From contig MWCI01000001.1 of assembly GCA_002069965.1 (NCBI GenBank), forward strand, positions 62,001-126,000: a DNA stretch of 64,000 nt, in the 5' to 3' direction. The position numbers and the translations under genes are program-made. Below, one piece after another: positions 1 through 64,000 of the stretch. The notes below the pieces were generated by a model. The model had not been told where the DNA came from. It ran no database searches and saw only the letters and a program-made list of their open reading frames with translations. How positions within the stretch are numbered: position 1 is the first letter of the stretch; each line of letters begins with the position of its first letter. Origin of the DNA: Spirochaetes bacterium ADurb.Bin218. Lineage in GTDB: Bacteria; Spirochaetota; UBA4802; UBA5550.

Positions 1-1
1 T

Positions 2-1759
2 CAACAGCTTGCAAAAGTTTTGTTTACTGATATGGAGAGGAGTATAAAGCGGAAGATATATGAGGCATATTGTGCAATGGAAATAGAAAAGCTCTATGAT
101 AAGCAGGATATACTTTCCATGTATCTCAATCTCATATACTTTGGCAATGGATCCTATGGAGTTGAATCAACAGCAAAGATGTTTTTTGGAAAGTCAGTAA
201 GAGAACTGGATATAGTTGAATGTGCAATGATCGTTGCCACAATTTCAAATCCAGGCATATATTCTCCTCTGTCTAATATAAATAATTCCTTAAGTAAGAC
301 TAAAAGAATACTAAAATCTTTGGCAGAAGCAGGCTACCTTAAAGAAGAAAAAATCGATCCACTCTTTAATGCTTTTTTAAAAAAATGGGGAGTTGTATTT
401 GATGAAAGCAACAGGGTCAAGCAAACAAATATAGGCAGTTTTATTTACAGCTCTTACAGAATTAATATCGCTCCTTTTTTTAACGAACGAGTAAGACGTG
501 AGCTGGTATTGCGCTTTGGGGAGGATGCTGTTAAAAAGGGGGGGCTTTCTGTATGGACAACCCTTGATGCAAAAAATCAGATTATTGCAAACAACAGCAT
601 AAAACATGGTATTGCACCTCAAAGAGAATACTTTCTCAAAAAAGCTGCTCAAGGCAAGAATAGTGAAAAGTATGTTAAAATAGCCAATGACATAGAAGGA
701 GCTTTAATCTCCATTAATCCATATACTGGGGAAATTCTTGCCTATGTAGGTGGTTATGAGTTTAATGCTACAAATCAAAATGATAATGTATATCAAAGCT
801 TCAGACAGCCAGGCTCTTCCATAAAGCCCCTTGTCTATGCAGCGGCAATGGAAAGTAAAAAAATTACTCCATCGACAGTTTTTGAGGACAAAAAAATTAC
901 TTTCAAAGGCGACTATACCCCTCAGAATTATGACAATAAATACTATGGTCATGTAATTGCACGACAGGCTTTAATAAAGTCTTTAAATACTGTGGCAGTT
1001 ATGATTCTTGATAGAATAGGATATGATAAAGTTTTCTCTTATGTTCAAAAGGGACTTTTACTCTCAGATGGTGAATTTGATAAAAGGTTTTCAAAGACCC
1101 TTTCCTTTGCCTTAGGGTCCTATGAAATATCACCTATAGAAAGTGTTACACTCCATTCACTGCTTGTAAATGGAGGCAATTTTATTATTCCTTATGGTAT
1201 AAAATTTGTTAAAGACTATAATGGCAATGTGGTCTGGGATAATGAAACTGATATTCACTCTAAGATTGCCTTATACAGAGAAAAAACTGGTGCAATAATA
1301 AATCCCGTGGCAGGAAGAGTTACCATATCCATGCTTGAGGGTATTCACGAACCAGATGCTTCTGTAAACTGGCTTTTACGAAAATACGGCATCAATTTCC
1401 CATGTGCTGGGAAGACCGGCACAACATCAAATTATAGTGACGCCTGGTTTGTTGGGTATACCTCAGAACTTGTTACTGCTGTATGGGTTGGTAATAAAAG
1501 CGGACTCATTTCCTTAGGAGAGGGAAGATCCGCCAGTGGAGTTGCTGCTCCAATATGGGCTGAGTATATTTCTTATGTGTTCAGGGATTCTCCCCCACCT
1601 ACTTTTCAAACTCCTGCAGAAAATATTACTTCTGAAACAATATGCCTTGACTCTGGTGAGGTCGCTGGCAAGAATGGGGAATGCCCTAAAACAGCCATTC
1701 AGTACTATTATTCTGGAACAGAGCCTGGCAAGTTCTGTCATATTCATATTAAAAATTGA
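2..1759 (+). CDS. mrcA: Class A penicillin-binding protein (PBP1A type), 5' end cut by window edge
   Basis: Bifunctional peptidoglycan glycosyltransferase/transpeptidase that polymerises and cross-links murein in the periplasm. The reading frame is open to the left edge, and the first residues read QQLAKVLF, which is the TQQLAKN motif of the GT51 glycosyltransferase domain, so perhaps 150-200 N-terminal residues lie outside. The rest of GT51 follows (KRKIYEA, YLNLIYFGNGSYGVE). The transpeptidase domain has all three motifs: SSIK after RQPG near base 815, SLN near base 985, and KTGT near base 1413. A Cys-containing tail (ICLDSG...CPK...FC) closes the protein. A TTG at base 20 is internal, not a start. 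An M23 peptidase gene follows 15 bases later, consistent with a wall-assembly pair. Family assignment is secure; the exact PBP1 subtype is less so. Confidence 0.95.
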   Translation, partial: QQLAKVLFTDMERSIKRKIYEAYCAMEIEKLYDKQDILSMYLNLIYFGNGSYGVESTAKMFFGKSVRELDIVECAMIVATISNPGIYSPLSNINNSLSKTKRILKSLAEAGYLKEEKIDPLFNAFLKKWGVVFDESNRVKQTNIGSFIYSSYRINIAPFFNERVRRELVLRFGEDAVKKGGLSVWTTLDAKNQIIANNSIKHGIAPQREYFLKKAAQGKNSEKYVKIANDIEGALISINPYTGEILAYVGGYEFNATNQNDNVYQSFRQPGSSIKPLVYAAAMESKKITPSTVFEDKKITFKGDYTPQNYDNKYYGHVIARQALIKSLNTVAVMILDRIGYDKVFSYVQKGLLLSDGEFDKRFSKTLSFALGSYEISPIESVTLHSLLVNGGNFIIPYGIKFVKDYNGNVVWDNETDIHSKIALYREKTGAIINPVAGRVTISMLEGIHEPDASVNWLLRKYGINFPCAGKTGTTSNYSDAWFVGYTSELVTAVWVGNKSGLISLGEGRSASGVAAPIWAEYISYVFRDSPPPTFQTPAENITSETICLDSGEVAGKNGECPKTAIQYYYSGTEPGKFCHIHIKN

Positions 1760-1774
1760 TTACAGGAAAATATC

Positions 1775-2626
1775 ATGAGAAGGTTATTAACATTTTGTTT
1801 AATAATACTGGCCTTATTTAATGTATCCTTTAGATGGCCTCTTTCTGATTTCAAGGTTACATCAACATTTGGTGAGTCAAGGGCTGATCACTTCCATGAT
1901 GGTATAGATCTTGTATGCCCATCAAATAATATCTATGCAGTTGCTGATGGCAAATTAGTATTTAGTTGGAATAAACTCTATTTCCCAACAGAAAATTATT
2001 GGGGAGGGGGTAATTATAAGATAATTTCCCATGGGGATAAATTTTCAATTTACATGCACATAGAAGACGGTGACTCCCTTAAAAGTGAAGTCAAGGCAGA
2101 GGATATCATTGCTATAATGGGGAATACAGGTCATTCCTATGGAAGACATCTACATCTTTCAATTCTGGATCCAGTTGCAAAGGAGTCAATAAATCCTCTG
2201 TCGCTTTTACCTTCACTGGAGGATAAAAAAGCACCGGAGGTCTTGGGGTTCTTTCTAAAGATTGGGGATAAGTATACAATGCTTAAAGATAATTCAACCA
2301 TAAGACTTACACAGCATTATCCATTACTTGTGTCAATTAAGGATTCAATTTCAGGAAAGGAAAATTTAGGTATTTACAAATTGCAGGTTATAGTAAATGA
2401 AAAAGATATGCTAAATGTTGATTTCTCTAAGATTTCTCTAACAGAAAAGGGATTGACAGTTCATAACTTGCCATTTTACAATTTATTTGATGAACAGGGT
2501 TACTATAAAATAGATGGCATAAAATACAGGCAGGGTGAAAACTTTGTTATAGTAAAGGCTTCTGATTACTCCGGTAATACCACTGAAAAGACTTTTAAGG
2601 TTTTTGTAAATCTTGATATTAAGTGA
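1775..2626 (+). CDS. Secreted M23 family metallopeptidase (LytM/peptidoglycan hydrolase-like)
   Basis: Predicted zinc endopeptidase acting on murein peptide cross-links. A hydrophobic N-terminal segment of about 20 residues looks like a signal peptide. The M23 core follows at once (residues about 22-145) with zinc/active-site motifs HDGID (HxxxD) and RHLHLS (HxH), both intact. The remaining 135 residues have no recognised domain and look like a beta-rich C-terminal extension. There is no LysM domain, unlike the second M23 gene at the right end of the window. The gene sits 15 bases behind the penicillin-binding protein gene and is probably co-transcribed. Family is clear; substrate is inferred. 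Confidence 0.9.
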   Translation: MRRLLTFCLIILALFNVSFRWPLSDFKVTSTFGESRADHFHDGIDLVCPSNNIYAVADGKLVFSWNKLYFPTENYWGGGNYKIISHGDKFSIYMHIEDGDSLKSEVKAEDIIAIMGNTGHSYGRHLHLSILDPVAKESINPLSLLPSLEDKKAPEVLGFFLKIGDKYTMLKDNSTIRLTQHYPLLVSIKDSISGKENLGIYKLQVIVNEKDMLNVDFSKISLTEKGLTVHNLPFYNLFDEQGYYKIDGIKYRQGENFVIVKASDYSGNTTEKTFKVFVNLDIK

Positions 2627-2635
2627 TGATAGACT

Positions 2636-3061
2636 ATGGGAAACTCTTTGAATAATTTGCTTCCAGTAATTAGAAGAGCAAAGGGAATCAAACAGGTAGA
2701 TCTGGCTAAAAGTCTTAGCATATCTCCATCCTATCTGTGTAGGATTGAACGAGGACTTCTGGAAGCTCCTGATGAGATTAAAGCACAGTGCAGTGAGATT
2801 TTAGGAGTAACTGTAAATGAATTATTCCCTGATGAAAAAATAAATACTGACAGGAACTTTTCAAATTCAACAAGCAATAATCTCTGGCAAATTCGAATGA
2901 AAAAAAAGTTAAAGCAAAATCAGCTGGCAATACTTATGGATTGTTCACCATCATATATATCAAAGATAGAAAAGGGTTTGCAGGCACCAAATGATAAATT
3001 CAGAAAAAAGTGTGCAAAGATATTAAAAGTTAAAGAATCAGAAATTTTTCCTAAGAATTAA
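2636..3061 (+). CDS. Small DNA-binding protein made of two tandem XRE/Cro-C1 helix-turn-helix domains
   Basis: Predicted transcription regulator of 141 residues consisting almost only of two HTH_3 modules. The first spans about residues 7-65 and contains KQVDLAKSLSISPSYLCRIERG. The second spans about 82-140 and contains KQNQLAILMDCSPSYISKIEKG. Each module ends in a matching NELFP/SEIFP tail, so the gene looks like an internal duplication. No effector, oligomerisation or protease domain is seen. It lies 9 bases after the M23 gene and 4 bases before the first CorC-like gene, so it is part of the same run. Target unknown; self-regulation of the run is possible but not shown. Confidence 0.85.
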   Translation: MGNSLNNLLPVIRRAKGIKQVDLAKSLSISPSYLCRIERGLLEAPDEIKAQCSEILGVTVNELFPDEKINTDRNFSNSTSNNLWQIRMKKKLKQNQLAILMDCSPSYISKIEKGLQAPNDKFRKKCAKILKVKESEIFPKN

Positions 3062-3065
3062 AAAC

Positions 3066-4322
3066 ATGGCCTATGTAACAATGCATCTTTTAGTCTTTGC
3101 TGTATTGCTCTTTTTTTCAGCCTTTTTTTCGGGAGCAGAAACAGCTTTGTTCTCAATTAAAAAAGCAGAGCTTTATCGATTTTCCAATTCTCCAAAAATT
3201 ACAGAGAGAACAATTTCATCTCTCATGACCAATCCCGATGGCATACTTGCAACATTGCTTTTGGGGAATTTGTTTGTAAATCTTTCTCTTACAGCGGTGG
3301 TCACAAATTTTCTTCTTGGCTTTTTTGGAGACTATGGTCACTTAATCTCAATAGCAATTGTAACTCCACTAATTATTATTCTTTCGGAAATTACTCCAAA
3401 GCTCATTGCTGTTAATCTCTATATGAATCTACTTTCAGCTCTCCTCCCTTTTTTGCTTTTGTTTCACAAAGTTTTTTATCCTGCACGAATTTTATTGATG
3501 AAGTATACAGATATGCTAACAAAAATTTTTAAGCTTGAGCTTAAGTATTCCAATTTAACAGAAGATGAATTAAAATATGTAGTTGCATCAGGTGAGAAAA
3601 AAGGCATTCTGGATAAAAGGGAAAGTGATATAATAAAGAATGTAATCAGCTTTTCCAGAAAAGAAGCATCTAATATAATGTATCCACGGAATGAGGCTGT
3701 ATTTATATCCTATGGTGCTTCTATTGAAAGCGCTATGGAGCTATGCCTTGAAAATGATATAATTCGCCTGCCTGTATACAAGGACGATTATGATAACATT
3801 GTTGGATTTGTTGATTCAAGAGATCTGATGTCCACATATCTTGGTTATAAAAAAAGGAAAAGCATAAATAGCTTTATAAGACCCATTGATTTTTTCCCAT
3901 TTTCAAAGGATCTCAATGAGCTTCTGAGAGATTTCCTTCTAAAAAAAATTCAAATTGCAGTAGTTGTTGATGAGTATGGAGGCACAGCAGGTATTGTTAC
4001 TTTGAATTCAATATTATCATCTTTGCTTGGCAAAAATTTTGGCAAATGGGGAAATTATAAAAAGAATCAAATAAGGACTATAAGTGAAGGCAGATTTATA
4101 GTTTCAGGTAATCTTCAACTGGATGAGTTTAATTCTTTTTTTAATGTTAACCTGGAAAGTGTAAATTCAGATACCATAGGCGGTTTTGTGGTTGAGAAGC
4201 TCAATGCCTTGCCTGCCAGGGGGATGAGTCTTGAAATTTCAGATCTTGAGATAACAGTGCGTCATGTTTCAAAGAGAAAAATAATTTCGTTGGAAGTTTT
4301 TGTAAAGGAAAGAGAAGCTTAA
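3066..4322 (+). CDS. CNNM/CorC family membrane protein (DUF21, CBS pair, CorC_HlyC), copy 1
   Basis: Membrane protein of the hemolysin C/CNNM type, linked in other bacteria to Mg2+/Co2+ export. An N-terminal DUF21 domain (residues about 1-190) carries the FFSGAETALFSI signature and several membrane segments. A CBS pair follows (about 200-320; MYPRNEAVFIS and VVVDEYGGTAGIVT), then a C-terminal CorC_HlyC (transporter-associated) domain (about 335-415). The length of 418 residues is normal for the family. The next gene begins one base after the stop and encodes a paralogue, so the two probably form a heteromeric pair. The transported ion is inferred from the family only. Confidence 0.92.
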   Translation: MAYVTMHLLVFAVLLFFSAFFSGAETALFSIKKAELYRFSNSPKITERTISSLMTNPDGILATLLLGNLFVNLSLTAVVTNFLLGFFGDYGHLISIAIVTPLIIILSEITPKLIAVNLYMNLLSALLPFLLLFHKVFYPARILLMKYTDMLTKIFKLELKYSNLTEDELKYVVASGEKKGILDKRESDIIKNVISFSRKEASNIMYPRNEAVFISYGASIESAMELCLENDIIRLPVYKDDYDNIVGFVDSRDLMSTYLGYKKRKSINSFIRPIDFFPFSKDLNELLRDFLLKKIQIAVVVDEYGGTAGIVTLNSILSSLLGKNFGKWGNYKKNQIRTISEGRFIVSGNLQLDEFNSFFNVNLESVNSDTIGGFVVEKLNALPARGMSLEISDLEITVRHVSKRKIISLEVFVKEREA

Positions 4323-4323
4323 T

Positions 4324-5574
4324 ATGAGCAATTATTTTATTTATAACATTTTAGTTTTACTTTTTATTTTAACTTCCATATTTTTTTCTGCCCTTGAAAC
4401 TGCCATTATTGCCAGCAGAAGGCTTTCCCTTGAAACATTAAGCAATTCTGGCAAAAAGAGCGCTATGAGAAGCCTCTATATAATAGATAATATTGATACA
4501 GCTTTGACTATGGTGTTGATTGGTAACAATATATCCAATATATGTGCAACCGCCTTTATAACTTTTGTTGTGACAAAGGCTCTTCATTTTGATGACAGTA
4601 TGTTGCTTGGAGTTACACTTGTTCAGACTGTCTTTTTTCTGGTATTTTGCGAGATAACTCCAAAGATAGTTGCGAAATCAAAAGCAGAAAAATTTCTAAT
4701 GATTGTCTCCTCTTTAGCAATTTTTTTAATGAAGATTATGACTCCAATAATCAAAGTCTCGTTATTTTTTACCAGGTTTATTGCAGGTGGGATTATGAGC
4801 GTAAATGTTACCAAAGATCCCGTAAAATCAAGAGATGATATTGATGCCTTTTTTCAGATTGGGAAAAATGAGGGAGTTATTGATGAAGATAGGCATGAGT
4901 ATCTTGAGGAGATTCTGTCATTTAAGCATACCCTGGCCTATGAAGTAATGACTCCAATAATCGATGTTATCTCTGTAGGAGTAAACACCTCCATCAGGGA
5001 ACTGGTCAATCTCATTGCCTCAAAAAAGTTTTCCCGAATACCTGTCTATGAAGGGGAGGAAGATAATTTTATAGGATATGTATATTATAAAGATATTGTT
5101 CTCTCAAAGCCAGATTCCATAAAAGATATTATACTTCCACCTGTATTTATTCCAGAGACAAAGAATATTTTTGAAATTTTTAAAGATATTCAAAAGAAAC
5201 GCCATCCTTTTTATTTTGTTGTGAATGAGTATGGTGACACAACAGGTATACTGACCTTTGAGGATATTGCAGAGGAGATAGTAGGGGATATTCAAACCGA
5301 TGATCATCCAGAGGAAAAATATATCTCTCAGGTATCTGACAGAAAATTTATTTTGAGCGGACGTATGGATATAGACTATTTTCAGAGATATTTTTCATTG
5401 AAAATAGAAAAACATCATTTTGAAACACTTGCAGGATTTTTGCTAAGTCTCTTTGGAAAGATACCTGCAACTGGTGAAAGAATTAAGTATGGGGACTGTG
5501 AATTTATTATAGATAAGATGACAGGAAGAACCATCGAATGGGTGCAGTTTATTTTGCCTCCAAAGGATAAATAA
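4324..5574 (+). CDS. CNNM/CorC family membrane protein (DUF21, CBS pair, CorC_HlyC), copy 2
   Basis: Paralogue of the preceding gene with the same layout: DUF21 membrane domain (FFSALETAIIASRR), two CBS motifs (VMTPIIDVISV and FFVVNEYGDTTGILT-like), and a C-terminal CorC_HlyC domain that includes LSGRMDIDYF. Its CBS part, with VMTP and the EEIVGDIQTDDHPEE segment, is closer to the classic HlyC/CorC consensus than copy 1. The start ATG lies 2 bases past the previous stop, so translation is likely coupled. The gene ends facing the leftward hinT gene with only 26 bases between; no clear terminator hairpin is visible there. Confidence 0.92.
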   Translation: MSNYFIYNILVLLFILTSIFFSALETAIIASRRLSLETLSNSGKKSAMRSLYIIDNIDTALTMVLIGNNISNICATAFITFVVTKALHFDDSMLLGVTLVQTVFFLVFCEITPKIVAKSKAEKFLMIVSSLAIFLMKIMTPIIKVSLFFTRFIAGGIMSVNVTKDPVKSRDDIDAFFQIGKNEGVIDEDRHEYLEEILSFKHTLAYEVMTPIIDVISVGVNTSIRELVNLIASKKFSRIPVYEGEEDNFIGYVYYKDIVLSKPDSIKDIILPPVFIPETKNIFEIFKDIQKKRHPFYFVVNEYGDTTGILTFEDIAEEIVGDIQTDDHPEEKYISQVSDRKFILSGRMDIDYFQRYFSLKIEKHHFETLAGFLLSLFGKIPATGERIKYGDCEFIIDKMTGRTIEWVQFILPPKDK

Positions 5575-5600
5575 TAGTTCTTCCTGATATTCAATATCTT

Positions 5601-5948
5601 CTATCTACTTATCATTGGGCCAAGTGAATCTTTACCGCCAATCACATGAAGGTGTAAATGAAAAACCTCCTGTCCAGCGGCTTTGCCATTATTCAGTATT
5701 AATCTGTAACCTTTATCATTTAGCTTGCGGGCTGATGCAATTTCTTTAACTGCCATAAAGAGATCAGAAAGCACTTTGCTATCTTCGAGTGAAATTTCTT
5801 CAATGTTTGCAATATGCTTCTTAGGAACAACCAGAATATGCTCTGGAGCAACAGGTCTTATATCCTTAAAAGCAAAAACAGTGTCATTTTCATATACTTT
5901 TTCTGAGGGTATTTCCCCTGATATAATTTTACAAAAAATGCAATCCAT
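5601..5948 (-). CDS. hinT: HIT family purine nucleoside phosphoramidase
   Basis: Small HIT-domain hydrolase of 115 residues that cleaves AMP-NH2-type substrates in related organisms. It begins with the typical CIFCKIISGEIPSEKVYE and ends in the histidine triad HLHLHVIGG, followed by GPM, the normal C-terminus for HinT. A good ribosome site (AAGGAG, about 6 bases before ATG) supports the start. It is the second gene after a lipoprotein gene on the same strand, 27 bases downstream of it. Assignment is secure. Confidence 0.95.
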   Translation of the reverse strand: MDCIFCKIISGEIPSEKVYENDTVFAFKDIRPVAPEHILVVPKKHIANIEEISLEDSKVLSDLFMAVKEIASARKLNDKGYRLILNNGKAAGQEVFHLHLHVIGGKDSLGPMISR

Positions 5949-5975
5949 AAAAAGCTCCTTTTTATATTTTAAAAT

Positions 5976-6692
5976 TTATTCACAAACTCTATATATAAAA
6001 TCGATCATGTCGTGCTTGAAAGATTTTTTTTCTTCAGTACTTAAGGTTTTTATGTAATCTTCAATTGCCCTCTTGATTTCCTCTTCTTTGAGTGTAGACT
6101 TTACGTTATCATCAATAGTTCCAATGATCAATCCAGGGACCGATTGGCTATTTTCGTAACTTTTTATGTTATACTCATTTTCATTTTTATCATATTGAGG
6201 AAGATAGAATTTCAACTGTCGGAACATAAATTCAATTTTAGAAAACTCAAGCTTAATGTTTTTTATAATTTTGTCTTGTGCAATTATGGAAATAACAAGA
6301 GACATCTTGCTTGTATCCATATAGTCTTTTTCAAATGTAAGAGTTATTCTATTTTTAGAGGGAATTGAAGATTTCCATGAAAATTTTTCTAATCTAAAAA
6401 ATCCCTCTGCTTTTATTTCATTCTTTTTTTTTGTTTTAGCAAATCTATTAAAATCAGAGATATCTATCTGTATATTATACTCAGAGGCAAGCAGATACAT
6501 GATTTTTTTCACAGGGAAGGCACTCATCTCCGAGAAAGCAGAGTCGGTGTCTGCTCCTGTGTGAATATAAACAAATTCAGATAATATAAAGTTTTTATCA
6601 CTAACAGAATCAAGTTCAGATTTTATAGAGTTTAAACTCTGACAGGAAATAAAAGAGATTAAGAGTGCAAGAATAGATAATTTTTTTATCAT
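5976..6692 (-). CDS. Hypothetical lipoprotein (238 aa)
   Basis: Not recognised as a named family. A basic hydrophobic N-terminus ends in a lipobox-like LLISFISC (Cys 18), so the protein is predicted to be lipid-anchored. The mature part is rich in Lys/Glu/Ser with alternating hydrophobics and no cysteine-rich or enzymatic motif that I can see. A segment around TLTFEKDYMDTSKMSLVIS suggests a beta-rich fold. A ribosome site GGAG lies 8 bases upstream of the ATG. It precedes hinT on the same strand; nothing links the two functionally. Confidence 0.8.
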   Translation of the reverse strand: MIKKLSILALLISFISCQSLNSIKSELDSVSDKNFILSEFVYIHTGADTDSAFSEMSAFPVKKIMYLLASEYNIQIDISDFNRFAKTKKKNEIKAEGFFRLEKFSWKSSIPSKNRITLTFEKDYMDTSKMSLVISIIAQDKIIKNIKLEFSKIEFMFRQLKFYLPQYDKNENEYNIKSYENSQSVPGLIIGTIDDNVKSTLKEEEIKRAIEDYIKTLSTEEKKSFKHDMIDFIYRVCE

Positions 6693-6733
6693 AAAAGAGC
6701 TCCAGGTGATATTGTTAAAATTTTTCCAAGATA

Positions 6734-6763
6734 ATTATATTTCAATAGTGAATAGTTATTGAA
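6734..6763 (-). promoter_or_regulatory. Candidate promoter -10 with adjacent dyad, upstream of the lipoprotein gene
   Basis: On the minus strand a TATAAT match lies at 6739-6734, about 42 bases before the ATG. Just upstream sits a perfect 7-bp inverted repeat, TTCAATA (6741-6747) and TATTGAA (6757-6763), that would cover the spacer and -35 area. The -35 itself is poor. A regulator site overlapping a promoter is one reading; a chance AT-rich dyad is another. Confidence 0.35.
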
Positions 6764-6786
6764 AAAATTTTTTAAATTATTTACAT

Positions 6787-6831
6787 TTGAATAAAGGAAA
6801 TAACTTTTTTGCAATAAAAATTTTTATTCAA
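6787..6831. promoter_or_regulatory. AT-rich inverted repeat before the STAS-like gene
   Basis: Perfect 9-bp arms TTGAATAAA (6787-6795) and TTTATTCAA (6823-6831) are separated by 27 bases. The right arm also belongs to the self-complementary AATAAAAATTTTTATT at 6813-6828. It lies 22 bases before the start at 6854, inside the likely 5' leader or promoter. Function unknown; AT-richness makes chance plausible. Confidence 0.3.
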
Positions 6832-6853
6832 CAATACTGCAATAGGGGGGATT

Positions 6854-7222
6854 ATGGGGGGAAAATTTAAGCTTGAGTATGATGAAAAAAATAAAGTGCT
6901 TGTAGGTAAGATCACTTTGTCCACTGTCACAAAAGATGATGCTAAGGATATATACACAGAATTAGAAAAATCTATTCCTGCCTATCCAGATTATGAAAGC
7001 TATATCCTTGATGCATCTAATGCCATGGAAGTAACCAATGATTCTCTTGGATATTTAATGAAAAGTCTTGCAATAGTCAAAAAAACAGCTGGATATATGC
7101 TCTTGATTCTTACAGAGGAGATATTACAAAAATTTATGCTCTCAAATCCTGAAATGTTTGACTATTATGCTGTATTTTTTAATTATGACGAAGCATTGAA
7201 ATTTATTTTATCTAAAAGATAA
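6854..7222 (+). CDS. STAS/SpoIIAA-like small protein of unknown function (122 aa)
   Basis: Not firmly recognised. The length, the alternating strands and helices, an early VGKITLSTVT strand, YESYILDASNAMEVTNDS in the middle and a final DEALKFIL helix resemble STAS or SpoIIAA-like (SEC14-type) folds. The conserved DSSG phosphorylation motif of anti-sigma factor antagonists is absent. A very strong purine-rich ribosome site (AGGGGGGATT) precedes the ATG. The stop is 3 bases before the start of an HD-GYP-like gene, so the two are surely co-expressed. A role in signalling with that phosphodiesterase is inference. Confidence 0.6.
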   Translation: MGGKFKLEYDEKNKVLVGKITLSTVTKDDAKDIYTELEKSIPAYPDYESYILDASNAMEVTNDSLGYLMKSLAIVKKTAGYMLLILTEEILQKFMLSNPEMFDYYAVFFNYDEALKFILSKR

Positions 7223-7225
7223 AGC

Positions 7226-8623
7226 ATGAGTGACTATAACAATAAACTTGTCCCTATTTCTATAAGTTCTGTTAAAGAAAATCTCTCTCTTATCCTTTCA
7301 AATAATATTCCTGTATGGAGAAAAAATAAAAACGATCAATTTATGCCTGTTCCTCTTGATAGGCTTGAGCAATTTCTCGGCAATACTGATCATAACTATT
7401 ATTTTTATATTGAGAATAAGTGGGAGAGCCTTATAAAGGCAGAGGTTGTAGAAAAAATTGAACCTAAAAAATCACCAGGCTTCTCATGGGTTGGAGATGA
7501 AGAAAATAGTTCTATTGATACATATACAGCACGTAGACAGAAATACATGGAGATGTCTCTGGAGGAAAGGGAAGAGCATTTATCTAATCTTCTGGATATA
7601 GTTAAGGATATAGAGATTCCTAAGAAAACAATAGATTCTGACTCTATTGTAACTTTGATTAATTCCCTTTCAGAAGCCTTTGTTATTACAAAATCAAGTT
7701 TTGAAGACTTTTCTTCAGAAGCTGGTGTGCCTCCACATCACATAAAGAAAATTGCCCTTGGGACAACTATATTAGTAAAGAGCGTGATGGAAATTGTTCG
7801 CAATAACAAAACAGTGAGCAATTTTTTAAATTTATTAGGGGAAAAGTCTACAGGTTCTACTGTAGATCATATGAACAGTGTATTTTTAATTTATGTTGCC
7901 TTCTGCTATTTTTATAACTCCTATTTTTCAGAGGGAAAAATTGCAAGGTTGAGAAGTGACTACAAGAAAAAATTTCAGCATTATTATACAAATCTTCCCT
8001 TAGAGACTGCTCCAGATAGTCTTGAAGATGTTTTTAAAGGTGGTATGAGAGAGCTTGATGGGGATAATCTTTTGCAATATGGTATTGGTGCACTGTTGCA
8101 CGATATAGGTAAGGTGGACAACATAGACTATTTTGAAGGGGGGGATAAATATGATCGCAAGGTTATAATGCGACATGCCCCTGTGAGCTATAATATGATT
8201 ATAAAGACAAGAGAATTTGATCCAATAGTCGCCTATCTTGCAGCTTTGCACCATGAGTATTATAATGATAAAAGTGGATATGGTTTATCAAAGCTTTTGT
8301 TTCCAGAGGATGTAAAGAAAATTAAAACACCTTATTATTGTCTGGCCTATGATCTGGAAGAGGTTAAAGCTGGGTACGCAATTGCCTATGTCCCTGCAAA
8401 GATGCTTGAGATAGTTGATGTATTTGATGCCCTTACAGATAAAAAGAGAAAGTATAGAGAAAGGGAGTTTACAGTTGATGAGGCTCTTGAGATTATGAAA
8501 AACGATTTTATAGAGAAATCTTTAAAGCTTGATCCAATTCTCTTTTCTATTTTTGTTGATTTTGTGAACAATAACGCAATGCTTAAAGACAAAACCTTAA
8601 TACCAAAATTACTGGGAAGATAA
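7226..8623 (+). CDS. HD-GYP-like domain phosphohydrolase (variant GYG motif)
   Basis: Probable metal-dependent phosphodiesterase of the HD-GYP group, enzymes that typically hydrolyse cyclic di-GMP. The N-terminal 220 residues have no clear domain. The catalytic part carries GALLHDIGKVDN (HD pair), RHAPVSYNMI, LAALHHEYYNDKSGYG and EIVDVFDALTDKKRKYR, matching in order the HD, second His, HHE-GYP and D-x-F-D-A-L-T motifs. The GYP proline is replaced by Gly (SGYG). All histidines and aspartates expected to bind metal appear kept. It follows a STAS-like gene at 3 bases. Activity on a cyclic dinucleotide is likely by family, not proven by sequence. Confidence 0.85.
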   Translation: MSDYNNKLVPISISSVKENLSLILSNNIPVWRKNKNDQFMPVPLDRLEQFLGNTDHNYYFYIENKWESLIKAEVVEKIEPKKSPGFSWVGDEENSSIDTYTARRQKYMEMSLEEREEHLSNLLDIVKDIEIPKKTIDSDSIVTLINSLSEAFVITKSSFEDFSSEAGVPPHHIKKIALGTTILVKSVMEIVRNNKTVSNFLNLLGEKSTGSTVDHMNSVFLIYVAFCYFYNSYFSEGKIARLRSDYKKKFQHYYTNLPLETAPDSLEDVFKGGMRELDGDNLLQYGIGALLHDIGKVDNIDYFEGGDKYDRKVIMRHAPVSYNMIIKTREFDPIVAYLAALHHEYYNDKSGYGLSKLLFPEDVKKIKTPYYCLAYDLEEVKAGYAIAYVPAKMLEIVDVFDALTDKKRKYREREFTVDEALEIMKNDFIEKSLKLDPILFSIFVDFVNNNAMLKDKTLIPKLLGR

Positions 8624-8633
8624 CTGAGGAGCT

Positions 8634-9752
8634 TTGATCAGATTTAGCGATATAAAAGTTGTTTTATATAAACGAGAATTACTCTCTTATAATATTGCCA
8701 AAAGGATAGTTGAAGCTACTAAGAAGTCAGGTATACCTTTGAGTGAATATACCTGTGAAGAAGATCTTGGAAGTCAGCTTGAGATTATTCAAAAAAATAA
8801 TCTATCATCAAAAGAGGTGCTTATTCTTAAGGAGTTTCATGGGAGAAAGTTTCAGAAGTGTCCTGGGTCAAATAATGTAATTTGCTGCAACTATTATCTT
8901 CTCAATACATGTTTTAATTGTCTATATGATTGTACATATTGCTTTTTAAACTCTTATCTCAATTCCTATGGTATAGTTCAGTTTGTTAATCTTGATGAGC
9001 TCTCGGATTCTATAAATGAATTTTCAAAAAATTATCACAATATTGTCAGAGTTGGAACTGGAGAGTTTACTGATTCATTGATGTTTGATGAGATAACAGG
9101 AATTGCTCATGATCTAATTGAGAAAACCTGTTCAAACAAAAAAATATTTCTCGAGTTTAAAACAAAATCTGCAAATATAGATCATCTCCTTGATATAAAA
9201 GATAAAGGACACACTGTTCTTGCATGGACTCTAAATACTCCAGAAAATATTAAGTTATATGAGCACGGTGCTGCTACATTGAAAGAACGACTTGATGCTG
9301 CAGTTTTAGCTCAAAAAGCTGGATACTTCACTGCTTTCCATTTTGATCCAATAATAAGGTCAAAAAATTTTATAGATGATTATATTGATGTAATGGATGA
9401 GATGGCTCAAAGGCTTAATCCTGAAAAGATTCTATGGATTTCCCTTGGCTGCTTTCGCCATAGTCCTGGATTTAAAGATATTATAAAGCACAAATTCCCT
9501 TATGAAAGGCTTACAACTGAAGAAATGTTTCCAGGGATCGATGGGAAGATGCGCTACATCACCTCTGAACGGATTAAAATTTTTAAAACTTTTTATCAAA
9601 GGCTGCATTTATACTTTCCTAAAACTTTTATATACCTTTGCATGGAAGACTCTTTTGTATGGAAAGAGGTTTTTGGTATTGACTATAATGCTTCAGAGGA
9701 ATTGGAAAACGATCTATCACAACATCTAAAATCATTTGTGAATTGTAATTGA
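8634..9752 (+). CDS. Radical SAM protein of the spore photoproduct lyase (SplB)-like family
   Basis: Probable 4Fe-4S radical S-adenosylmethionine enzyme. The cluster motif CLYDCTYC (C96-x3-C100-x2-C103) is preceded by CCNYYLLNTCFN, matching the CNxYL...C layout of spore photoproduct lyases. GTGEFTDSL and later WTLNTPE and SLGCFRH segments also fit that family. No sign of sporulation genes is seen nearby, so the substrate may not be the spore thymine dimer. The start is TTG 3 bases after GAGGA; no in-frame ATG lies before the cluster motif, and 372 residues is near the family length. It lies between the HD-GYP-like gene and prfB. Confidence 0.85.
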   Translation: MIRFSDIKVVLYKRELLSYNIAKRIVEATKKSGIPLSEYTCEEDLGSQLEIIQKNNLSSKEVLILKEFHGRKFQKCPGSNNVICCNYYLLNTCFNCLYDCTYCFLNSYLNSYGIVQFVNLDELSDSINEFSKNYHNIVRVGTGEFTDSLMFDEITGIAHDLIEKTCSNKKIFLEFKTKSANIDHLLDIKDKGHTVLAWTLNTPENIKLYEHGAATLKERLDAAVLAQKAGYFTAFHFDPIIRSKNFIDDYIDVMDEMAQRLNPEKILWISLGCFRHSPGFKDIIKHKFPYERLTTEEMFPGIDGKMRYITSERIKIFKTFYQRLHLYFPKTFIYLCMEDSFVWKEVFGIDYNASEELENDLSQHLKSFVNCN

Positions 9753-9817
9753 CCGTTTTGATATATTTTATAATCCTGTCAAAAGAATTGAATTTTACTC
9801 TTAAAAGGAGTTTTGTT

Positions 9818-10933
9818 TTGCAGGAGATAGATTCAAAGGAACTTTTAAAAGAGCTTAACGAGCTAAAAGAGAAAATTGATGAGCTTTATAGATCAGTGGG
9901 AATAGATGAGCTCAAGAGACGTCTTTCTGAACTTGAATTGCAAATGCAGAGAGATGAGATATGGAAGGAACAGGCTAAATTTACTGAATTCAATCAAGAA
10001 ATAAGCAAGCTCAAGAAAAAGATAGAACCATGGAACTGCTTAATATCCGATATAAATGAATCCATTGAACTTGTCCAGATGGCAGCCTCTGAAGGGGAGC
10101 AAGGTATACTCAGAGAGGTCAATGATAACATTAAAAAGTACAAAGATATTTTTGAGGAACTTGAAACACGGGAGTTGCTTTCTGGAGAAGCTGACATAAG
10201 TGATGCTATAGTTACAATACATCCAGGAGCTGGTGGAACAGAATCTCAAGATTGGGCAAGCATGTTGTTGCGCATGTATACGCGCTGGGCAGAAAAAAAT
10301 GGATTTGAAACAGAATTGATTGATTACATGCCAGGTGAAGAGGCTGGGATAAAAAACGCTACAATACTTATAAAGGGTGAATACGCCTATGGCTTGCTTA
10401 AAGGAGAAATGGGAGTCCACAGATTGGTGCGAATATCTCCCTTTGATGCAAATAAGCGTCGACATACATCCTTTGCCTCTGTGGAAATTTTACCTGATGT
10501 CAATGAGGATATACAGGTAGATATAAATGAAAATGATTTAAAAATTGATACCTATCGAGCCTCTGGGGCAGGAGGGCAACACGTAAACAGAACAGACTCA
10601 GCAGTGCGCATAACTCACCTACCAACAGGAATAGTTGTTCAGTGCCAAAATGAGAGATCGCAGCATAAAAATAAAGCCTTTGCAATGAAAGTACTCAAGG
10701 CTAAACTTTATGAGCTTTATAAAAAAGAAAGCGATGAAAAGAAGATGGAAGCCATGGGAGAAAAGAAGGATATATCATGGGGAAATCAAATAAGATCTTA
10801 TGTATTCCAGCCCTATACCCTTGTGAAAGATCACAGAACAGGTGAGGAGATTGGCACCATAGAATATGTCATGGATGGTGAGATTAATCGATTTTTATAT
10901 GCTTATTTAAAAAGCCAGAGATTATCAGGATAA
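9818..10933 (+). CDS. prfB: Peptide chain release factor 2
   Basis: Class 1 release factor for UAA and UGA stops. The tripeptide anticodon SPF (VRISPFDANKRRHTS) marks it as RF2 rather than RF1. The catalytic GGQ is in ASGAGGQHVNRTDSAV. The TTG at 9818 is chosen because AAGGAG lies 7 bases upstream and the resulting 371 residues match the usual length; a further in-frame extension to 9749 has no ribosome site. The N-terminal helices are continuous in one frame, so the programmed +1 frameshift found in many prfB genes is not present. A gene of unknown function follows 18 bases later. Confidence 0.96.
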   Translation: MQEIDSKELLKELNELKEKIDELYRSVGIDELKRRLSELELQMQRDEIWKEQAKFTEFNQEISKLKKKIEPWNCLISDINESIELVQMAASEGEQGILREVNDNIKKYKDIFEELETRELLSGEADISDAIVTIHPGAGGTESQDWASMLLRMYTRWAEKNGFETELIDYMPGEEAGIKNATILIKGEYAYGLLKGEMGVHRLVRISPFDANKRRHTSFASVEILPDVNEDIQVDINENDLKIDTYRASGAGGQHVNRTDSAVRITHLPTGIVVQCQNERSQHKNKAFAMKVLKAKLYELYKKESDEKKMEAMGEKKDISWGNQIRSYVFQPYTLVKDHRTGEEIGTIEYVMDGEINRFLYAYLKSQRLSG

Positions 10934-10951
10934 AGGAGCAAATCATTCATA

Positions 10952-11869
10952 ATGAAATTAAGTGGTATATCCTCAAAATTAAAAAATTTTTTTAATTTCT
11001 CTAAGGCTATGGAGATAAAGCTTGGGGATATAGATCTTTCCGATGCCTTTGATTCTCTGCCTGGTGTTTCTGGTGAGAACAAACTTTTCCTTGGGAGGTT
11101 TCATGATGGTGACCTTCTCAAAATGATGGAAAAGATAGGCCTTGTTGAGCATCTAAAACATCTTGGCTTCAATGAACTTCTTGTTGACCTTGACAGGGAT
11201 GAAAACAATATTCATTATTTTAAACTTTACTGGAAAGATAAAAATCACGAAAATCAATTGATAGATTTACGCTTAAGCGAAACAACCTTTTGCCCTGACA
11301 AAAAATTTTTTGAGGAAGGCATTACTCCACCTGTATATGATATGATGGTTATAGAATGGCTCTCTGCAAAAAATCCTCTCAAAACTTTTGATGAAACTCG
11401 TCCACAGCTTCCAGGTCAAACAAAACCAGGTCTGGGCATCATGAAGTTTTGTTTCAAAATGCTATACATAATGGCCAGAGAAGTTTATAAAGATGGATTT
11501 CTTGATGTTCCGGAACATATGCATGGAGCAATAATGTATTCTAAAAAGTTTAAGTTTTTTGATCCAATCCATGAGGCAATAATACGTGCTGTCATGAGGG
11601 ATCTTGAGAGATACTCTCTGGCTGATATTACATGGGGTGTGATTACAGAAACAATTATAGATAGGCACAAAAATAAACCAGCAGTTTATGCACCAGGTGA
11701 ACAGATATTTCCCGTATCCCGAAGGTTAAAAAAATATTTTAAGTCAAAGAAATATCAAAACACTTTTAAGCGATATTATAACAAAAAGAGATATTACCTT
11801 GATTATGAAGAGATGAAAAAGCGGCGAGAAGAAATATTGAAAACTAAAAAAATTGAAGATCTTTGCTGA
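10952..11869 (+). CDS. Conserved protein of unknown function (305 aa) with an LPGQ...PGLG motif
   Basis: I do not recognise a named family. The protein is soluble, with no signal peptide. A central motif RPQLPGQTKPGLGIMKF (residues about 150-166) is followed by LDVPEHMHGAIMYSKKFKF and then a strongly basic C-terminus (KKYFKSKKY...KRYYNKKRYYL). The Gly-rich central stretch faintly recalls nucleotide- or acetyl-CoA-binding loops, but I cannot support an enzymatic claim. It starts 18 bases after prfB. Its last 26 bases overlap the 3' end of the convergent gene behind fliS. Confidence 0.75.
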   Translation: MKLSGISSKLKNFFNFSKAMEIKLGDIDLSDAFDSLPGVSGENKLFLGRFHDGDLLKMMEKIGLVEHLKHLGFNELLVDLDRDENNIHYFKLYWKDKNHENQLIDLRLSETTFCPDKKFFEEGITPPVYDMMVIEWLSAKNPLKTFDETRPQLPGQTKPGLGIMKFCFKMLYIMAREVYKDGFLDVPEHMHGAIMYSKKFKFFDPIHEAIIRAVMRDLERYSLADITWGVITETIIDRHKNKPAVYAPGEQIFPVSRRLKKYFKSKKYQNTFKRYYNKKRYYLDYEEMKKRREEILKTKKIEDLC

Positions 11870-12299
11870 TTAGCTTTTTTATTTTATCAATCTTATCAAG
11901 ATCATCGGCATCATTTTTATAATTACATGCAATCTGTTCCATTGCTAAGATATTGCTTTCTTTGATACGAGACAGTTCCTCGAGCAGGGATTTTATTTTT
12001 TTAATATTGCTGAAATAGTTTAGTAAAAATGGTTCTTTTGAGTTTTCTTGAAGCATTTTTGAATTCAGGTATAGCCCTCTTTTTTTTAACTCATCATTTA
12101 CTCTGGATATATTAAAATCACAGAGATTGATTTTGTTAATAATTTCATTTTCAGACTCTATGAGGTTTTCAATATCATCAAGGGCTTTAAGCAAGGCTGA
12201 TATCTTTCTCTCAATGCATAGCATATCATTGAGCAAAGAAATTTTTTGACTTTGGTGAAAAAGAATTTCCTGCATGCAAGAGGATATATCATCCCTCAA
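11844..12299 (-). CDS. Coiled-coil protein downstream of fliS, possible flagellar chaperone (FliT/FlgN-like)
   Basis: About 151 residues, almost all predicted helix, with long hydrophobic/charged heptads (KISALLKALDDIENLIESENEIINKI). No sequence motif assigns it, but size, helicity and position directly after fliS fit an export chaperone of the FliT/FlgN kind. The TTG at 12299 is preferred because AAGGAG lies 8 bases upstream, inside fliS; a GTG at 12320 is an in-frame alternative. It overlaps fliS by 11 bases and, at its 3' end, the convergent unknown gene by 26 bases. Confidence 0.65.
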   Translation of the reverse strand: MRDDISSCMQEILFHQSQKISLLNDMLCIERKISALLKALDDIENLIESENEIINKINLCDFNISRVNDELKKRGLYLNSKMLQENSKEPFLLNYFSNIKKIKSLLEELSRIKESNILAMEQIACNYKNDADDLDKIDKIKKLISKDLQFF

Positions 12300-12720
12300 T
12301 GCTGAAGCTCCCTTTTGCACCTATATTTGCATTTCTATCAGATCTTGCCTCTGTGGCAGATATTTGATCCCAGGCATCTCTCAGTTCTTTTAAAAGTTTA
12401 AGCACATGTTTGATTATTTCAGGATCCTTCTTAATATTAGCCTCAAGCAACTGACGCTTGAAATACATATAAAGGCTAAATAAATTTTTTGCAATTTCTC
12501 CACCTTCTTCCATATTAAGAGAAAGTAGAAGTTCTGTAATTATATCCTGAGCCTTTATAATATTATTATTCACCACATCATATGTCCGTGGATTCATATT
12601 TTCAATGGCAATATTTAAAAATTTAATGGCACCATCGTATAGCATCACAATGAGTTTACCCTGATTTGCTGTGGTAATCTGTGTTTGCTTGTATTGACTG
12701 TAAGGGTTTGTATTTGACAC
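12289..12720 (-). CDS. fliS: Flagellar export chaperone FliS
   Basis: Cytoplasmic chaperone that binds flagellin before export. The N-terminal NPYSQYKQTQITTANQGKL and LIVMLYDGAIKFLNIA are typical, and the four-helix pattern with IIKAQDIITELLLSLNMEEGGEIAKNL fits well. The start is GTG, with GGAG about 8 bases upstream. The length of 143 is slightly longer than usual, with a short Gly/Ser-rich tail. It shows that the organism makes flagella. No other recognised flagellar gene is in the window. Confidence 0.93.
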   Translation of the reverse strand: MSNTNPYSQYKQTQITTANQGKLIVMLYDGAIKFLNIAIENMNPRTYDVVNNNIIKAQDIITELLLSLNMEEGGEIAKNLFSLYMYFKRQLLEANIKKDPEIIKHVLKLLKELRDAWDQISATEARSDRNANIGAKGSFSIEG

Positions 12721-12822
12721 TTTCCGGCTCCATAAAAATTTATTTGTTAACTTATCAATTATATTATCGTATTTCCATATGATTAACTTTAAAGGATTTG
12801 AACCTTCAAAATTAAAAATTGG

Positions 12823-12860
12823 CTGTAAAACTGCTTAATTTATAATAAGCAATTTTACAG
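12823..12860 (-). terminator. Terminator after purC
   Basis: Imperfect hairpin: CTGTAAAA-C-TGCTTA (12823-12837) pairs with TAAGCA-A-TTTTACAG (12846-12860), 14 pairs with one mismatch and an 8-base loop. On the minus strand it is followed by CCAATTTTTAATTTT. It begins 12 bases after the purC stop and fits a rho-independent terminator of the gatB-purC transcript. Confidence 0.7.
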
Positions 12861-12871
12861 AAAAATCAATA

Positions 12872-13756
12872 TTAACTTAGAAGTTTTGCTATTTTGGCAA
12901 GAATTTCTTCATATTTTTCTTTAGTTTTTTGCACAATGTCCTCTGGCAAAGGTGGAGGTGGAGAATTTTTATCCCACGGTGTGGTATCTAAGTAATCACG
13001 TATAAATTGCTTGTCATAGCTTACAGGAGATTTACCTGGTGAATAAAGGCTTGCATCCCAGAAACGGGAACTGTCTGGAGTTAAAACCTCATCTATGAGT
13101 ACTATTTCTCCATTGTCATAGCCAAATTCAAATTTAGTGTCAGCGAGAATAATACCAGCATCTTTTAGTAGATCTCTGCCGTATTCATATATTTTAATAG
13201 TCATGTCACGTAAAAAAGCAGCATCCCTCTGGCCAAGGGAATCAATCATAACATCAATGGATATGTTTTCATCATGCCCAGTATCTGCCTTAGTGGCAGG
13301 GGTAAATATTGTTTCTGGAAGTTTATCTGCGAGTTTTAGATTATCTGGAAGCTTCACTCCTGACACAGACCCCTTGTCTTTATACTCCTTCCATCCGCTA
13401 CCGATTATGTAACCTCGAGCAACACATTCAAAATCAATGCGTTTTGTTTTTTTTACAATAACAGCTCTGTCTTTAAAAAATTCAGGATATTTTGAATATG
13501 GAGCAGGGAAGTTATTGAAATTTGCTTCCACTATATGATTTTTTATAAAATCAATTTTTTTAAACCACAAATTTGATATGGTGTTGAGAATTATTCCCTT
13601 TTGAGGAATACCATTGGGGAATATGTGGTCAAAGGCAGATATGCGATCTGTAGAGACAATAAGCATATGTTCTGAGTCTATAGGGAATAAATCCCTTACC
13701 TTGCCGCTATATATTGCTTTGACTTCTGGGATTTCAATTTTTGTAAGCGGATTCAT
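12872..13756 (-). CDS. purC: Phosphoribosylaminoimidazole-succinocarboxamide (SAICAR) synthase
   Basis: Purine biosynthesis enzyme joining aspartate to CAIR with ATP. Typical motifs are YSGKVRDLF near residue 16, VSTDRISAFDHIFPNGIP, the ECVARGYIIGSGWKEYK segment, and DEVLTPDSSRFW. The 294-residue length is that of the longer SAICAR synthase type. The start ATG is one base after the gatB stop, so the two are co-transcribed although their pathways differ. A terminator hairpin follows. Confidence 0.96.
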   Translation of the reverse strand: MNPLTKIEIPEVKAIYSGKVRDLFPIDSEHMLIVSTDRISAFDHIFPNGIPQKGIILNTISNLWFKKIDFIKNHIVEANFNNFPAPYSKYPEFFKDRAVIVKKTKRIDFECVARGYIIGSGWKEYKDKGSVSGVKLPDNLKLADKLPETIFTPATKADTGHDENISIDVMIDSLGQRDAAFLRDMTIKIYEYGRDLLKDAGIILADTKFEFGYDNGEIVLIDEVLTPDSSRFWDASLYSPGKSPVSYDKQFIRDYLDTTPWDKNSPPPPLPEDIVQKTKEKYEEILAKIAKLLS

Positions 13757-13757
13757 C

Positions 13758-15203
13758 TTAACTTTCTCCTTTAAGTTTATTTATTAAGAGCTCATTAACA
13801 ATTTGTGGATTAGCCTTACCCCTGGATTCCTTCATAACCTGACCAACTAAAAATCCAAGAGCCTTATCTTTACCCGCTTTATAGTCGTTAACAGATTGAG
13901 GATTATTTGCAATTATTCGATCTACAATAGACTCAATTTCAGAGGTGTCTGTCACCTGACGCAAGCCTTTTTTATCAATAATAGCAATCGCTTCCTCTCC
14001 AGTTTCAATCATATCACGGAAGACGCTTTTAGCAATCTTTCCGCTTATGGTATTATCATCAATGAGTTTTAGAAGCTCTGCCAGATTTTTGGAGCTAACA
14101 GGAAATTCGTATATTTTTTCAGGATCATCAATTAAGCCAAGCAATTCGCTCATAATCCAGTTAGAGGCCTTTTTGGGATTTGCCCCATAGCCTATAACAT
14201 CTTCGTAATATTCTGCAAGTTGACGGACAGAGGTCAAAACTTCAGCATCATAAAGAGGTATATTGTATTCCTTTATAAATCTTTCCCTCTTTTGATCTGG
14301 CATTTCTGGGAGCAATTTTTTTAACTCATCCACAAAATCACTGGTTATTACAATAGGAGGCAAATCAGGATCTGGGAAGTATCTATAATCATGGGCATCT
14401 TCTTTTGAACGCATACTGTATGTAATTTGTTTATCATTATCCCACAGCCTTGTTTCTTGAACAATCTTATCTTTTTCGCCACATTCAATTAAATCGACTT
14501 GTCTTTCAATCTCATAATTTATTGCAGCCTTAACAGCTTTAAAGGAGTTTAGATTCTTAACCTCCACCTTTTCTCCAAACTTCTCATCACCCTTAAGACG
14601 AACAGATATATTGACATCACAGCGGAGGCTTCCTTCTTCCATATTTACATCTGAAACGCCAGTATATTTAATAAGAGATTTAAGCTTCTGCAAATAGTTA
14701 TAAGCCTCATCTGCTGATCTCATGTCAGGTTCAGATACAATTTCTGCAAGAGGAACTCCGGTTCGATTGAGATCAACAAAGGAGCAATTTTCACTTTTGT
14801 CCTCTGAATGAATGGATTTGCCAGCGTCCTCTTCAAGGTGGAGTCTTGTTATGCCTATTTTTTTTGTTCCATTTTCAACAGGAATTTCTATATATCCATT
14901 TTTGCATATTGGCATGTCATATTGGGAAATTTGATAAGCCTTAGGGAGATCTGGATAAAAATAGTTTTTACGATCGAATTTGCTGTATTGCGAAACTTCA
15001 CAATTTAGTGCAAGTCCAGCGATTATGCCTTTTTTTAGAACTTCTTCATTTAAAACTGGAAGCACCCCGGGCAGACCAAGACAAACAGGACATGTTTGAC
15101 TATTGGGCTGAGCACCAAATTGAGTGGAACAGGAGCAAAATATTTTTGTTTTTGTATTGAGCTGAACATGAACCTCAAGGCCAATAACAGGTTCGTATTT
15201 CAT
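13758..15203 (-). CDS. gatB: Aspartyl/glutamyl-tRNA(Asn/Gln) amidotransferase subunit B
   Basis: Subunit of GatCAB, which amidates mischarged Glu-tRNA(Gln) and Asp-tRNA(Asn). The N-terminus YEPVIGLEVHVQLNTKTKIFC, the CPVCLGLPGVLPVLN zinc-region motif, NRTGVPLAEIVSEPD, and YRYFPDPDLPP are all standard. The C-terminal YqeY-like helical domain ends in GQVMKESRGKANPQIVNELL. The length of 481 is normal. gatA and gatC are not in the window. Transcription probably starts at the TTGACA-18-TATTAT signal in the dyad at 15307-15341. Confidence 0.97.
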   Translation of the reverse strand: MKYEPVIGLEVHVQLNTKTKIFCSCSTQFGAQPNSQTCPVCLGLPGVLPVLNEEVLKKGIIAGLALNCEVSQYSKFDRKNYFYPDLPKAYQISQYDMPICKNGYIEIPVENGTKKIGITRLHLEEDAGKSIHSEDKSENCSFVDLNRTGVPLAEIVSEPDMRSADEAYNYLQKLKSLIKYTGVSDVNMEEGSLRCDVNISVRLKGDEKFGEKVEVKNLNSFKAVKAAINYEIERQVDLIECGEKDKIVQETRLWDNDKQITYSMRSKEDAHDYRYFPDPDLPPIVITSDFVDELKKLLPEMPDQKRERFIKEYNIPLYDAEVLTSVRQLAEYYEDVIGYGANPKKASNWIMSELLGLIDDPEKIYEFPVSSKNLAELLKLIDDNTISGKIAKSVFRDMIETGEEAIAIIDKKGLRQVTDTSEIESIVDRIIANNPQSVNDYKAGKDKALGFLVGQVMKESRGKANPQIVNELLINKLKGES

Positions 15204-15237
15204 AATGTCTTCCCCATTAAAAATTTTAAAAGTGTGT

Positions 15238-15266
15238 TTGACTTTAAAAGAATTAAAATTTACTAT
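15238..15266 (+). promoter_or_regulatory. Candidate sigma-70 promoter toward the 15368 gene
   Basis: TTGACT (15238-15243), a 17-base spacer and TACTAT (15261-15266) make a near-consensus vegetative promoter. It points right, to the operon that starts at 15368, with a leader of roughly 95 bases that contains the dyad at 15307-15341. Confidence 0.45.
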
Positions 15267-15306
15267 AAATACAAATAATTGTGAATTTTTGTCAAGTAAA
15301 CAAAGG

Positions 15307-15341
15307 TTGACATAATATCTGACTGTGTTTTTTTATGTCAA
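15307..15341. promoter_or_regulatory. Perfect TTGACATAA dyad carrying divergent -35 boxes
   Basis: TTGACATAA (15307-15315) and its complement TTATGTCAA (15333-15341) form a perfect 9-bp inverted repeat with a 17-base spacer. Each arm contains TTGACA. On the minus strand TTGACA is followed after 18 bases by TATTAT (15317-15312), an excellent promoter for gatB-purC. On the plus strand a weaker TTTTAT follows at 18 bases. The symmetry could be an operator, an RNA hairpin, or overlapping divergent promoters. Confidence 0.55.
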
Positions 15342-15367
15342 ATTAAAAGTCAAATTTGCAAATACCT

Positions 15368-15820
15368 ATGAAGATAAATTTAAAAAAATTCCATACGACT
15401 TTAATTGTAATAGGATTATTTATCTCCAGCTATAGTTTTGGTTATTTCTATGGTTCTTACTCTATGAATCAATTTTTTAATGAAAGATTAAGTCTTGTTA
15501 ACTTTATTTTCAGGCCATCAGGAAATATTATCAAAACATATATTCTGCTCAATAGTAGTGATGAGTTAAAACGCCTTGAGGGATATTATAGTTACAGGGA
15601 GCTTCCACTGCGGGATGAAAACTTTTTATTAAAAAGATATTCAATGGAGACATCTGATTTAATCAAAAAAACAATTATATGGGTAGCTGAGGAAAAGTTT
15701 AAAGATAAAAATCCTGTGGATATTTATCAAAAATTTTATAACACAAGTTCTGAAAATTTAAAAATATATTTACAGCAAAAAATCGATGGTTACAACTTGG
15801 ATAAGGCCATCAAAAAATAA
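15368..15820 (+). CDS. Hypothetical membrane-anchored protein (150 aa)
   Basis: Not recognised. The start is placed at ATG 15368; an in-frame TTG 12 bases earlier adds nothing. A single N-terminal hydrophobic segment (TTLIVIGLFISSYSFGYFYG) is an anchor or uncleaved signal. The remaining 120 residues are Lys/Glu/Tyr-rich and probably helical, facing the periplasm. It opens the operon that continues with a lipoprotein, proA, nadD, an LCP-like gene and rsfS. The next start is 13 bases after its stop. Confidence 0.7.
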   Translation: MKINLKKFHTTLIVIGLFISSYSFGYFYGSYSMNQFFNERLSLVNFIFRPSGNIIKTYILLNSSDELKRLEGYYSYRELPLRDENFLLKRYSMETSDLIKKTIIWVAEEKFKDKNPVDIYQKFYNTSSENLKIYLQQKIDGYNLDKAIKK

Positions 15821-15833
15821 TAAGGAGCTAAAA

Positions 15834-16196
15834 ATGAAAAAATTATTTCTTGCAATCTTGATAGTGCCATTGATTTATATAGCCTCCTGTTCCAATGGAG
15901 ATGTCAAAGTAGGCTCATCTGTGCCAACTTTGATTAAAGAGGGATTTTTAAATGACAATGAATATGAGATTGTCTGCATTGGCTTCCCTAAGGAAGGACT
16001 TTCCGGAATTCAAAAAGAAGAGTCTGCAAAAAGAGCTGCACTATTAAATGCCTATTATTATGCAGGGGTGAGATTTGATTCAACTGTTGCTCCAGATAAA
16101 GATGGCTCTATTAAGAAAATGGAAATATCTGATGACTATGCTACTGTTTATTATATAATCAAAAAAGAAAATCTAAAATCAAGACTTAAAAAATAA
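15834..16196 (+). CDS. Hypothetical lipoprotein (120 aa)
   Basis: Short predicted lipoprotein with signal KKLFLAILIVPLIYIASC (lipobox IASC, Cys 18). The mature part contains EYEIVCIGFPKEGLSGIQ and EESAKRAALLNAYYYAG, a pattern like small envelope lipoproteins of the LPP20/LipL type, in which a helix with AKRAA follows a strand. I do not press that identity. The ATG at 15834 is chosen over an upstream in-frame start because AAGGAG lies 6 bases before it and the lipobox then sits correctly. proA starts 13 bases downstream. Confidence 0.75.
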   Translation: MKKLFLAILIVPLIYIASCSNGDVKVGSSVPTLIKEGFLNDNEYEIVCIGFPKEGLSGIQKEESAKRAALLNAYYYAGVRFDSTVAPDKDGSIKKMEISDDYATVYYIIKKENLKSRLKK

Positions 16197-16209
16197 AGGA
16201 GAATTAAAA

Positions 16210-17463
16210 GTGACAGCTGATGATATTAAATATATTGAAGAGCTTTGTATTAATGCAAAAAAAGCCTCAAAGATAGCAGCAAATCTTAAAACCGTAGAGA
16301 AGAATAATATTCTATTTAAGATAGCAAAAAAAATTTTAGATAATAAAGATTATATTATTTCAGAAAATAAAAAGGATCTCAAAGAGGCAGAGGCAACTGG
16401 TATAGCTCCGGCTATGCTTGATAGGCTTTTGCTCAATGAAAAGCGCATAGATGATATTGCTAAATCGGTTGAAGACATTGCAAGGTTTACAGATCCTATT
16501 GGAAGAATAGAAAACATGAAGGTTGTTCCCTCTGGCATAAGAGTAGGTCAGATGAGAGTGCCCCTTGGTGTTATAGCTGCAATTTATGAGGCAAGACCAA
16601 ATGTTACAGTGGATATAGCTGCACTTTGCATAAAATCAGGTAATGTATCAATTTTACGAGGCGGCCAGGAGGCTTTTAATTCCAATATGGCTTTTGGTAG
16701 GTTAATAACAGAGTCCTTAAAGGAAAGTGGAGTTTCAGAATATATAGTGAATGTAATCAACCGAACCTCAAGAGAACTGGTTCCGCCTCTCCTTAAGATG
16801 GATAAATATATTGATATGGTAATCCCACGGGGAGGTGAGGGGCTAATCAAAATGGTTGTGCAGGAGTCAACAATCCCGGTATTGAGGCACGAGAGAGGGC
16901 TGTGTCATGTTTTTGTTGATGAAAGTGCAAATAGAGACTTTGCAGAAAAAATAACAATCAACGCAAAGGTTCAAAGACCTACTGTATGTAATGCAGCAGA
17001 GACTTTGTTAATCCATGAAAACTATCCCTATAAGCGTGAGCTCATTCAGGCCTTAATAGATCACAATGTAGAAATAAGGGGCTGTGAAAAAACTCAAAGA
17101 CTTCATGAAAAGGTAAAAGCAGCAACAGAAGTTGATTGGGATATGGAATATCTGGATCTTATAATTTCTGTTAAAATAGTATCTTCCCTTGATGAAGCAT
17201 TAGAGCATATCGCAAGATATAGTTCTGGCCATACAGAAACTATCATAACTGCAAATTATTATAACTCAGAGAGATTTCTGAAAGAAGTTGATTCTGCTGC
17301 TGTTATGGTAAATGCTTCTACAAGATTTCATGATGGCGGAGAATTTGGGCTTGGGGCAGAAGTTGGTATTTCCACACAAAAACTTCATGCACGAGGAGCA
17401 ATGGGTATAGAAGGCCTCACCACACTTAAATATATAGTTTATGGAAATGGAGAGACAAGATAA
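16210..17463 (+). CDS. proA: Gamma-glutamyl phosphate reductase
   Basis: Second enzyme of proline synthesis, reducing gamma-glutamyl phosphate with NADPH. The family signature with the catalytic cysteine is VQRPTVCNAAETLL. VPLGVIAAIYEARPNVT, the PRGGEGLI loop and the final FGLGAEVGISTQKLHARG are also typical. The length of 417 is normal. The start is GTG with GGAG upstream. proB is not adjacent, although proB-proA is the common order; here two envelope genes precede it. nadD overlaps its end by 23 bases. Confidence 0.97.
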   Translation: MTADDIKYIEELCINAKKASKIAANLKTVEKNNILFKIAKKILDNKDYIISENKKDLKEAEATGIAPAMLDRLLLNEKRIDDIAKSVEDIARFTDPIGRIENMKVVPSGIRVGQMRVPLGVIAAIYEARPNVTVDIAALCIKSGNVSILRGGQEAFNSNMAFGRLITESLKESGVSEYIVNVINRTSRELVPPLLKMDKYIDMVIPRGGEGLIKMVVQESTIPVLRHERGLCHVFVDESANRDFAEKITINAKVQRPTVCNAAETLLIHENYPYKRELIQALIDHNVEIRGCEKTQRLHEKVKAATEVDWDMEYLDLIISVKIVSSLDEALEHIARYSSGHTETIITANYYNSERFLKEVDSAAVMVNASTRFHDGGEFGLGAEVGISTQKLHARGAMGIEGLTTLKYIVYGNGETR

Positions 17464-18046
17464 AAAACGCATTGGAATTTATGGTGGCACATTTAATCCT
17501 ATTCATTATGGTCACCTTATAAATGCAGAGTTTGTCCGAGAAGCCCATGGTCTGGATAAAATTATTTTTATTCCATCAAAAGATCCTGTTCACAAAAAAT
17601 CAGAGGGTAGTGCAACAGCTATTGACAGATTAGAAATGGTCAAGCTGGCTATTAAGGGAAATTCTTTTTTTGAAGTATCCGATATAGAAATCAGGAGAGC
17701 TGAGCCATCATTTACCATTTTAACTTTAAAGCAGTTAAAGGCATTATATCCTGATGAGGATTTATTTTTTATAATTGGAAGTGATTCCTTTAATGAGCTT
17801 GACACATGGAGAGATTCTGAGGAATTATTGTCCTTAGGTAGATTTATAGTTTTAAATAGACCTGGCAATACAAAATTGAGAGAGGATATATTGCAAAGGG
17901 GGACTTTTCATATTTATCATAATCCATTGATAGAAATAAGCTCCTCCGACATACGATCTAAGCTAAAATTTGGAAAATCCGCACGGTATCTCTTGCCTGA
18001 TGCTGTGCTTGAATATATTCTACAAAAGGAGTTTTATAAAAATTGA
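17441..18046 (+). CDS. nadD: Nicotinate-nucleotide adenylyltransferase
   Basis: NAD synthesis enzyme converting nicotinate mononucleotide and ATP to deamido-NAD. The nucleotidyltransferase motif GGTFNPIHYGHL and the C-terminal ISSSDIRSKL are diagnostic; FIIGSDSFNELDTW is typical of NadD. The length of 201 is normal. Two in-frame ATGs (17441 and 17447) lie inside the proA 3' end without a clear ribosome site, so coupled translation is likely. The order nadD, LytR/LCP-like, rsfS is common in spirochaetes and other bacteria. Confidence 0.96.
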   Translation: MEMERQDKKRIGIYGGTFNPIHYGHLINAEFVREAHGLDKIIFIPSKDPVHKKSEGSATAIDRLEMVKLAIKGNSFFEVSDIEIRRAEPSFTILTLKQLKALYPDEDLFFIIGSDSFNELDTWRDSEELLSLGRFIVLNRPGNTKLREDILQRGTFHIYHNPLIEISSSDIRSKLKFGKSARYLLPDAVLEYILQKEFYKN

Positions 18047-19155
18047 AAAGTAAAGTTAACATACTTATAGCTGCTGGTTTTATATTACTTGTTCTATTTG
18101 GTATATATAGCTACAAAAAATATACTCGCAATATTATTGATGAGATGATAGCCAGAAATAATCTTATCAATATTCTCATTGCAGGAAGGAATGTTTATAA
18201 TGACAATACATTCAACTTCTATGCAATAGTCTCCATAAATCCAGGGAATAATAATATTGGTATAACCTTTATACCTCCAGATTATAGCGTCAAGATGAAT
18301 GATGACGGCACAAAGATAAAGAAGATCTCAGAGCTGGATTTTTATTATTTTGATAGAATTCAATATTCTCTCAAAAAGGATATTCAACTTAATGTGCCTT
18401 TTTATGTAAAATTATATTCACCTGATGTTCTTCGAATTGTGGATATGATTGAAGGCATGAATTTATTTTTACTTAACAACTTTGAAGGATTAAAGGCTAA
18501 TTTTGGTGTGAATTATTTTGATGGCAGAAAGGTTGTTAAATATATAAATGGGGTCAAAGATAACTCTATATATTTGAAATATGATCGCATATTTGATATT
18601 TTAATGACTCTTTATCATGATAGGGAAAATCTCAAGAAATATGCAGATCTGGATTTTATAAATGATGTCATAAAAAATATAAAAACAAATCTTATGCCTC
18701 AGGAGATTTTATCGCTTACTCAGATAATATTAAAAAATGGTAATTTTATGGCAACCTTGTTACCTGGGGGTTTTTATAATGGATATTATCAGGTTGATGA
18801 AATAAGTTACAGAACATATCAACAGGATTTTCTCACAAATCTTGTAACAGGCACAGAGGGAGAGACAAATGTAAAAATAACAATATTAAATGGAACAGAG
18901 GTACCTGGGCTTGCAAGAAAATACAGAAACGATCTAATACGTGATGGATTAAACGTTATAGAGTTTGGGACATTCGATAGAACGGATATTAGCTCGTCGA
19001 TTTTAATTTGTAGAAGCTGTGATTATAAATCAGCCAATAAAGTTGCAGATATGACTGGCATAAATCAGATCTACTTTGTAACAGACACAACTCAGTTAAG
19101 CAATATTCTTATCGTTATTGGAGAGGATAGAGCAGGTGATAAAAAGAAAAAATGA
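18043..19155 (+). CDS. Membrane-anchored LCP-like protein with LytR_C domain
   Basis: One N-terminal membrane segment (about residues 5-23) is followed by a region that aligns with LytR-CpsA-Psr (LCP) proteins: NILIAGRNVY...FYAIVSINPGNNNIGITFIPPD. A C-terminal LytR_C domain (about 275-365, starting VKITILNGTEVPGLARKYR) is clear. The LCP residues that bind pyrophosphate in active enzymes (Arg/Asp in the RSDT and IPRD motifs) are not kept: the equivalents read FNFY and IPPD. Teichoic acid transfer is therefore unlikely. The start TTG overlaps the nadD stop, with AAAGGAG about 11 bases upstream. It lies between nadD and rsfS. Confidence 0.8.
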   Translation: MKSKVNILIAAGFILLVLFGIYSYKKYTRNIIDEMIARNNLINILIAGRNVYNDNTFNFYAIVSINPGNNNIGITFIPPDYSVKMNDDGTKIKKISELDFYYFDRIQYSLKKDIQLNVPFYVKLYSPDVLRIVDMIEGMNLFLLNNFEGLKANFGVNYFDGRKVVKYINGVKDNSIYLKYDRIFDILMTLYHDRENLKKYADLDFINDVIKNIKTNLMPQEILSLTQIILKNGNFMATLLPGGFYNGYYQVDEISYRTYQQDFLTNLVTGTEGETNVKITILNGTEVPGLARKYRNDLIRDGLNVIEFGTFDRTDISSSILICRSCDYKSANKVADMTGINQIYFVTDTTQLSNILIVIGEDRAGDKKKK

Positions 19156-19504
19156 CATAAACCAAGATAATCACATAATCGAAATAGGCAAAAAGAGCCT
19201 TGAATTCTTGAGTGAGAAAAAGGGAATAGATCCAGTTTTCATGGATCTAAGACGTGTAAATAGTTATCTGGAATTTTTTTTAATAGCAACTGGAAACTCA
19301 AAAATTCATTGCAGAGCTCTTGCCCGTGAGCTTGAAAAGTTTATGTTTGAGCAGGGATTTAAATCTTATGGTAAACCAGATTACAACTCAGATTGGATAA
19401 TAATAGATTTTGGTGAGATTATAGCTCATATATTCACAGAAGAAACCAGAAGCTTTTATCAACTTGAGAGGCTCTGGGGTGATGCTGATAAATACTACAT
19501 TTAA
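19136..19504 (+). CDS. rsfS: Ribosomal silencing factor RsfS
   Basis: Binds ribosomal protein L14 and blocks subunit joining when nutrients are low. The core (KGIDPVFMDLRRVNSYLEFFLIATGNS, then DYNSDWIIIDFGEIIAHIFTEETRSFYQLERLWGDA) is typical of the RsfS/DUF143 family. The GTG at 19136 inside the preceding gene is preferred by length; a TTG at 19118 is possible. The nadD-LytR-rsfS order supports the call. Confidence 0.95.
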   Translation: MIKRKNDINQDNHIIEIGKKSLEFLSEKKGIDPVFMDLRRVNSYLEFFLIATGNSKIHCRALARELEKFMFEQGFKSYGKPDYNSDWIIIDFGEIIAHIFTEETRSFYQLERLWGDADKYYI

Positions 19505-19516
19505 CAGGGGGAAGAG

Positions 19517-19912
19517 ATGGAGACGCAGGAAAAATTAGATCTACAGCAACTCATTCTTGAACATTCAAAAGAAGGCACTATAACATGTGCAAATGCCTTT
19601 AGACTGGTAAGAGAATATGGCTTTTTTCCAGATATCATAGGCATTGCTTTGAATAATAATAAAATAAAAATAAAGGAATGCCAGCTTGGACTTTTTGGAT
19701 ATACAGATGGTAAAAAAGTCAAACCAGCAGAAACCATTTCAGAAGAAGCAGAAAACAAAATTTATTTTTTATGTGAAGATGATGACAGACTTCCCTGTAT
19801 GGCAGCATGGAATATTGCCAATGAACTCAAAGTAAGTAAGCTTGAAGTGGCATGTTACTGTGAAAAATTGAATGTTAAGATCAGTAAATGCCAGCTGGGA
19901 GCATTTAAATGA
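19517..19912 (+). CDS. Unknown small protein with two CQLG repeats (131 aa)
   Basis: Not a family I can name with a function. It is an internal duplication: residues about 20-65 (TCANAFRLVREYG...KIKECQLGLFG) and 90-131 (PCMAAWNIANELK...KISKCQLGAFK) share a Cys at the head, a helix-turn-helix-like middle and a final C-Q-L-G-x-F. The pattern suggests two small winged-helix-like modules, perhaps with paired cysteines that could bind metal. GGGGGAAGAG gives a strong ribosome site. The gene follows rsfS by 12 bases. The last codons and the stop lie inside a perfect hairpin. Confidence 0.7.
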   Translation: METQEKLDLQQLILEHSKEGTITCANAFRLVREYGFFPDIIGIALNNNKIKIKECQLGLFGYTDGKKVKPAETISEEAENKIYFLCEDDDRLPCMAAWNIANELKVSKLEVACYCEKLNVKISKCQLGAFK

Positions 19913-19935
19913 GTCTTTGACTCATTTAAATGCTC
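19899..19935. terminator. Perfect 17-bp bidirectional terminator hairpin
   Basis: Arms 19899-19915 and 19919-19935 are exact complements (GAGCATTTAAATGAGTC and its complement) with a TTT loop. It sits between the convergent CQLG gene and the acyl-CoA synthetase gene; the stop codon (19910-19912) of the former lies in the left arm. No long T-run follows on the plus strand, but the strength of the stem and the position between convergent genes make a two-way terminator the best reading. Confidence 0.75.
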
Positions 19936-19946
19936 ATATCAAATGG

Positions 19947-21731
19947 TCAGAATCTATATTTCCCACTTTGAATGTCTTCATATACCTTCTGGTTTAACTT
20001 TATATATTTGAGTTTAACTGGATCAAGAAAATAGAGGGGATCCTTTATTATTTTTGGATCAAAGCCTTCTTTTTGCAGATGGGATTTGATCTGCTTGAAA
20101 CTTGTTGTGGCATCTTTTTCTTTTCTTAACCTGATAAAATAAGGTCGAGCGTAAACTGGGAGATTTTCCACAACATATTTTGAAAACTCTGGCAATTCCA
20201 ATTTAAAACCTGGCAGTAGTGTTAAGGCTGCCATTCCAGCTCTGCCTTCTGTGTTTTTTACTGTTACGCCATAGACATTGCAATCTTCAAAAGAACCAAA
20301 GCGGCTTAAAACATCTGCGACCTCGTTGGTGGCAACGACTTCTCCCTTCCATTTAAAGGTATCTCCCAGCCTGTCAACAAAGGAAACATAATCACCTTTA
20401 TGAAGCCTGAAGAGATCACCACTATTGAAATATTTATCCCCTTTTTTAAAGACATTTTCAACTATCTTGGAATTTGTTGCATTCTTGTTGTTTTTATATC
20501 CAGCAAATGGATTTGTATTATTTATGGCAGCAAGGAAGAGACCAGTTTCCCCTGGTTTACATTTAATTGCAAATCCATTTGCATCACGAAGGATTTCTTC
20601 TTTTTCTATGTCGTATTTAACAACTTCACCCATTCTTATTCCTGCAGCTTTTAGCCTGCCGATCATGCCAGGAACTCCCTTTAAGTTAGACAAAGCTCCA
20701 ACGCCTTCTGTTGCTCCATAGACTTCAATAATTTTTTCTATACCAAAGCGGTTTTTGAAATCCATCCAGTAATCGGCTCTCATTCCGTTACCAAGTATAA
20801 ATCTCAACGGATTAAGAGCATCATTCTCCTTTTTTGGCTGATTATTCAGATAGCGACACAATTCTCCTATGTAGATAAAAATTGAGGCATTATATTTTCT
20901 AATGTCATCCCAGAAATTTGTGGCAGAAAATTTTCTTCTTATGGCCAGAGTCCCACCATGCATTAATGTAGTAGGCCAGGCAATATTTATGCCACTATTG
21001 TGATATAAAGGCAGGCAGAGATATTGAACATCATCCTCAATAGCTCTTAAGCTAAAACCTCCAGCTCCATATCCAAGCTGAAGCCATTTCTGGTGTTTCA
21101 ATTCAGTAGCTTTGGGCATTCCTGTTGTCCCTGAGGTATATATGTATTCAAGAGTATCCTTAGAGTTTATTTTTTCTGTGGTAGGTGGATTTTCACCAGA
21201 CTCCTGGGTAAGCAATGGAGCAAAATCAATAAATCCAGTTGGAAGCCTTATATTCTGACCTTCACAATCTACCAAAAAAAGGCCAGGCTTTTGAAGTTTT
21301 ATATCTTTTTTTATTTTTGCTATTTCACCAACAAGCTCGTGGCCTATGATGATAGCCTTAGCCTCAGCAATGTTTATTGCATGGAGTAAAACATGACCCT
21401 TTAGATTGCTATTTAGCAATGCAGGGACAACTCCAATTTTAGCAAGGCCTGCATGTATTATTAAAAATTCAGGTCTATTGTCCATGAATAGTGCAACTGT
21501 ATCACCTTTGATAAAATTTTTGTTTAAAAAGAAATTCGCAATTTTATTTGCACTTATGTTGAATTCACAATAGCTTATTGTCCTGTTTTCAAAGAGAATA
21601 AGGGGTTTGTCTTTGTATTTCACCACCTGTTTTTCCAGAACACTTCCAAGGGACATATTCTGCAAATTCTTTAAACGTACAAATCCAATCATCCCTTCAA
21701 AATGGGATATGAGTCTTTTTAATTTTTCCAT
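19947..21731 (-). CDS. Very-long-chain/long-chain acyl-CoA synthetase (FATP/FadD6-like)
   Basis: AMP-forming ligase that activates fatty acids with ATP and CoA. The AMP-binding motif YIYTSGTTGMPKA, the later EVYGATEG, the NSGDLF motif and DRLGDTFKWKGEVVAT are all present; the last is typical of the fatty acid transport protein/very-long-chain group. The length of 594 fits. An N-terminal region includes FVRLKNLQN, as in FATP-like proteins. It stands alone on the minus strand, with its promoter in the 230-base gap that also serves the STAS gene. Likely role: uptake and activation of exogenous or recycled fatty acids. Confidence 0.92.
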   Translation of the reverse strand: MEKLKRLISHFEGMIGFVRLKNLQNMSLGSVLEKQVVKYKDKPLILFENRTISYCEFNISANKIANFFLNKNFIKGDTVALFMDNRPEFLIIHAGLAKIGVVPALLNSNLKGHVLLHAINIAEAKAIIIGHELVGEIAKIKKDIKLQKPGLFLVDCEGQNIRLPTGFIDFAPLLTQESGENPPTTEKINSKDTLEYIYTSGTTGMPKATELKHQKWLQLGYGAGGFSLRAIEDDVQYLCLPLYHNSGINIAWPTTLMHGGTLAIRRKFSATNFWDDIRKYNASIFIYIGELCRYLNNQPKKENDALNPLRFILGNGMRADYWMDFKNRFGIEKIIEVYGATEGVGALSNLKGVPGMIGRLKAAGIRMGEVVKYDIEKEEILRDANGFAIKCKPGETGLFLAAINNTNPFAGYKNNKNATNSKIVENVFKKGDKYFNSGDLFRLHKGDYVSFVDRLGDTFKWKGEVVATNEVADVLSRFGSFEDCNVYGVTVKNTEGRAGMAALTLLPGFKLELPEFSKYVVENLPVYARPYFIRLRKEKDATTSFKQIKSHLQKEGFDPKIIKDPLYFLDPVKLKYIKLNQKVYEDIQSGKYRF

Positions 21732-21902
21732 AAAAACCTCCCGTTTTTTATAAAAGATTATTCAAGACCGGCTGACTCTTATAAAAGAATATGGAGCATA
21801 AAAAATCAATACAAAATCAGTATTTATTCCTTAACTTTTTTTAAAATAACAGAAAATAGAAATTGTCCATTTTGTTTTTTGAATTTTTAAAAAATAAAAA
21901 AA

Positions 21903-21936
21903 TTGACTTTATAAATGTATTTTATTATTTTAAGAT
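21903..21936 (+). promoter_or_regulatory. Candidate promoter for the STAS gene and ispF
   Basis: TTGACT (21903-21908) is followed by a run of AT with TATTAT at 21923-21928 (14-base spacer) and TAAGAT at 21931-21936 (22-base spacer). Neither spacing is ideal. The rest of the 230-base intergenic stretch 21732-21962 is plain AT-rich sequence in which I see no further structure. Confidence 0.3.
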
Positions 21937-21962
21937 AAATATAAAATCAATGTGGTACAGCT

Positions 21963-22262
21963 ATGGAAATTGACATCAAAGAAAGTGAACAACTTGTAGT
22001 AATAAAAGTTATTGGCGACATTGAGATGATGTCCATAAAGACTTTTAAAGAAATGCTTTTTGAGGTTGGTCAAAATAGTGATAAGAACATAGAAATTGAT
22101 CTTTCAGAAGTGGACTATATTGACTCTTCAGGAGTAGGTGTTCTCATAAGCATGCTTAAACTTCAAAAGAAAAAAGGCAAAGAATTAATAATCCAAAAAG
22201 TGAGCTCAAAGGTACTTAATGTCCTTAAACTTAGTTCACTTTCTGATGTATTTAACCTATAA
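21963..22262 (+). CDS. STAS-domain anti-sigma factor antagonist
   Basis: Single-domain SpoIIAA-like protein of 99 residues. The phosphorylatable motif is intact (VDYIDSSGVGVLISMLKL), with the first Ser of DSSG the expected kinase target. Such proteins bind an anti-sigma/serine kinase partner in the unphosphorylated state. No kinase or PP2C phosphatase gene is in the window. ispF starts 5 bases after the stop, so both are probably on one transcript by accident of packing. Confidence 0.92.
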   Translation: MEIDIKESEQLVVIKVIGDIEMMSIKTFKEMLFEVGQNSDKNIEIDLSEVDYIDSSGVGVLISMLKLQKKKGKELIIQKVSSKVLNVLKLSSLSDVFNL

Positions 22263-22267
22263 TAAAT

Positions 22268-22756
22268 ATGAAAATCATCATAGGTAATGGCTTTGATGTC
22301 CACGCTTTTGCAGAAGGCAGAGATCTAATCCTTGGTGGAGTAAAAATTCCTTTTGAGAAGGGATTGGCAGGTCATTCTGATGCTGATGTCCTGACTCACG
22401 CAATAATTGATTCCATTCTTAGCCCCTGTGGTTGTGGCGACATAGGACAGATGTTCCCTGACTCTGATAATCAATATAAAGATATAAATAGCATATATCT
22501 TCTGACAATTGCTTATAAAAAAGTAAAAGAAGCTGGGTATCGTATAATCAACAGTGATTCTGTCATTGCCTGTGAAAAGCCAAAGATCCTCCCTTATGTA
22601 GATTCAATGAAACAAAGACTTTCCGATGCATTTAGCAATGAAGTTCCACCAGAATCAATTGGAATAAAAGGAAAAACTACAGAAAAACTTGGATTTATAG
22701 GCAGAGGGGAAGGCATTGCTGTATGGACAGTCACACTCCTTGAAAGGCTTTCTTGA
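22268..22756 (+). CDS. ispF: 2-C-methyl-D-erythritol 2,4-cyclodiphosphate synthase
   Basis: Fifth enzyme of the non-mevalonate (MEP) isoprenoid pathway. The zinc site is seen in NGFDVHAF (Asp and His), and GLAGHSDADVLTHAIIDSIL and CGDIGQMFPD are diagnostic. The C-terminal KTTEKLGFIGRGEGIAV is standard. The length of 162 is normal. IspH of the same pathway is encoded 23 kb further right as part of a fusion. The 102-base gap to the convergent GcvH-like gene shows no convincing terminator. Confidence 0.97.
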   Translation: MKIIIGNGFDVHAFAEGRDLILGGVKIPFEKGLAGHSDADVLTHAIIDSILSPCGCGDIGQMFPDSDNQYKDINSIYLLTIAYKKVKEAGYRIINSDSVIACEKPKILPYVDSMKQRLSDAFSNEVPPESIGIKGKTTEKLGFIGRGEGIAVWTVTLLERLS

Positions 22757-22858
22757 AATTGATTTATATTGCAGTTAATCAGTAATTAGAGCTATTACTC
22801 ATAAATTTTCTAATGAGACATAATATATCTTATCGGAAGTTACCGCTGTATTTATGGA

Positions 22859-23269
22859 TTACTCCTCAATTTTCATTTTATTGACAAAATCAATGTATTC
22901 TTCCTCTGATATTACATCTAAAAATCTCCCATCTATAGGTTCAATTTCAAAAAGCCAACCATCTCCATGAGGATCCTCGTTTATAATTACAGGATTATCA
23001 TAAATTTCTCTGTTTATGTTTGTGATTGTTCCATGAAGCGGAGATTTGATTTCTATAACATCTCTGAGGGATTCAATAGTTGCAATAGCATCATTTTGAT
23101 ATATTTCCATTCCAATTATGTTTTTAATAAATTCAGCTGATATTATCTCGCCAAGTAGCTCTGCAATATGGAATGTAATTCCACATCTAAAAATTCCATA
23201 ATCTACTTTTTTTAGCCAGATATGTTCATAAGTAAATAAAACTGTATCATCAAATCGTTCAAACGCCAT
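22859..23269 (-). CDS. GcvH-like protein lacking the lipoyl lysine
   Basis: Resembles glycine cleavage system H protein along its length: YEHIWLKK at the start, GITFHIAELLGEI in the middle, SPLHGTITNIN and NPVIINEDPHGDGWLFEIE at the end. At the position of the lipoylated lysine (normally ESVKA) the sequence is ESLRD, with Arg 69 read from an AGA codon. It therefore cannot carry lipoate and should not work in glycine cleavage. It lies 7 bases after the gene for a very large TPR protein on the same strand, and no gcvT or gcvP is nearby. A structural or binding role is inferred; the true function is unknown. Confidence 0.8.
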   Translation of the reverse strand: MAFERFDDTVLFTYEHIWLKKVDYGIFRCGITFHIAELLGEIISAEFIKNIIGMEIYQNDAIATIESLRDVIEIKSPLHGTITNINREIYDNPVIINEDPHGDGWLFEIEPIDGRFLDVISEEEYIDFVNKMKIEE

Positions 23270-23276
23270 TTTGGGA

Positions 23277-26111
23277 CTACTGGTTTATATCTTGTTGATT
23301 ATTGAAAAAAAAATCATAAAGGTTTTCGGCCTGGAGGTTGAATTTTCCCCTTGAGTGTTCTTTGATTATTTGCTGTAAAAGTTCAGATGACATGGAATAA
23401 TTCTTCTGTTCATAATATAATATGGCAAGTTCAAGTTTGCTTTTGATGCCATATTCACTGTTGCCGTTGTCTTGTGTGATTGTTTTATTAAAATATTTCA
23501 TGGCCATATTTTTATTTTTTTGAAGCAGCAAATTAAGCATGCCAAGATAGTAATTAGCCTCTATGGTATACTCGTTTTCACTTTGAGCAATCTTGTAAAA
23601 GTGGAAATAGGACTGATTATAATTTCCTAATTCATAATTTATTTTGCCAGAAAGGTAGTAAACATAGTTGGTATTTTCTTGGTAAGGCGTAAGATATTTT
23701 AGATATTTATTAAATGATTTAATATCCTTTTGATTATAATGGAAAAGCAAATTTAATAATAAAATCCTCTCAATATATCTTGTTGTAGATACAAGGCTTA
23801 GATTTTCTTCAGTTAGGCTTGCTCCTTCCCTTTCTCTACCGCTATAGAAATAATTCAGGATAGTAAGAGCTTCTTTGCTCGGGATATTTTCTTTCAGTAC
23901 TATGAGGTTTAGATAGATAAATGAGTTCTCATAAGATCCTGTTTCAGAAAAGATCTCAGCCATAGCAATTTTTGCTTTATCTTTTATTGAGTCACCTATC
24001 TGTGAGCTTATAATTCTTTCAAATATTGATTTAGCAGAGTTGAAATCTTTTTCTGAATAGTAGTAATATCCAATTTTTAAAAGCATCTCGTTTTTGAGAT
24101 TTTCGTCTTGTAGTGATTCTGCCATTTTTGAGGCTGTAAAAGCATCTCTTACTTTTAAAACAGAATCAATGATAAGCTCTATGTCTGCTGGTGGATATGA
24201 GGATATATCCTCCCATTTTGTTAGGTTATATACTGCATCATATTGTCCAAGATTGTAGTAGCTTCTAATCTGTATAAGGGGAAGTTCCATCCATTGAGCC
24301 TCATCAAGAGCTGGAATTTGCATGCTTTTAACTATCTCAATTATTCTATTATATCTTTTGATTTTATAATTTGATTGCAACAGATTAAAGTAAGCATCAC
24401 CCCTACTTTCTGAATTGTTGCTATTGAGATACTTTTCATAGTGAATAATTGCCTTTTCGTAATTTTTTTTCTCATAAAATTCATTAGCATATATTAAATC
24501 AACAAGTGCTGAAAACGAAGACTCTGTAAAGTTGTTTTGTAAAATCGAAAAATAATTTCTGGCAGAGCTATTTTTCTTTTCATATAAAGCCTTTGCAAGT
24601 TTATAGATGAGTTCATCAACATTTGGATACTTTGAATATCGTGAAATCAATAAATTTATTTCTGGCTTTGCCTTTTCCAGTTCACCCTCTTCAATATATA
24701 ATTCTGCAAGAAGCTTGTGTGCATCAAAGGAGTGCTCTATATCTTTTTTTGATAGATAGCTTTTCAATAAATTGATAGCGTCTTTATTCTTCTTCTTTTT
24801 GATATTTATAACTGCCATGTAATAATCTGTGTCGTTTAAAAATTTAGAAAATGGATTTTTAACCTTAAGATCATCAAAAACCTGTAATGCTGTATTGAAA
24901 TCCCCTTTAAATATAAGCAAGATCCCTTTATTGAACATAACCTCATCTATATTTTCATCATAGGGATATTTTTCAAGATATAGAGAAACTATCTTTTCTG
25001 CTTTTTCATGAGACTGAGTCTTGATATAGGCCCTGAGAAGCACCAAAAGTATTTTTTTCTGTTCCTCTTCAGATTTTATTTGAGTAAACTTTTCCAGATA
25101 CTCAATTGCCTTTTCTGGAGATATATTGATAAAATACTGTGCCAGTAAAAGTGCAGATTTTGCAGAGAGCTCTTCATCTTTGCAATTTTCTATAATCTCT
25201 GAAAGAATTTCTACACCTGATTCTGGTTTGGTGCTACTTATGATAATATTTGCCAGCTCAAATAAGCCAGGGTAATAATATTCAGATTTTTTCCCTATGA
25301 GATGAAAAAATTCCAGCTCATTTTTTGCAGCAGAGGCTCGCCCTGTGTTGATATAAGAAAGGGCTCTAAAATAATAAACATCATAAAAAGGATAACTATC
25401 TGATAAATCCTTTGGAATTGCATTAAGAGAGGCAAGAGCCTTCTTGTGATCCTCCTGAAGTTGGTATATTCTTCCAATCAATAGTCTCACCTCAGCTTTA
25501 TCTCTGCTGTTAATTCGTGCACTAAGCAAAGGGAGAAGTCTTTCCAGCGCTTTATCATAAGAACTGTTTAGAAAGAGAGCTTTTCCTATTTTTAGCACAA
25601 TCTGTGCGTTTTCTTCCATATTTTGACTTATTTTTAGAGACTTTTCCCATTCTATCACAGCCTCTTCATAGCGTTTGTCAGTTATATAGATATTGGCTAT
25701 GCGATCATGAGCAGCCATAACCATGGAGATATTATCAGATTTTTCCAGAAAACGATTATATTCCTCAATAGCCTTTAATGAATCTTTCAGAAGGAAATAA
25801 GCCTCACCCATCCAGAAGCGTGATTCTATTCTTAAATTTTCAGAACGGCATTTTGTGAGAAAACTGTTAAACTCAAAGATAGCAGCTTTATATTTTCCCT
25901 GCTGGAGAATTGTTCTTGCAAGATAAAACCATGCCTGATCTCTGAAGTCATCATCATTTTCCAGAGTTTTGCGAAAAAGTAATTCAGCAGAGGAATAGTT
26001 TCCAGATTTAAAAGCCTCGAGCCCTTGATTGAAAATTACTTTTGAATCAACTGCTGCAAATAAAATTAAAGAGCTAAACAATATTGCAGTACTAAATATA
26101 AATTTTTTCAT
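23277..26111 (-). CDS. Large exported TPR-repeat protein (944 aa)
   Basis: A signal peptide (KKFIFSTAILFSSLILFAA) is followed by tetratricopeptide repeats over nearly the whole chain. Clear examples are FNQGLEAFKSGNYSSAELLF, AWFYLARTILQQGKYKAAIF, SRFWMGEAYFLLKDSLKAI, and, near the end, SGKINYELGNYNQSYFHFY and KLELAILYYEQKNYSMSSEL. Such proteins act as periplasmic or outer-membrane scaffolds. No enzymatic domain or TonB box is seen. It sits between cinA (24-base gap) and the GcvH-like gene (7-base gap), all on the minus strand. Partner proteins are unknown. Confidence 0.88.
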   Translation of the reverse strand: MKKFIFSTAILFSSLILFAAVDSKVIFNQGLEAFKSGNYSSAELLFRKTLENDDDFRDQAWFYLARTILQQGKYKAAIFEFNSFLTKCRSENLRIESRFWMGEAYFLLKDSLKAIEEYNRFLEKSDNISMVMAAHDRIANIYITDKRYEEAVIEWEKSLKISQNMEENAQIVLKIGKALFLNSSYDKALERLLPLLSARINSRDKAEVRLLIGRIYQLQEDHKKALASLNAIPKDLSDSYPFYDVYYFRALSYINTGRASAAKNELEFFHLIGKKSEYYYPGLFELANIIISSTKPESGVEILSEIIENCKDEELSAKSALLLAQYFINISPEKAIEYLEKFTQIKSEEEQKKILLVLLRAYIKTQSHEKAEKIVSLYLEKYPYDENIDEVMFNKGILLIFKGDFNTALQVFDDLKVKNPFSKFLNDTDYYMAVINIKKKKNKDAINLLKSYLSKKDIEHSFDAHKLLAELYIEEGELEKAKPEINLLISRYSKYPNVDELIYKLAKALYEKKNSSARNYFSILQNNFTESSFSALVDLIYANEFYEKKNYEKAIIHYEKYLNSNNSESRGDAYFNLLQSNYKIKRYNRIIEIVKSMQIPALDEAQWMELPLIQIRSYYNLGQYDAVYNLTKWEDISSYPPADIELIIDSVLKVRDAFTASKMAESLQDENLKNEMLLKIGYYYYSEKDFNSAKSIFERIISSQIGDSIKDKAKIAMAEIFSETGSYENSFIYLNLIVLKENIPSKEALTILNYFYSGREREGASLTEENLSLVSTTRYIERILLLNLLFHYNQKDIKSFNKYLKYLTPYQENTNYVYYLSGKINYELGNYNQSYFHFYKIAQSENEYTIEANYYLGMLNLLLQKNKNMAMKYFNKTITQDNGNSEYGIKSKLELAILYYEQKNYSMSSELLQQIIKEHSRGKFNLQAENLYDFFFNNQQDINQ

Positions 26112-26135
26112 ATATATATTATGCCCTTTAAGCTG

Positions 26136-27356
26136 TTATTTTTTAATAAATTCTCTCACAGTGTTTATTGCATATAATGCGGATAGATTTCTTACTCTCT
26201 CTCTATCTCCATTAAATATTTTAGTTTCTGATTTTTTTTGACCACACAAATCAAAGGCAAAGCAGACAGTCCCTACTTTTTTTTCTTTTGTTGCACCCCC
26301 AGGACCTGCTATCCCTGTAATGGCTATTGCTATATCATATTGAATTACTTTTTGCAAGCCATTTATCATTTCAAGAGCTGTTTCTTCGCTAACAGCCCCA
26401 TATTTTTTTAGAGTTGTTTCCGATACAGATAACAGATTTTGTTTAACTTCATTACTATAGGCAATTATAGATCCGTTGTAGACCTCGGATGACCCTGGAA
26501 TATCTGTAATCATTTTGGCAATGAGCCCTCCAGTACATGACTCTGCAGTTGCCAATTTTGTTTGCTTTTGTTTTAATAAAAAAACCAGTTCTTCAGAGGG
26601 AGATGAAAAACTGCTGTCTATCAATTTTTCTTTGAAGATATCCTTGAGCATTTCTTCTATAGATCTGGGATCATCAGTTGTATCATTTAAAGAAAGATAA
26701 ACTTCATATACTCCGGTTTTCGCAGAAATCCCCCACTTCCCCAGTTGTGGAATTTTACTCTTTTCAATAATTTCATTAATTGTAGATTCTCTCAATCCAG
26801 TTAATCTGAAGATTATGCCATCTGATTTTTTTAGATTAAATCTTTGACACAGATAGGGCTTTATTTCATTAACAAACATATCCTCAGCCTCAAAGGGAAC
26901 TCCTGGCATTGCAATAAGGAATTTATTATCTTTTTCTATTAGAAATCCAGGAGCATGGCCTTTATTGTTTTTAAAAACAACAGAGCCCTCAGGCACAAGT
27001 GCCATTTTATAATCCTTTTTGTTTATCTTGTAATTTGCTCTGGCAAATAGGCCTTCTATTCTAATGCGTGCATTTTCGTCAACTGTATCTTTTAATGAAA
27101 AAAATCTGCATATTGCTTCAACAGTTCTATCATCATCAGTAGGTCCAAGACCTCCTGTAATGAAAATTATATTACATCTTTTAAAGCTTTCTTCTATAGC
27201 ATAAATAATGGCCTCAATATCATCTCCAACTGTTATGCATTCAATTATTTCTATACCAGTTTCATATAGCTCTTTGCATATAAATGCACTATTAGTATCA
27301 AGGGTTCTACCATGAAGTAATTCTTCACCTGTTGTAATAATAATAGCCTTGTTCAT
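26136..27356 (-). CDS. cinA: CinA family protein (ADP-ribose pyrophosphatase / NMN deamidase type)
   Basis: Two-domain protein of 406 residues. The N-terminal MoaB/MogA-like domain starts KAIIITTGEELLHGRTLDTNSAFIC and includes FITGGLGPTDDDRT. The C-terminal PncC domain has TAESCTGGLIAKMI and AITGIAGPGGATKEKKVGTV, which in active proteins deamidates nicotinamide mononucleotide. Pyridine nucleotide recycling is the likely role. The ATG lies 1 base after the argS stop, so the two are translationally close. Confidence 0.95.
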   Translation of the reverse strand: MNKAIIITTGEELLHGRTLDTNSAFICKELYETGIEIIECITVGDDIEAIIYAIEESFKRCNIIFITGGLGPTDDDRTVEAICRFFSLKDTVDENARIRIEGLFARANYKINKKDYKMALVPEGSVVFKNNKGHAPGFLIEKDNKFLIAMPGVPFEAEDMFVNEIKPYLCQRFNLKKSDGIIFRLTGLRESTINEIIEKSKIPQLGKWGISAKTGVYEVYLSLNDTTDDPRSIEEMLKDIFKEKLIDSSFSSPSEELVFLLKQKQTKLATAESCTGGLIAKMITDIPGSSEVYNGSIIAYSNEVKQNLLSVSETTLKKYGAVSEETALEMINGLQKVIQYDIAIAITGIAGPGGATKEKKVGTVCFAFDLCGQKKSETKIFNGDRERVRNLSALYAINTVREFIKK

Positions 27357-27357
27357 A

Positions 27358-29037
27358 TCACATAACTTCTGGAGCGGACACTCCCAATATATTTAAGCCA
27401 TTTTTAAGGACAACCACTATAGCCTTACACAGTGCCAGTGCTGCTTTTGTTTTCTCTGCATCATCTGATAAGATTCTGTGTTCTGTATAAAATCTGTGAT
27501 AGCCTTGAGCAAGGCGCATTAAAAAAGTTGCTATTTTATGAGGTTCATAGGTCATGGCTGCATCTAAAATTTCTTCAGGATATTTAGACATAAGCTTCAT
27601 TAATGTTATGGCCTCAGGATTGTCAAGGTGTGCAATGTCAAAATCTGATATTTCTGTATTTATTCCTCTTTTTTGAGCCTCCCTAAATATTGAACAAATT
27701 CTTGCATGGGCATACTGCAAATAGAATACAGGATTTTCTGAGCTGTTACGTTTTGCAAGACCAAGATCAAAATCAAGATGGCTATCAAGGGATCTCATAA
27801 TAAAGAAATATCTTGATACATCGACTCCTATCTCGTCAATAAGCTCTTTCATCGTGGAGAATTTCCCAAGCCTTTTGGACATCTTGACTGCTTCTCCATC
27901 CATAATAAGGTTTACCTGTTGAGCGATGAGAACCTGAAATTTAGATTTCTCATATCCAAGTGCCTGCACTGCTCCTGATAATCTTGCAATGTAGCCATGG
28001 TGATCAGGTCCCCATATATCTATTATTTTATCATAGCCTCTCTGGATTTTATCATAATGATATGCTATATCTGCCATTAAATATGTGGGTCTGCCATCTT
28101 CTCTGACAACAACTCTATCTTTATCATCTCCAAATGCAGTGGATTTAAATATTTTTTTGCCATCTTCTGTATAAATATACCCTGAGGCCTCAAGTTTTTC
28201 AAAGGCTTTCTCTACCTCTCCACTTAGATGCAAAGAGCTTTCTCTAAACCATCTTTTAAAATTGACATTGAATGCAGCAAGATCTCTCTGTTGTGTTGCC
28301 ACATTGAACTCTACAGCTTTTTGAGCTGCAAATTCTATTCTTGCATTTTCATCTTCCAGAGAATTCAATTGTGATGAGAAATTATCTATTATCCATGCAG
28401 CTATATCCTTTATATATTCACCGTGGTATCCTTCTTCGGGAAAGATAAAATCCTCACCCTTAAGCTCTCTTATTCGTGCAAGAACTGACTGACCAAGAAG
28501 ATTAACCTGATTGCCATAATCATTTACATAAAATTCCCTATCTACAATATCTCCTGCCGCTTCTATGAGATTGGATATAGTATCGCCAATGGCAGCTGCT
28601 CTTGCAGAGACTACGTTCAGTGGACCTGTTGGATTTGCAGAGACAAATTCTATATTATACCGCATAGGATTTTCTTTGGTTCTCCTGCCAAAGTTATAGC
28701 CCTCTCTAAGGATCTGAAATATAGTGTCTTTGAGATAGCCAATGGAAATAAAAATATTGATAAAACCAGGTTTAGCTATTTCTATATTGCCAATTATATT
28801 TGAATTTAAAGAAAGAAGTTTATTTTTGATAATTTCTCCTATTTCCATAGGGGATCGCTTCAAGAGTTTAGCTAACTCAAGGGCTATTGGTGTTGAGTAA
28901 TCCCCAAATTTTGCCTCTTTTGGATATTCAATTTTTATCTTAGGATGTGGGATCTCTGGCAGTTCTCCACTTTTAACAGCCTCATATATAGCATTTTCTA
29001 TTAATTCATAGAGCAGTTCTTTGATATTTGCTTTCAA
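27358..29037 (-). CDS. argS: Arginyl-tRNA synthetase with altered HIGH motif
   Basis: Class I synthetase of 559 residues that charges tRNA(Arg). The N-terminal Add-1 domain (residues about 1-110), the catalytic fold and the C-terminal anticodon-binding helices with the typical LYEPHKIATFLMRLAQGYHRFY-like tail are recognisable. The ATP-binding HIGH motif after SANPTGPL is replaced by NVVS (residues 141-144), followed by ARAAAIGD; KMSKR (in AVKMSKRLGKFS) is kept. The rest of the protein is well conserved, so activity is expected. It heads the argS-cinA-TPR-GcvH-like operon. I recall similar NxVS forms in other spirochaetes but cannot verify that here. Confidence 0.94.
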   Translation of the reverse strand: MKANIKELLYELIENAIYEAVKSGELPEIPHPKIKIEYPKEAKFGDYSTPIALELAKLLKRSPMEIGEIIKNKLLSLNSNIIGNIEIAKPGFINIFISIGYLKDTIFQILREGYNFGRRTKENPMRYNIEFVSANPTGPLNVVSARAAAIGDTISNLIEAAGDIVDREFYVNDYGNQVNLLGQSVLARIRELKGEDFIFPEEGYHGEYIKDIAAWIIDNFSSQLNSLEDENARIEFAAQKAVEFNVATQQRDLAAFNVNFKRWFRESSLHLSGEVEKAFEKLEASGYIYTEDGKKIFKSTAFGDDKDRVVVREDGRPTYLMADIAYHYDKIQRGYDKIIDIWGPDHHGYIARLSGAVQALGYEKSKFQVLIAQQVNLIMDGEAVKMSKRLGKFSTMKELIDEIGVDVSRYFFIMRSLDSHLDFDLGLAKRNSSENPVFYLQYAHARICSIFREAQKRGINTEISDFDIAHLDNPEAITLMKLMSKYPEEILDAAMTYEPHKIATFLMRLAQGYHRFYTEHRILSDDAEKTKAALALCKAIVVVLKNGLNILGVSAPEVM

Positions 29038-29133
29038 CTTTTACCTCACATTTGTTTCTAATCAATTTCAATTAACTTTAAAAATTTTTATAAGCAACTC
29101 TTTTGTCAATCATATTAATAAATTAAAAAAATG

Positions 29134-29164
29134 TTGACTTGTTGTTTTTATTTATTACTAAGAT
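29134..29164 (+). promoter_or_regulatory. Candidate promoter for the adenylate cyclase gene
   Basis: TTGACT (29134-29139) and TAAGAT (29159-29164) are separated by 19 bases; the same TAAGAT follows the TTGACT before the STAS gene. The gap 29038-29201 separates argS from the cyclase and also holds a minus-strand TTGACA at 29109-29104 for which no clear -10 is seen. Confidence 0.3.
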
Positions 29165-29201
29165 ATATAAAGTCTCTTTATCCTACTGTCAGGAAATTTC
29201 T

Positions 29202-31358
29202 ATGGATATACTTATCTCTGCAATTAAGGTCATTTTCCTTATTCTTCTATTTGTTACATCTGCTATAGGTGGCAGAATGCTTGCAGTTAAAAATGAAAAA
29301 AATCAATGGCTCTTTTTCTTTATATGTTTGCTTACAGGTCCTGTCGGTTTATTATTTTTATTTATTTTAATTAAAATACCTCAAAAATTTGTCGCTATTT
29401 TTATATCTATTTTTATTTTTCTTGTGCTTACAGTGTTGTATTCTTTTACCACTCTTCTTTCTGGTCTGGAGTGGGGATCTATAGATTTTCGCTTTTACTT
29501 AAGGGATCCTTCACAGGCCTCGGTAAAACTTGAAGAGAGAGTGAGACTGAATAAGGTGAATCCCAAGGCCAGAAAGGATATAATTATTGTTGGTATTGAT
29601 GAGGCAACTATCAGAGAGTTTTCTGATCAGGGTATTCAGTGGCCATTCCCATGGGATGTTCATGCAAAGGTTACGCGATTTTTATCATCAGGCAGTCCCC
29701 TTGCCATACTTTACGATATAATGTTTCTGGATCGCAAGCCTGGAGAGAAGGAGCTTGCTTGGGCTATCAAAGATGCTAAGGTTGCTTTTCTGGATTATCC
29801 CTTTGAAACAAAAGAAGTGGACGTGGCATATAATGATATAGAAGAAAGAATCTCTCTCCTTGATAGATTTAAATTTCCCGCTAATCCTGATGATGACACT
29901 GAGGAGCTTGTGAAAGAACTGACCCCTCCCACTGTTGAGCTTTTGAAAAGTGCAAGGGGGTTTGGATTTGCAAATGTTTTCCCTGGAAGAGATGGGATCA
30001 ATAGAACCGTTCCTTTAGTGCTAAAATACAAGGGCTGGTACTATCCAAATATAGATCTTGTGGTTGCAATGCATTACTTTGGAATAACACAAAAGGATGT
30101 TGAGATTAAGATGGGAGAGTATATAAAGCTCAAAAATCTCCCACCAGAAAAAATGGCAAAGCCCAATAAAACTCGGACCATCACGATACCAATTGACAGA
30201 TATGGATTTATGGATATAAATTTCATTGGCGGCTCTGGCAGTTTCCAGCATTACCCTTATTATCTCTTTGCCAATGAGGGGACAATGGAAGGAAATGATT
30301 CTTTTAAAGATAAAATACTCCTCATTGCTGCATACGCTGCAACAGGGATTGCAACTGATGAAAAGCAATCACCTTATGGTGCAACCTTTGGTATAGAGCA
30401 TCATGCAAATGCTCTTAATACAATTTTAAACCAGGACTTCTTGTATAAGCTTAGTGATCTGCAAAATATTATCATAATGCTTTGCATTGCTATTTTACTT
30501 GGGATACTTGTTCCAAAATTATCAATACTTGCATCTCTGATAATAACTCTTGCACTGGCTATTGCCTATGGAATAGCATCATATTTATTATTTGATTATC
30601 TGAGCATAATAACAGCTTTTGCAACGCCTCTTATTCAGACTGCCCTTACCTACTCATTACTTGTAACTTATAGGGTTATTAATGAGCAACAAGAAAAAAA
30701 ATACATAAGGCAGACATTTTCAAAATTTGTTTCAAAATCTGTTGTTGATGAGTTGTTGAAGGATCCAAGTAAAGTAAAGCTTGGGGGTGATAAAAAAATA
30801 ATCACAGTTTTATTTTCTGATATAAGGGGATTTACTTCCATATCCGAAAAGCTCACTCCAGAGGCCCTTGTGGAGCATCTAAATATTTATCTTCAGGCAA
30901 TGACAGATATTATTTTAAAATACGATGGGACTCTTGATAAATACATAGGAGATGCAATAATGGCCTTTTGGGGAGCTCCTATTCCAATGGAAAATCATGC
31001 ACTGAAGGCCTGTATGGCTGCTGTGGAAATGTTGGAAGCCCTTAAGGTGATGAATGCTAAATGGATCAAAGAAGGAAAGCCTGCGCTTGACATCGGTATT
31101 GGAATAAACACCGGAGATATGGTTGTGGGCAATATGGGCTCTTCATCCAGAATGGATTATACACTCATGGGAGATAATGTAAATCTTGGTTCAAGGCTTG
31201 AGGGAACAAATAAATTTTATAAAACCCACATAATCATAAGCGAATTTACATATCAATATGTTGAAGATAAAATTATTGCAAGAGAGATTGATTTAATTCG
31301 TGTTAAGGGTAAGGCTTTACCTGTAAAAATCTATGAACTGATAGATATGAAAAAATAG
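29202..31358 (+). CDS. CHASE2-domain class III adenylate cyclase
   Basis: Membrane receptor cyclase of 718 residues from ATG 29202 (AGGAAA before it; an upstream in-frame TTG at 29139 is rejected). Two hydrophobic segments lead into an extracytoplasmic CHASE2 sensor domain (about residues 85-390, e.g. IIVGIDEATIREFSD, IMFLDRKPGEKE). Several further membrane segments follow (about 400-480), then a class III cyclase domain from about 515. Metal-binding Asp (FSDIRGFT, DKYIGDAIMAF), ATP-selecting Lys (LDKYIGD) and Asp (MDYTLMGD), and the NLGSRLEG transition-state pair are present, so ATP is the expected substrate. Ligand of CHASE2 unknown. A terminator hairpin follows. Confidence 0.93.
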   Translation: MDILISAIKVIFLILLFVTSAIGGRMLAVKNEKNQWLFFFICLLTGPVGLLFLFILIKIPQKFVAIFISIFIFLVLTVLYSFTTLLSGLEWGSIDFRFYLRDPSQASVKLEERVRLNKVNPKARKDIIIVGIDEATIREFSDQGIQWPFPWDVHAKVTRFLSSGSPLAILYDIMFLDRKPGEKELAWAIKDAKVAFLDYPFETKEVDVAYNDIEERISLLDRFKFPANPDDDTEELVKELTPPTVELLKSARGFGFANVFPGRDGINRTVPLVLKYKGWYYPNIDLVVAMHYFGITQKDVEIKMGEYIKLKNLPPEKMAKPNKTRTITIPIDRYGFMDINFIGGSGSFQHYPYYLFANEGTMEGNDSFKDKILLIAAYAATGIATDEKQSPYGATFGIEHHANALNTILNQDFLYKLSDLQNIIIMLCIAILLGILVPKLSILASLIITLALAIAYGIASYLLFDYLSIITAFATPLIQTALTYSLLVTYRVINEQQEKKYIRQTFSKFVSKSVVDELLKDPSKVKLGGDKKIITVLFSDIRGFTSISEKLTPEALVEHLNIYLQAMTDIILKYDGTLDKYIGDAIMAFWGAPIPMENHALKACMAAVEMLEALKVMNAKWIKEGKPALDIGIGINTGDMVVGNMGSSSRMDYTLMGDNVNLGSRLEGTNKFYKTHIIISEFTYQYVEDKIIAREIDLIRVKGKALPVKIYELIDMKK

Positions 31359-31365
31359 TCATAAT

Positions 31366-31420
31366 GGGATTTCTAAACTTTAGTTTAATTAAAGCACAGA
31401 AATCCCTGTGATTTTTTTGT
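31366..31420 (+). terminator. Terminator after the adenylate cyclase gene
   Basis: GGGATTTCT (31366-31374) pairs with AGAAATCCC (31398-31406); a short inner stem CTTTA/TAAAG (31378-31382 and 31390-31394) can extend it. The sequence TGTGATTTTTTTG follows on the plus strand. It lies 8 bases after the cyclase stop and contains the stop codon of the convergent AsmA-like gene (31385-31387). Confidence 0.6.
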
Positions 31421-33622
31421 GTCAATTTTAATACATGGCGATGTGAGATTTCCTATTATCCTGAAGGGAATGCGAGAGTATGAATTTTCACTCTTTATGT
31501 TAAGATTAAAAGGAACATCAAGCCCCTCATCTTCACTGTATTTCCCATAGGCAGAGAAGGCGCAGTTATCTCCAGAGAGGGCAAAATTTCTTATGTAAAA
31601 TTCGTTAGCAGATTGTTGTAAAGTTATAGTAAAATTATTAAAGGTCAAAGGATCTTGCAATCTCTCGATATATCCATTATCAGATAAGAGCTGATTTAGA
31701 TTTTTTAAAATTTTAAATTTTGAAAGGACTCCATTTTTTACTGAGAGATTAATAGCCCCTCTCCCGTTTTCTATAATCTGCCCTACCCTGAAGGCGTTTG
31801 TTTCAAATTTATAATCAATTGACAGTATTCCTGCACATTTATCAGCCATATTACTATCAGCATAAAGTTTTGTTAAATTAAAATCTTTAACTCCTCCTTC
31901 AAGTTTAATAAATGGATACTCCTGGTGGAAAGCAGCATATACATCAAAGGAATATAGGCCATCATAGCCATTTAAAGAAAAATATTCAGTTTTAAGAGTT
32001 CCTTTTTTCAAAATCAATGCGACCTTGAAATCATTCAAAAAAGAGTTTTCCAATACTCCTACAGTATCAGCTTTTATATTTATGGCAAAGTCATTGTTGT
32101 TTATGAAAACCCCTTCAGGTTCTTTTAAAAAATTTCTCTGTTCATCAAAATTTTGAAACATATCAGCATAGGCTGCATTATAAACTACATTTAGAATTGA
32201 TATAAGACCTTTGAATATAATATCTATTCCAACATGTTTTGAGTTTAAATTTACAGTCGTTTCAGATATGAATGGGTTCCAGTTTTTTACAACTGAATTT
32301 AGTTCTGCAGATATATCATTTTTCCCATTTTGAAATGATGTTTCAATTTTTATAGCTGTTTTCTGACAATCAATTGCAATATTGCAATTTGAAATTCCTT
32401 TGAAATCTTCAGTTCTGAGAGGAGTAAGATTAAAATTTTTAACTATTGTCTTCAGATTTAGTTCATCAAAATTTTTTAAAATGAAATCATAGTCAATTTT
32501 ACAATCAATTTTAATTTTTCCATCATAAGTTGAAGTGGGTAAAGGTGAAAATACATAAGAGAGATCCTCTAAATCTATTTCTCTTGAGGTGATGTCAAAT
32601 TTTATCCTTTCATTTTCCTTATAGGAAAAGCTAAATTTTAAATTTGTTATGTCATCATCTATGTTTATGGATTTTGCTATTATTTGTGAAAGATCTCGAT
32701 CAAAATAGAGATCCCCAAAAATAGATGCTGAGTATTTTTTGATAATTTTATGTGATGGATTATTAAAAAAGGATGCAGATACATTTTGCAGCTCTACATT
32801 TGTTCTTGCACTGATTCCCTTTTCGTTGCCCCAGAATTGTATTTTCCCGGAAATTTTTCCTTCAAATAATAATGGGTCTGTGTATTTCTCTTCCAGTATT
32901 TTATTGAAATAGGAGATATCAATGTTTTTAAATTTAAGCTCATTGGATGAGCTATTATTTTTTACATCTATTTTCCCATGGGCTAAAATATAAGATTGGC
33001 TAAAAAAAGAAAATTTTTTGTTTTCTATATCTCCTTCAATATCGTATGCAATTCGTTGGCGATTATAATTTATCGTAACATTGACATCATCAAGTTCAAT
33101 AAAGCCTTTTCCTTTACTAAATATTTCTCTATAATATATCTTTGCATTTTTTATCTCTGTTATAAAATCATCAGACAGAGAAGCTCTTATCTTTTCATTT
33201 TTGGTTCCTTCTATTAGGTCAGCGACAAAAGTTTCATAATAGGATTTGCCATAATTTTTAATTAAAAAAATTGTAGGCTTATACATCTCAATTCCGGAAA
33301 AGACAACCTTTTTCCGCAGAAGATCTATCAATGATGTATTTATAACAACATACCTGCAATGAATTAAATTGATATTATCATTGAAATCAGTGCTATTGGA
33401 CAGATAAAAATTATACAGAACAATGTCACCGTTGTATCTGAAAAGAAGCCTATCAAATTTGATCGATTTACCAAAGGAGTCTTTAAAGTTCTCTTTGAGG
33501 CTTTCAGAAATAATATTGATTGGGTATAAAATTTTTATTGAAATATTAGCCACTACAATAAATATAATCACCGCAATAGAAAAAATGCCGAGAAAAAATA
33601 TAAATCTTTCTTTGTATCTCAT
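31385..33622 (-). CDS. AsmA-like envelope protein (745 aa)
   Basis: One N-terminal membrane segment (residues about 7-32) precedes a long beta-rich periplasmic chain. The start (SFGKSIKFDRLLFRYNGDIVLYNFYLS, then INTSLIDLLRKKVVFSGIEMYKPTIFLI) matches the AsmA/DUF748-type repeats of proteins thought to bridge the envelope and move phospholipids. The C-terminal part (NGRGAINLSVKNGVLSKFKILKNLNQLL) is the AsmA_2-like region. It is divergent from the type II secretion cluster; lipid transport is a family-level inference. Confidence 0.75.
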   Translation of the reverse strand: MRYKERFIFFLGIFSIAVIIFIVVANISIKILYPINIISESLKENFKDSFGKSIKFDRLLFRYNGDIVLYNFYLSNSTDFNDNINLIHCRYVVINTSLIDLLRKKVVFSGIEMYKPTIFLIKNYGKSYYETFVADLIEGTKNEKIRASLSDDFITEIKNAKIYYREIFSKGKGFIELDDVNVTINYNRQRIAYDIEGDIENKKFSFFSQSYILAHGKIDVKNNSSSNELKFKNIDISYFNKILEEKYTDPLLFEGKISGKIQFWGNEKGISARTNVELQNVSASFFNNPSHKIIKKYSASIFGDLYFDRDLSQIIAKSINIDDDITNLKFSFSYKENERIKFDITSREIDLEDLSYVFSPLPTSTYDGKIKIDCKIDYDFILKNFDELNLKTIVKNFNLTPLRTEDFKGISNCNIAIDCQKTAIKIETSFQNGKNDISAELNSVVKNWNPFISETTVNLNSKHVGIDIIFKGLISILNVVYNAAYADMFQNFDEQRNFLKEPEGVFINNNDFAINIKADTVGVLENSFLNDFKVALILKKGTLKTEYFSLNGYDGLYSFDVYAAFHQEYPFIKLEGGVKDFNLTKLYADSNMADKCAGILSIDYKFETNAFRVGQIIENGRGAINLSVKNGVLSKFKILKNLNQLLSDNGYIERLQDPLTFNNFTITLQQSANEFYIRNFALSGDNCAFSAYGKYSEDEGLDVPFNLNIKSENSYSRIPFRIIGNLTSPCIKIDTKKSQGFLCFN

Positions 33623-33686
33623 AGCTGATAATATTTTGAAAATTTTTGATAATTTATAAATTTTTATTTCTAAGCTGATTGATTTG

Positions 33687-33714
33687 ATATTATATTTTAC
33701 TTAAAATAAGTCAA
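33687..33714 (-). promoter_or_regulatory. Candidate promoter for the AsmA-like gene
   Basis: On the minus strand TTGACT (33714-33709) is followed after 16 bases by TAATAT (33692-33687); TATAAT at 33694-33689 is a better -10 with a 14-base spacer. The leader would be about 60 bases. The remaining gap up to 33798 is AT-rich and should hold the promoter of the rightward secretion operon, but I cannot pick one. Confidence 0.45.
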
Positions 33715-33798
33715 GAATTTAACTTTTTATTGATTTATTATACTCATTTTATTTAGTAAAAGTTATTTATAAAAAACAAATGGGGGTTTAACATATTT

Positions 33799-34122
33799 AT
33801 GAGTGACAAACTCTATATACAGGAATTTCTTGATGTCAATGAACAATTTGCAATTGATAAAAAAAGAAAAATTGACCTGAAAGAAGATCTTGTAGCTTTT
33901 GTTGGTTCTCCCAAAAAACATCCATCTAATGAGAATGTTGTTATGCTTATAGAAAATCCCTTTGATGAGCACAAAATTTTCTACGAGTTTTATATCGATA
34001 GTATTTCTGCGGTAGAAGAGATAGGAACAATAGCATCAGAAAATTCTCAAAGCGCATATCAGGTGCGTCTATGGGTCAAAAAAGGGACCATAGCGATAAA
34101 ATCTGAAACTTTTATAGTTTGA
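33799..34122 (+). CDS. Hypothetical protein preceding the type II secretion genes (107 aa)
   Basis: Not recognised. Small soluble protein with no signal peptide or membrane segment. It reads as a single alpha/beta domain: a Lys-rich start, VVMLIENPF, KIFYEFYIDSISAVEEIGTI, and a beta-hairpin end (YQVRLWVKKGTIAIKSETF). GGGGG lies about 13 bases before the ATG. It is 41 bases upstream of gspC on the same strand, so it may be the first gene of the secretion operon; a link to secretion rests on position alone. Confidence 0.7.
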   Translation: MSDKLYIQEFLDVNEQFAIDKKRKIDLKEDLVAFVGSPKKHPSNENVVMLIENPFDEHKIFYEFYIDSISAVEEIGTIASENSQSAYQVRLWVKKGTIAIKSETFIV

Positions 34123-34163
34123 TTATACTTTTTATTTAAAAAATTTATATTATGTTTTGAGCT

Positions 34164-35009
34164 ATGACATTAAACAATAAAAACATATTCTATCATGGAC
34201 TAACTTTTATAGCTGCTGTGATATTTGCCTTTGTCACTGCAATTACAATAAATCAGGTTTTTAAGGGATTATTTTTTGTCTATCCTTCAGAAAAAAAACG
34301 GTTAAGACCTATTACTGTAAACACTGCAAGATATTCTGAGGTGAAAATAGATAAGATCCTTGAATCTGGCTTTTTTAGAGCAACAGTAGGATCTGCAACT
34401 GGTGAATCTGACAATCAAATTACTTCTGAGATAACTGATCTAAAACTCCTTGGCACAGTTACAGGCCCTTCATCCATTGCCAGAGCTCTTATACTTAAAA
34501 AAGGAGAAAAGCAGGCATCAGTATTTCGAATTGGAAGTGATGTCTATGGCTATACTCTTTCAGGAGTTGAATCCTCTAAGGTTTACCTCAAGAGTGGCTC
34601 TTCTGTTTCAACTCTCTCTCTTTATGAAAAAAAGGATCTCACCGGTGAAAAGTCATCAACTTCTACAGGATCTGTTGATACTGCTGCTAAGAAAACTATA
34701 AGCAGAGCTGAGTTTCAGCAAAAAATGCTAAATGATATTGATAATGCGATGCAGGGTGTCAAAGCTGGTCCATATAGAGTCAATGGGCAGATTGAGGGCT
34801 TTCAGTTAATCCGTATAAGGCCCTATAATGTGCTCTATGAATATGGACTTAGAAGTGGTGATATTATTAAGCGTATAAATGGCAAAAAGGTAGACAGCAC
34901 AGAAAAACTTTATAATATGTGGCAGGGATTTAAAAATGAATCCCAGCTTGTTTTTGATATAGAAAGAGATGGAAAAGTTTTAACATTAAGTATAAATATA
35001 ACTGATTAA
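34164..35009 (+). CDS. gspC: Type II secretion system protein GspC
   Basis: Inner-membrane protein that links the inner-membrane platform to the secretin. One N-terminal membrane segment (about residues 10-35) is followed by an HR-like domain (LKLLGTVTGPSSIARALILKKGEKQ...FRIGSDVYG, about 93-130), a Ser/Thr-rich linker, and a PDZ-type C-terminal domain (GFQLIRIRPYNVLYEYGLRSGDIIKRINGK). This order is that of classic GspC. It heads the gspC-N order and is 12 bases before gspD. Confidence 0.93.
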   Translation: MTLNNKNIFYHGLTFIAAVIFAFVTAITINQVFKGLFFVYPSEKKRLRPITVNTARYSEVKIDKILESGFFRATVGSATGESDNQITSEITDLKLLGTVTGPSSIARALILKKGEKQASVFRIGSDVYGYTLSGVESSKVYLKSGSSVSTLSLYEKKDLTGEKSSTSTGSVDTAAKKTISRAEFQQKMLNDIDNAMQGVKAGPYRVNGQIEGFQLIRIRPYNVLYEYGLRSGDIIKRINGKKVDSTEKLYNMWQGFKNESQLVFDIERDGKVLTLSINITD

Positions 35010-35021
35010 GCAGGAATAACT

Positions 35022-36737
35022 ATGGCTAAAAAATTTACTCCAATTATATTATCTATTTCAATTATCCTTGGGACCTCCTTTATAACAGGTCTTGAAACTC
35101 TCGCTGCAAAAAAAACCGCCAGGGAAAATACCTTCTCTTTGAATTTCAACGATGTAGAGATCTCTGATTTCCTCAATGTGATGAGTCAGATCCTTGAGAA
35201 AAATATAATCATAAGCGATAAGGTTAAAGGTAAAATTACAATAAGTTCAGCAAAGAAGGTCCCTGTTGACCAGGCCTTTGACTTGATGAAATCCATACTT
35301 GAGATTAAAGGCTTTGCTGTTATAGAGACTGGTAATTTGATTAAAATTGTTCCAATAAAGGATGCAGTTCAAAAAAATATTGAGGTTATCCTTGATGGTG
35401 AGAAGATAGTTCTTCAAGATGAAAATGCAGTTACATACCTTCTTGAAATTAAAAATGCCGATGCAAATGACATTGCTTCTGTTTTAAAAACCTTAAAATC
35501 CCCAGATGCTGATGTAGTTGTATATAAAACTCTCAATATGATAATTTTTACAGGTCAGGGAAGTGAAATAAATGGTCTTGTTAAAGTTGCCCGTCAGCTT
35601 GACCGTAAGCCAGCAGAAACTACAGAAATTACTAAGGATATAATTGATGAAGGCTCATCCATTCACGTTGTGCACCTGGAAAATGCTGATGCAACTACTC
35701 TGGCTGATGTGCTTTCCAGAATTCCTTTTTCGCAATATGCCGTTGTTAATACTCAGCCCAAGGACAACAATCCTCAGAATAAGCAATCAGGGGAAAAACC
35801 AAAACTCTCTATAATACCAAATAAAGAGACTAATTCTCTTATTATAAATGCCTCCCCTGCTGAGTTTAAAGAGATCTATAATATCATAAAACAATTGGAC
35901 ATTGTCCGTCCGCAGGTGCTGATAGAGGCCATAGTCCTTGAGGTTGATGCTACCTCATCATGGGGTCTTGGAATTAACTGGGACATGGGTGGTAAAAAGA
36001 ATAATAATATGTTTGGTGGTTCCTCTGGTTTTGGTGGAGTGCCAAACTTTTCCAATCCCTCTGGACTTGAAAATAAAACTCTCGCTGTACCAATGACAAA
36101 TAATACCTTTACACTTGGCTATGTAAGAGATGCCTCTATTCTCGGGTTTATTCTTCTTAATGCTACTGGCGAGGAGCAGCTTATAAACGTTCTTTCGACT
36201 CCTCATATTCTAACAATTGATAATCAGGAAGCTGAGATAAATGTGGGAGAGGAAATATCAGTTACAACAAATACAAAGGTAAGCGATAGTGGAACCCTTT
36301 ATTATACCTATGAGTATAAACCTGTTGGACTTAAGATGAAAATCACCCCTCACATAACAAGAGGTGAACGAATAACAATGGACTTTTTTCTTGAGGCCAA
36401 CTCTGTGCTGGATCAAACTACAACATCAACAACAAAGCCACCAGACTTGGGAAAGAGAGATATGAAGACAAAGATTACAGTAAATGATGGCATGACAGTT
36501 GTTGTCGGTGGGCTCATTCGAACATCAAAAAAAGATACTGAATATAAAGTTCCAATTCTTGGAGACATTCCACTTCTTGGATGGTTTTTCAAGAGCAAGA
36601 GCAAGGAAGACACAAAGACTAACCTTTTAGTATTTATAACACCAAGGATTGTTACAGATCCGGAGAAGATAAAGAAGATCACAGAAGAGAAAGAGCAGTC
36701 TATTAAAAAAATACAGGAAGAGTCCAGAGAAAAGTAA
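35022..36737 (+). CDS. gspD: Type II secretion system secretin GspD
   Basis: Outer-membrane channel of the secretion system. A signal peptide leads into the N0 domain (FSLNFNDVEISDFLNVMSQIL), N1/N2-type repeats (VTYLLEIKNADANDIASVLK; IHVVHLENADATTLADVL), and the secretin core from about residue 290 (RPQVLIEAIVLEVDA, VLSTPHILTIDNQEAEINVG, VPILGDIPLLGWFFKSKSKE). The length of 571 is a little short of many GspD proteins; there is no C-terminal S-domain for pilotin binding that I can see, only a charged tail. gspE starts 1 base after the stop. Confidence 0.96.
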   Translation: MAKKFTPIILSISIILGTSFITGLETLAAKKTARENTFSLNFNDVEISDFLNVMSQILEKNIIISDKVKGKITISSAKKVPVDQAFDLMKSILEIKGFAVIETGNLIKIVPIKDAVQKNIEVILDGEKIVLQDENAVTYLLEIKNADANDIASVLKTLKSPDADVVVYKTLNMIIFTGQGSEINGLVKVARQLDRKPAETTEITKDIIDEGSSIHVVHLENADATTLADVLSRIPFSQYAVVNTQPKDNNPQNKQSGEKPKLSIIPNKETNSLIINASPAEFKEIYNIIKQLDIVRPQVLIEAIVLEVDATSSWGLGINWDMGGKKNNNMFGGSSGFGGVPNFSNPSGLENKTLAVPMTNNTFTLGYVRDASILGFILLNATGEEQLINVLSTPHILTIDNQEAEINVGEEISVTTNTKVSDSGTLYYTYEYKPVGLKMKITPHITRGERITMDFFLEANSVLDQTTTSTTKPPDLGKRDMKTKITVNDGMTVVVGGLIRTSKKDTEYKVPILGDIPLLGWFFKSKSKEDTKTNLLVFITPRIVTDPEKIKKITEEKEQSIKKIQEESREK

Positions 36738-36738
36738 T

Positions 36739-38439
36739 ATGGCAAGGATTAAACATAAACAAATTGGAAAGATCCTTGTTGAACAGGGTAAGATTACTCA
36801 AGAACAACTGCAGGAGGTTTTACTGCAGCAACAGGGAACTGGCCTTAGAATAGGTCAAATCATTGTAAAAAAAAATATTCTAAAGGAAAGTGATATCCTT
36901 GAAGCCCTTGCAGAACAGTTTGGAGTTAATTTTAAATCTCACCTTGAATTCTCCGATGATGAAGGTTTTTTTAAAAACATACCCCCTGGATTCTTAAAAA
37001 GCAATTTAATTGTTCCTTATAAAAAAGACAATAAAACAATTTATATCGCAGTGAAAGATATTCTCAACATTCAGCCTGTTGATGATCTAAAGAATATGTT
37101 TAAAGGATATAGCTTTAATATTGTTATATCTACAGAATCTGAGATCCTTAGAATAATTTCTTCTCATTTTGAAGGAGCCTCTCTTTCAAGTACAAGCGAG
37201 ATAATTGAGGATCTTGAGGAGGCTGATTTTGAGATACTTTCAAAGACCTCAACAGAGTCCGCAGAGATTTTGGATACTGCAAACGAGGCTCCAATCATAC
37301 GTCTGGTTAATACGATAATACGGCAGGCTGTCAATGATAGAGCAAGTGATATTCATTTTGAGGTTTATGAAAAAGAAATAATTGTCCGCTTCAGAATAGA
37401 TGGAATTTTGTATAAGATGTTTACTCCTCCAAAAAAATTTCAGGATTCCATTATCTCGCGAATTAAAATAATGGCAAATCTTAATATTGCAGAAAACCGT
37501 TTACCCCAAGATGGTAGAATACAGGTAAAGGTAAGTGGCAAAGAAATCGATATAAGGGTCTCTGTATTTCCTACACAATTTGGTGAGAGAATTGTTTTAA
37601 GGCTACTTAATAAATCCGATATGAGCTTTGACCTTGACACAATTGGCTTTTCAGAAAATGTTCTTGCTACATTTAAAGATTTGATAAATATACCACATGG
37701 TATAATTCTTGTAACTGGTCCAACTGGTAGTGGTAAAAGCACAACTCTATATGGAGTTTTAAGCAGACTCAATACAGATGATGTAAATATACTCACAGTA
37801 GAAGATCCAATTGAATACCAGATCAAAGGTATTGGGCAGATGCAGATTAAGCCAAAAATAGGGCTTACCTTTGCAGCGGGCTTGCGTTCTATTTTGCGAC
37901 AGGATCCAGACATAATAATGATTGGTGAGATAAGAGATAAAGAGACAGCAGAGATTGCAGTTCAGGCTGCACTTACAGGACACAGGGTTTTTTCAACTTT
38001 GCATACAAATGATGCTCCATCCGGTGTAACAAGGCTTGTTGATATGGGAATTGAGCCATATCTTATTTCCTCATCAGTGAACGCATTTTTAGCTCAACGC
38101 CTTGTGCGTAAAATTTGCCCTAATTGTAGAGAGGCATACAAGCCATCGCGGGAGGAGATAACCAAGGCAAATATATCCATATCTCAATCAAATAAAATTA
38201 AATTTTATAAGGGCAAGGGCTGTGACAGGTGCCTTAATACCGGTTATGCTGGTAGAATGGGTATTTTTGAGCTCATGCCTGTTTCTGATAAAATTAGAAA
38301 GCTAATTATGTCTGGAGCAGACGCCTCTGAAATAAAGAAGCAGGCAATTGCTGAGGGAATGAAGACCCTAATCGATGATGGAATTGAAAAAGTTCTCAAG
38401 GGACTTACAACCCTTGAAGAAGTGCTTCGTGTAAGCTAA
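36739..38439 (+). CDS. gspE: Type II secretion system ATPase GspE
   Basis: Cytoplasmic hexameric motor ATPase of 566 residues. The N-terminal MshEN-type domain (LLQQQGTGLRIGQIIVKKNIL) is followed by the ATPase core: Walker A VTGPTGSGKSTTLYG, Asp box EDPIEYQ, Walker B-type DPDIIMIGEIRD, His box GHRVFSTLHTND. A tetracysteine zinc motif (CPNC ... CDRC) lies in the C-terminal part. All expected motifs are intact. It lies between gspD and gspF. Confidence 0.97.
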   Translation: MARIKHKQIGKILVEQGKITQEQLQEVLLQQQGTGLRIGQIIVKKNILKESDILEALAEQFGVNFKSHLEFSDDEGFFKNIPPGFLKSNLIVPYKKDNKTIYIAVKDILNIQPVDDLKNMFKGYSFNIVISTESEILRIISSHFEGASLSSTSEIIEDLEEADFEILSKTSTESAEILDTANEAPIIRLVNTIIRQAVNDRASDIHFEVYEKEIIVRFRIDGILYKMFTPPKKFQDSIISRIKIMANLNIAENRLPQDGRIQVKVSGKEIDIRVSVFPTQFGERIVLRLLNKSDMSFDLDTIGFSENVLATFKDLINIPHGIILVTGPTGSGKSTTLYGVLSRLNTDDVNILTVEDPIEYQIKGIGQMQIKPKIGLTFAAGLRSILRQDPDIIMIGEIRDKETAEIAVQAALTGHRVFSTLHTNDAPSGVTRLVDMGIEPYLISSSVNAFLAQRLVRKICPNCREAYKPSREEITKANISISQSNKIKFYKGKGCDRCLNTGYAGRMGIFELMPVSDKIRKLIMSGADASEIKKQAIAEGMKTLIDDGIEKVLKGLTTLEEVLRVS

Positions 38440-38454
38440 GGCTTTGAGGTGTCT

Positions 38455-39687
38455 ATGGTTTATTATTATAAAGCTCTTAATAAAAAAGGTCAACAGATTT
38501 CGGATATAATAGATGCAGCAAATGAGGTTGAGGCACGAAAAAAACTAAAATCAGAGGGTCTTTATGTTGTATCGATCTCTCAAAAATCAGATAGTGCCAG
38601 CCCTACAAATCTAAAATCACATATTGAGCTTCTTGTTGAAAGGGCAAATAGAAGTTCTGCCAAAAAGCAGGTTGGTCTTTTTTCAAGGCAGCTGGCTACT
38701 CTTTTAAAGGCTGGTATGCCACTCCTTACAGCTATTGCTGATATTGCAGAACAAATTGATAATAAGGTATTTAAAACCATAGTGATAGACGTAAAACAAA
38801 AGATCGAAGAGGGTTATTCCTTTTCTAACGCACTTGCTTTTCATAGAGATTTTTTTTCAGAGCTTTATATCAATATGATCCGAGTTGGAGAAAGTCTTGG
38901 CTCTCTTGATGAGGTGATGGAACGGCTTGCAGAGATGGAAGAAAAGAATAATATATTAAAAAATAAAATACGAGCAGCCCTATGGTATCCTGTTTTTATG
39001 CTTCTTTTTTCCTCTGTAATTGTTGTATTTTTGATGGTCAACATAATACCAACAATATCTCAGGTTTTTGCAGAACAAAAGAGGGATCTGCCTCTACCAA
39101 CAAAGGTGGTAATAGCTGCAAGCAATTTTCTAAGTAACTTCTGGTTTGTGATTCCTATTCTTGCAATATTGCTATATTATCTTTATAAAAAATATGTAGC
39201 TACTCCTGAAGGCCGAAGAAATATCGATGACCTGCTAATGAAGATGCCAATAGTCAGCAGGCTTTATAATAAAATAATAGTATATCGTTTTACTTTTAAT
39301 CTTGGGGTTTTGCTTTCAAATAAAGTTGATATTCTCAAAGCCTTTGAGATAGTAAAAAAAATTGTAAACAATGTTGTTGTTGAAGAAAAAATAGAAAATG
39401 CTGCAAAAAAAATCCAGGAAGGAGCACCTATATCTCAATCACTTAATAAATACGAATTTTTGCCAAAACTTGTTATAGGAATGATATCTGCTGGAGAGGC
39501 CAGCGATCGTGTTGATGAGATGCTTCTGAATATAGGTAATGTTTACGAGAATGAAATTGATATGGTGGTTACAAGCCTCACTGGAATGGTTGAGCCACTT
39601 ATTATAATTATGATGGGTATAGTTATAGGAATCATTGTTCTTTCTGTAATGATGCCTATAATGGAGATGAATTTAATGGTTCAATAA
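38455..39687 (+). CDS. gspF: Type II secretion system inner-membrane platform protein GspF
   Basis: Polytopic membrane protein of 410 residues from ATG 38455 (GAGG 5 bases upstream; GTG at 38449 is an alternative). Two T2SSF domains are seen: FSRQLATLLKAGMPLLTAI...NMIRVGESLGSLDEVMERLAEM and, after the second membrane segment, FNLGVLLSNKVDILKAFEIV...ISAGEASDRVDEMLLNI. Three membrane segments are at about 170, 222 and 375. It contacts GspE and GspL. gspG starts 27 bases after the stop. Confidence 0.95.
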   Translation: MVYYYKALNKKGQQISDIIDAANEVEARKKLKSEGLYVVSISQKSDSASPTNLKSHIELLVERANRSSAKKQVGLFSRQLATLLKAGMPLLTAIADIAEQIDNKVFKTIVIDVKQKIEEGYSFSNALAFHRDFFSELYINMIRVGESLGSLDEVMERLAEMEEKNNILKNKIRAALWYPVFMLLFSSVIVVFLMVNIIPTISQVFAEQKRDLPLPTKVVIAASNFLSNFWFVIPILAILLYYLYKKYVATPEGRRNIDDLLMKMPIVSRLYNKIIVYRFTFNLGVLLSNKVDILKAFEIVKKIVNNVVVEEKIENAAKKIQEGAPISQSLNKYEFLPKLVIGMISAGEASDRVDEMLLNIGNVYENEIDMVVTSLTGMVEPLIIIMMGIVIGIIVLSVMMPIMEMNLMVQ

Positions 39688-39714
39688 AAATTATATTTAG
39701 TAGAGAGGTAATCT

Positions 39715-40152
39715 ATGTTTCAAAGAGTGGTTAAGTATGTTACAACAAGAATTAATAATGTAGCTTCAGATGAAGGTTTTACATTGCTTGAGCTTATGAT
39801 TGTAATTACAATCATTGCCATAATTGGAGGTTTTGCAGTTTCGCGATTTACTTCCACTGTTGATAAGACAAAGGTTACAGCTGTTAAAACAGACTTTGGA
39901 ACTTTTGAGACTGCACTTGAGGCCTACTATCTCAACCACAATTCATATCCTTCTACATCTGAGGGATTGCAAAAATTGATGGATGAGGGTCTTTTGAAAA
40001 ACAAGAAGGACACACTTCTTGACCCCTGGAATAACCCATATCAATATAGATACCCTGGTCAATTCTCAGATGGCCCGGAGATCTGGAGCTATGGAGCTGA
40101 CGGCAAAGAAGGCGGAGATGGCATAAATGCTGATATAAAAAGCTGGGAATGA
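39715..40152 (+). CDS. gspG: Major pseudopilin GspG
   Basis: Main subunit of the secretion pseudopilus. Leader peptide of about 20 residues ends in DEG before FTLLELMIVITIIAIIG; cleavage after Gly and Glu at mature position 5 are as expected. The C-terminal part with LLDPWNNPYQYRYPGQ and WSYGADGKEGGDG is the calcium-binding loop region typical of GspG. The leader is longer than the usual 6-10 residues. gspH starts 3 bases later. Confidence 0.96.
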   Translation: MFQRVVKYVTTRINNVASDEGFTLLELMIVITIIAIIGGFAVSRFTSTVDKTKVTAVKTDFGTFETALEAYYLNHNSYPSTSEGLQKLMDEGLLKNKKDTLLDPWNNPYQYRYPGQFSDGPEIWSYGADGKEGGDGINADIKSWE

Positions 40153-40155
40153 TAT

Positions 40156-40698
40156 ATGATAATACAAAATGGCCATTGCAATAGCGGTTTTACTTTAATT
40201 GAACTAATAATTGTTATGGCCATTTTTGCAGTTATGTCAGTTGTAGCTCTTCCAAAAATTTCTGGATTTCTTAGTAACGAAAGAAAAGATTCTGCTCTGT
40301 TTTCTGCCTACATTGCCGCAATTACAGACGATGCATACATAAACAAACGAAATAATTATTTAATCATTTCCCTTGAAAAGGATTCAAAAACAGATTCAGA
40401 TATATTGAGAGATAAATATAACTCAAATTCTCTACAGTGCCTACTTTTCGATAAAGAAAATTTTTCTGATAATATGAATAATCTTTTAAAATTGAGAAAA
40501 TTTTCTAATGGCTTTATCCTATCTGAGGTTATATTTGAGGGCGGAAAAACAATATCCTCTGGTTCTGTCCTTATTCCCTTTTATTCTGATGGCACAAGCG
40601 AGGCCTTCACTATGAGAGTAGTTGTAGATAACAGAGAAATTTTTTTAAAAAAATATAGAAATTCAAAGGAGGTGCAAAAAATTGAATCTCCTTTATAA
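40156..40698 (+). CDS. gspH: Minor pseudopilin GspH
   Basis: Prepilin-like protein of 180 residues with a short leader ending NSG before FTLIELIIVMAIFAVMSVV (Glu at mature position 5). Position after gspG and the beta-rich C-terminal half (GGKTISSGSVLIPFYSDGTS, similar to the GspH end FYPDGSS) support GspH. A strong AAAGGAGGTG within its last codons serves the next gene, which overlaps it by 17 bases. Confidence 0.9.
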   Translation: MIIQNGHCNSGFTLIELIIVMAIFAVMSVVALPKISGFLSNERKDSALFSAYIAAITDDAYINKRNNYLIISLEKDSKTDSDILRDKYNSNSLQCLLFDKENFSDNMNNLLKLRKFSNGFILSEVIFEGGKTISSGSVLIPFYSDGTSEAFTMRVVVDNREIFLKKYRNSKEVQKIESPL

Positions 40699-41071
40699 AA
40701 AATTTTTTTATGGCTTTGCTCTGGTTGAGGTCTTGATTGCTGTGACAATTTTGTCTCTGGTTCTTTTGAGTGTATACTCTGGCATATCCTCTGGGATAAA
40801 TATAGTAAGTAACAGCAGAAATTATACCATGGCTATGACCGCAGCGAGATCACTGATGAATGAATTTAGAAGTAATAACATGCGAGGGGTTGACATGAAG
40901 GATGCCCCAATTGAAGGCTACCCTAACTTTTATTATGACAGGATCACTACTCGATTTGACAATCCAATATTTGGTCCTTTGATAGTTAATAAAACTGTGA
41001 TTACAGTTAAATGGAAATATAAAAGTATTCCAAACTCTTTGAGTTTATCCTATATTTATCAGGCAAGATAA
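40682..41071 (+). CDS. gspI: Minor pseudopilin GspI
   Basis: Prepilin-like protein of 129 residues with leader ending FYG before FALVEVLIAVTILSLVLLS; Glu at mature position 5 is kept. MAMTAARSLMNEFR and a short beta C-terminus fit GspI. The start is TTG, supported by GGAGG 9 bases upstream within gspH; overlap with gspH is 17 bases. It should pair with GspJ and GspK at the tip of the pseudopilus. Confidence 0.9.
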   Translation: MNLLYKKFFYGFALVEVLIAVTILSLVLLSVYSGISSGINIVSNSRNYTMAMTAARSLMNEFRSNNMRGVDMKDAPIEGYPNFYYDRITTRFDNPIFGPLIVNKTVITVKWKYKSIPNSLSLSYIYQAR

Positions 41072-41076
41072 GAGAG

Positions 41077-41718
41077 ATGAACAAGTTTCAACAAAACTAT
41101 GGATTCACTCTTATAGAAATGCTGGTTGCAGTGACTCTTTCTTCTATAATTTTGTTGATGATCTATAGTGCATATAGCTCTGTTATAAAAACTGTTAATT
41201 ACAGCAAATCAGTATCTTCATTTTATGAAAATCTTAACTTTGCAATAAAGCGTATCGATAATGATTTAGCCAATATCTACTGGAAAGAGGAAAGTAAAAA
41301 CTTGAATTTTATCTCTGATACATTTAATGGCTCAAGCAGACTCAACTTTGTTGTTGCTGAACACAAGGAAAATAGATTTATATTTAATCTCAAAGAACAA
41401 CTCCCCTTAGGGGATGTCCATGAAGTTGGCTACTATCTCAAGCCTTCTGACAAAAGGGATATTTTTTTGCTTATAAGAAGATCTTCAATTGATTATGATG
41501 ACGCTCCTTTAGAAGGAGGCAGTGAAGAGGTGATACTTGAAAAAGTTAAGTCTCTCAAATTTGACTTTAAATATAGAAGTGATTGGGAATCAACCTGGGA
41601 TTCCAGGAATTTGAAGAAAATACCTCGCCTCATTAAAACTACCATTGTTATTGAAAATAATTCTGGTCAATTAGAGCAATATGAATTTATGTCAATTCCG
41701 GATATAGGTGTTGAGTGA
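41077..41718 (+). CDS. gspJ: Minor pseudopilin GspJ
   Basis: Prepilin-like protein of 213 residues; leader ends NYG before FTLIEMLVAVTLSSIILLM. The beta-rich body with LNFVVAEH, VGYYLKPSDKRDIFLLIRRSS and the last PRLIKTTIVIENNSG segment is typical of GspJ. It ends in the same bases in which gspK starts, so the two are coupled. Confidence 0.92.
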   Translation: MNKFQQNYGFTLIEMLVAVTLSSIILLMIYSAYSSVIKTVNYSKSVSSFYENLNFAIKRIDNDLANIYWKEESKNLNFISDTFNGSSRLNFVVAEHKENRFIFNLKEQLPLGDVHEVGYYLKPSDKRDIFLLIRRSSIDYDDAPLEGGSEEVILEKVKSLKFDFKYRSDWESTWDSRNLKKIPRLIKTTIVIENNSGQLEQYEFMSIPDIGVE

Positions 41719-42914
41719 TGATTAAGAGGCTTTTAGAAAATTATCACAGAAGAAAAATTTTATTGCAGGAGCGTGGCCTATTTTTTTATTTATTTAACAA
41801 TAAAGGCTACATACTGCTAATTGTTTTGATTATTTCTGCCTTTATGGTTGCAATGACCTCTGACTTTTTTTTAAAAACTCACACCTACATATCATACATA
41901 AAAAGACTTAAAAGTGATATCTCAGCAGAATTTCTTGCAATATCAGGTTTTGAAATTGCAAAGGCTGTCCTTGAGGTTGATAAACTTGGTTTGTCAAAAT
42001 CCTTTATGCCAAACTTAAACAGCGATAGAGGCATAGATTCTTACAAGGATATATGGGCTTTAAATTTTCCTGAATTACCAATTGATGATTACACTCTAAA
42101 GATTGAAATTGTTGATGAAAACTCAAAAATAAATGTCAGCAGTCTTGCAAATGACAGGGTTGAAAAGAGCCCTTACTATAATATGGTTCAGAGGCTTTTA
42201 ACTTCTATGGGGCTACCTCTTGATATTGCAGATGCCCTTGTGGATTGGGTTGATCCAGATGATGTCAGGTTCCCTTATGGGGCAGAGACCTCAAGCTATT
42301 ATTTCAATCTTTCTCCACCATATACTGCGAAGAATGGAGCAATGGATTCTGTGGATGAGCTTTTGCTTGTTAAAGGTATTACTCCAGAGATCTATTATGG
42401 GCTTGGCGGAGGCAATTTTGGTATGGAGAGAAATCTTGTAGAGGATAATAAAGGTGATGTGGAAATACCAGCATACAAAATTGGAGAAATTATAAAAAAA
42501 GAACTTGATGAAAGAGATGGAGATAGGAATAAAAGTAAACCAATTGGCAGAGAAAAGTCACGAAGGCTCTCTGACTATCTTACAGTATATGGCCAATGGA
42601 GTGACTTTACTGATGAGAGCAATAAAATTAACATAAATACTGCAAGCTACAGAGTTCTTTCTGCTCTAAGTGACTATATGTCTGATGATGTTGTGAGTGA
42701 TATCATAGTTAATCGGCAGCTTGAACCATTTCAGAGCACATCGGAGATTGCTAATTTTATAAAAAATTTTGATGACATAAAAAATTTAATCTCTGTAAAA
42801 TCTTATATATTTAGAATAAAAATTATTGTTAAAAGTAGTGACAGTTTTTGCAGTTCTGTGTATTATTATGATAGAGAGAATAAGAAAATTCTCTACTGCT
42901 CAACTGGACATTAA
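41718..42914 (+). CDS. gspK: Minor pseudopilin GspK
   Basis: Largest pseudopilin (about 398 residues), expected at the pseudopilus tip. The segment NKG-YILLIVLIISAFMVAM has a cleavage site but Leu at mature position 5 instead of Glu, as usual for GspK. The alpha domain with ADALVDWVDPDDVRFPYGAE and a late INTASYRVLSALS (saposin-like helix region) are diagnostic. The leader is about 30 residues, unusually long. ATG 41718 shares a base with the gspJ stop; GTG 41715 is an alternative. Confidence 0.92.
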   Translation: MIKRLLENYHRRKILLQERGLFFYLFNNKGYILLIVLIISAFMVAMTSDFFLKTHTYISYIKRLKSDISAEFLAISGFEIAKAVLEVDKLGLSKSFMPNLNSDRGIDSYKDIWALNFPELPIDDYTLKIEIVDENSKINVSSLANDRVEKSPYYNMVQRLLTSMGLPLDIADALVDWVDPDDVRFPYGAETSSYYFNLSPPYTAKNGAMDSVDELLLVKGITPEIYYGLGGGNFGMERNLVEDNKGDVEIPAYKIGEIIKKELDERDGDRNKSKPIGREKSRRLSDYLTVYGQWSDFTDESNKININTASYRVLSALSDYMSDDVVSDIIVNRQLEPFQSTSEIANFIKNFDDIKNLISVKSYIFRIKIIVKSSDSFCSSVYYYDRENKKILYCSTGH

Positions 42915-42926
42915 AAGAGGTGGAAC

Positions 42927-44525
42927 TTGTTTGATAGCATAGCGTCCTTTGATATAGGGAGTTCATCGGTAAAACTCATTTGTGTAAAACGAGGTTTGAG
43001 GAATTTTGAAATAACATCAATTGACTCAAGAACTCTTGATCTTGACTTGATGGCTGTTGAACCTCAGAGAGCAATTACTGAGGCAATACAGTTGCTTGCA
43101 TCAAGTCATAATCTCTCAGAGCACACTATTGTATTTACTTTGAATTCAGATTCTTTGATCTTTAAAAATATTTCATTTCCATTTAACAATGTATCAAAAA
43201 TTGCAGATGTCCTACCCTTCGAGCTTGAAAGTCTTATTCCATTGGATATAGAGAATGCAATTTATGATTTTCAGCTATACTCCGATCTAAGTAAAGAAGG
43301 TGATGTTATTGTTGCCTTGCTACCAAAAAACCGATTATCAGAAACTCTAAGTGTTTTTTCTGATAATGAGTTAACTCCTGTTTATGCCGGTTGTGAGGCA
43401 AATTCACATTTAGCCTGCTATAATTATTTTATTCCAGTTGCAGATGAGAAGGTGCTAATCATTGATATAGGTCACAGCAAAACAATTGTGGATATTGTTA
43501 CCAATAATAATTTATTATTCACAAGAACAATAGGGATAGGTATTGGGGATATTATTGCTCATATATCAGAAACCCTTAAACTCTCTTTAACCGAGGCCAG
43601 AGATACTCTAATAAAAATGGATATGGACTTAAGCTCTTTTGATAACACCATATCTACTTTGCAGGATAAAGAGATCAATATAACAAAGTCAAAACTTAAG
43701 AGTATATTTGAATATGCCAATGAAGTTTATATATCGATTATCGATGAAGTGCTTATATCTATAAAAGCTGCATCTTTTAATGATTTTTCTGATTTTAATA
43801 GAATTATCTTAACAGGTGGAGGAGCAAATTTTAAAGGGACATCGAGAATAATAACAGAGGAATGCTCTCTACCAGTTGTTTTTATGCCATTTTTACCAGG
43901 CTATACCGATGAGGTTGTTAGGAGTAACTTTACGGTTGTTCTTGGCACTCTCCTTGCTTACATGAGGCCAAAATCAAAGCTCATAAACTTACTTAAAGAT
44001 GAATTTTCTCCATCCGGGATTACAACTGGAAGTCAAAGATTTTTTCTGCCTGCATTTTTCATTTCTCTTGCAGCTGTTATTTTTATTTTGAATTTACTCA
44101 TTACCTATATTCAAACAGTTAAAAACCAAAATCTTATTGATAGCATGTTGAGGCAAAAATTCAAACAATACTTCAATGCTCAGTCTGCACCAAAGGATCC
44201 TTTAAAAGAAGCGATGCAGCTTTTGCAAAGGGAGAAAAAAGAGCTTTCTGTATTAAAAGAATTGCTTGGGGATGATGAACCTTTTATGCCTTTTTTAAAT
44301 ACAGTTGTTTCCGCTTATCCGAATATTCAAAATTTTGATATAAAAAAATTATCCTTTGATGGTAAGAGCCTTTCCATAGATGGTGAGGCTGCAAAAACAT
44401 CAGAGCTTGAGAATTTCAGAAAAAATCTTATTGATACAGGAGAATTTGAGAATGTTACTTTGACAATAAGAGACACAAGTAAAAGCCGAAGTCTTTTCAC
44501 TCTTGTGATAAAAAAGAAATTATAG
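42927..44525 (+). CDS. gspL: Type II secretion system protein GspL with PilM-like actin fold
   Basis: Inner-membrane assembly protein of 532 residues. The cytoplasmic part (1-350) has an actin-like fold with nucleotide-site motifs close to PilM: FDIGSSSVKL (8-17), IDIGHSKTIVDI (179-190) and ILTGGGANFKG (294-304). INLLKDEF (353-360) lies just before the membrane segment (about 372-396), the place of the NLLQGEF-like motif of GspL and the INLLP motif of PilN. A ferredoxin-like periplasmic domain ends the chain. The start is TTG with AGAGGTGG upstream. It binds GspE and GspM in known systems. Confidence 0.9.
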   Translation: MFDSIASFDIGSSSVKLICVKRGLRNFEITSIDSRTLDLDLMAVEPQRAITEAIQLLASSHNLSEHTIVFTLNSDSLIFKNISFPFNNVSKIADVLPFELESLIPLDIENAIYDFQLYSDLSKEGDVIVALLPKNRLSETLSVFSDNELTPVYAGCEANSHLACYNYFIPVADEKVLIIDIGHSKTIVDIVTNNNLLFTRTIGIGIGDIIAHISETLKLSLTEARDTLIKMDMDLSSFDNTISTLQDKEINITKSKLKSIFEYANEVYISIIDEVLISIKAASFNDFSDFNRIILTGGGANFKGTSRIITEECSLPVVFMPFLPGYTDEVVRSNFTVVLGTLLAYMRPKSKLINLLKDEFSPSGITTGSQRFFLPAFFISLAAVIFILNLLITYIQTVKNQNLIDSMLRQKFKQYFNAQSAPKDPLKEAMQLLQREKKELSVLKELLGDDEPFMPFLNTVVSAYPNIQNFDIKKLSFDGKSLSIDGEAAKTSELENFRKNLIDTGEFENVTLTIRDTSKSRSLFTLVIKKKL

Positions 44526-44545
44526 AGATTAAAGTAGAGGCATAT

Positions 44546-45061
44546 ATGATCAATCTTTCAAATAGAGAAAAGAATTTAATAATAGTTTTAATCTCTGTAG
44601 TAATTCTTGGAATTTTTTATACATTCATTATTTCTCCAGTTGTGGAATTTAAAAAAAATGCTGAGCAATCATTCGTTAAAAATATCTCTCTTTTAAATAA
44701 GTTTGAAGAGATTAACAATGAGTATAAGCTGGTTCTGGCAGAAAAAAGCAGATTGAGCTCTGCCTCTGGTATGGGAACAGGTATAGCTGGACTTGTTGAT
44801 GAAATTTCTAAGAGCTTGAATATTGCAAGCAATCGAACTTCTTTAAAAGAAATGCCAGGTATAGTTCAAAATGGTTTGCAAAAAATAACCACCGAGATTC
44901 GCTTTGAGGGGATTTCTATTCAATCTGCTCTTGAGTTTATAAACAGATTGGAAAATTCTAATATGACTCTCAAAGTAAAAAATGTAGTTATTAATTCAGC
45001 CATAAAAGAAAGAAGTCGTTATGATATTATAATTACTGTGGTGAGTTTAACAAAAAGATGA
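44546..45061 (+). CDS. gspM: Type II secretion system protein GspM
   Basis: Inner-membrane protein of 171 residues. The short cytoplasmic start with NREKNLIIVLISVVILGIFYTFII is the GspM/PilO-like anchor. A coiled segment and a ferredoxin-like C-terminal domain follow (IQSALEFINRLENSNMTLKVKNVVIN). Position after gspL and a 4-base ATGA overlap with the next gene fit the operon. Sequence conservation in this family is low, so context carries much of the call. Confidence 0.88.
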   Translation: MINLSNREKNLIIVLISVVILGIFYTFIISPVVEFKKNAEQSFVKNISLLNKFEEINNEYKLVLAEKSRLSSASGMGTGIAGLVDEISKSLNIASNRTSLKEMPGIVQNGLQKITTEIRFEGISIQSALEFINRLENSNMTLKVKNVVINSAIKERSRYDIIITVVSLTKR

Positions 45062-45942
45062 ATATGAAGATCGAAAATATTTTGGCTTATTTAAAGTCTC
45101 TGAGCTACTCAATCCCTGCATTGTTTAGGAATGTTAGGAACTCTCCTTATGCAATCTTTTATCTTTTTCTTTCTCTCTTTTTAATAGTGCTATTTACTAT
45201 TGTTACATTTCCTTTTGATCATTTAATTAGAAAAAAACTCTCTGAACTGGAGGGCAAATCCTTTAGAATTATATCTGTTGATCAAATAGATGTAAATTTT
45301 CTGCGACCAAGCAATGTAAAAAAACTGGAGCTTGTGCTCCTTGATGGGACAGAGATCAATACAAAAAATGTTATTTTAAATCTATCCCTTAATCCCTATA
45401 GATTGTTTATAAGTCATCGTATTCTTTCTGATGTTCAGGTTGATGATTTTTTTTATAAAAGCAATAGCAATACTATAAGTCTTAATCTCAACGGCAATGT
45501 CGACCTAATCCTTGATCCTAAGAATAACATTCCAACAAATGGCGATGTTAAACTAATTTTTTCAGAAGTTAAGATAAAGCCCGATAAAATTTCTATTCCT
45601 GGCCCCATGGGAAACATAGATCTAAATATTGAATTGATCACCATACCAAATGGAGTTTTTTCTATGGATATTATAAACTCTACTGCCAGGATAAAAGATT
45701 TAAAACTGACAGGCCCTGAGTTAAACTGCACAATTGCAGGATCTATTGCTATGGTAAGTCCTATTGAAAGGAGTAACCTCAATTTAACTTTGATAATAGA
45801 TCCTGAGTCATCTATTTTGGAAAACTATCGTGATCTGGTGAAGATGATGACTAAAAATAATCCTTTAACTCTTACCCTAACAGGTACAATAGATAGGCCA
45901 AAATTGCAGCTTGCAGGAGTTGAAAAAACAAATGAAAATTGA
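45058..45942 (+). CDS. gspN: Type II secretion system protein GspN (Leptospira-like type)
   Basis: Single-anchor protein of 294 residues with a membrane segment near residues 28-50 (YAIFYLFLSLFLIVLFTIVTF). The periplasmic part has LKKLELVLLDG-like strands and a late NPLTLTLTGTIDRPKLQLAG that resembles the AsmA-type beta repeats of GspN. The layout fits the GspN family first described in Leptospira. It overlaps gspM by 4 bases and the IspH-UbiA gene by 11. It closes the secretion gene set; no gspO prepilin peptidase follows. Confidence 0.85.
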   Translation: MNMKIENILAYLKSLSYSIPALFRNVRNSPYAIFYLFLSLFLIVLFTIVTFPFDHLIRKKLSELEGKSFRIISVDQIDVNFLRPSNVKKLELVLLDGTEINTKNVILNLSLNPYRLFISHRILSDVQVDDFFYKSNSNTISLNLNGNVDLILDPKNNIPTNGDVKLIFSEVKIKPDKISIPGPMGNIDLNIELITIPNGVFSMDIINSTARIKDLKLTGPELNCTIAGSIAMVSPIERSNLNLTLIIDPESSILENYRDLVKMMTKNNPLTLTLTGTIDRPKLQLAGVEKTNEN

Positions 45943-47656
45943 GATGGCAAAAAACTCAGGATTTTGCATGGGAGTTCGCAACGCTGTTATAAAAATTGTA
46001 GAAGAGCTAAATACCTCTGATGAGGAGATCTATGTCTATGGTCCCCTCATCCATAATCCTCAAACAATAGAGGTATTAAAAAATCGAGGACTTATTACAA
46101 TAAATTCTCTTGATGATATAAAAGGCAAGTCTGTTGCCATAAGAACTCATGGCATTCCTGTTGATGAAAGCAGGTATATAAAAAATGAAGCCTCAAGAAC
46201 AATTAATCTTACATGCTCACGAGTTGCACGGGTCCAATCTTATATAAAGAAATTTTCATCACAGGGATATTTTACTGTTATTGTTGGAGATAAAGATCAT
46301 GCAGAGGTAATTGGGTTAAAAAGCTATGCAAGTTCAGGAGTCTTTGTGGTATCTGAACTTGAAGATGTAGCGAATTTGCCTGAGGCAGAAAAATACCTTG
46401 TGGTTTCTCAAACAACACATGAAAGAAATCACTTTGAACAGGTAGTAAAACTCATAGAGAAAAAAAATAAAGATGTCCATGTTATAGATACAATCTGTGA
46501 CTCCACAAGACTCAGACAGGATGATGTTCATAATGCCATTGCTCGTGGAATTGATACATTGGTGGTTGTCGGTGGAAGAAACTCTGCAAATACAACCAGA
46601 CTGGTTAAAATTGGAATTGATAATGGAATAAAGACCTTCCATGTAGAGACAGACGAAGAACTTAATCCAGAAGATTTTGCAAACTCTAAATATGTCCTTG
46701 TAACTGCGGGAGCATCAACTCCTGGCTGGATAATCAACAATGTCCTTGAAAGGCTCTATATCATAAATAATACAAACAGCAATTTTTTTGTAAAACTATT
46801 AAACAGATATATGGAATTTTTTGTGCGTAGCAATATCATATCCTCCATAGCTGCATTTTTGATGGTCTGTATTGCCAGATCTTACGGAGGATTAAAATTC
46901 GACTACAGGCATGGACTTATTGCATCGCTTTTTATATTTGTTATGTATACTGTTAATAATTATCTTGATAGGGAATTTCTGATTAAAAGTAACTCTTATA
47001 AATATAAGGTTTATGAGAAATATGGGAAATCACTTTTATTCTTTGCAATTATTGGCTTTTTTTATTCCATCTATCTCTCTTACAGTATTTCACCTGTTAT
47101 GACAGGGCTCTTTTTGCTTCCTTACATACTGGGCATATTATATTCAACTCCTCAGTGTAAATTTTTTGTAAAAGGACTTGGAATAGATTTCATAAAACGA
47201 CTTTACAATACAAAGGCTGTGACAGGTTTTGGATGGCTAATTGTGCTGGTATTTATTCCCTATTTTGGTTATAAAGTTTCTATGTTGACATATCTATCCA
47301 TCTCTGCGTTGTTTTTTGCTATTTTATTTATGCGACAATTTATAATTGATCTGGTTGCTTTTCAGGGGGATCTCATACTTGGAAGAGATACATTACCAAC
47401 ATCCCTTGGTATAAAAAGGGCTATTAAAATGACTCTTGCTATAGCTATAGCAGGTGCACTTATATTCTCTGCAATAACAATATATCATGGTAATTGGCTT
47501 TATCTTTTGCTTAATTCCTCTGTTCTCTATTATTATTTTCTACTGAGAAAGATTAAAGAAACAGCATATTTAGTATCCATAAGATATGAGATATTGATAG
47601 ACCTAAATTTTGCTCTGATGTTTTTGTGCTATTTAGCTACAGGATTACATTTTTGA
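45932..47656 (+). CDS. ispH: Fusion of IspH (HMBPP reductase) and a UbiA-type prenyltransferase
   Basis: Residues 1-280 are a full 4-hydroxy-3-methylbut-2-enyl diphosphate reductase, last step of the MEP pathway: 4Fe-4S cysteines C12 (GFCMGV), C95 and C189 (DTICDSTRLRQ); substrate residues H41, H73, H123/E125 (DHAEVIG), QTT, GGRNSANTTRL and GASTPGW are all kept. Residues 290-574 form a polytopic UbiA-like domain. The second aspartate motif DLVAFQGDLILGRDTLP (473-489) is intact; the first is weak (NNYLDREFL, 342-350). UbiA enzymes move prenyl groups onto acceptors in the membrane. ATG 45932 overlaps gspN. A single uninterrupted frame joins both parts. Confidence 0.92.
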   Translation: MKIEMAKNSGFCMGVRNAVIKIVEELNTSDEEIYVYGPLIHNPQTIEVLKNRGLITINSLDDIKGKSVAIRTHGIPVDESRYIKNEASRTINLTCSRVARVQSYIKKFSSQGYFTVIVGDKDHAEVIGLKSYASSGVFVVSELEDVANLPEAEKYLVVSQTTHERNHFEQVVKLIEKKNKDVHVIDTICDSTRLRQDDVHNAIARGIDTLVVVGGRNSANTTRLVKIGIDNGIKTFHVETDEELNPEDFANSKYVLVTAGASTPGWIINNVLERLYIINNTNSNFFVKLLNRYMEFFVRSNIISSIAAFLMVCIARSYGGLKFDYRHGLIASLFIFVMYTVNNYLDREFLIKSNSYKYKVYEKYGKSLLFFAIIGFFYSIYLSYSISPVMTGLFLLPYILGILYSTPQCKFFVKGLGIDFIKRLYNTKAVTGFGWLIVLVFIPYFGYKVSMLTYLSISALFFAILFMRQFIIDLVAFQGDLILGRDTLPTSLGIKRAIKMTLAIAIAGALIFSAITIYHGNWLYLLLNSSVLYYYFLLRKIKETAYLVSIRYEILIDLNFALMFLCYLATGLHF

Positions 47657-47667
47657 TAAGCTTAGCA

Positions 47668-48597
47668 TCATACCTTTACAAGATTAACAGATGGTCCAAT
47701 TTTAACAACAAGCTCATTTTCTGCACTATAGATGTCTCCATCCATGGTATATTCAAATCTGCCCTTTTGCTTGATTTTTATTACAGAGCTGTGAAAGTTA
47801 AAATAGCCCTCACTGTTAATCGCCCTACCTGTTCGTATTTTATTTATGTTTAAGGCTATGGTTCGAGGTTTTAGAGATGATATAATTACCTGAAATTTGC
47901 CATCAACTACAGCATCAGAAAGGGGGGAAAATCCCATTCCTATATGCTCAACAGTTCCAGCAAGCAAACCATAATAAGATTTGATATTTAAAGGCTTACC
48001 ATCGCTATATATTTCACATTCAGCTTTAGAAAATATCCTACCATTATCTATGTTTAGCAAAGCCTCTCTCATCGCAATGGATGCAACCTGGAGATTGCGG
48101 ACAAATCCTTTCTCTTTACCATTGTATGCAAGATTTAAAAAATTTGTAACAAATCCAGTTCCAAATAGAAAACAGAATTTATTATCAATCTGCATTGTAT
48201 ATCTTCTATGAACTTCAACTTCCAGATTATTCTCGATTCGCTCCACAAGGCGCCGTAACAGTTGTGGTCCCCTACCCTTTAATTTTATTGTTCGTGCAAC
48301 ATTGTCCATTGTGCCTTCCTTCAGTATGAGAATTGGGGGGATATTTTTTTGTTTATAGCTGTTTATTATCGAACTAAGAGTTAGATGCAGTGTTCCATCT
48401 CCGCCTGCTATGCATATATAGTCACAGCGCTCCTTTGCCATTTTCTCGGTTTCTTTCCGTAATTCCTCTGGTGATGATGGTGTAACAATTTTTACTAAAT
48501 TGCTTTTTATATTTCTATAACTTTCAATAGATGAACGGCCAGTCCTGAATTTTTTTGCATTGGGATTTATTATTACCCGTATATCTGCTTTGCCCAT
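47668..48597 (-). CDS. Diacylglycerol kinase/NAD kinase-fold lipid kinase family protein
   Basis: Member of the DAGK catalytic family (YegS/DgkB/sphingosine kinase-like), 309 residues. IRVIINPNAK at the start and CIAGGDGTLHLTLSSI with the GGDGT nucleotide loop are clear. The third motif, usually GTGNDFAR, reads GTMDNVARTI. The C-terminal beta domain (VDGKFQVII, FEYTMDGD) fits. Probable role is phosphorylation of a lipid alcohol such as diacylglycerol or undecaprenol-like substrates; the substrate is not given by sequence. It converges on the IspH-UbiA gene with 11 bases between. Confidence 0.88.
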   Translation of the reverse strand: MGKADIRVIINPNAKKFRTGRSSIESYRNIKSNLVKIVTPSSPEELRKETEKMAKERCDYICIAGGDGTLHLTLSSIINSYKQKNIPPILILKEGTMDNVARTIKLKGRGPQLLRRLVERIENNLEVEVHRRYTMQIDNKFCFLFGTGFVTNFLNLAYNGKEKGFVRNLQVASIAMREALLNIDNGRIFSKAECEIYSDGKPLNIKSYYGLLAGTVEHIGMGFSPLSDAVVDGKFQVIISSLKPRTIALNINKIRTGRAINSEGYFNFHSSVIKIKQKGRFEYTMDGDIYSAENELVVKIGPSVNLVKV

Positions 48598-48662
48598 ATT
48601 ATTATCCTGAGTATAGATTTTTAAAAAATTGCATTTAAAAGATAAAACAGCAAATAATCGTC

Positions 48663-48690
48663 TTTACAAAAAAAAGATAAAATCTATGAT
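48663..48690 (+). promoter_or_regulatory. Candidate promoter for folC
   Basis: TTTACA (48663-48668), a 16-base spacer and TATGAT (48685-48690) lie about 43 bases upstream of the folC start, in the 135-base divergent gap. The gap is otherwise AT-rich without further visible structure. Confidence 0.35.
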
Positions 48691-48732
48691 GAATTACTAA
48701 TACAGTGATAATAATTCAAGTTTTTTTTATTT

Positions 48733-50010
48733 ATGATAGATTCCATACTCAATAAATATATAAATAATGAAAGGACTCAGCTTTTTGATAACTACACACC
48801 GGATGCAATCAAAGAGCTGCTTTCCCTTTGCTTTAACCCTCAAGATAATTACATAACAATTCATATAGCGGGCACAAATGGCAAAGGTACGGTTTGCTAT
48901 TCAATAGCTCACATGCTATCGTCAGCTAAGTTTAAAACCGGATTATATGTATCACCCCATCTTTTAAAGCTCAATGAACGTATCACCATAGATTATATTC
49001 CTATTTCCGATGAAGAGCTTCTTGGTCATCTTTGCTATTTAGATGAAATTGCCTCAAGGCATAAAATAAGTCTGACTTATTTTGATATGCTTACTGCAGT
49101 TGCCTTTTTGCATTTCAAAAAACAGCAGGTTGATTTTGCTGTCATAGAAACAGGCCTTGGAGGAAGGCTTGATTCAACAAATGTTATAAAACCCATTGTC
49201 TCTGTAATTACAGATATATCCTATGATCATACCTCTGTCCTTGGATCAACACTTGAATTGATAGCAAAAGAAAAATCTGGGATTATAAAACCAGGAGTTC
49301 CTGTTGTAACATCTAACACGAAAAGTGAAGTTTTAGATGTGATAAAAAATCATGCTCTTGCCTCAAATTCGAAGTTGTATGTTTTTAATGAAGATTATTA
49401 TGCAAAGAATATCTCCTATGATGAAGAATACCTTAAGTTTATTTATAGCTTTAGAGAATCACAGGAGCTTACCATAAGGGCAATGCTATTTCCAGATCAT
49501 CAAAGCATAAATCTTTCATCTGCAATTACAGCAATTTTGCTTGTGAGATCTATTGCTGGCATTTCACTTAGCAATCAAATCATTGAAAACTCCCTTTACA
49601 ATCTAAAGATACCCGGTCGTTTTGAAAAATTATCCAGAGATTATCATATATATTTTGATCCTGCACATAACATTTCTGCTCTGGAAAATCTCTTTAATGC
49701 AATAACAGAAAGATTTAAAGAAAAATCTGTAATCTTTGTCATGTCAATTATGGAGGATAAATTCACTCCAGAGGTAAGGGCTTTTCTCTACAGATTTAAA
49801 GAAAATATAGTTTATTATCAGCTAAATGATAAACGATGCCATATGTCTTTTGATGACGAATTTTCTTTTGCAAGTGAAGATAAAGATGTTATATTTAATA
49901 GAGTTGTAACCGAAATTATTAATGGTGGCGTTGTCCTCTTTACAGGGACATTCAGGATTTATGAACTTGCCTCATACGTTGCAACGAAAATTCAGAATAA
50001 TGCCTTTTAG
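48733..50010 (+). CDS. folC: Folylpolyglutamate synthase / dihydrofolate synthase
   Basis: Mur-ligase-like enzyme of 425 residues that adds glutamate to folates. The P-loop is IHIAGTNGKGTVCYSIAHML. GLYVSPHLLKLNERI, the VDFAVIETGLGGRLDSTNVIKP signature in two parts, and ISYDHTSVLGSTLELIAKEKSGIIKPGVPVV are all diagnostic. The C-terminal domain begins near IPGRFEKLSRDYHIYFDPAHN. No folP or other folate gene is adjacent. An unknown gene starts 15 bases later. Confidence 0.96.
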   Translation: MIDSILNKYINNERTQLFDNYTPDAIKELLSLCFNPQDNYITIHIAGTNGKGTVCYSIAHMLSSAKFKTGLYVSPHLLKLNERITIDYIPISDEELLGHLCYLDEIASRHKISLTYFDMLTAVAFLHFKKQQVDFAVIETGLGGRLDSTNVIKPIVSVITDISYDHTSVLGSTLELIAKEKSGIIKPGVPVVTSNTKSEVLDVIKNHALASNSKLYVFNEDYYAKNISYDEEYLKFIYSFRESQELTIRAMLFPDHQSINLSSAITAILLVRSIAGISLSNQIIENSLYNLKIPGRFEKLSRDYHIYFDPAHNISALENLFNAITERFKEKSVIFVMSIMEDKFTPEVRAFLYRFKENIVYYQLNDKRCHMSFDDEFSFASEDKDVIFNRVVTEIINGGVVLFTGTFRIYELASYVATKIQNNAF

Positions 50011-50025
50011 GATTAAAAAAGAGAG

Positions 50026-50925
50026 ATGTCAAAAGAATTACTATTTGATGAACTACTTGAGATAAGGGAAAATCTCAAAAATAGCATAATCCCCAGTGAA
50101 AAATCCTGGAATCTGCTTAATGAGATAGAGAAAAAAATCAACCTTGACAGAGGGGATAGACAAAAGAGAGAGCTGCCTTTGATTGAAAAAATTTTTGCCA
50201 GCTTCAATCTTCATAATTTTGCAGACTCAACTGCCTTAATTAAAAAGTCATCACCAGTAGTAGAGGTGATCCATCACTGTGGTAGCAATATACTTTTAGC
50301 CGAGACTAAGACCTATCTTGAGGATGATCACTCCTTTTATAATACTATAGATAGTGTAACAATTGCTTCCACTAAATATAATCTTTTTTTTAAAGAATTC
50401 TCTGTTAAAGATGAAAGCTATGCAGTGCTAACATGGACATCATCAAGTTCTTTTGATATTCATAAGCTTGATAGTTTTTGTGATGTTATAAGCGCTTTCA
50501 TAAAACATTCTGCTGTCACTCATAGTTTTTTTTATGATCTTATGGAAAAAATAGATTCTGATTTTCATAATACTCTTGCTCTTTTTAGTAAATCAAGCCC
50601 CAGTATAATTTTAGTTAAGTTTGATTTTATTTTTGAAAATTCCATTAATACATTTATTGGAATTTCAAAATACATCTCCAGTTTTTTAAGGGAGAACACA
50701 GGTGATAATTCTTTTGTTATACCTCTCTCCTTCAGCTCCTATCTCATAATTGCTCCACAGGAGGATGAGTCACTTTTGATAAAGAATTTTATTTCATCAA
50801 AAAAATTGAGCTTTAATTACAAAAATATATTGCTTCCTTATATGGCTTTGAAAATAGATTCCAATTCTTCGTTGTCTATATACGATATATTTGAGGATCT
50901 ATGCAATTTGATGAGATTATCGTAG
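50026..50925 (+). CDS. Unknown protein (299 aa), possibly a degenerate GAF-GGDEF-type protein
   Basis: No family is recognised with confidence. The protein is soluble. Residues about 70-165 could be a GAF-like fold (SPVVEVIHHCGSNILLAET ... YAVLTWTSSSSFDIHKLDSF). Residues about 190-299 have a faint GGDEF-cyclase rhythm: VKFDFIFENSINTFIGISKYI, then SFSSYLIIAPQEDE where GGDEF would be. If so, all catalytic residues are gone. The gene is 15 bases behind folC and its last 9 bases overlap the convergent GpsA-fusion gene. Confidence 0.65.
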   Translation: MSKELLFDELLEIRENLKNSIIPSEKSWNLLNEIEKKINLDRGDRQKRELPLIEKIFASFNLHNFADSTALIKKSSPVVEVIHHCGSNILLAETKTYLEDDHSFYNTIDSVTIASTKYNLFFKEFSVKDESYAVLTWTSSSSFDIHKLDSFCDVISAFIKHSAVTHSFFYDLMEKIDSDFHNTLALFSKSSPSIILVKFDFIFENSINTFIGISKYISSFLRENTGDNSFVIPLSFSSYLIIAPQEDESLLIKNFISSKKLSFNYKNILLPYMALKIDSNSSLSIYDIFEDLCNLMRLS

Positions 50926-53241
50926 ATGTCTTTTAACTATCTCAGCTCTTTGAGATACTGCTTCTTTGTTCAGAGATTCCCAAAAATCCCCTTTTCGCTG
51001 GATCAGCTTATGCTCCAGTAGAAATTTTATACCTCTTGAGGCAATATCCTTATAGCTCCCATCAAATTTTATTGGGTATTCACTTAAAAATCTTTCAACA
51101 TATTTTTTTATCTTATGGGCTTTCAAAAGATGATTTTTTCTATCAAGTAATGCACAGATTATATGATGTGGCAAAATTATTTCATCAGCAATCCATGACT
51201 CTGTTACAACATCTGTTATATCTATACCGGCATTTGCCTCCCTTGTAAAATCAGAAAGAAAAAATAAATCAGAGAATCTCACATGAACTGGTTCGGAAAA
51301 TTCTTTTCTCACTGTGTTTTCATCAAATTTTTCTGGATAGGAAAGCTGGCATGGAACAAGGGCTATTTCAGTTGACTCCTTAAACATAACACGAGTCAAA
51401 ATAGAAAAAAAACTATTATCAACTGGAGATATATCAAAATTTTTTTCGGGATACTCCTCGGGGAAATATAGAAGATTGACTCCATGGGAGATTAAGGTCG
51501 ACAGATATTGAATAACACATTCTCTATACACAGGGTTATTGAATCTTCTTTTATCTATTATAAATCCACCGCTTTTTTTAATCAAATACTTGTGGAGTAT
51601 CCCGCTAATATTTTCAGATGGAACATAAAAACGGGGAAGAGGCAGTTCTTTTTTATATATTGAAAATAAATAGTAAAAGTAGTCCTTTAAATTTTTAAAT
51701 CTTGCAACGTATATGATGTTTACTCTATCCTTAAGATTTTTAATATTTGAAAAATTACCTTTAATTTTTATTTTATTGCGGCTGCCGGTGATTTTATTGA
51801 GAATATATTTGCTATAGGAAAATTTTAGAAAAAGGTTGGAAAAAAAAGAGTTATTATAATCAATGATTTCATCTATATATAGAGCGCTCAGTTTTTTCAC
51901 AAATTTTGGATAGTTATACAGTGTAAGTTCAGATATATAGGCAAATTCATGACCAAGAGAGATTTTGCCGCTTTCTTTTAAATTTTTAGCTGATTCTTTT
52001 AGTTTGGTTATTATATAATTTTTATTTTCAGTTGAATTGTCTTCTCTGGTAAATTTATCAACTACACTTTCAAGAATAATCTTTTTAAAAGCCTTACCCT
52101 TCAGGGTTTCAAGGCCAATCTTTTTCTCTTTTACGTGGAGTTTTGCATAAGAATAGATTTCATTAAATTTTTCTGGATTCTTTATAGTTTCAATTAAAAG
52201 CGACGGTTCTTTTTTGTTAAGAAGAACCTCATAAAGGGATCTATATACAGGTATATCTATTGATTTCTTTGCAGCCAGCTCAATCAAGGGCTCTATTGCA
52301 TAAGCACCCTCTGCAAGATAGTTAAAGTTGCTACTTATCTTCTCAAGGACATATTCAGGTTTAAATTTTAGATAGATTTTATCTGTCCAGGAAAGAGTTG
52401 TTCCCCTCTCCAAAATTTTTGTTGCAACTTCTCTTCCAAAGCGTCTGTTTCTGCTATGTTCGCTTAAGGCTGTAGCAACAAGGTCCCCTGCACCTGCAAT
52501 GTCAATTATAGTTTCTGGCTTTGCACCAAGAGCTGTGCCCAGTTTATACATTTCTTTAAGTGATTCTGCAATTAAGGCTCCCTCAAGATTATCACCACAC
52601 TTTGGCAGAACGCTTATCATACCTGCAGCTATTGCAGCTGGATTTTTTAATGTCCCACCGAGATCTACCCCTATAATATCATCACTTTCCCTGCATTGAA
52701 AGAAATCGCAGTTAATTAGACTCACAAAAATTTTACGATCTGCTTCTGAGTGCGAGGCAACAACTATACAGGTATGAAAGTATTTAGTCACTTCTTCGGC
52801 ATGGCTTGGTCCATAAATGCCAACAACTCTCCCCTTGTAATCGGGAATAATTTGTTCAATAGTTTCTGAGATGGTCAAAATTTCATTGTTGAACTTGCAA
52901 AAACCCTTTGTAAGATAAGATATGGGTATTTTTTCTATTAGCAAATCCCCTACTTTTTTGACTGTATCAGGAATAACCTTTGATGGTGTTGCTATAATAA
53001 GCGCTTCTGAATTTGATATTGCATCTTTTAAATTATTAGTTGCCCACATGTTAGCTGGCAGAGGAACACCAGGTAGGAATTCGCTGTTAACCTTTTTATT
53101 GTTTATGGAGTTTACTGTAGATTTTTCATAAGCCCACATCTTAACAATAATTCCTGGGTGATTTTCTGCTATGACCTTTCCCACAGCAGTTCCCCAGGAA
53201 CCTGCGCCTATGATTGCTATCTGTTTTATTTTTTTTTGCAT
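50917..53241 (-). CDS. gpsA: Glycerol-3-phosphate dehydrogenase (GpsA) fused to a PlsB-like acyltransferase domain
   Basis: Residues 1-355 are NAD(P)-dependent glycerol-3-phosphate dehydrogenase: GAGSWGTA dinucleotide motif, GPSHAEEV, catalytic Lys 200 in LGGTLKNPAAIAAG, and GAGDLVATALSEHSRNRRFG. An insert of about 20 residues lies near 285-305. Residues about 385-774 resemble the PlsB family: GGFIIDKRRFNNPVYRECV (559-577) matches GAFFIRRSF...LY, and FPEEYPE the EGGRSR block. The HxxxxD catalytic motif is lost: the aligned segment reads ARFKNLKDYF (514-523), Asp kept, His replaced by Phe. ATG 53241 (GTG 53244 is an alternative). It follows rpoD by 21 bases. Confidence 0.88.
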   Translation of the reverse strand: MQKKIKQIAIIGAGSWGTAVGKVIAENHPGIIVKMWAYEKSTVNSINNKKVNSEFLPGVPLPANMWATNNLKDAISNSEALIIATPSKVIPDTVKKVGDLLIEKIPISYLTKGFCKFNNEILTISETIEQIIPDYKGRVVGIYGPSHAEEVTKYFHTCIVVASHSEADRKIFVSLINCDFFQCRESDDIIGVDLGGTLKNPAAIAAGMISVLPKCGDNLEGALIAESLKEMYKLGTALGAKPETIIDIAGAGDLVATALSEHSRNRRFGREVATKILERGTTLSWTDKIYLKFKPEYVLEKISSNFNYLAEGAYAIEPLIELAAKKSIDIPVYRSLYEVLLNKKEPSLLIETIKNPEKFNEIYSYAKLHVKEKKIGLETLKGKAFKKIILESVVDKFTREDNSTENKNYIITKLKESAKNLKESGKISLGHEFAYISELTLYNYPKFVKKLSALYIDEIIDYNNSFFSNLFLKFSYSKYILNKITGSRNKIKIKGNFSNIKNLKDRVNIIYVARFKNLKDYFYYLFSIYKKELPLPRFYVPSENISGILHKYLIKKSGGFIIDKRRFNNPVYRECVIQYLSTLISHGVNLLYFPEEYPEKNFDISPVDNSFFSILTRVMFKESTEIALVPCQLSYPEKFDENTVRKEFSEPVHVRFSDLFFLSDFTREANAGIDITDVVTESWIADEIILPHHIICALLDRKNHLLKAHKIKKYVERFLSEYPIKFDGSYKDIASRGIKFLLEHKLIQRKGDFWESLNKEAVSQRAEIVKRHLR

Positions 53242-53262
53242 CACAAAACTTTGTAGTTGTAA

Positions 53263-55029
53263 TTACATATAATCCAGATAATCTTTAAGCTTTCTTGCTC
53301 TGGTGGGGTGACGCAATCTTCTCAGAGCCTTTGCTTCTATCTGCCTGATTCTCTCCCTTGTAACTTTAAATACATATCCAACTTCCTCAAGCGTATGGGC
53401 ATATCCATCATCAAGTCCAAATCTCATTCTTATGACCTTTTGCTCTCTTGCAGGAAGAGTGTTGAGAACAGCCATAATCTGCTCATTTAATAACCTGTGA
53501 GCAGCTGTGTTTGCAGGTGAATCAACATCCTTGTCCTCAATGAAGTCGCCAAGTAATGAGTCCTCTTCTTCGCCCACAGGGGTTTCAAGGGATATAGGCT
53601 CTCTTGCAACATTTTTAACAGCCTTGACTTTTGCAACAGGCCAGCCAAGTCTATCTGCAAGCTCCTCAGGGGTCGGTTCTCTACCAAACTCCTGCTGGAA
53701 TAACCTTGTTTCTCTCATTACTTTATTGATCTGTTCAATCATATGAACAGGAACGCGTATTGTCCTTGCCTGATCAGATATTGCTCTTGTTATTGCCTGA
53801 CGTATCCACCATGTAGCGTAAGTGGAGAATTTATATCCCTTTCGATACTCAAATTTATCAACTGCCTTTATAAGGCCTATGTTTCCTTCCTGAATGAGAT
53901 CAAAAAAGTGCATTCCTCTATTAGCATATTTTTTTGCTATAGAGACAACTAATCTTAAGTTTGCATTTATCAGCTCTTTCTTGGCTCTTTGAATTTTCCT
54001 CTGGCCATAGGCAATTTGCTTCCCCCATTCAAGTATGTCGTCAGCCTCTGCCCCTGCCTCTTGCTCGATCCTGCGGATTTTTCTTTCGTTGTTTCTTATA
54101 TCCTTAACAATCTCAAGCAATTCATCCTTATTTTTGAGTTTCAATTCTTTTATAATAAGATCAATGTCTTCGTCTTTTTCAACTTTTCTTGCAAAGTGTT
54201 TGAGCTCTTTTAAATCCTTGTTATACTTTTCTTCTATTTCTTTGAAAAATTTATAGGTCTCATCAATTCTCTTGACCATTGATTGAATTTTATGGAAAAT
54301 CTTAGAGATCTCCTCTTCGCCTATCTCCAGTTCCTCAATGGCCTGTCGAATTTTTTCTTTTGATTTGGCAATTTCTTCTTTTATCTTCTGGGCCTCTGGT
54401 GAATCTTCTTCATATCGCTTTATTTTATTTTGTAACTTCAAAATTTTGGAGTCTTCATCAATTACTATTTTCATCTTAGCATTGTATTTCTTCTCCAAAT
54501 CAGAGAGGTCAACAGATGAAAAGTAATAGAGCCTATTTATCCTCAATATCTCAGTCAGTTTTATCTTGCCAGAGGTAACCCTTGGATGATTCTTTATAAG
54601 TTCATTTACAAGCAAAGATGAATTGATTACAGCCTTTTCAATGATAATCTCTCCTTCCTCAATTCTCTTTGCTAAATCCACCTCTTGCTCCCCTGACAGA
54701 AGTGACACTTTGCCTATCTCTTTCAGGTAAAGCCTTATGGGGTCATCAACGTGAGAGGTATCATCTGGTGATGCTGCCAGATTTTTCTTAGATGTAGTTT
54801 TCTTTTTACTGATAACATCTGGAGTAACTTTACGAGTAGATTCTTCAACTACATCAATGCCCATCTGATTGAGCAGTATAAAAATATCGTCTATTTTTTC
54901 AGAATTAAGCAACTTATCTGGCAGTATTTCATTTATTTCATCATAGGTGACCTCGTTATTGGCTTTACCAAGCTCAATTAACTTTTTTACTTCTGCAATG
55001 TTTTCAAGAACAAGATCATTTTTACTCAT
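53263..55029 (-). CDS. rpoD: RNA polymerase primary sigma factor
   Basis: Housekeeping sigma-70 of about 588 residues from ATG 55029; an upstream in-frame start at 55080 adds 17 residues without support. An N-terminal region 1.1 is followed by region 1.2 ([20 protein letters not shown]), a charged non-conserved region of some 200 residues, regions 2.1-2.4 ([33 protein letters not shown]), region 3 ([11 protein letters not shown]) and region 4.2 ([20 protein letters not shown]). All promoter-contact parts are intact. It lies between dnaG and the GpsA fusion in one leftward operon. Confidence 0.97.
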
Positions 55030-55089
55030 ATTTCGATTATACCTGCTAAAAAATTTTTTATAAAAAGTAGTATGACACAAAATAAGGCA

Positions 55090-56868
55090 TTAAGTTACTT
55101 TCAAAGAGCCTCTATTATACATATAATTAACAAGTTTTTCCTTTTCACGTCTTAGAATTTCTATTTCTGCAAGATATTCAAGATTGTCACCGCCTGAATT
55201 TTTCATCCTTTCAGTGTATTCTGTAATTTTAGTATCGATAGAGTGTAATTTTAATTTAACATATATTTCTGTATAAGCGGCATTTGGATCTTCTATATTA
55301 CCCGATTCTGAGTATTTTTTTAAAACTCTGCTCAAAAAATCCATTTCTGATCCTTTTTGAAAAAAGTCAAATATTTTATCAGTCTGTAGCTTATTTTCTT
55401 TAGCGTATAGATCAGAAATAGCCCTCATTATATTGCGCGATACATCATCTTTTATTTCTTCAGGTGAAAAATCCAGAAGAAGATTTTCTGCCAGTTCGGG
55501 GTAAAGTAAAACTAACTCAAGTAAATCTCTGTAGAGTTTAGTTTCAGAGTTTAGCTGTTTAGGGATTTCCTCATTTTTTTTCAAAATAGTGATAGAATCA
55601 TTTTTGATATAATTATAAAAGTCACTTCTAACAGCCTCTTCATTTAGTCTTAGAATTTCTGCAACTTTTTTGATATATTCAAAGCGTTTAGTTTCGAATT
55701 TGACTCTTTTTATAACATCAAAGAGTTTTTTTAGTATAACAACTTTATCAAGACCCCTTGTGTTTTTTATGATATTTCCAATCTGAAAATCCACAGGTGC
55801 AATAGCCTTATCTATAATAATCATTAATTCCCTTGGACCGCGGGACATCACAAAATCAAAAGGATCTCCCTCTGGCAGTATGGCTATTTTAACATTAATG
55901 TTAAAGTCCTGAGATATCTCTATGCTTCTTGCAGCAGCCCTCATACCTGCTGAATCAGAATCAAAAAGCAAAACTATCTCTGAGCATAGTTGTGATAGAA
56001 TTTTGACATGATTTTCGGTAAGGGAAGTGCCGAGGGGAGCTACAACATTCTGTATTCCATTGATATGGCATCCAATTACATCTAAATATCCCTCTACTAT
56101 TATTGCTCTATCGGACTCCTTGATCTCATTTGCGGCAAGGTGCAATCCATATAGTATACTCCTTTTTTGAAAAACAGGAGACTCTGGCGAGTTGAGATAT
56201 TTGGGCTGTAAATTATCATCAATAACCCTGCCGCCAAAAGCGATAACATTTCCATTTCTGTCAAAAATCGGGAACATTAATCTATGTCTGAATTTGTCAA
56301 TATAGCCTCCCCTGCTTGATTTGCTTACAAGGCCAATTTTTTCTGCAATCGATAAATCCTGACCATATTTCTTTAACAATAATGAAAATCTGTCCCACTC
56401 ATCAGGTGCATAGCCTATATGAAACTGGGAAAGCTTATCCAAGGTTAGCCCTCTTTTCTCTAAATATTTTACAGCAGGAGTTCCTGCCTCTGATACAATA
56501 AACTCTTTATAAAATTTTAAAGCATGGAGATTGATTTTTTTTATTTTCTCATAGGAATCATCTTCGTTTTTTTCATCAGATACAATAACCCCAACCATCT
56601 CTCCTGCTTTTTTTACACTGTCGATGAATGATATGTTTTCCAGTTTTGAAATTAATGTAAATACATTACCTCCGGCATTGCATCCAAAGCAATGAAAAAT
56701 TTGCTTATCTGGAGATACCACAAAAGACGGTGTATTCTCTTTATGAAAAGGGCAAAGCCCTATGTAGTTTTTACCTTTTTTCTTAAGCGATGGGATATAC
56801 CGTGAGGCTATATCCTCAATCCGTATTCTCTCTCTGATGTAATCTATTTTGTCTTTTGGGATAGTCAA
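55090..56868 (-). CDS. dnaG: DNA primase
   Basis: Makes RNA primers at the replication fork, 592 residues. The CHC2 zinc finger is LCPFHKENTPSF...FHCFGCNAGG near residues 38-67. The catalytic core and Toprim domain show RAIIVEGYLDVIG, APLGTSLTENH and LLFDSDSAGMRAA. The C-terminal helicase-binding domain is poorly conserved, as usual. The start is TTG at 56868; GAAGG lies 12 bases upstream, so the start is not fully certain. rpoD follows, as in the macromolecular synthesis operon of other bacteria, but no rpsU precedes it. Confidence 0.95.
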   Translation of the reverse strand: MTIPKDKIDYIRERIRIEDIASRYIPSLKKKGKNYIGLCPFHKENTPSFVVSPDKQIFHCFGCNAGGNVFTLISKLENISFIDSVKKAGEMVGVIVSDEKNEDDSYEKIKKINLHALKFYKEFIVSEAGTPAVKYLEKRGLTLDKLSQFHIGYAPDEWDRFSLLLKKYGQDLSIAEKIGLVSKSSRGGYIDKFRHRLMFPIFDRNGNVIAFGGRVIDDNLQPKYLNSPESPVFQKRSILYGLHLAANEIKESDRAIIVEGYLDVIGCHINGIQNVVAPLGTSLTENHVKILSQLCSEIVLLFDSDSAGMRAAARSIEISQDFNINVKIAILPEGDPFDFVMSRGPRELMIIIDKAIAPVDFQIGNIIKNTRGLDKVVILKKLFDVIKRVKFETKRFEYIKKVAEILRLNEEAVRSDFYNYIKNDSITILKKNEEIPKQLNSETKLYRDLLELVLLYPELAENLLLDFSPEEIKDDVSRNIMRAISDLYAKENKLQTDKIFDFFQKGSEMDFLSRVLKKYSESGNIEDPNAAYTEIYVKLKLHSIDTKITEYTERMKNSGGDNLEYLAEIEILRREKEKLVNYMYNRGSLKVT

Positions 56869-56899
56869 ATTGATGCCCAGTCCTTCAAGGTTTATTTTT

Positions 56900-56929
56900 A
56901 ATTTACTCCAATGACATTTAATCTGTCAA
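56900..56929 (-). promoter_or_regulatory. Candidate promoter for the dnaG-rpoD-gpsA operon
   Basis: On the minus strand TTGACA (56929-56924) is followed after 18 bases by TAAATT (56905-56900). The start codon of dnaG would be about 25 bases past the expected start site. The 202-base divergent gap also holds a plus-strand TTGACA at 56986-56991 toward the 57071 gene, but with no good -10. Confidence 0.45.
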
Positions 56930-57070
56930 TATTTTGATGTTTTTTATGCAAAATGTAAAATCTTATTTTGCAATTCAAATAATTTTTGACAAATATAGCA
57001 TAAAAAATCAAAGTCCTTCTATTATGATGACGATAGAATAAATAAAATAACAAAAATTTTTGAGGTTGCA

Positions 57071-58063
57071 ATGAAAAAACGCATTTTTTTAATTTCTGCA
57101 GCAGCAGTAGTAGTGCTCCTTTTGGTCGGAGGCTGGATTTTTAATTTTACCAATGCTACGAATACTCCAAATAAAGCTGAAAATGCAGTGGCAGAAACAC
57201 AAAAAGAAAGGGAATATAGCTATCCCAGCTTTTATAAAGGGATATATCTCACAGTTGATTCAGCTTTAAACTTCCAGAAGCTCAAGGGCTTTGTGGAAAA
57301 GGCTAAAATGGCAGATTTAAACACTCTTGTGATTGATGTCCAGAGCTCAAAATTTGCAAAATGCATTGTGCCTGCAGAACATGTTCAATATGTTAAGGAT
57401 AATGGCTTGCATCCAGTTGCAAGAATTGTTATTTTCCCTGATGGGCTTAAAGAGTGGCCTGTTAGTGAGGAATATATAAAGGATAAAATTGATATTGCAG
57501 AAAGTGCATGTAAAAACGGATTCAAAGAAATTCAATTTGATTATATAAGATTTAACGATTCCAATAAAAACAAACATGTGACAATAAAAGAGAGATACGC
57601 CTTTATAGAAAATTTTATATTACGGGTAAAAAAAGAGCTTAAGGCATATAATGTTCGCTATCAGGCTGATATTTTTGGAAGAATTCCTCTTAATCAGGAT
57701 GATATAATAGGCCAGAAAATGGAAAGCATGGATAAGGTCGTTGATATAATCTGCCCTATGGCTTATCCCTCTCACTACACATGGAGCAAAAAGTTGATGA
57801 AGGATCCATATTTTACAGTGCTTCAGACATCAAAAAAAGCAAAGGAAAGAGCTAAAAATGCACAAATTGTAACCTGGATACAAGCGTTCAGAATGAAGCT
57901 CTATGATATTCCTTATGAAAAGTATATTGAGGACCAGCTAAGGGCTGTATATGAGTCAGATATTAAAGGATTTTATATGTGGAATGCCCGTCAAGATTAT
58001 GAAGTGCCAATAAAAGTAGTGATCAATTTTAACAACAAAAAATCCAATATTGCAAAAAATTAG
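57071..58063 (+). CDS. Glycoside-hydrolase-like exported protein (DUF4015 type)
   Basis: A signal anchor (residues about 4-26) is followed by a TIM-barrel-like domain of the DUF4015 putative glycoside hydrolase family. Characteristic parts are YKGIYLTVDSALNFQKLKGF, NTLVIDVQSS, HPVARIVIFPD, FKEIQFDYIRFND, YQADIFGRIPL, DIICPMAYPSHYTW and FYMWNARQDYE. Acidic residues in FDYIRF and ADIFG are candidates for catalysis. The length of 330 fits. The sugar substrate is unknown; cell-surface or periplasmic action is expected. It stands alone, with a terminator just past the stop. Confidence 0.88.
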   Translation: MKKRIFLISAAAVVVLLLVGGWIFNFTNATNTPNKAENAVAETQKEREYSYPSFYKGIYLTVDSALNFQKLKGFVEKAKMADLNTLVIDVQSSKFAKCIVPAEHVQYVKDNGLHPVARIVIFPDGLKEWPVSEEYIKDKIDIAESACKNGFKEIQFDYIRFNDSNKNKHVTIKERYAFIENFILRVKKELKAYNVRYQADIFGRIPLNQDDIIGQKMESMDKVVDIICPMAYPSHYTWSKKLMKDPYFTVLQTSKKAKERAKNAQIVTWIQAFRMKLYDIPYEKYIEDQLRAVYESDIKGFYMWNARQDYEVPIKVVINFNNKKSNIAKN

Positions 58064-58072
58064 CTACTATCT

Positions 58073-58103
58073 AAGCTCTATCCTCTTTTGTTGGATAGAG
58101 CTT
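58073..58103. terminator. Bidirectional terminator hairpin
   Basis: AAGCTCTATCC (58073-58083) pairs perfectly with GGATAGAGCTT (58093-58103), 11 bp with a 9-base loop TCTTTTGTT. It lies between the convergent 57071 gene and the 58103 lipoprotein gene; the last arm base is the first base of the latter's stop codon on the plus-strand numbering. T-runs are short, so strength is uncertain. Confidence 0.65.
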
Positions 58104-58561
58104 TATTCCATAAGAACATTATAAAGCGTTGTTCCCTTTGATGTAGATTCAATAATAATTTTATAAACTACCCCCTCTTTTATATCAACATATATAAAAT
58201 CAGGTTTTGGCTGAAGTATATTATTTAACTTAACATACTTCCCCTGATCCTCATCCAGTACCCATTTTTCTATTTTTACAAGATGCCTGTCTGGCTCAAG
58301 CCTGGTTTCAAAAATCTTTTTTTGAGACTCAAGGGCAATTGTGGTTCTCCCAGAATCAATTTTATCTATATAAACGTTGTAGTAACATCGCCTATCATTT
58401 TCTGGATTGCTTATATCAATGTCAGAGATTATCAGAATAAAATTATTATCAGTTATTTCTTCAGGTTTTTTCGGTTTTTCTTCTTTCTTTATTTGATCTT
58501 TTGAACATGCTAAACTAAAAATTAAAAGCAGGGTCAATATCAATACAAGTTTATCTTTCAT
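58103..58561 (-). CDS. Hypothetical lipoprotein (152 aa)
   Basis: Signal KDKLVLILTLLLIFSLAC with a clear lipobox (SLAC, Cys 19). A Lys/Glu-rich linker follows, then a beta-rich domain (FILIISDIDISN ... YYNVYIDKIDSGRTTIALES ... LVKIEKWVLDED), which may be a small beta-sandwich. No named family is recognised. It overlaps the EPN-repeat lipoprotein gene upstream by 4 bases, so both products are made together and are probably partners at the same membrane. Confidence 0.75.
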   Translation of the reverse strand: MKDKLVLILTLLLIFSLACSKDQIKKEEKPKKPEEITDNNFILIISDIDISNPENDRRCYYNVYIDKIDSGRTTIALESQKKIFETRLEPDRHLVKIEKWVLDEDQGKYVKLNNILQPKPDFIYVDIKEGVVYKIIIESTSKGTTLYNVLME

Positions 58562-60120
58562 TGCACCTCCTCAAGTTCGATTGTATATGGATTTTCATAA
58601 TCCTCTATCACTGATTCAACTATAATATACCCTTTTTTATCAAAGAGTTCTCTCATTGAATACTTTTCACCTTTTGAAATTGTTTTTGTTTTTATAATAT
58701 AGCCCATCTGATCTGTAGTAGAAATTTTAATTGTCCCATTAAGAGGAGCTTCTACATTTATCTTATAGCGAACTTTTCCATTTGTCTTTACAATATAATA
58801 GTCCCTGTCACCTTTATATGAAGAGAATCCTGATATTTGCTCATGCAGAGCATTAGCATCTTTCAAACTATTATTAGGCTCTCGTTCAATATCAGAATCA
58901 TATTGCATTTGCTCTATTACAATTTCATAGGGTGCATCCACCACTGAGTTTACAGCATTAACTTTAATGTATATAAGTCCATCACAATAAACAGATGGAA
59001 TAATTTCCGCTTCTCCAACTCCTTTATTGTTTATTTCCATAGTTTTATTCTTTGAAGAATCAAAAATAGTCAAAACCGCATCTAAGCTCTTATCCGGGAT
59101 TAGCTTAATATTTAGATAAGACTCTGCAGCTGAATACATAAAAAAATCCACGTCTCCTGAATTATGAATATTCCCATTGATCGAATTATTGAATATTTTG
59201 CTGGCAGTTTCAAAGGAATTGTTTGGTTCAAATTCAGAGGTTTTATCAAAGGCATTGACTTTAAGGGATAAGGAATACTTTTCTGTATTATTATATTGAT
59301 ATGATTTTGCCGCAACCATGATATAATAGGAATTGCTTTTATTTATACCAAAACCCTTAATGCTTTCTGCTGCTCCCTCACCGGAGTTATCTGCACTGTA
59401 AAGAAGGTTCATCTCAGAGTCATAAAGACAGAGTATTGAGTCAACCCCGTTAACGCCAGATAAAATTACATCCACTGTGACAGGAGATTCTTCTGTAGCT
59501 ATAATCTCTGTTCTAAACCAGTCCTCCTCTCTGAAAGCATTGGCCTGGTTTTCATTATTTCTGTTTCTTGATGGAGAAAAATATCCTGAGATTGTTTCAC
59601 CATCTACGATTTGATTTGCAAAATTCATGGAGTCATTTGGTTCCTTTTCTTCATGCTGAGTATAACTCACAGCAGTTGCTCGGAGAGTATACTTATCTTC
59701 AGAATTCCCCTTTTTTGCATCAAGCTCTCCATGGCGAACTGTTATTATATAATCCCCTGATGTAACAAAGAGATTTGCAATCATCTCTGGGGAGGATTTT
59801 CTATTATCATCCACAGATTTGTAAAGTTTTGGCACTCCAGAATTAATCTCCCAAATATCAAAGGCATGGTTCACCCCCTTAACTGGGCTAAGTTCAATTT
59901 TAACAATGAGATCTTCCCTTGGCCTTATTATGTAGTTATCAATATCGTCATCTGTTGCCAAAGTTCCCTGACAGGATTGATTAATCTCAAGAGGTGTTGC
60001 TGTTGTGAAGGTATTGTTAGGCTCAAGTTCTTCAAAAACCTTTTTTTTAGTGCATTGAAAATTGTTCAGGGAAAATAAAATTATAAACAGTGAAAATATT
60101 GACACATTATATAGCTTCAT
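58558..60120 (-). CDS. Exported protein with four PPC-like (EPN) beta-domain repeats
   Basis: A signal sequence ends in LNNFQC, an atypical lipobox with Gln at -1 of Cys 23. Four repeats follow that each open with E-P-N-[ND]: LEPNNTFTTATPL, KEPNDSMNFANQI, FEPNNSFETASKI, REPNNSLKDANAL. Each contains a [DG]D-x-D-x-[FY] core (DIDNYII, EEDWFRT, GDVDFFM, GDRDYYI), as in bacterial pre-peptidase C-terminal (PPC) domains. No protease domain is attached. The likely role is binding or surface adhesion; this is inference. The 4-base overlap with the next lipoprotein gene implies coupled translation. Confidence 0.8.
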   Translation of the reverse strand: MKLYNVSIFSLFIILFSLNNFQCTKKKVFEELEPNNTFTTATPLEINQSCQGTLATDDDIDNYIIRPREDLIVKIELSPVKGVNHAFDIWEINSGVPKLYKSVDDNRKSSPEMIANLFVTSGDYIITVRHGELDAKKGNSEDKYTLRATAVSYTQHEEKEPNDSMNFANQIVDGETISGYFSPSRNRNNENQANAFREEDWFRTEIIATEESPVTVDVILSGVNGVDSILCLYDSEMNLLYSADNSGEGAAESIKGFGINKSNSYYIMVAAKSYQYNNTEKYSLSLKVNAFDKTSEFEPNNSFETASKIFNNSINGNIHNSGDVDFFMYSAAESYLNIKLIPDKSLDAVLTIFDSSKNKTMEINNKGVGEAEIIPSVYCDGLIYIKVNAVNSVVDAPYEIVIEQMQYDSDIEREPNNSLKDANALHEQISGFSSYKGDRDYYIVKTNGKVRYKINVEAPLNGTIKISTTDQMGYIIKTKTISKGEKYSMRELFDKKGYIIVESVIEDYENPYTIELEEVQ

Positions 60121-60177
60121 AGAATCTGTTCCTGTTTTTTAATTGACTCAAATATTTATTAAATAACACTAATAGGA

Positions 60178-61335
60178 ATGCAAGTCAATAATTATTTGAA
60201 AATCGACAAAATTGCCTTTGGCGGATATGGAATAGGAAAATCTAATGGAAAAATTGTTTTTGTTGAAAATGCTATTCCAGGTGATGTTGTTGAATATAAG
60301 GTAATTTCTGAAAAATCAGATTTTATCACAGCAAAAATATCTCATCTACAGGAAGCCTCTCCATTAAGAATTACTCCTCAGTGCCAGCTATTTGATATAT
60401 GTGGGGGATGTTCTTATTTACAGGTTGATTATGAAAATGAGCTTTTATTTAAAAAGCAAATTATCAAAGAACAGATTAAAAGAATTGCTGCTTTTGTAGA
60501 TGAGGATATTCCAGAAATTAAAACAATTAATTCAAAGAGGTTTAACTATAGAAGCCATACAAGATTTTTTGTAAGTGACGCTAAAATTGGATTTTATCGC
60601 AAGAATTCCAATGATATAGCTACCTTTCCAGGAGATGGATGCTTACTCCTTGCGGAGGAAATTATAGAGGAGATCAATAACACTCAACGCTTTTTTGATG
60701 GTGAGGTTACAGCTGCCCTTGATTTTGAAGGAAAGGTTTTTTTTGCCACAGAGAAATCTAAAATTGAAATAACTGAAAGGGAAAATGAAATTTTATACAA
60801 AAGAGATATACATGGCTTTTTCCAGGCAAATAGATTTCTTCGCAAAGATATGATGCTTGCTGTGGAAAGATTTGCCACCTTTGCAAGGAAAAGAGAATTC
60901 TTTCTTGATATATGCTGTGGTTGTGGCTTTTTCTCACTGCCTCTGGCAAAACACTTTCAACGTGGGGCTGCCTTTGAAATAAATAGAGATAGCCTTCGCT
61001 ATGGTAAAGTGAATTGTGGCTTAAATAACGTCACTAATTTAGATTTTATTGCTGAGGCAGAGTCAAATATAAATCCTTTTAGGTATAGTGCAGATGTTGT
61101 AGTCATAGATCCGCCGAGAGCTGGCATATCAAAAAAAGGCCGAAAAACAATAAATGCCATAAATCCAGAATTGATTGTATATATATCCTGTAATCCAGCT
61201 ACCTTTGCAAGAGATCTAAAAGATTTTATAAGCAATAGCTACAGACTGTCAGATTTGATTTTCATTGACATGTTTCCAGGAACTCATCACATAGAGATTA
61301 TATCGCTTCTCAAAAAATCAAATATGGCCATATAA
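60178..61335 (+). CDS. 23S rRNA/tRNA (uracil-5-)-methyltransferase, TrmA/RlmD family
   Basis: SAM-dependent RNA m5U methyltransferase of 385 residues. A TRAM domain at the start (KIDKIAFGGYGIGKSNGKIVFVENAIPGDVVE) is followed by a 4Fe-4S motif C69-x5-C75-x2-C78 (CQLFDICGGC) and a fourth Cys in DGCLLLAEE. The core has HGFFQANRF, DICCGCGFFSLPLA, DPPRAGISKKG and the nucleophile in SCNPATFARDL. The FeS motif points to the RlmD/RlmCD side of the family, but the target uridine cannot be read from sequence. Its end overlaps the convergent small membrane gene by 18 bases. Confidence 0.93.
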   Translation: MQVNNYLKIDKIAFGGYGIGKSNGKIVFVENAIPGDVVEYKVISEKSDFITAKISHLQEASPLRITPQCQLFDICGGCSYLQVDYENELLFKKQIIKEQIKRIAAFVDEDIPEIKTINSKRFNYRSHTRFFVSDAKIGFYRKNSNDIATFPGDGCLLLAEEIIEEINNTQRFFDGEVTAALDFEGKVFFATEKSKIEITERENEILYKRDIHGFFQANRFLRKDMMLAVERFATFARKREFFLDICCGCGFFSLPLAKHFQRGAAFEINRDSLRYGKVNCGLNNVTNLDFIAEAESNINPFRYSADVVVIDPPRAGISKKGRKTINAINPELIVYISCNPATFARDLKDFISNSYRLSDLIFIDMFPGTHHIEIISLLKKSNMAI

Positions 61336-61776
61336 AATTAAATTTATCAACCTTGCAACGAAGTATGCTCCAATTAGCAAAAAAATAGGAACTGAAGCTA
61401 TTAATGCCAAAAATTCCTTTGGCCTGACAAGCCCCGGTTTGTATACTTTTTTGCCAAAAAAATTAATATCATAATATTGTGGATCTTTGGTTCTTTTTAC
61501 AATTCTGATTGTAATACTTATTTTTAGTATGAGTACAAAAAAGCATATAATCCCAGAAACAACCCAGCTTACAAATTTAATATTTATGGAGTAGACGTCC
61601 TCTGGATTGCCTATTGCAACAATGCTTATAAGAATCATCAAAGTTGTGTTGATGATAAAAGTGCCAAGAAGAGACTTGAAGTAGTTATCAGATTTATTGG
61701 AAACATAAAGAATAATAAGCAGAAATTGAAAGCAAAAAGCAAAGGCAAGTGTTAAAAGTAATAGTGTTATTAGCAT
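61318..61776 (-). CDS. Hypothetical integral membrane protein (about 152 aa)
   Basis: Not recognised. Four hydrophobic segments are visible: near residues 5-28, 37-57, 68-93 and 127-147. A cytoplasmic-looking loop TKDPQYYDINFFGKKVYKPG lies before the last. ATG 61776 is preferred; TTG 61794 is an in-frame alternative, and neither has a good ribosome site. It stands between the TrmA/RlmD gene, which it overlaps tail to tail by 18 bases, and the TPR gene upstream, separated by a hairpin. Confidence 0.65.
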   Translation of the reverse strand: MLITLLLLTLAFAFCFQFLLIILYVSNKSDNYFKSLLGTFIINTTLMILISIVAIGNPEDVYSINIKFVSWVVSGIICFFVLILKISITIRIVKRTKDPQYYDINFFGKKVYKPGLVRPKEFLALIASVPIFLLIGAYFVARLINLILYGHI

Positions 61777-61868
61777 ATTTCTTACAACCGGCAAGGTATT
61801 TTAAAATAAAACAATCTCTCTGTCAAGAAAGATAACTTAAGAGGTAAAGAAAAAGCTTGTAGTCTTTA

Positions 61869-62930
61869 TCACTGGAGCCTTTTCAGAAGCTCCAGTGCCT
61901 CCTGATTTGATGGATCGCCATCAACAGCTTTTTTAGCATAGAAAAGCGCAATTTTCTTGTGGTTGTTTTTCACTGCAATTTGGGCAAGCCTCAAGTTTGC
62001 TTTACTGTGCAATGGCTGATATTCAATAACTCGCTGGTAATATTCCTTTGCCAAGTCCTCATCAGTTGTATTATCTTTAAAATCTCTGTAATAAAACTCT
62101 CCAAGCAAGAAATTTATGTCCACAGAGGCTTGATTTACACGAAGAGCCTCTTTGCAGTAAGCTATGCCCTCTTTTCTAAATTTGATTTTATTTTCTTGAG
62201 TGTTATAGCTCTCGTATGCCTCTATAAATCTGATCTCTGCAAGTGTTTTTAGTAAAACAAAGCGATCTTCATTATCATAGAGCCGGTCAATATACTTATG
62301 TGCCTTGAGCAGTTCGGCAGCTGCAAAGTTAAAAACTGAATCCTTGTAATAAATCAGTCCAAGCCCAAGATGAGCAGCTGGATCTGTTGGATCGCTGGCA
62401 ATAGCTTTTTTATAATAGTCAATGGCCTGCCCCAAATCCCCTGTTCTGGCAAAATAATCACCTCGTGATTTAAGGATCGCAGAATCATTCCTGTCAGGAA
62501 AATCATTCAACTGAATGACCCTGTATCCGGGATTGCTCAGTTTAAAATTACCATAGCCCACAAGCATATCCCCCATTCCTATACTGTTAAACAAATATTT
62601 TACTTCAAATTTGGAAACAACTATGTTGTTTGGATCAATAACATAAAGTATAGATGTTGGATAGACATTGTCCCGTTCAAAAAGTCTAACCGTAGCCTTG
62701 GTCTTTATATGAGCAGATCCGGTGAGATCATCTTCTGTGAGCTCTTCACTGGTTGATAGAGAAACTATTTTGCCCTTTACAACAGCTTTTTTGCCTTTGC
62801 GGTCATCTCTGTTAAAAAAAATTGTAATTGCCTTACTGTCGCCTTCATATTTATATATGGCAAAAAGTGAGTTGCCATTTAGCAGGCAAATTAAAAGCAC
62901 CATGGAAAAACTGCGGATTACCAACTTCAT
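61869..62930 (-). CDS. Exported TPR-repeat protein (353 aa)
   Basis: A signal peptide (about 24 residues, ending SLFA) precedes a beta-type domain of some 130 residues with ATVRLFERDNVYPTSILYVID and VVSKFEVKYLFNS. From about residue 150 tetratricopeptide repeats follow: SRGDYFARTGDLGQAIDYYK, AHLGLGLIYYKDSVFNFAAA, INFLLGEFYYRDFK, ANLRLAQIAVKNNHKKIALF. It overlaps the LysM/M23 gene by 4 bases (ATGA type), so the two products are made together and may work together on the cell wall. Confidence 0.85.
   Translation of the reverse strand: MKLVIRSFSMVLLICLLNGNSLFAIYKYEGDSKAITIFFNRDDRKGKKAVVKGKIVSLSTSEELTEDDLTGSAHIKTKATVRLFERDNVYPTSILYVIDPNNIVVSKFEVKYLFNSIGMGDMLVGYGNFKLSNPGYRVIQLNDFPDRNDSAILKSRGDYFARTGDLGQAIDYYKKAIASDPTDPAAHLGLGLIYYKDSVFNFAAAELLKAHKYIDRLYDNEDRFVLLKTLAEIRFIEAYESYNTQENKIKFRKEGIAYCKEALRVNQASVDINFLLGEFYYRDFKDNTTDEDLAKEYYQRVIEYQPLHSKANLRLAQIAVKNNHKKIALFYAKKAVDGDPSNQEALELLKRLQ
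61870..61897 (-). terminator. Terminator hairpin at the end of the TPR gene
   Basis: CACTGGAGC (61870-61878) pairs with GCTCCAGTG (61889-61897), 9 bp with a 10-base loop. On the minus strand the stem includes the last codons and most of the TGA stop of the TPR gene. A T-rich stretch (AGCTTTTTCTTT) comes about 13 bases later. Confidence 0.5.
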
Positions 62931-64000
62931 TTTAAAAACCTCAGAGGATTCAGTGGAACTATACCTCGCCTTATTTCAAAATGTAGATGAGGACCTGTAA
63001 CTCCGCCAGTCATTCCGCTTAAGGCAATTTTTTGTCCTCGCTCAACAGTTTCATTTTCTTCAACAAAGAGCTGACTGTTGTGACCATATACTGTTATATA
63101 ATTATTTTTATGTTGTATGACAATTAGTTTACCATAGGCCTCTTTCCAGCCACTGAATATTACCACTCCATCAGCAGCAGCATAAACAGGTGTCCCAACA
63201 TCAGCTCCTATATCAAGACCACAGTGAAAGTTTTTCTCTCCAGTAAGAGGATGCTTTCTATACCCAAAAGAAGAGGTTATTGAACCGTGGAGCGGCCACG
63301 AAAGTTTGAGCTTGTTGCTTGGCTGTATTTTAGAAGACGAGGCTATATTTTTTTCTTCTCTTTTTTTTCTGTCAGCCTTTGCAATGGCACTATCTCTCTT
63401 TTCACTGATAGATTTCTTATTTACAATTTCTGTTTTTTTCCCATCTGGTATAAATATCTCAGTGCCTGCAATTATGTTATTGGCTTCAATATTGTTATGC
63501 TTTGCAATTGATTCCACATCAACCGAATAATTTTTTGCAATTTTGCTTAAGGTGTCCCCTCTCGAGATTTTATGGAAGACCCCCTCTCTTGATGGAATTG
63601 ATAAAATATCCCCTTTTTTTAATGAAGTGTTTTTGGTAATATTATTTAATTCCAGAATAACATCTATGCTTATACCATAACGTTTTGCTATTTGAGATAG
63701 TGTGTCATTCCTTTTTATTTTATAGTTAACTATATGCCAGCGGCTATCTTTGCTTTTCATTTCATGATAAATACCACTTGCTACAGGTTTTAGTTTTTCT
63801 GTTTTATCACCACTTATACTTTTATAGAAGGAATCATCGAATATTATATCACCATCGCTATCGGATCCTTCCGCAATAGGTGCAGAATCTGTTTCCATTT
63901 TGAGATTTTCTATTATAAAGGAATTATCAATTGGATCTTTTTTTTCTATGTGGCTTTTGAAAGATACAATCAATAGCGCAATAATAGTGCAGAATATGAT
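62927..64000 (-). CDS. LysM-M23 murein metallopeptidase, 5' end cut by window edge
   Basis: The frame stays open to base 64000, and the residues just before the first TTG (63973) are hydrophobic (IIFCTIIALLIVSF), so the true start with a signal anchor lies outside. Two LysM domains (YKIKRNDTLSQIAKRYGISI...; HKISRGDTLSKIAKNYSVDV...) bind peptidoglycan. A Lys-rich linker leads to an M23 domain with HCGLDIG (HxxxD), YGHN and PHLHFEIRRG (HxH), all intact. This is the NlpD/EnvC-like layout used in cell separation. It is followed with a 4-base overlap by the TPR gene. Confidence 0.93.
   Translation of the reverse strand: MIFCTIIALLIVSFKSHIEKKDPIDNSFIIENLKMETDSAPIAEGSDSDGDIIFDDSFYKSISGDKTEKLKPVASGIYHEMKSKDSRWHIVNYKIKRNDTLSQIAKRYGISIDVILELNNITKNTSLKKGDILSIPSREGVFHKISRGDTLSKIAKNYSVDVESIAKHNNIEANNIIAGTEIFIPDGKKTEIVNKKSISEKRDSAIAKADRKKREEKNIASSSKIQPSNKLKLSWPLHGSITSSFGYRKHPLTGEKNFHCGLDIGADVGTPVYAAADGVVIFSGWKEAYGKLIVIQHKNNYITVYGHNSQLFVEENETVERGQKIALSGMTGGVTGPHLHFEIRRGIVPLNPLRFLK

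Follow-up and report, generated by a model that had tools for sequence, protein, structure and literature searches.

What can a glycine-cleavage H-protein (GcvH) fold still do in a bacterium once the lysine that carries the lipoyl group is gone? The question is raised by a small gene, here called gcvH', within the window, the whole 64,000-nucleotide stretch of Spirochaetes bacterium ADurb.Bin218 DNA analyzed in this work. The features of the locus are listed below; the names of the four flanking genes other than the TPR gene were assigned by reading the sequences.

22859..23269, minus strand: gcvH', lysine-less GcvH-family gene, 136 aa (open reading frame, Pfam, alignment, predicted fold)
23063..23065, minus strand: codon 69 of gcvH', AGA (Arg), at the lipoyl-lysine position (alignment, codon reading)
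23277..26111, minus strand: gene for a 944-aa TPR protein whose N terminus resembles a signal peptide, 7 bases upstream of gcvH'
26136..27356, minus strand: cinA-like gene, conserved neighbor in G007 and G009
27358..29037, minus strand: argS-like gene, conserved neighbor in G007 and G009
22268..22756, plus strand: ispF-like gene, convergent with gcvH'
21963..22262, plus strand: STAS-like gene

A GcvH-family protein with arginine at the lipoyl site

The first-pass annotation of this DNA had proposed that the lipoyl lysine is replaced by an arginine encoded by AGA while the surrounding fold signature is kept. Open reading frame, alignment, and codon bear out the replacement: Arg69 lies within the motif IESLRDVIEI, in a column where 65 of the 78 distinct GcvH-like rows have lysine. 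Retention of the fold signature is likewise supported. Pfam GCV_H (PF01597) matched residues 12-130 at 6e-23 (81.4 bits, cut-off 22.2) over profile positions 3-120 of 122, which places the protein in this family. An AlphaFold2 model (26 sequences) reached a mean pLDDT of 88.7 and had 1zko as its top Foldseek match (TM 0.81/0.86, E 7.7e-12), and the 22 Foldseek matches with E up to 0.001 were H-proteins or GcvH-like, as were the phmmer matches in the PDB. Because the model best matches GcvH crystal structures, the GcvH fold is predicted to be retained.

The protein does not show the features of a functional GcvH. The protein scored 75.1 bits against TIGR00527, the functional GcvH equivalog (cut-off 115.85), it carries Arg69 in place of the lipoyl-attachment lysine, and neither GcvP, GcvT, nor a lipoylating enzyme was detected in its genome. 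Scores also stayed below the cut-offs of the NCBIfam models GcvH_rel_desulf (37.9 versus 150 bits) and not_gcvH (49.3 versus 144.05 bits). The window protein thus shares fold, length, and core motifs with GcvH (PF01597, TIGR00527) but differs from it in the absence of the lipoyl lysine and other conserved residues and of GcvP and GcvT from the genome.

A genome without detected glycine cleavage and lipoate machinery

The assembly of the window genome (G000 in our set) comprises 3.03 Mb and is 96.6% complete. Family searches found no GcvP, GcvT, LplA/LipB, or 2-oxoacid dehydrogenase E2 in it, and LipA gave only a 19-bit match against a cut-off of 310. All machinery families were searched across one set of 59 genomes, in which most control genomes matched for each family. 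gcvH' was the only stand-alone GcvH gene found; the second PF01597 match, 42 residues inside a 1146-residue frame, was taken for a biotin-type domain. A genuine gcvH elsewhere in the genome, suggested earlier as something to look for, was not found. Both glycine cleavage and the chemistry of lipoate thus appear to be entirely gone from the host bacterium, and since neither GcvP, GcvT, nor lipoylation enzymes were found, the earlier statement that the protein cannot serve in glycine cleavage is supported.

These data also bear on the notion that AGA is a sequencing or assembly error for AAA in an otherwise ordinary GcvH. The two codons differ by a single base, but E17, A35, S72, and Y75 are changed as well in the window protein, and neither the pathway nor a lipoylation enzyme was detected in its genome. 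We consider such an error extremely improbable.

Lysine-less copies in the order

Of the 46 genomes in the order, ten contained a lysine-less GcvH copy, in each case with an intact reading frame. The site residue is arginine in G000 and G028, glycine in G003, and isoleucine in G009; in the six genomes of one genus, g4, it is threonine (G005, G017), valine (G014), isoleucine (G016, G019), or serine (G018). Whether arginine is conserved among orthologs had been posed as a check, and these six different residues show that it is not; arginine at the site carries no special meaning. Trees gave no support for pairing the G000 and G028 rows alone, and shared descent of their arginine was rejected as an explanation. 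The tree test did not reject one common origin for the lysine-less copies (p-AU 0.58), and a clade uniting them with G007b was disfavored (p-AU 0.028); the trees used 52 and 30 rows from the 78-row material and excluded the receiver-fused rows described below and most of the genome_contigs rows.

All six g4 genomes combine the lysine-less copy with an ordinary GcvH gene adjoining gcvP. In the tree, the ordinary g4 GcvH (four of the six genomes; L048, L057, L058, L093) lies far from the other GcvH of the family, as though g4 had obtained its ordinary gcv set from another source.

GcvP, GcvT, LplA/LipB, and any LipA above cut-off are missing from fourteen genomes of the order (G000, G002, G003, G006, G009, G011, G015, G021, G024, G026, G028, G030, G033, and G038; G030 was included despite a marginal LplA-type match of 26-29 bits, and G026 has one below cut-off). 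Four of them (G000, G003, G009, and G028) have a stand-alone GcvH, in each case lysine-less. No stand-alone GcvH occurs in the remaining ten, of which G006 contains GCV_H domains inside larger proteins only; given this absence, the function of a stand-alone GcvH would be dispensable or not general. Weak PF01597 matches in G033, G024, and G028, considered as possible GcvH pseudogene fragments, were read as short biotin-carrier-type proteins.

Outside the order, lysine was present in 59 of 60 examined GcvH copies, which were the best-listed matches from a sample of 392 genomes of the larger phylum; the exception, a second GcvH copy in G056 (C180; L253, 6124-6510), has asparagine at the lipoyl site (VESENTV) and is apparently an independent case.

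Loss of the putative arm site and retention of the core

Ten lysine-less rows were compared by column with 35 canonical rows from the order and other families of the phylum, with G007b shown separately. Six residues typical of the canonical rows, E17, A35, V68, K69, S72, and Y75, were found in none of the lysine-less rows, and A70 was lost in nine of the ten. W18, G30, E66, P77, G80, N86, P93, G104, W105, and Y125 were present in all ten. At position 17, glutamate is replaced by I, V, L, or G and at position 72 serine by F, I, Y, or C, mostly hydrophobic residues. By analogy with the pea H-protein structure, the HEW-motif glutamate and residues close to the lysine would line the arm-binding cleft. 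Read in this way, the pattern in the lysine-less copies is one of a putative arm site lost and a core retained.

It is possible to picture this as a sequence of events in which glycine cleavage and lipoate synthesis would first have disappeared from the lineage. The lysine and the arm-binding groove would then have been released from selection and the groove refilled partly by hydrophobic side chains, and the remaining surface would have kept a second function, either already present in the H-protein or acquired.

Selection or decay

The main rival to a retained function is decay: the gene would have become functionless with the loss of glycine cleavage and merely not yet have been destroyed. 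It draws on the long branches of the window protein and the G003 protein in the tree (1.91 and 3.6 changes per column, respectively), on the disappearance of otherwise conserved residues from the lysine-less copies, and on the fact that most machinery-less genomes of the order retain no stand-alone GcvH. The intact frame of all ten lysine-less copies and the ten core residues that are invariant among them speak against it. The six g4 copies share 45-68% identity, with pairwise dN of 0.22-0.48 and dS that is mostly saturated and 1.9-2.4 where estimable; as judged from these codon substitutions, they are shown to be under purifying selection. Constraint is stronger on the ordinary g4 GcvH (dN 0.15-0.20 in four genomes). 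As all six g4 copies are lysine-less, the simplest history would be loss of the lysine before their split and constraint afterwards.

The window gene has no close relative from which to take dN/dS, and we infer selection on it as in g4. The window gene differs from G007b at 0.45, 0.36, and 0.62 of codon positions 1, 2, and 3, respectively, in a comparison that also spans time before the lysine was lost. In a neutral simulation, the fraction of open frames was at most 0.0044 at 0.5 substitutions per site and lower beyond, and an open frame at the divergence of the window gene would not be expected without selection. Purifying selection in g4 and the frame simulation both count against decay, though neither is proof of post-loss constraint on the window branch. 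Because a neutral frame rarely stays open, we regard a decaying relic as the less likely reading and, on balance, rather unlikely, a judgment tempered by the long branch and by the time that passed before the loss.

The neighboring TPR gene

Linkage to the TPR gene is also seen in related genera. The gene order argS-cinA-TPR-gcvH' is shared by G000 and G007 (all names except TPR and gcvH' by reading the sequences). In G003, gcvH' comes straight after the last part of the TPR gene at a contig end, and in G009 the order is argS-cinA-TPR-aroQ-gcvH'. The distance between the TPR and GcvH genes in G000, G003, and G007 is 7, 0, or -4 bases. Four terminator-like sites occur in the region, none of them between the TPR gene and gcvH', and promoter-like sites in the TPR-gcvH' region were no more common than in shuffled sequences (16 versus a mean of 19.4). 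A 739-aa protein, by eye of the CHASE2-adenylate-cyclase type, is encoded at 29139-31358 of the window, divergent from argS; G007 and G009 encode a homolog at the corresponding position.

In the rest of the order, the TPR gene is widespread without gcvH', mostly with aroQ and other genes behind it and, in G004 and G012, with gcvT downstream of TPR-aroQ. The description of gcvH' as lying right behind a 944-residue TPR protein rather than with gcv genes therefore stands as to adjacency, but the TPR gene itself can have gcvT nearby. As in the window, ispF and STAS genes are found near gcvH' in four g4 genomes (G014, G016, G017, and G019). In each of the six g4 genomes, the lysine-less gcvH is followed by a gene for a membrane-like protein of 104-114 aa (L097, 8455-8781, and its equivalents in L092, L096, L098, L099, and L100); Pfam gave no match for the L097 protein.

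The syntenic G007 copy keeps the lysine (ESPKD) yet has Q17, D70, and F72. Its genome also encodes GcvP, GcvT, and LipA, along with a second GcvH and a lipoate ligase-type gene. The first-pass annotation had named orthologs with lysine as evidence against its reading, which this copy provides in part. In the trees, the G007 copy groups with the ordinary GcvH of G007 and G001, and a two-residue insertion is common to G000, G003, G007a, G007b, and G001. Because the G007 copy keeps the lysine and groups with ordinary GcvH and because the insertion is shared, the TPR-linked locus probably once held a lipoylated H-protein.

Could gcvH' then be a partner of the neighboring TPR protein, for example in envelope assembly? 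In favor of such a partnership are the adjacency in G000, G003, and G007, with aroQ between the two genes in G009, and the presence of a lysine-less or TPR-linked copy in 10 of 14 family genomes with the TPR gene versus 0 of 6 without it (Fisher p 0.011, a count that treats the six related g4 genomes separately and G010, with a TPR fragment at a contig end, as lacking the gene). By eye, a signal-peptide-like segment opens the TPR protein of G000, G007, and G009 and is missing from the gcvH' protein, so that the TPR protein is probably exported and the gcvH' protein cytosolic, in different compartments. Moreover, 7 of the 10 lysine-less genes (the six of g4 and that of G028) do not lie beside a TPR gene, and TPR orthologs are common in the order without gcvH'. 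Since most lysine-less genes are unlinked and the TPR protein looks exported, direct partnership is improbable, and the TPR protein is not supported as the natural partner.

GCV_H domains fused to receiver domains

In both G009 and G006, two tandem genes encode proteins carrying a GCV_H domain at the C terminus (L104, 7419-9419; L105, 7233-9429), adjoining a kinase-sized open reading frame and redox-type genes. By Pfam, both members of the G009 pair contain a receiver domain, as does the G006 protein that was scanned; its tandem partner in G006 reads alike. A related GCV_H protein of 235 aa in G007 has no receiver (L106, 7116-7823). Like the window protein, the receiver-GCV_H proteins of G006 and G009 contain a GCV_H domain in genomes without lipoylation enzymes, and the residue at the lipoyl site of the G009 pair is not lysine; unlike it, they are receiver-fused and encoded by separate genes. 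The fusion of lysine-less GCV_H to receiver domains in G009 implies that this fold can serve as a module.

Relation to known GcvH-like proteins

To our knowledge, the eukaryotic protein Simiate/FAM206A is not a lipoyl carrier. Its authors derived it from the H-protein, with about 20% identity and another role (PMC3859600), and its eukaryotic origin sets it apart from the window protein. LbpA proteins, the lipoate-binding GcvH-like proteins of Hdr-like sulfur oxidation, resemble the window protein in having a role outside glycine cleavage; all 95 LbpA proteins aligned in that study, however, retain the lysine (PMC6067878), which the window protein lacks. LbpA is recognized by this conserved lysine and, in most members, by cysteines near both ends, whereas the window protein has Arg69 and a lone cysteine at residue 29, and no hdr-type genes were noticed beside gcvH'. 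In FCB bacteria, a GcvH-like gene is described in an operon with VanZ-2, SprA, and TonB-C genes (PMC12419801). It is thus linked to envelope genes rather than gcv genes, like the window gene, but its product is called a lipoyl-group carrier and its neighbors differ from those of gcvH' (PMC12419801). No description of a lysine-less bacterial GcvH was found in the accessible portions of the open-licence PMC literature.

A possible lipoate-independent role

Taken together, the lysine-less versions in relatives suggest that the fold has been kept for another job. Such re-use is plausible because ten of the 46 genomes contain lysine-less copies and one genus shows selection on them; of the earlier proposal of a lipoyl-domain fold re-used as a binding module, re-use thus remains plausible, and the TPR protein as its partner is not supported. 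For the window protein, we give a probability of about one half to descent from an H-protein and retention for a task independent of lipoate, most likely that of a small cytosolic adaptor (binding) module, whose retained activity would be protein or ligand binding. The lysine-less genes have different neighbors in g4, in G028, and in the TPR-linked set, so a shared role is conjectural.

One such role might be that of a decoy or regulator of glycine cleavage or lipoyl transfer, competing with ordinary GcvH, and the six g4 genomes do hold an ordinary GcvH with gcvP next to a lysine-less copy. G000, G003, G009, and G028, however, have neither the pathway nor lipoylating enzymes. This refutes the idea for gcvH' of the window genome, unless the missing genes are hidden in unassembled DNA, and overall we hold it to be very unlikely.

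Returning to a lipoate-independent role, it is tempting to speculate, as a tentative generalization to which we give somewhat less than even odds, that the H-protein fold performs a function independent of lipoate in this order, one selected even after total loss of glycine cleavage and lipoylation, that the refilled arm groove has turned into an interaction surface, and that the same lysine-less module also serves at the C terminus of response regulators. The H-protein has been suspected of roles beyond glycine cleavage, and for mouse GCSH a role in lipoylation is proposed (PMC7868403). A gcvH annotation need not imply that a glycine-cleavage pathway is present. If gcvH' is under selection, a lysine-less H-protein in a machinery-free bacterium would isolate a lipoate-independent role of this family in a clean background.

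Follow-up and report, generated by a model that had tools for sequence, protein, structure and literature searches.

The IspH-UbiA gene and its surroundings

The window, by which the whole 64,000-nucleotide stretch of analysed DNA is meant, carries on its forward strand a gene for a protein of 574 amino acids (45932-47656), which runs from ATG to stop as one uninterrupted frame. The features of this locus are the following.

45058..45942, + strand: gspN-like gene of 294 aa that closes a type II secretion operon; its final 11 bases, stop codon included, are also the first 11 of ispH
45932..46756, + strand: IspH (HMBPP reductase) domain, residues 1-275 (PF02401, TIGR00216)
45965-45967, 46214-46216 and 46496-46498, + strand: IspH cluster cysteines C12, C95 and C189, invariant in 43 fusions
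46757..47653, + strand: short linker and UbiA-fold membrane domain, residues 276-574 (PF01040, hhalign, fold match)
46955..46981, + strand: first Asp motif in degenerate form, NNYLDREFL (residues 342-350); N342 corresponds to AfUbiA N68 and D346 to D72, and L350 stands at D76
47141..47143, + strand: Y404, equivalent to AfUbiA Y139, which is the best-conserved residue of UbiAs; present in 43 of 44 fused halves and in 18 of the 18 ordinary UbiAs in which this position is filled
47213..47215, + strand: K428, a basic residue particular to fused halves (Lys in 40 of 44; mostly His or Leu in ordinary UbiAs)
47333..47335, + strand: R468, a second basic residue that marks out the fused halves and lies shortly ahead of motif II (Arg in 42 of 44; hydrophobic in ordinary UbiAs)
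47348..47398, + strand: second UbiA motif DLVAFQGDLILGRDTLP, residues 473-489; D480 invariant, no Asp at 476, D-x6-D layout

The Pfam family PF02401 (LytB/IspH) covers residues 3-275 with an E-value of 9e-80 and 268 bits against a cut-off of 24.5 bits, and the NCBIfam IspH equivalog TIGR00216 is passed with 260 bits against a cut-off of 188. Along with the three cluster cysteines, residues H41, H73, H123, E125, S218, N220 and S262 are invariant in the 43 fusions. In the C-terminal half, PF01040 (UbiA) matches residues 331-536 with an E-value of 2.1e-6 and 27.6 bits, under the gathering score of 34.2, which a relative from Glassbacteria (P0003) clears with 46.5 bits. No hidden stop was found between residues 275 and 295, and relatives at 42-62% identity read through. 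The initial annotation had described a complete IspH whose frame continues into a UbiA-type membrane half, and this description is borne out: with IspH N-terminal and a UbiA-like membrane domain C-terminal in a single frame, the protein is a genuine IspH-UbiA fusion in which IspH is complete.

Fusions of this type have been known since 2015, when Rao et al. reported 47 IspH-UbiA fusions, all from sulfate reducers, and suggested that the two halves are linked in function, as the initial annotation also did (PMC4746011). The initial annotation's remark that no characterised protein of this form was known is therefore superseded, the form having been published with the same reasoning. The full-length fusion protein could not be expressed in that study (PMC4746011).

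Another two-domain frame lies on the reverse strand of the window (50917-53244), where glycerol-3-phosphate dehydrogenase (PF01210/PF07479) is joined to a C-terminal acyltransferase (PF01553). This GpsA-PlsC-like fusion would combine two successive phospholipid steps, and GpsA-PlsC-like genes are also found near the IspH-UbiA gene at three other loci (L034, L056 and L058).

Fold and active-site residues of the membrane half

A profile of 44 fused halves was compared with a profile of 20 ordinary UbiAs drawn from the sampled genomes, and hhalign aligned 240 columns with an E-value of 3.7e-5, in agreement with the UbiA similarity claimed at the outset. A PDB sequence search with the half returned weak matches alone, the best being chlorophyll synthase (E 0.02). 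Modelled alone in AlphaFold2, the half has nine main helices at low confidence (mean pLDDT 57.5). Using this low-confidence model, the best 12 Foldseek matches all belong to the UbiA superfamily (DGGGP synthase with E 6e-4, AfUbiA, ApUbiA), and VIA-align gave Z of 13.0-13.3 over 241-257 residues against AfUbiA, ApUbiA and UBIAD1, with soluble-type prenyl synthases next at Z of about 10. For helical bundles a Z near 13 is weak by itself, so the UbiA claim is carried by the sequence profile and the agreement of Foldseek. In a full-length AlphaFold2 model built with four sequences the IspH part is good and the membrane half poor, and the docking of the domains is not readable. As judged from the profiles and the model of the half, the membrane half is a UbiA-derived nine-helix domain.

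In AfUbiA the metal ligands are N68, D72, D198 and D202, with only an indirect role for D76; R22 and K146 sit at the diphosphate, and Y139 is found in 97% of UbiAs (PMC4106721). Residues of the fused halves were counted by the hhalign map, in which the 44 sequences are 43 fusions and L061. N342 is kept in 40 of these 44 and D480, the equivalent of D202, in every one. The first motif of the fused half is not NDxxDxxxD: its second position is mostly N, position 346 is D or E in 23 of 43 fusions (22 of 31 within the window's order), and position 350, which equals D76 by spacing and is gapped in the hhalign map, is L, I, M or F in 43 of 43. The initial annotation had called this motif weak, and the leucine in the place of D76 agrees with that. 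Its identification of DLVAFQGDLILGRDTLP as the second motif stands as to the invariant D480, but the segment is not a textbook DxxxD; position 476, the equivalent of D198, is Asp in only 3 fusions, and D/E473 and D480 form a D-x6-D layout instead. D346, D473 and K410 are also present in the window protein.

Two simpler descriptions of these motifs were given up. Motif I had been taken as simply lost, which was revised as N342 and D346 align with metal ligands. A476 had been taken as proof of inactivity, and this was dropped since ChlG is also without that Asp; an active chlorophyll synthase shares the D-x6-D layout, so that the missing middle Asp is no proof of inactivity.

All of 17 diverse halves, which are 16-21% identical to the reference row, keep Y404, K428 and D480, and nearly all keep R468, G401, I482 and G484. 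With pocket residues persisting at about 20% identity, the pocket is constrained, but what is being preserved is not the textbook two-metal site. These residues bear on the view of Rao et al. (2015), who proposed that the half is an active prenyltransferase with a non-quinone acceptor, fed by the products of IspH and by downstream prenyl diphosphates. The presence of Y404, N342, D480 and K410, together with D346 and D473 in the window protein, speaks for such an activity, as does the chlorophyll synthase precedent. In the opposite direction point the missing third Asp of motif I in all 43 fusions, the non-acidic residue at position 346 in about half of them, and the fact that EcMenA loses function when the residues matching D72 and D198 are mutated (PMC4106721). 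On balance, an active prenyltransferase of this kind is possible but somewhat unlikely. The acidic residue at position 346 in most members of the window's order suggests that the halves of this order may be catalytic.

Distribution, apparent losses and quinone genes

A search of 59 relatives found the fusion in most members of the same order, at 42-62% identity over about 565 residues and with no stop. A survey of 390 sampled genomes of the phylum yielded about 60 full-length fusions, in six groups: the window's order (families f1, f2, f4-f7), f15, f42, f29, f17 and f32 (one genome). The fusion is therefore not an artefact, and a sequencing error or frameshift was ruled out as its origin, as the relatives are uninterrupted and the fusion is common in the phylum. 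Scanning genomes with peptide patterns turned up just three relatives: two near ones, Spirochaetae bacterium HGW-Spirochaetae-5 and Spirochaetia bacterium UBA5550, and a Candidatus Glassbacteria record (34% identity), which has the fusion as well. Within the sampled phylum, wherever the fused half is strongly matched, the match is part of an IspH frame; the one exception is a short frame truncated by a contig end (G018). The fusion type was confined to sulfate reducers in the 2015 account and is here found to be widespread in Spirochaetota. The category itself is ordinary; what is new here, and what gives the finding its value, is this taxonomic extension together with the motif pattern of the membrane half.

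Five genomes of the window's order that are 85-95% complete (G002, G003, G011, G024, G037) gave no match to the IspH-fusion query at E 1e-3, either fused or stand-alone, for which either missing contigs or another isoprenoid route would account.

In a FastTree tree of IspH domains, the 43 fusions group with four other sequences at weak support (0.32). Three of the four are IspH without the half: L052 and L054, both of family f3, and L053 of f15. The fourth, L061 from IMG/VR, is labelled stand-alone in the tree, yet is itself a fusion-like protein of 544 aa with a very degenerate half. L052 and L054 are sister to the fusions of the order (0.95), and their IspH gene still stands after gspN. L053 (4959-5885) is nested in the f15 fusions (0.99), and the DUF4912 gene that comes after those fusions comes after it too. 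A remnant of the UbiA half was looked for beside these three IspH genes, and none was found. The tree is most simply explained if the half was cleanly lost at least twice, which suggests that the half is useful but dispensable.

The L061 fragment (1049-2683 of IMGVR_UViG_3300032018_000387) is filed as viral; its genes include RadC-like, IspH-UbiA-like and deaminase ones, and it resembles a piece of bacterial chromosome. A stand-alone relative of the fused half was seen at L104 (G085:C247, 214-1074); it matches the profile at E 3e-30, and its NRFTDIRED and DIRDVIGD motifs are both intact. It adjoins a geranylgeranyl-reductase-like gene and a KaiC-like ATPase, on a contig that looks like archaeal contamination in a metagenome-assembled genome. 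This gene hints that the fused half may have descended from an archaeal-type lipid UbiA.

These apparent losses bear on whether the half is a membrane anchor or scaffold for IspH and nothing else. Within the window's order the half diverges faster than IspH (33% against 62% identity), it was lost in f3 and L053 with IspH retained, and it is very degenerate in L061, all of which would suit a mere anchor. Set against this, Y404, K428, R468 and D480 are nearly invariant at about 20% overall identity, and their conservation, with that of G401 and G484, is more than an anchor would need. Such a restricted role is thus judged improbable.

In the window's order the fusion usually comes directly after gspN, where a type II secretion operon ends, as it does at seven further loci (L034, L035, L056, L057, L058, L059 and L060), and the neighbours in f15 differ from those in this order. 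At L044 (f32), the fusion frame is preceded, at a distance of 37 bases, by the end of a polyprenyl synthetase gene (PF00348, E 1.2e-64), which would suit a half that couples precursor supply to prenyl chains as well as one that transfers them. Across the compared loci, no gene for a candidate acceptor recurs beside the fusion, and this counts against transfer.

The window genome (3.03 Mb in 160 contigs, 96.6% complete) has the fused IspH as its single IspH, and also holds one further, ordinary UbiA (182 bits) and MqnA/D-type genes. In six f15 genomes searched, PF01040 had no match outside the fusion, and the MqnA/MqnD family (PF02621) was not found in them either; these genomes do have polyprenyl synthetase. 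The fused half therefore persists independently of quinone genes, as far as these profile searches indicate. The UbiA fold would by itself allow a quinone prenyltransferase of the MenA, UbiA or MqnP type. This role is highly improbable, given the separate ordinary UbiA of the window genome and the f15 genomes with neither another UbiA nor MqnA/D. The f15 genomes are single-contig, probably from cultured organisms, and their only UbiA is the fused half; with no quinone UbiA to confound a phenotype, they offer a clean system for finding the function of the half.

Proposed function and comparison with known systems

The reading we prefer, at a probability of roughly 55%, is that the half tethers IspH to the membrane and has a binding site for a prenyl (di)phosphate, coupling precursor supply to its use at the membrane, without being the quinone prenyltransferase of the cell. 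The N-terminal half would convert HMBPP to IPP and DMAPP, while the nine-helix UbiA-fold half would anchor IspH at the cytoplasmic face of the membrane. A prenyl (di)phosphate would be bound in the old UbiA pocket, whose metal ligands are altered, and precursor supply would thereby be coupled to the making or use of prenyl chains. We infer tethering, binding and coupling alike, and slightly favour a half without ordinary prenyl transfer over one with it, in line with the initial annotation's suggestion that the half may bind rather than transfer. Since IspH occurs without the half twice inside fusion clades, the coupling would be dispensable. A bolder reading, offered tentatively and as rather unlikely, is that the half is no ordinary prenyltransferase but a re-tooled prenyl-(di)phosphate site with one metal plus K428 and R468. 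Such a site would sense prenyl lipids, or handle them, and control IspH at the membrane, much as UBIAD1 does for HMGCR, and it would be kept in spirochaetes without the known UbiA or MqnA quinone routes.

UBIAD1 is also the model for a purely regulatory role, in which the half would sense an end-product prenyl diphosphate and regulate IspH. The cited accounts describe UBIAD1 as a GGPP-using UbiA protein that exerts control over HMG-CoA reductase, an enzyme of the mevalonate pathway which it binds and whose degradation it inhibits (PMC8641950, PMC6402834). UBIAD1 is among the best structural matches of the half, and fusion to the MEP-pathway reductase is formally parallel, a UbiA-fold protein being tied to an isoprenoid-pathway reductase in both cases. 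The parallel is one of analogy, however: UBIAD1 and its reductase are separate proteins of the mevalonate pathway, and regulation proceeds through protein degradation. Pure sensing is accordingly thought quite improbable.

Compared with the archaeal members of the superfamily (AfUbiA, ApUbiA and DGGGP synthase), the spirochaete half shares the fold and the aligned active-site Asn, Tyr, Lys and last Asp. It differs in its degenerate motif I, in the absence of the first Asp of DxxxD, in the added K428 and R468, and in its fusion to IspH. The active chlorophyll synthase ChlG (9sau; NDFKSVEGD) has the same D-x6-D without Asp at the middle position. Rv3806c (DPPR synthase) is a UbiA-fold phosphoribosyltransferase that works with one Mg2+ plus lysines (PMC10994848), a precedent, by analogy only, for basic residues replacing a second metal; its structural match is weaker (Foldseek E 0.15, VIA Z 11.4), the likeness being by fold alone.

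The closest known systems are the fusions of Desulfobacterales and other sulfate reducers (PT_UbiA_5; Rao et al., 2015, PMC4746011). For these, two DXXXD repeats were reported; by comparison with that published description, NNYLDREFL and DLVAFQGD are without the full DXXXD spacing, as the spirochaete half has neither an Asp at 476 nor the third one of motif I. The host here is a spirochaete, while the arrangement is the same in both, with IspH N-terminal, a UbiA-like domain of about nine helices C-terminal, and a second UbiA elsewhere in the genome, as in the window genome.

Follow-up and report, generated by a model that had tools for sequence, protein, structure and literature searches.

Why should GpsA, regarded as a soluble supplier of glycerol-3-phosphate while PlsB or PlsX/Y is usually seen as the control point of bacterial phospholipid synthesis, carry a PlsB-like acyltransferase tail that lacks the catalytic histidine? 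The question is raised by a gene in a stretch of 64,000 nucleotides, hereafter the window, from Spirochaetes bacterium ADurb.Bin218 (assembly GCA_002069965.1, contig MWCI01000001.1, positions 62,001 to 126,000). Its family, UBA5550, is placed in the Spirochaetota, and Spirochaetota MAGs with a butyrate pathway have been classed in the uncharacterised class UBA4802 (PMC13248872). Here, we describe the two halves of the encoded protein, their fate in relatives and the functions that the tail may have.

Results

A complete GpsA with a PlsB-like tail

The gene and its parts are listed in Table 1. Translation from the ATG at 53241 gives 774 residues, and a GTG one codon upstream would give 775. A pseudogene or an assembly error can be dismissed, since the frame is conserved in about 38 genomes and dN/dS is below 1 in relatives. 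Elsewhere in the window (45911-47656, plus strand) another fusion joins IspH/LytB (PF02401, 9e-80) to a UbiA-like prenyltransferase membrane domain (PF01040, 2e-6, below the gathering score).

Table 1 Features of the fusion locus, in positions of the window.
Feature	Position	Strand	Description or basis
gpsA::acyltransferase-like fusion gene	50917..53241	minus	single uninterrupted frame; 774 aa plus stop
GpsA half, residues 5-355	52177..53229	minus	profile matches and motifs
PlsB/LPLAT-like half, residues 386-774, catalytically degenerate	50920..52086	minus	profile matches and motif alignments
Candidate membrane-contact helix, residues 466-484, hydrophobic, net-cationic, before the acyltransferase core	51790..51846	minus	moderate enrichment, weak in the window protein
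Motif I position, F515 KNLK D520 in place of HxxxxD	51682..51699	minus	profile alignments
Motif II position, SGGFIIDKRRF, residues 557-567, Lys replaces Arg	51541..51573	minus	alignment
Motif III position, FPEEYPE, residues 593-599, retains Glu but not Gly or Arg	51445..51465	minus	alignment
C-terminal module, ~90 residues (about 685-774)	50920..51189	minus	common to the intact fusions of family f34
rpoD (sigma-70), immediately upstream of the fusion gene	53263..55080	minus	

The N-terminal half is a full-length GpsA. It matches PF01210 (1.7e-38) and PF07479 (3.8e-35), both over gathering, as well as NF000942 (258.9 bits, cut-off 257). The nucleotide-binding GxGxxG and the catalytic Lys, Asp and SRN residues are in place, with GAGSWG, K112 (TKG), K199 (LKN), GDL and SRNRRFG all present. 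The protein departs from GpsA in that it continues for about 420 residues at the C-terminus and, compared with the structures 3k96 and 1z82, has extra sequence inserted after the SRN motif and ahead of the C-terminal part. The GpsA half is predicted to be active in the reduction of DHAP with NAD(P)H. Each genome of the window's order that has any PF07479 match has a single one, and outside family f3 it is everywhere the fused gene. The same search gave no GpsA match in the order genomes G002, G015 and G033, probably owing to assembly gaps.

The initial annotation had read the C-terminal half as PlsB-like, and the profile matches agree. PF01553 matches the whole protein at 3e-5 and the tail alone at 9.6e-6 (25.9 bits, gathering 23). 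TIGR03703 (plsB) matches at 4e-6, its 25.5 bits lying below the equivalog cut-off of 618.5 bits. A profile of 30 related tails matches the solved PlsB-type structure 9vuq at 3.9e-7, and hhalign of this profile against 29 intact PlsB-type proteins from the same and neighbouring genomes gives E = 8.7e-14 (98.1%) over a span from the pre-core helical region to past motif IV. A single-sequence AlphaFold model of the tail (pLDDT 34) was too poor to use, and a plasmid collection held no match to the tail.

The acyltransferase half has lost catalytic residues

F515 and D520 fall opposite the His and Asp of HxxxxD in both the 9vuq and the hhalign alignment, so that the annotated loss of His with retention of Asp stands for the window protein. 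The block annotated as an altered EGGRSR reads PEEYPE. The tail thus lacks the HxxxxD of motif I, the Arg of motif II and the EG(G/T)R of motif III, and it retains the Pro of motif IV (P630). HxxxxD occurs just once elsewhere in the chain, as H653 VRFS D658. This match lies past motif IV, has its His in 6 of 30 members and has a counterpart by chance in 39% of shuffled tails; we rejected it as an alternative active site.

The loss is not a single-genome event but a trait of the order as a whole. Within the window's order, 38 genomes from six families (f1, f2 and f4 to f7) carry the fusion; in G001, from the same genus, the contig that bears it breaks off soon after the GpsA half. In family f3 of the order GpsA is unfused and differs in type. 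Among 37 homologous tails the His position is taken by F (9), A (8), Y (6), G (3), L (3), H (2), N (2), W, C, R or V. The Asp of motif I is kept in 31 of the 37, the Arg of motif II in 9, the Glu of motif III in 11 and the Pro of motif IV in all; the Gly and Arg of motif III are essentially gone. PlsB-type paralogues have His, Asp, the motif II Arg, the motif III Glu and Gly and the motif IV Pro in 35 of 35, and the motif III Arg in 33 of 35.

Tested relatives require the His and the Arg of motif III (E. coli PlsB H306; human AGPAT1 H104 and R181), and loss of the His abolishes or strongly lowers activity; a Lys at motif II is tolerated in AGPAT1 (PMC4280512). Given these requirements, the tail is very probably inactive as an acyltransferase in the window protein and in most of the order.

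Two close relatives from the window's own subclade (L011 and L012) do carry HxxxxD at motif I, with the motif III Gly-Arg missing. Their His may reflect a regain, or a late loss elsewhere; both are possible.

The tail is under purifying selection

Drift of the tail is constrained in relatives. Among the close pairs suited to measurement its dN/dS was 0.09-0.13 in f7 and f4 and 0.31-0.35 in f5, compared with 0.04-0.11 for GpsA; purifying selection is thus present but weaker on the tail. Across the order, mean identity is 59% for GpsA and 27% for the acyltransferase core, and GpsA is the better conserved half in 666 of 666 pairs. PRF, GG and Y-x-E are nearly invariant in the tails. The C-terminal module of about 90 residues is absent from f5 and from some f1 members. 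The f5 tails (L042-L047) are about 250-280 residues long, lack this module and have the higher dN/dS; the pseudo-acyltransferase may be eroding further there, with a minor role left for the tail.

A catalytically intact counterpart in family f34

A phylum-wide search with the tail profile led to a second group of fusions in a distant spirochaete family, f34 (16 genomes, 8 genera; L090-L105), which provides the intact relative whose existence the initial annotation had left to a survey. These proteins have about 820 residues and are homologous to the window protein from end to end, with the same domain order, linker and C-terminal module at about 24% full-length identity. In contrast to the window protein, their acyltransferase motifs H(R/K)(S/T)H(L/I)D, GAYxVDR and EGTRSR are intact in 16 of 16, as are the motif III Arg and the motif IV Pro. 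Unlike a bifunctional GpsA-GPAT of the f34 kind, the window protein does not have intact catalytic residues in both halves, its acyltransferase half being degenerate.

The f34 fusion is likely to be the GPAT of these organisms, by elimination, because a PlsB profile search of the 16 genomes matched the fused gene alone in every one and PlsY is absent from 9 of them. Its GpsA half evolves fast: mean identity is 42% for GpsA and 56% for the acyltransferase core, the GpsA half is the less conserved one in 88 of 91 pairs. A standalone canonical GpsA is present in 14 of the 16 genomes. The catalytic residues of GpsA are mostly kept in the fusions. Judged from these patterns of conservation, the two lineages have kept opposite halves, GpsA in the window's order and the acyltransferase in f34. 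Among the matches listed, the plasmid collection gave only unfused proteins of GpsA length for the f34 fusion.

One f34 genome, G124 (95% complete), has no standalone GpsA, only the intact fusion and an inverted fusion of 699 residues; there the GpsA half in use may be the fused one. Inverted fusions of about 700 residues, with a PlsC-like acyltransferase N-terminal and a GpsA-like domain C-terminal, were seen in f34 and f11 genomes (L115-L118, L051). In their GpsA half, GHSPxA and KDRQ stand in place of the canonical glycine motif and SRN, and the domain sits on a very long branch of its own (length 3.77).

Other acyltransferase genes

The question whether an active PlsB exists elsewhere can be answered for the window's genome: contig C94 encodes a separate, intact-looking PlsB (L089) with HKSHMD, GAFFVRR and EGTRSRTG. 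About 25 other fused genomes have intact PlsBs as well (HxxxxD, EG(G/T)R; weak probe). Neither PlsX nor PlsY was found in the window's genome, and both were set aside as its GPAT on that ground; PlsY occurs in some fused genomes of the order only. Genome G000 also encodes an acyltransferase-containing protein of about 818 residues (L008, C7:12287-15670), whose C-terminal part resembles an alpha/beta hydrolase by eye (GFSTGAG), and, on C8, two tandem proteins of ~850 residues (L004, L005) that look by eye like AMP-ligase/ACP/acyltransferase fusions.

Discussion

The tail shares with PlsB (TIGR03703; PDB 9vuq) the helical region, the acyltransferase core, the motif IV Pro and the motif I Asp. 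It differs from PlsB in the missing His and motif III Gly-Arg, in being about half as long and in its fusion to GpsA. Taken by its sequence, it is a distinct fused lineage rather than a straightforward PlsB, with conserved residues of its own (PRF, VDR and N-x-(L/V)Y-x-E) that are common to the intact fusions.

The explanation that we consider best, and hold as a whole with moderate confidence, starts from a bifunctional enzyme in which GpsA, making glycerol-3-phosphate from DHAP, was joined to a PlsB/LPLAT-superfamily enzyme that acylates glycerol-3-phosphate. In the window's order the acyltransferase half would now be a pseudoenzyme that retains its fold, the Pro of motif IV and, in most cases, the Asp of motif I, without the catalytic His and most acceptor-binding residues, and acylation would be left to the separate intact PlsB. 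The GpsA half would stay active as the only GpsA of the cell. The tail would then serve as a structural or docking module that most likely tethers GpsA to the inner membrane surface, perhaps beside PlsB, and glycerol-3-phosphate would be made where it is used.

A docking role is suggested by general LPLAT biology and by a moderate enrichment of a hydrophobic, cationic segment. The most hydrophobic 19-mer of the tail lies in the pre-core helix, a segment that makes up ~9% of the length, in 12 of 37 fused proteins of the order and 8 of 16 of f34, compared with 2 of 35 PlsBs; in the window protein the segment is weak (KD max 0.42).

Docking is only weakly favoured over regulation. The main rival, which we regard as a possible but tentative reading, is that the tail binds an acyl donor (acyl-ACP/CoA), lysophosphatidate or glycerol-3-phosphate and allosterically matches GpsA to the supply of acyl chains. 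The motif IV Pro, invariant while the acceptor motifs II and III were lost, fits here, since motif IV has been linked to acyl-donor binding in AGPAT1 (PMC4280512). The near-invariant PRF, GG and Y-x-E could mark a maintained surface or pocket, and purifying selection on the tail points the same way. The f34 fusions, with their intact catalytic residues, have PRF and Y-x-E too, though, so that these need not serve sensing; moreover, a drift to 27% identity is large for a ligand site. A wider version, somewhat more doubtful, has the bifunctional fusion resolved in opposite ways: the dead acyltransferase would sense lipid or acyl donors and act allosterically on the sole GpsA, and in f34 the GpsA half would be becoming a regulator beside the live and only PlsB-type GPAT.

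We think it unlikely that the tail is a mere vestige, a dead domain that persists as part of the fold or stability of GpsA with no role related to lipids. The shortened and relaxed tails of f5 would fit, as would the lower conservation of the tail than of GpsA in every pair of the order. On the other hand, the full-length frame is kept in most genomes of several families, dN/dS is about 0.1 in f4 and f7, and the invariant residues of the tail speak for a constraint of its own.

Did the degenerate tail descend from a bifunctional enzyme at all? The GpsA tree separates the fused GpsAs of the two groups from every standalone GpsA (support 100/99), although the f34 branch is very long (2.57) and long-branch attraction is possible. 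The tail profile matches f34 tails at about 1e-45 to 1e-62, mostly over their full length including the C-terminal module, but PlsBs at about 1e-13 at best and over a partial stretch; the PRF/VDR/N-x-LY-x-E signature is common to degenerate and f34 tails. A single origin of the fusion is likely, not proven. The alternative, that the fusions of the two spirochaete groups are independent and that the degenerate tail never belonged to a common GpsA-GPAT enzyme, can appeal to an acyltransferase tree with long branches that does not unite the fused groups (a joint clade was not rejected, AU p 0.445), to the unfused GpsA of different type in f3 of the same order and to neighbour genes that differ between the groups: a sigma-70 motif lies beside the fused gene, on the same strand, at 33 of 37 fused loci of the order and at 0 of 14 f34 loci. 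Set against the grouping of the GpsAs, the far stronger profile matches and the common signature, we consider an independent origin improbable.

That the tail is still an acyltransferase, with a non-canonical mechanism or a different acceptor, is very improbable: the HxxxxD of L011 and L012, the widely kept motif I Asp and the VDR or Glu of some members would speak for it, but the His is replaced in 35 of 37 tails, the motif III Gly-Arg is missing, His loss is strongly detrimental wherever tested (PMC4280512) and the window's genome has an intact separate PlsB.

Fusions of GPDH are known from algae, where phosphatase-GPDH enzymes occur in Chlamydomonas and Dunaliella (PMC7468427; PDB 6iuy). 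In these bidomain phosphoserine phosphatase-GPDH proteins, as in the window protein, GPDH is fused to the enzyme of a neighbouring step; in contrast, the algal partner is a phosphatase for glycerol production and not an acyltransferase, and the lineage is unrelated. A search of openly accessible papers yielded no account of a GpsA-PlsB fusion or of such a pseudo-acyltransferase. Domain fusions and pseudoenzymes are known kinds; the matched pair of a dead and an intact form is unusual.

This pair allows one to test what the dead half of an enzyme does. It offers a clear case of a pseudoenzyme in central lipid metabolism, with an active sister that serves as a control. A maintained but apparently dead GPAT tail on the sole detected GpsA, together with its intact counterpart, is a natural test of whether the supply of glycerol-3-phosphate and its acylation are coupled, be it physically or allosterically.
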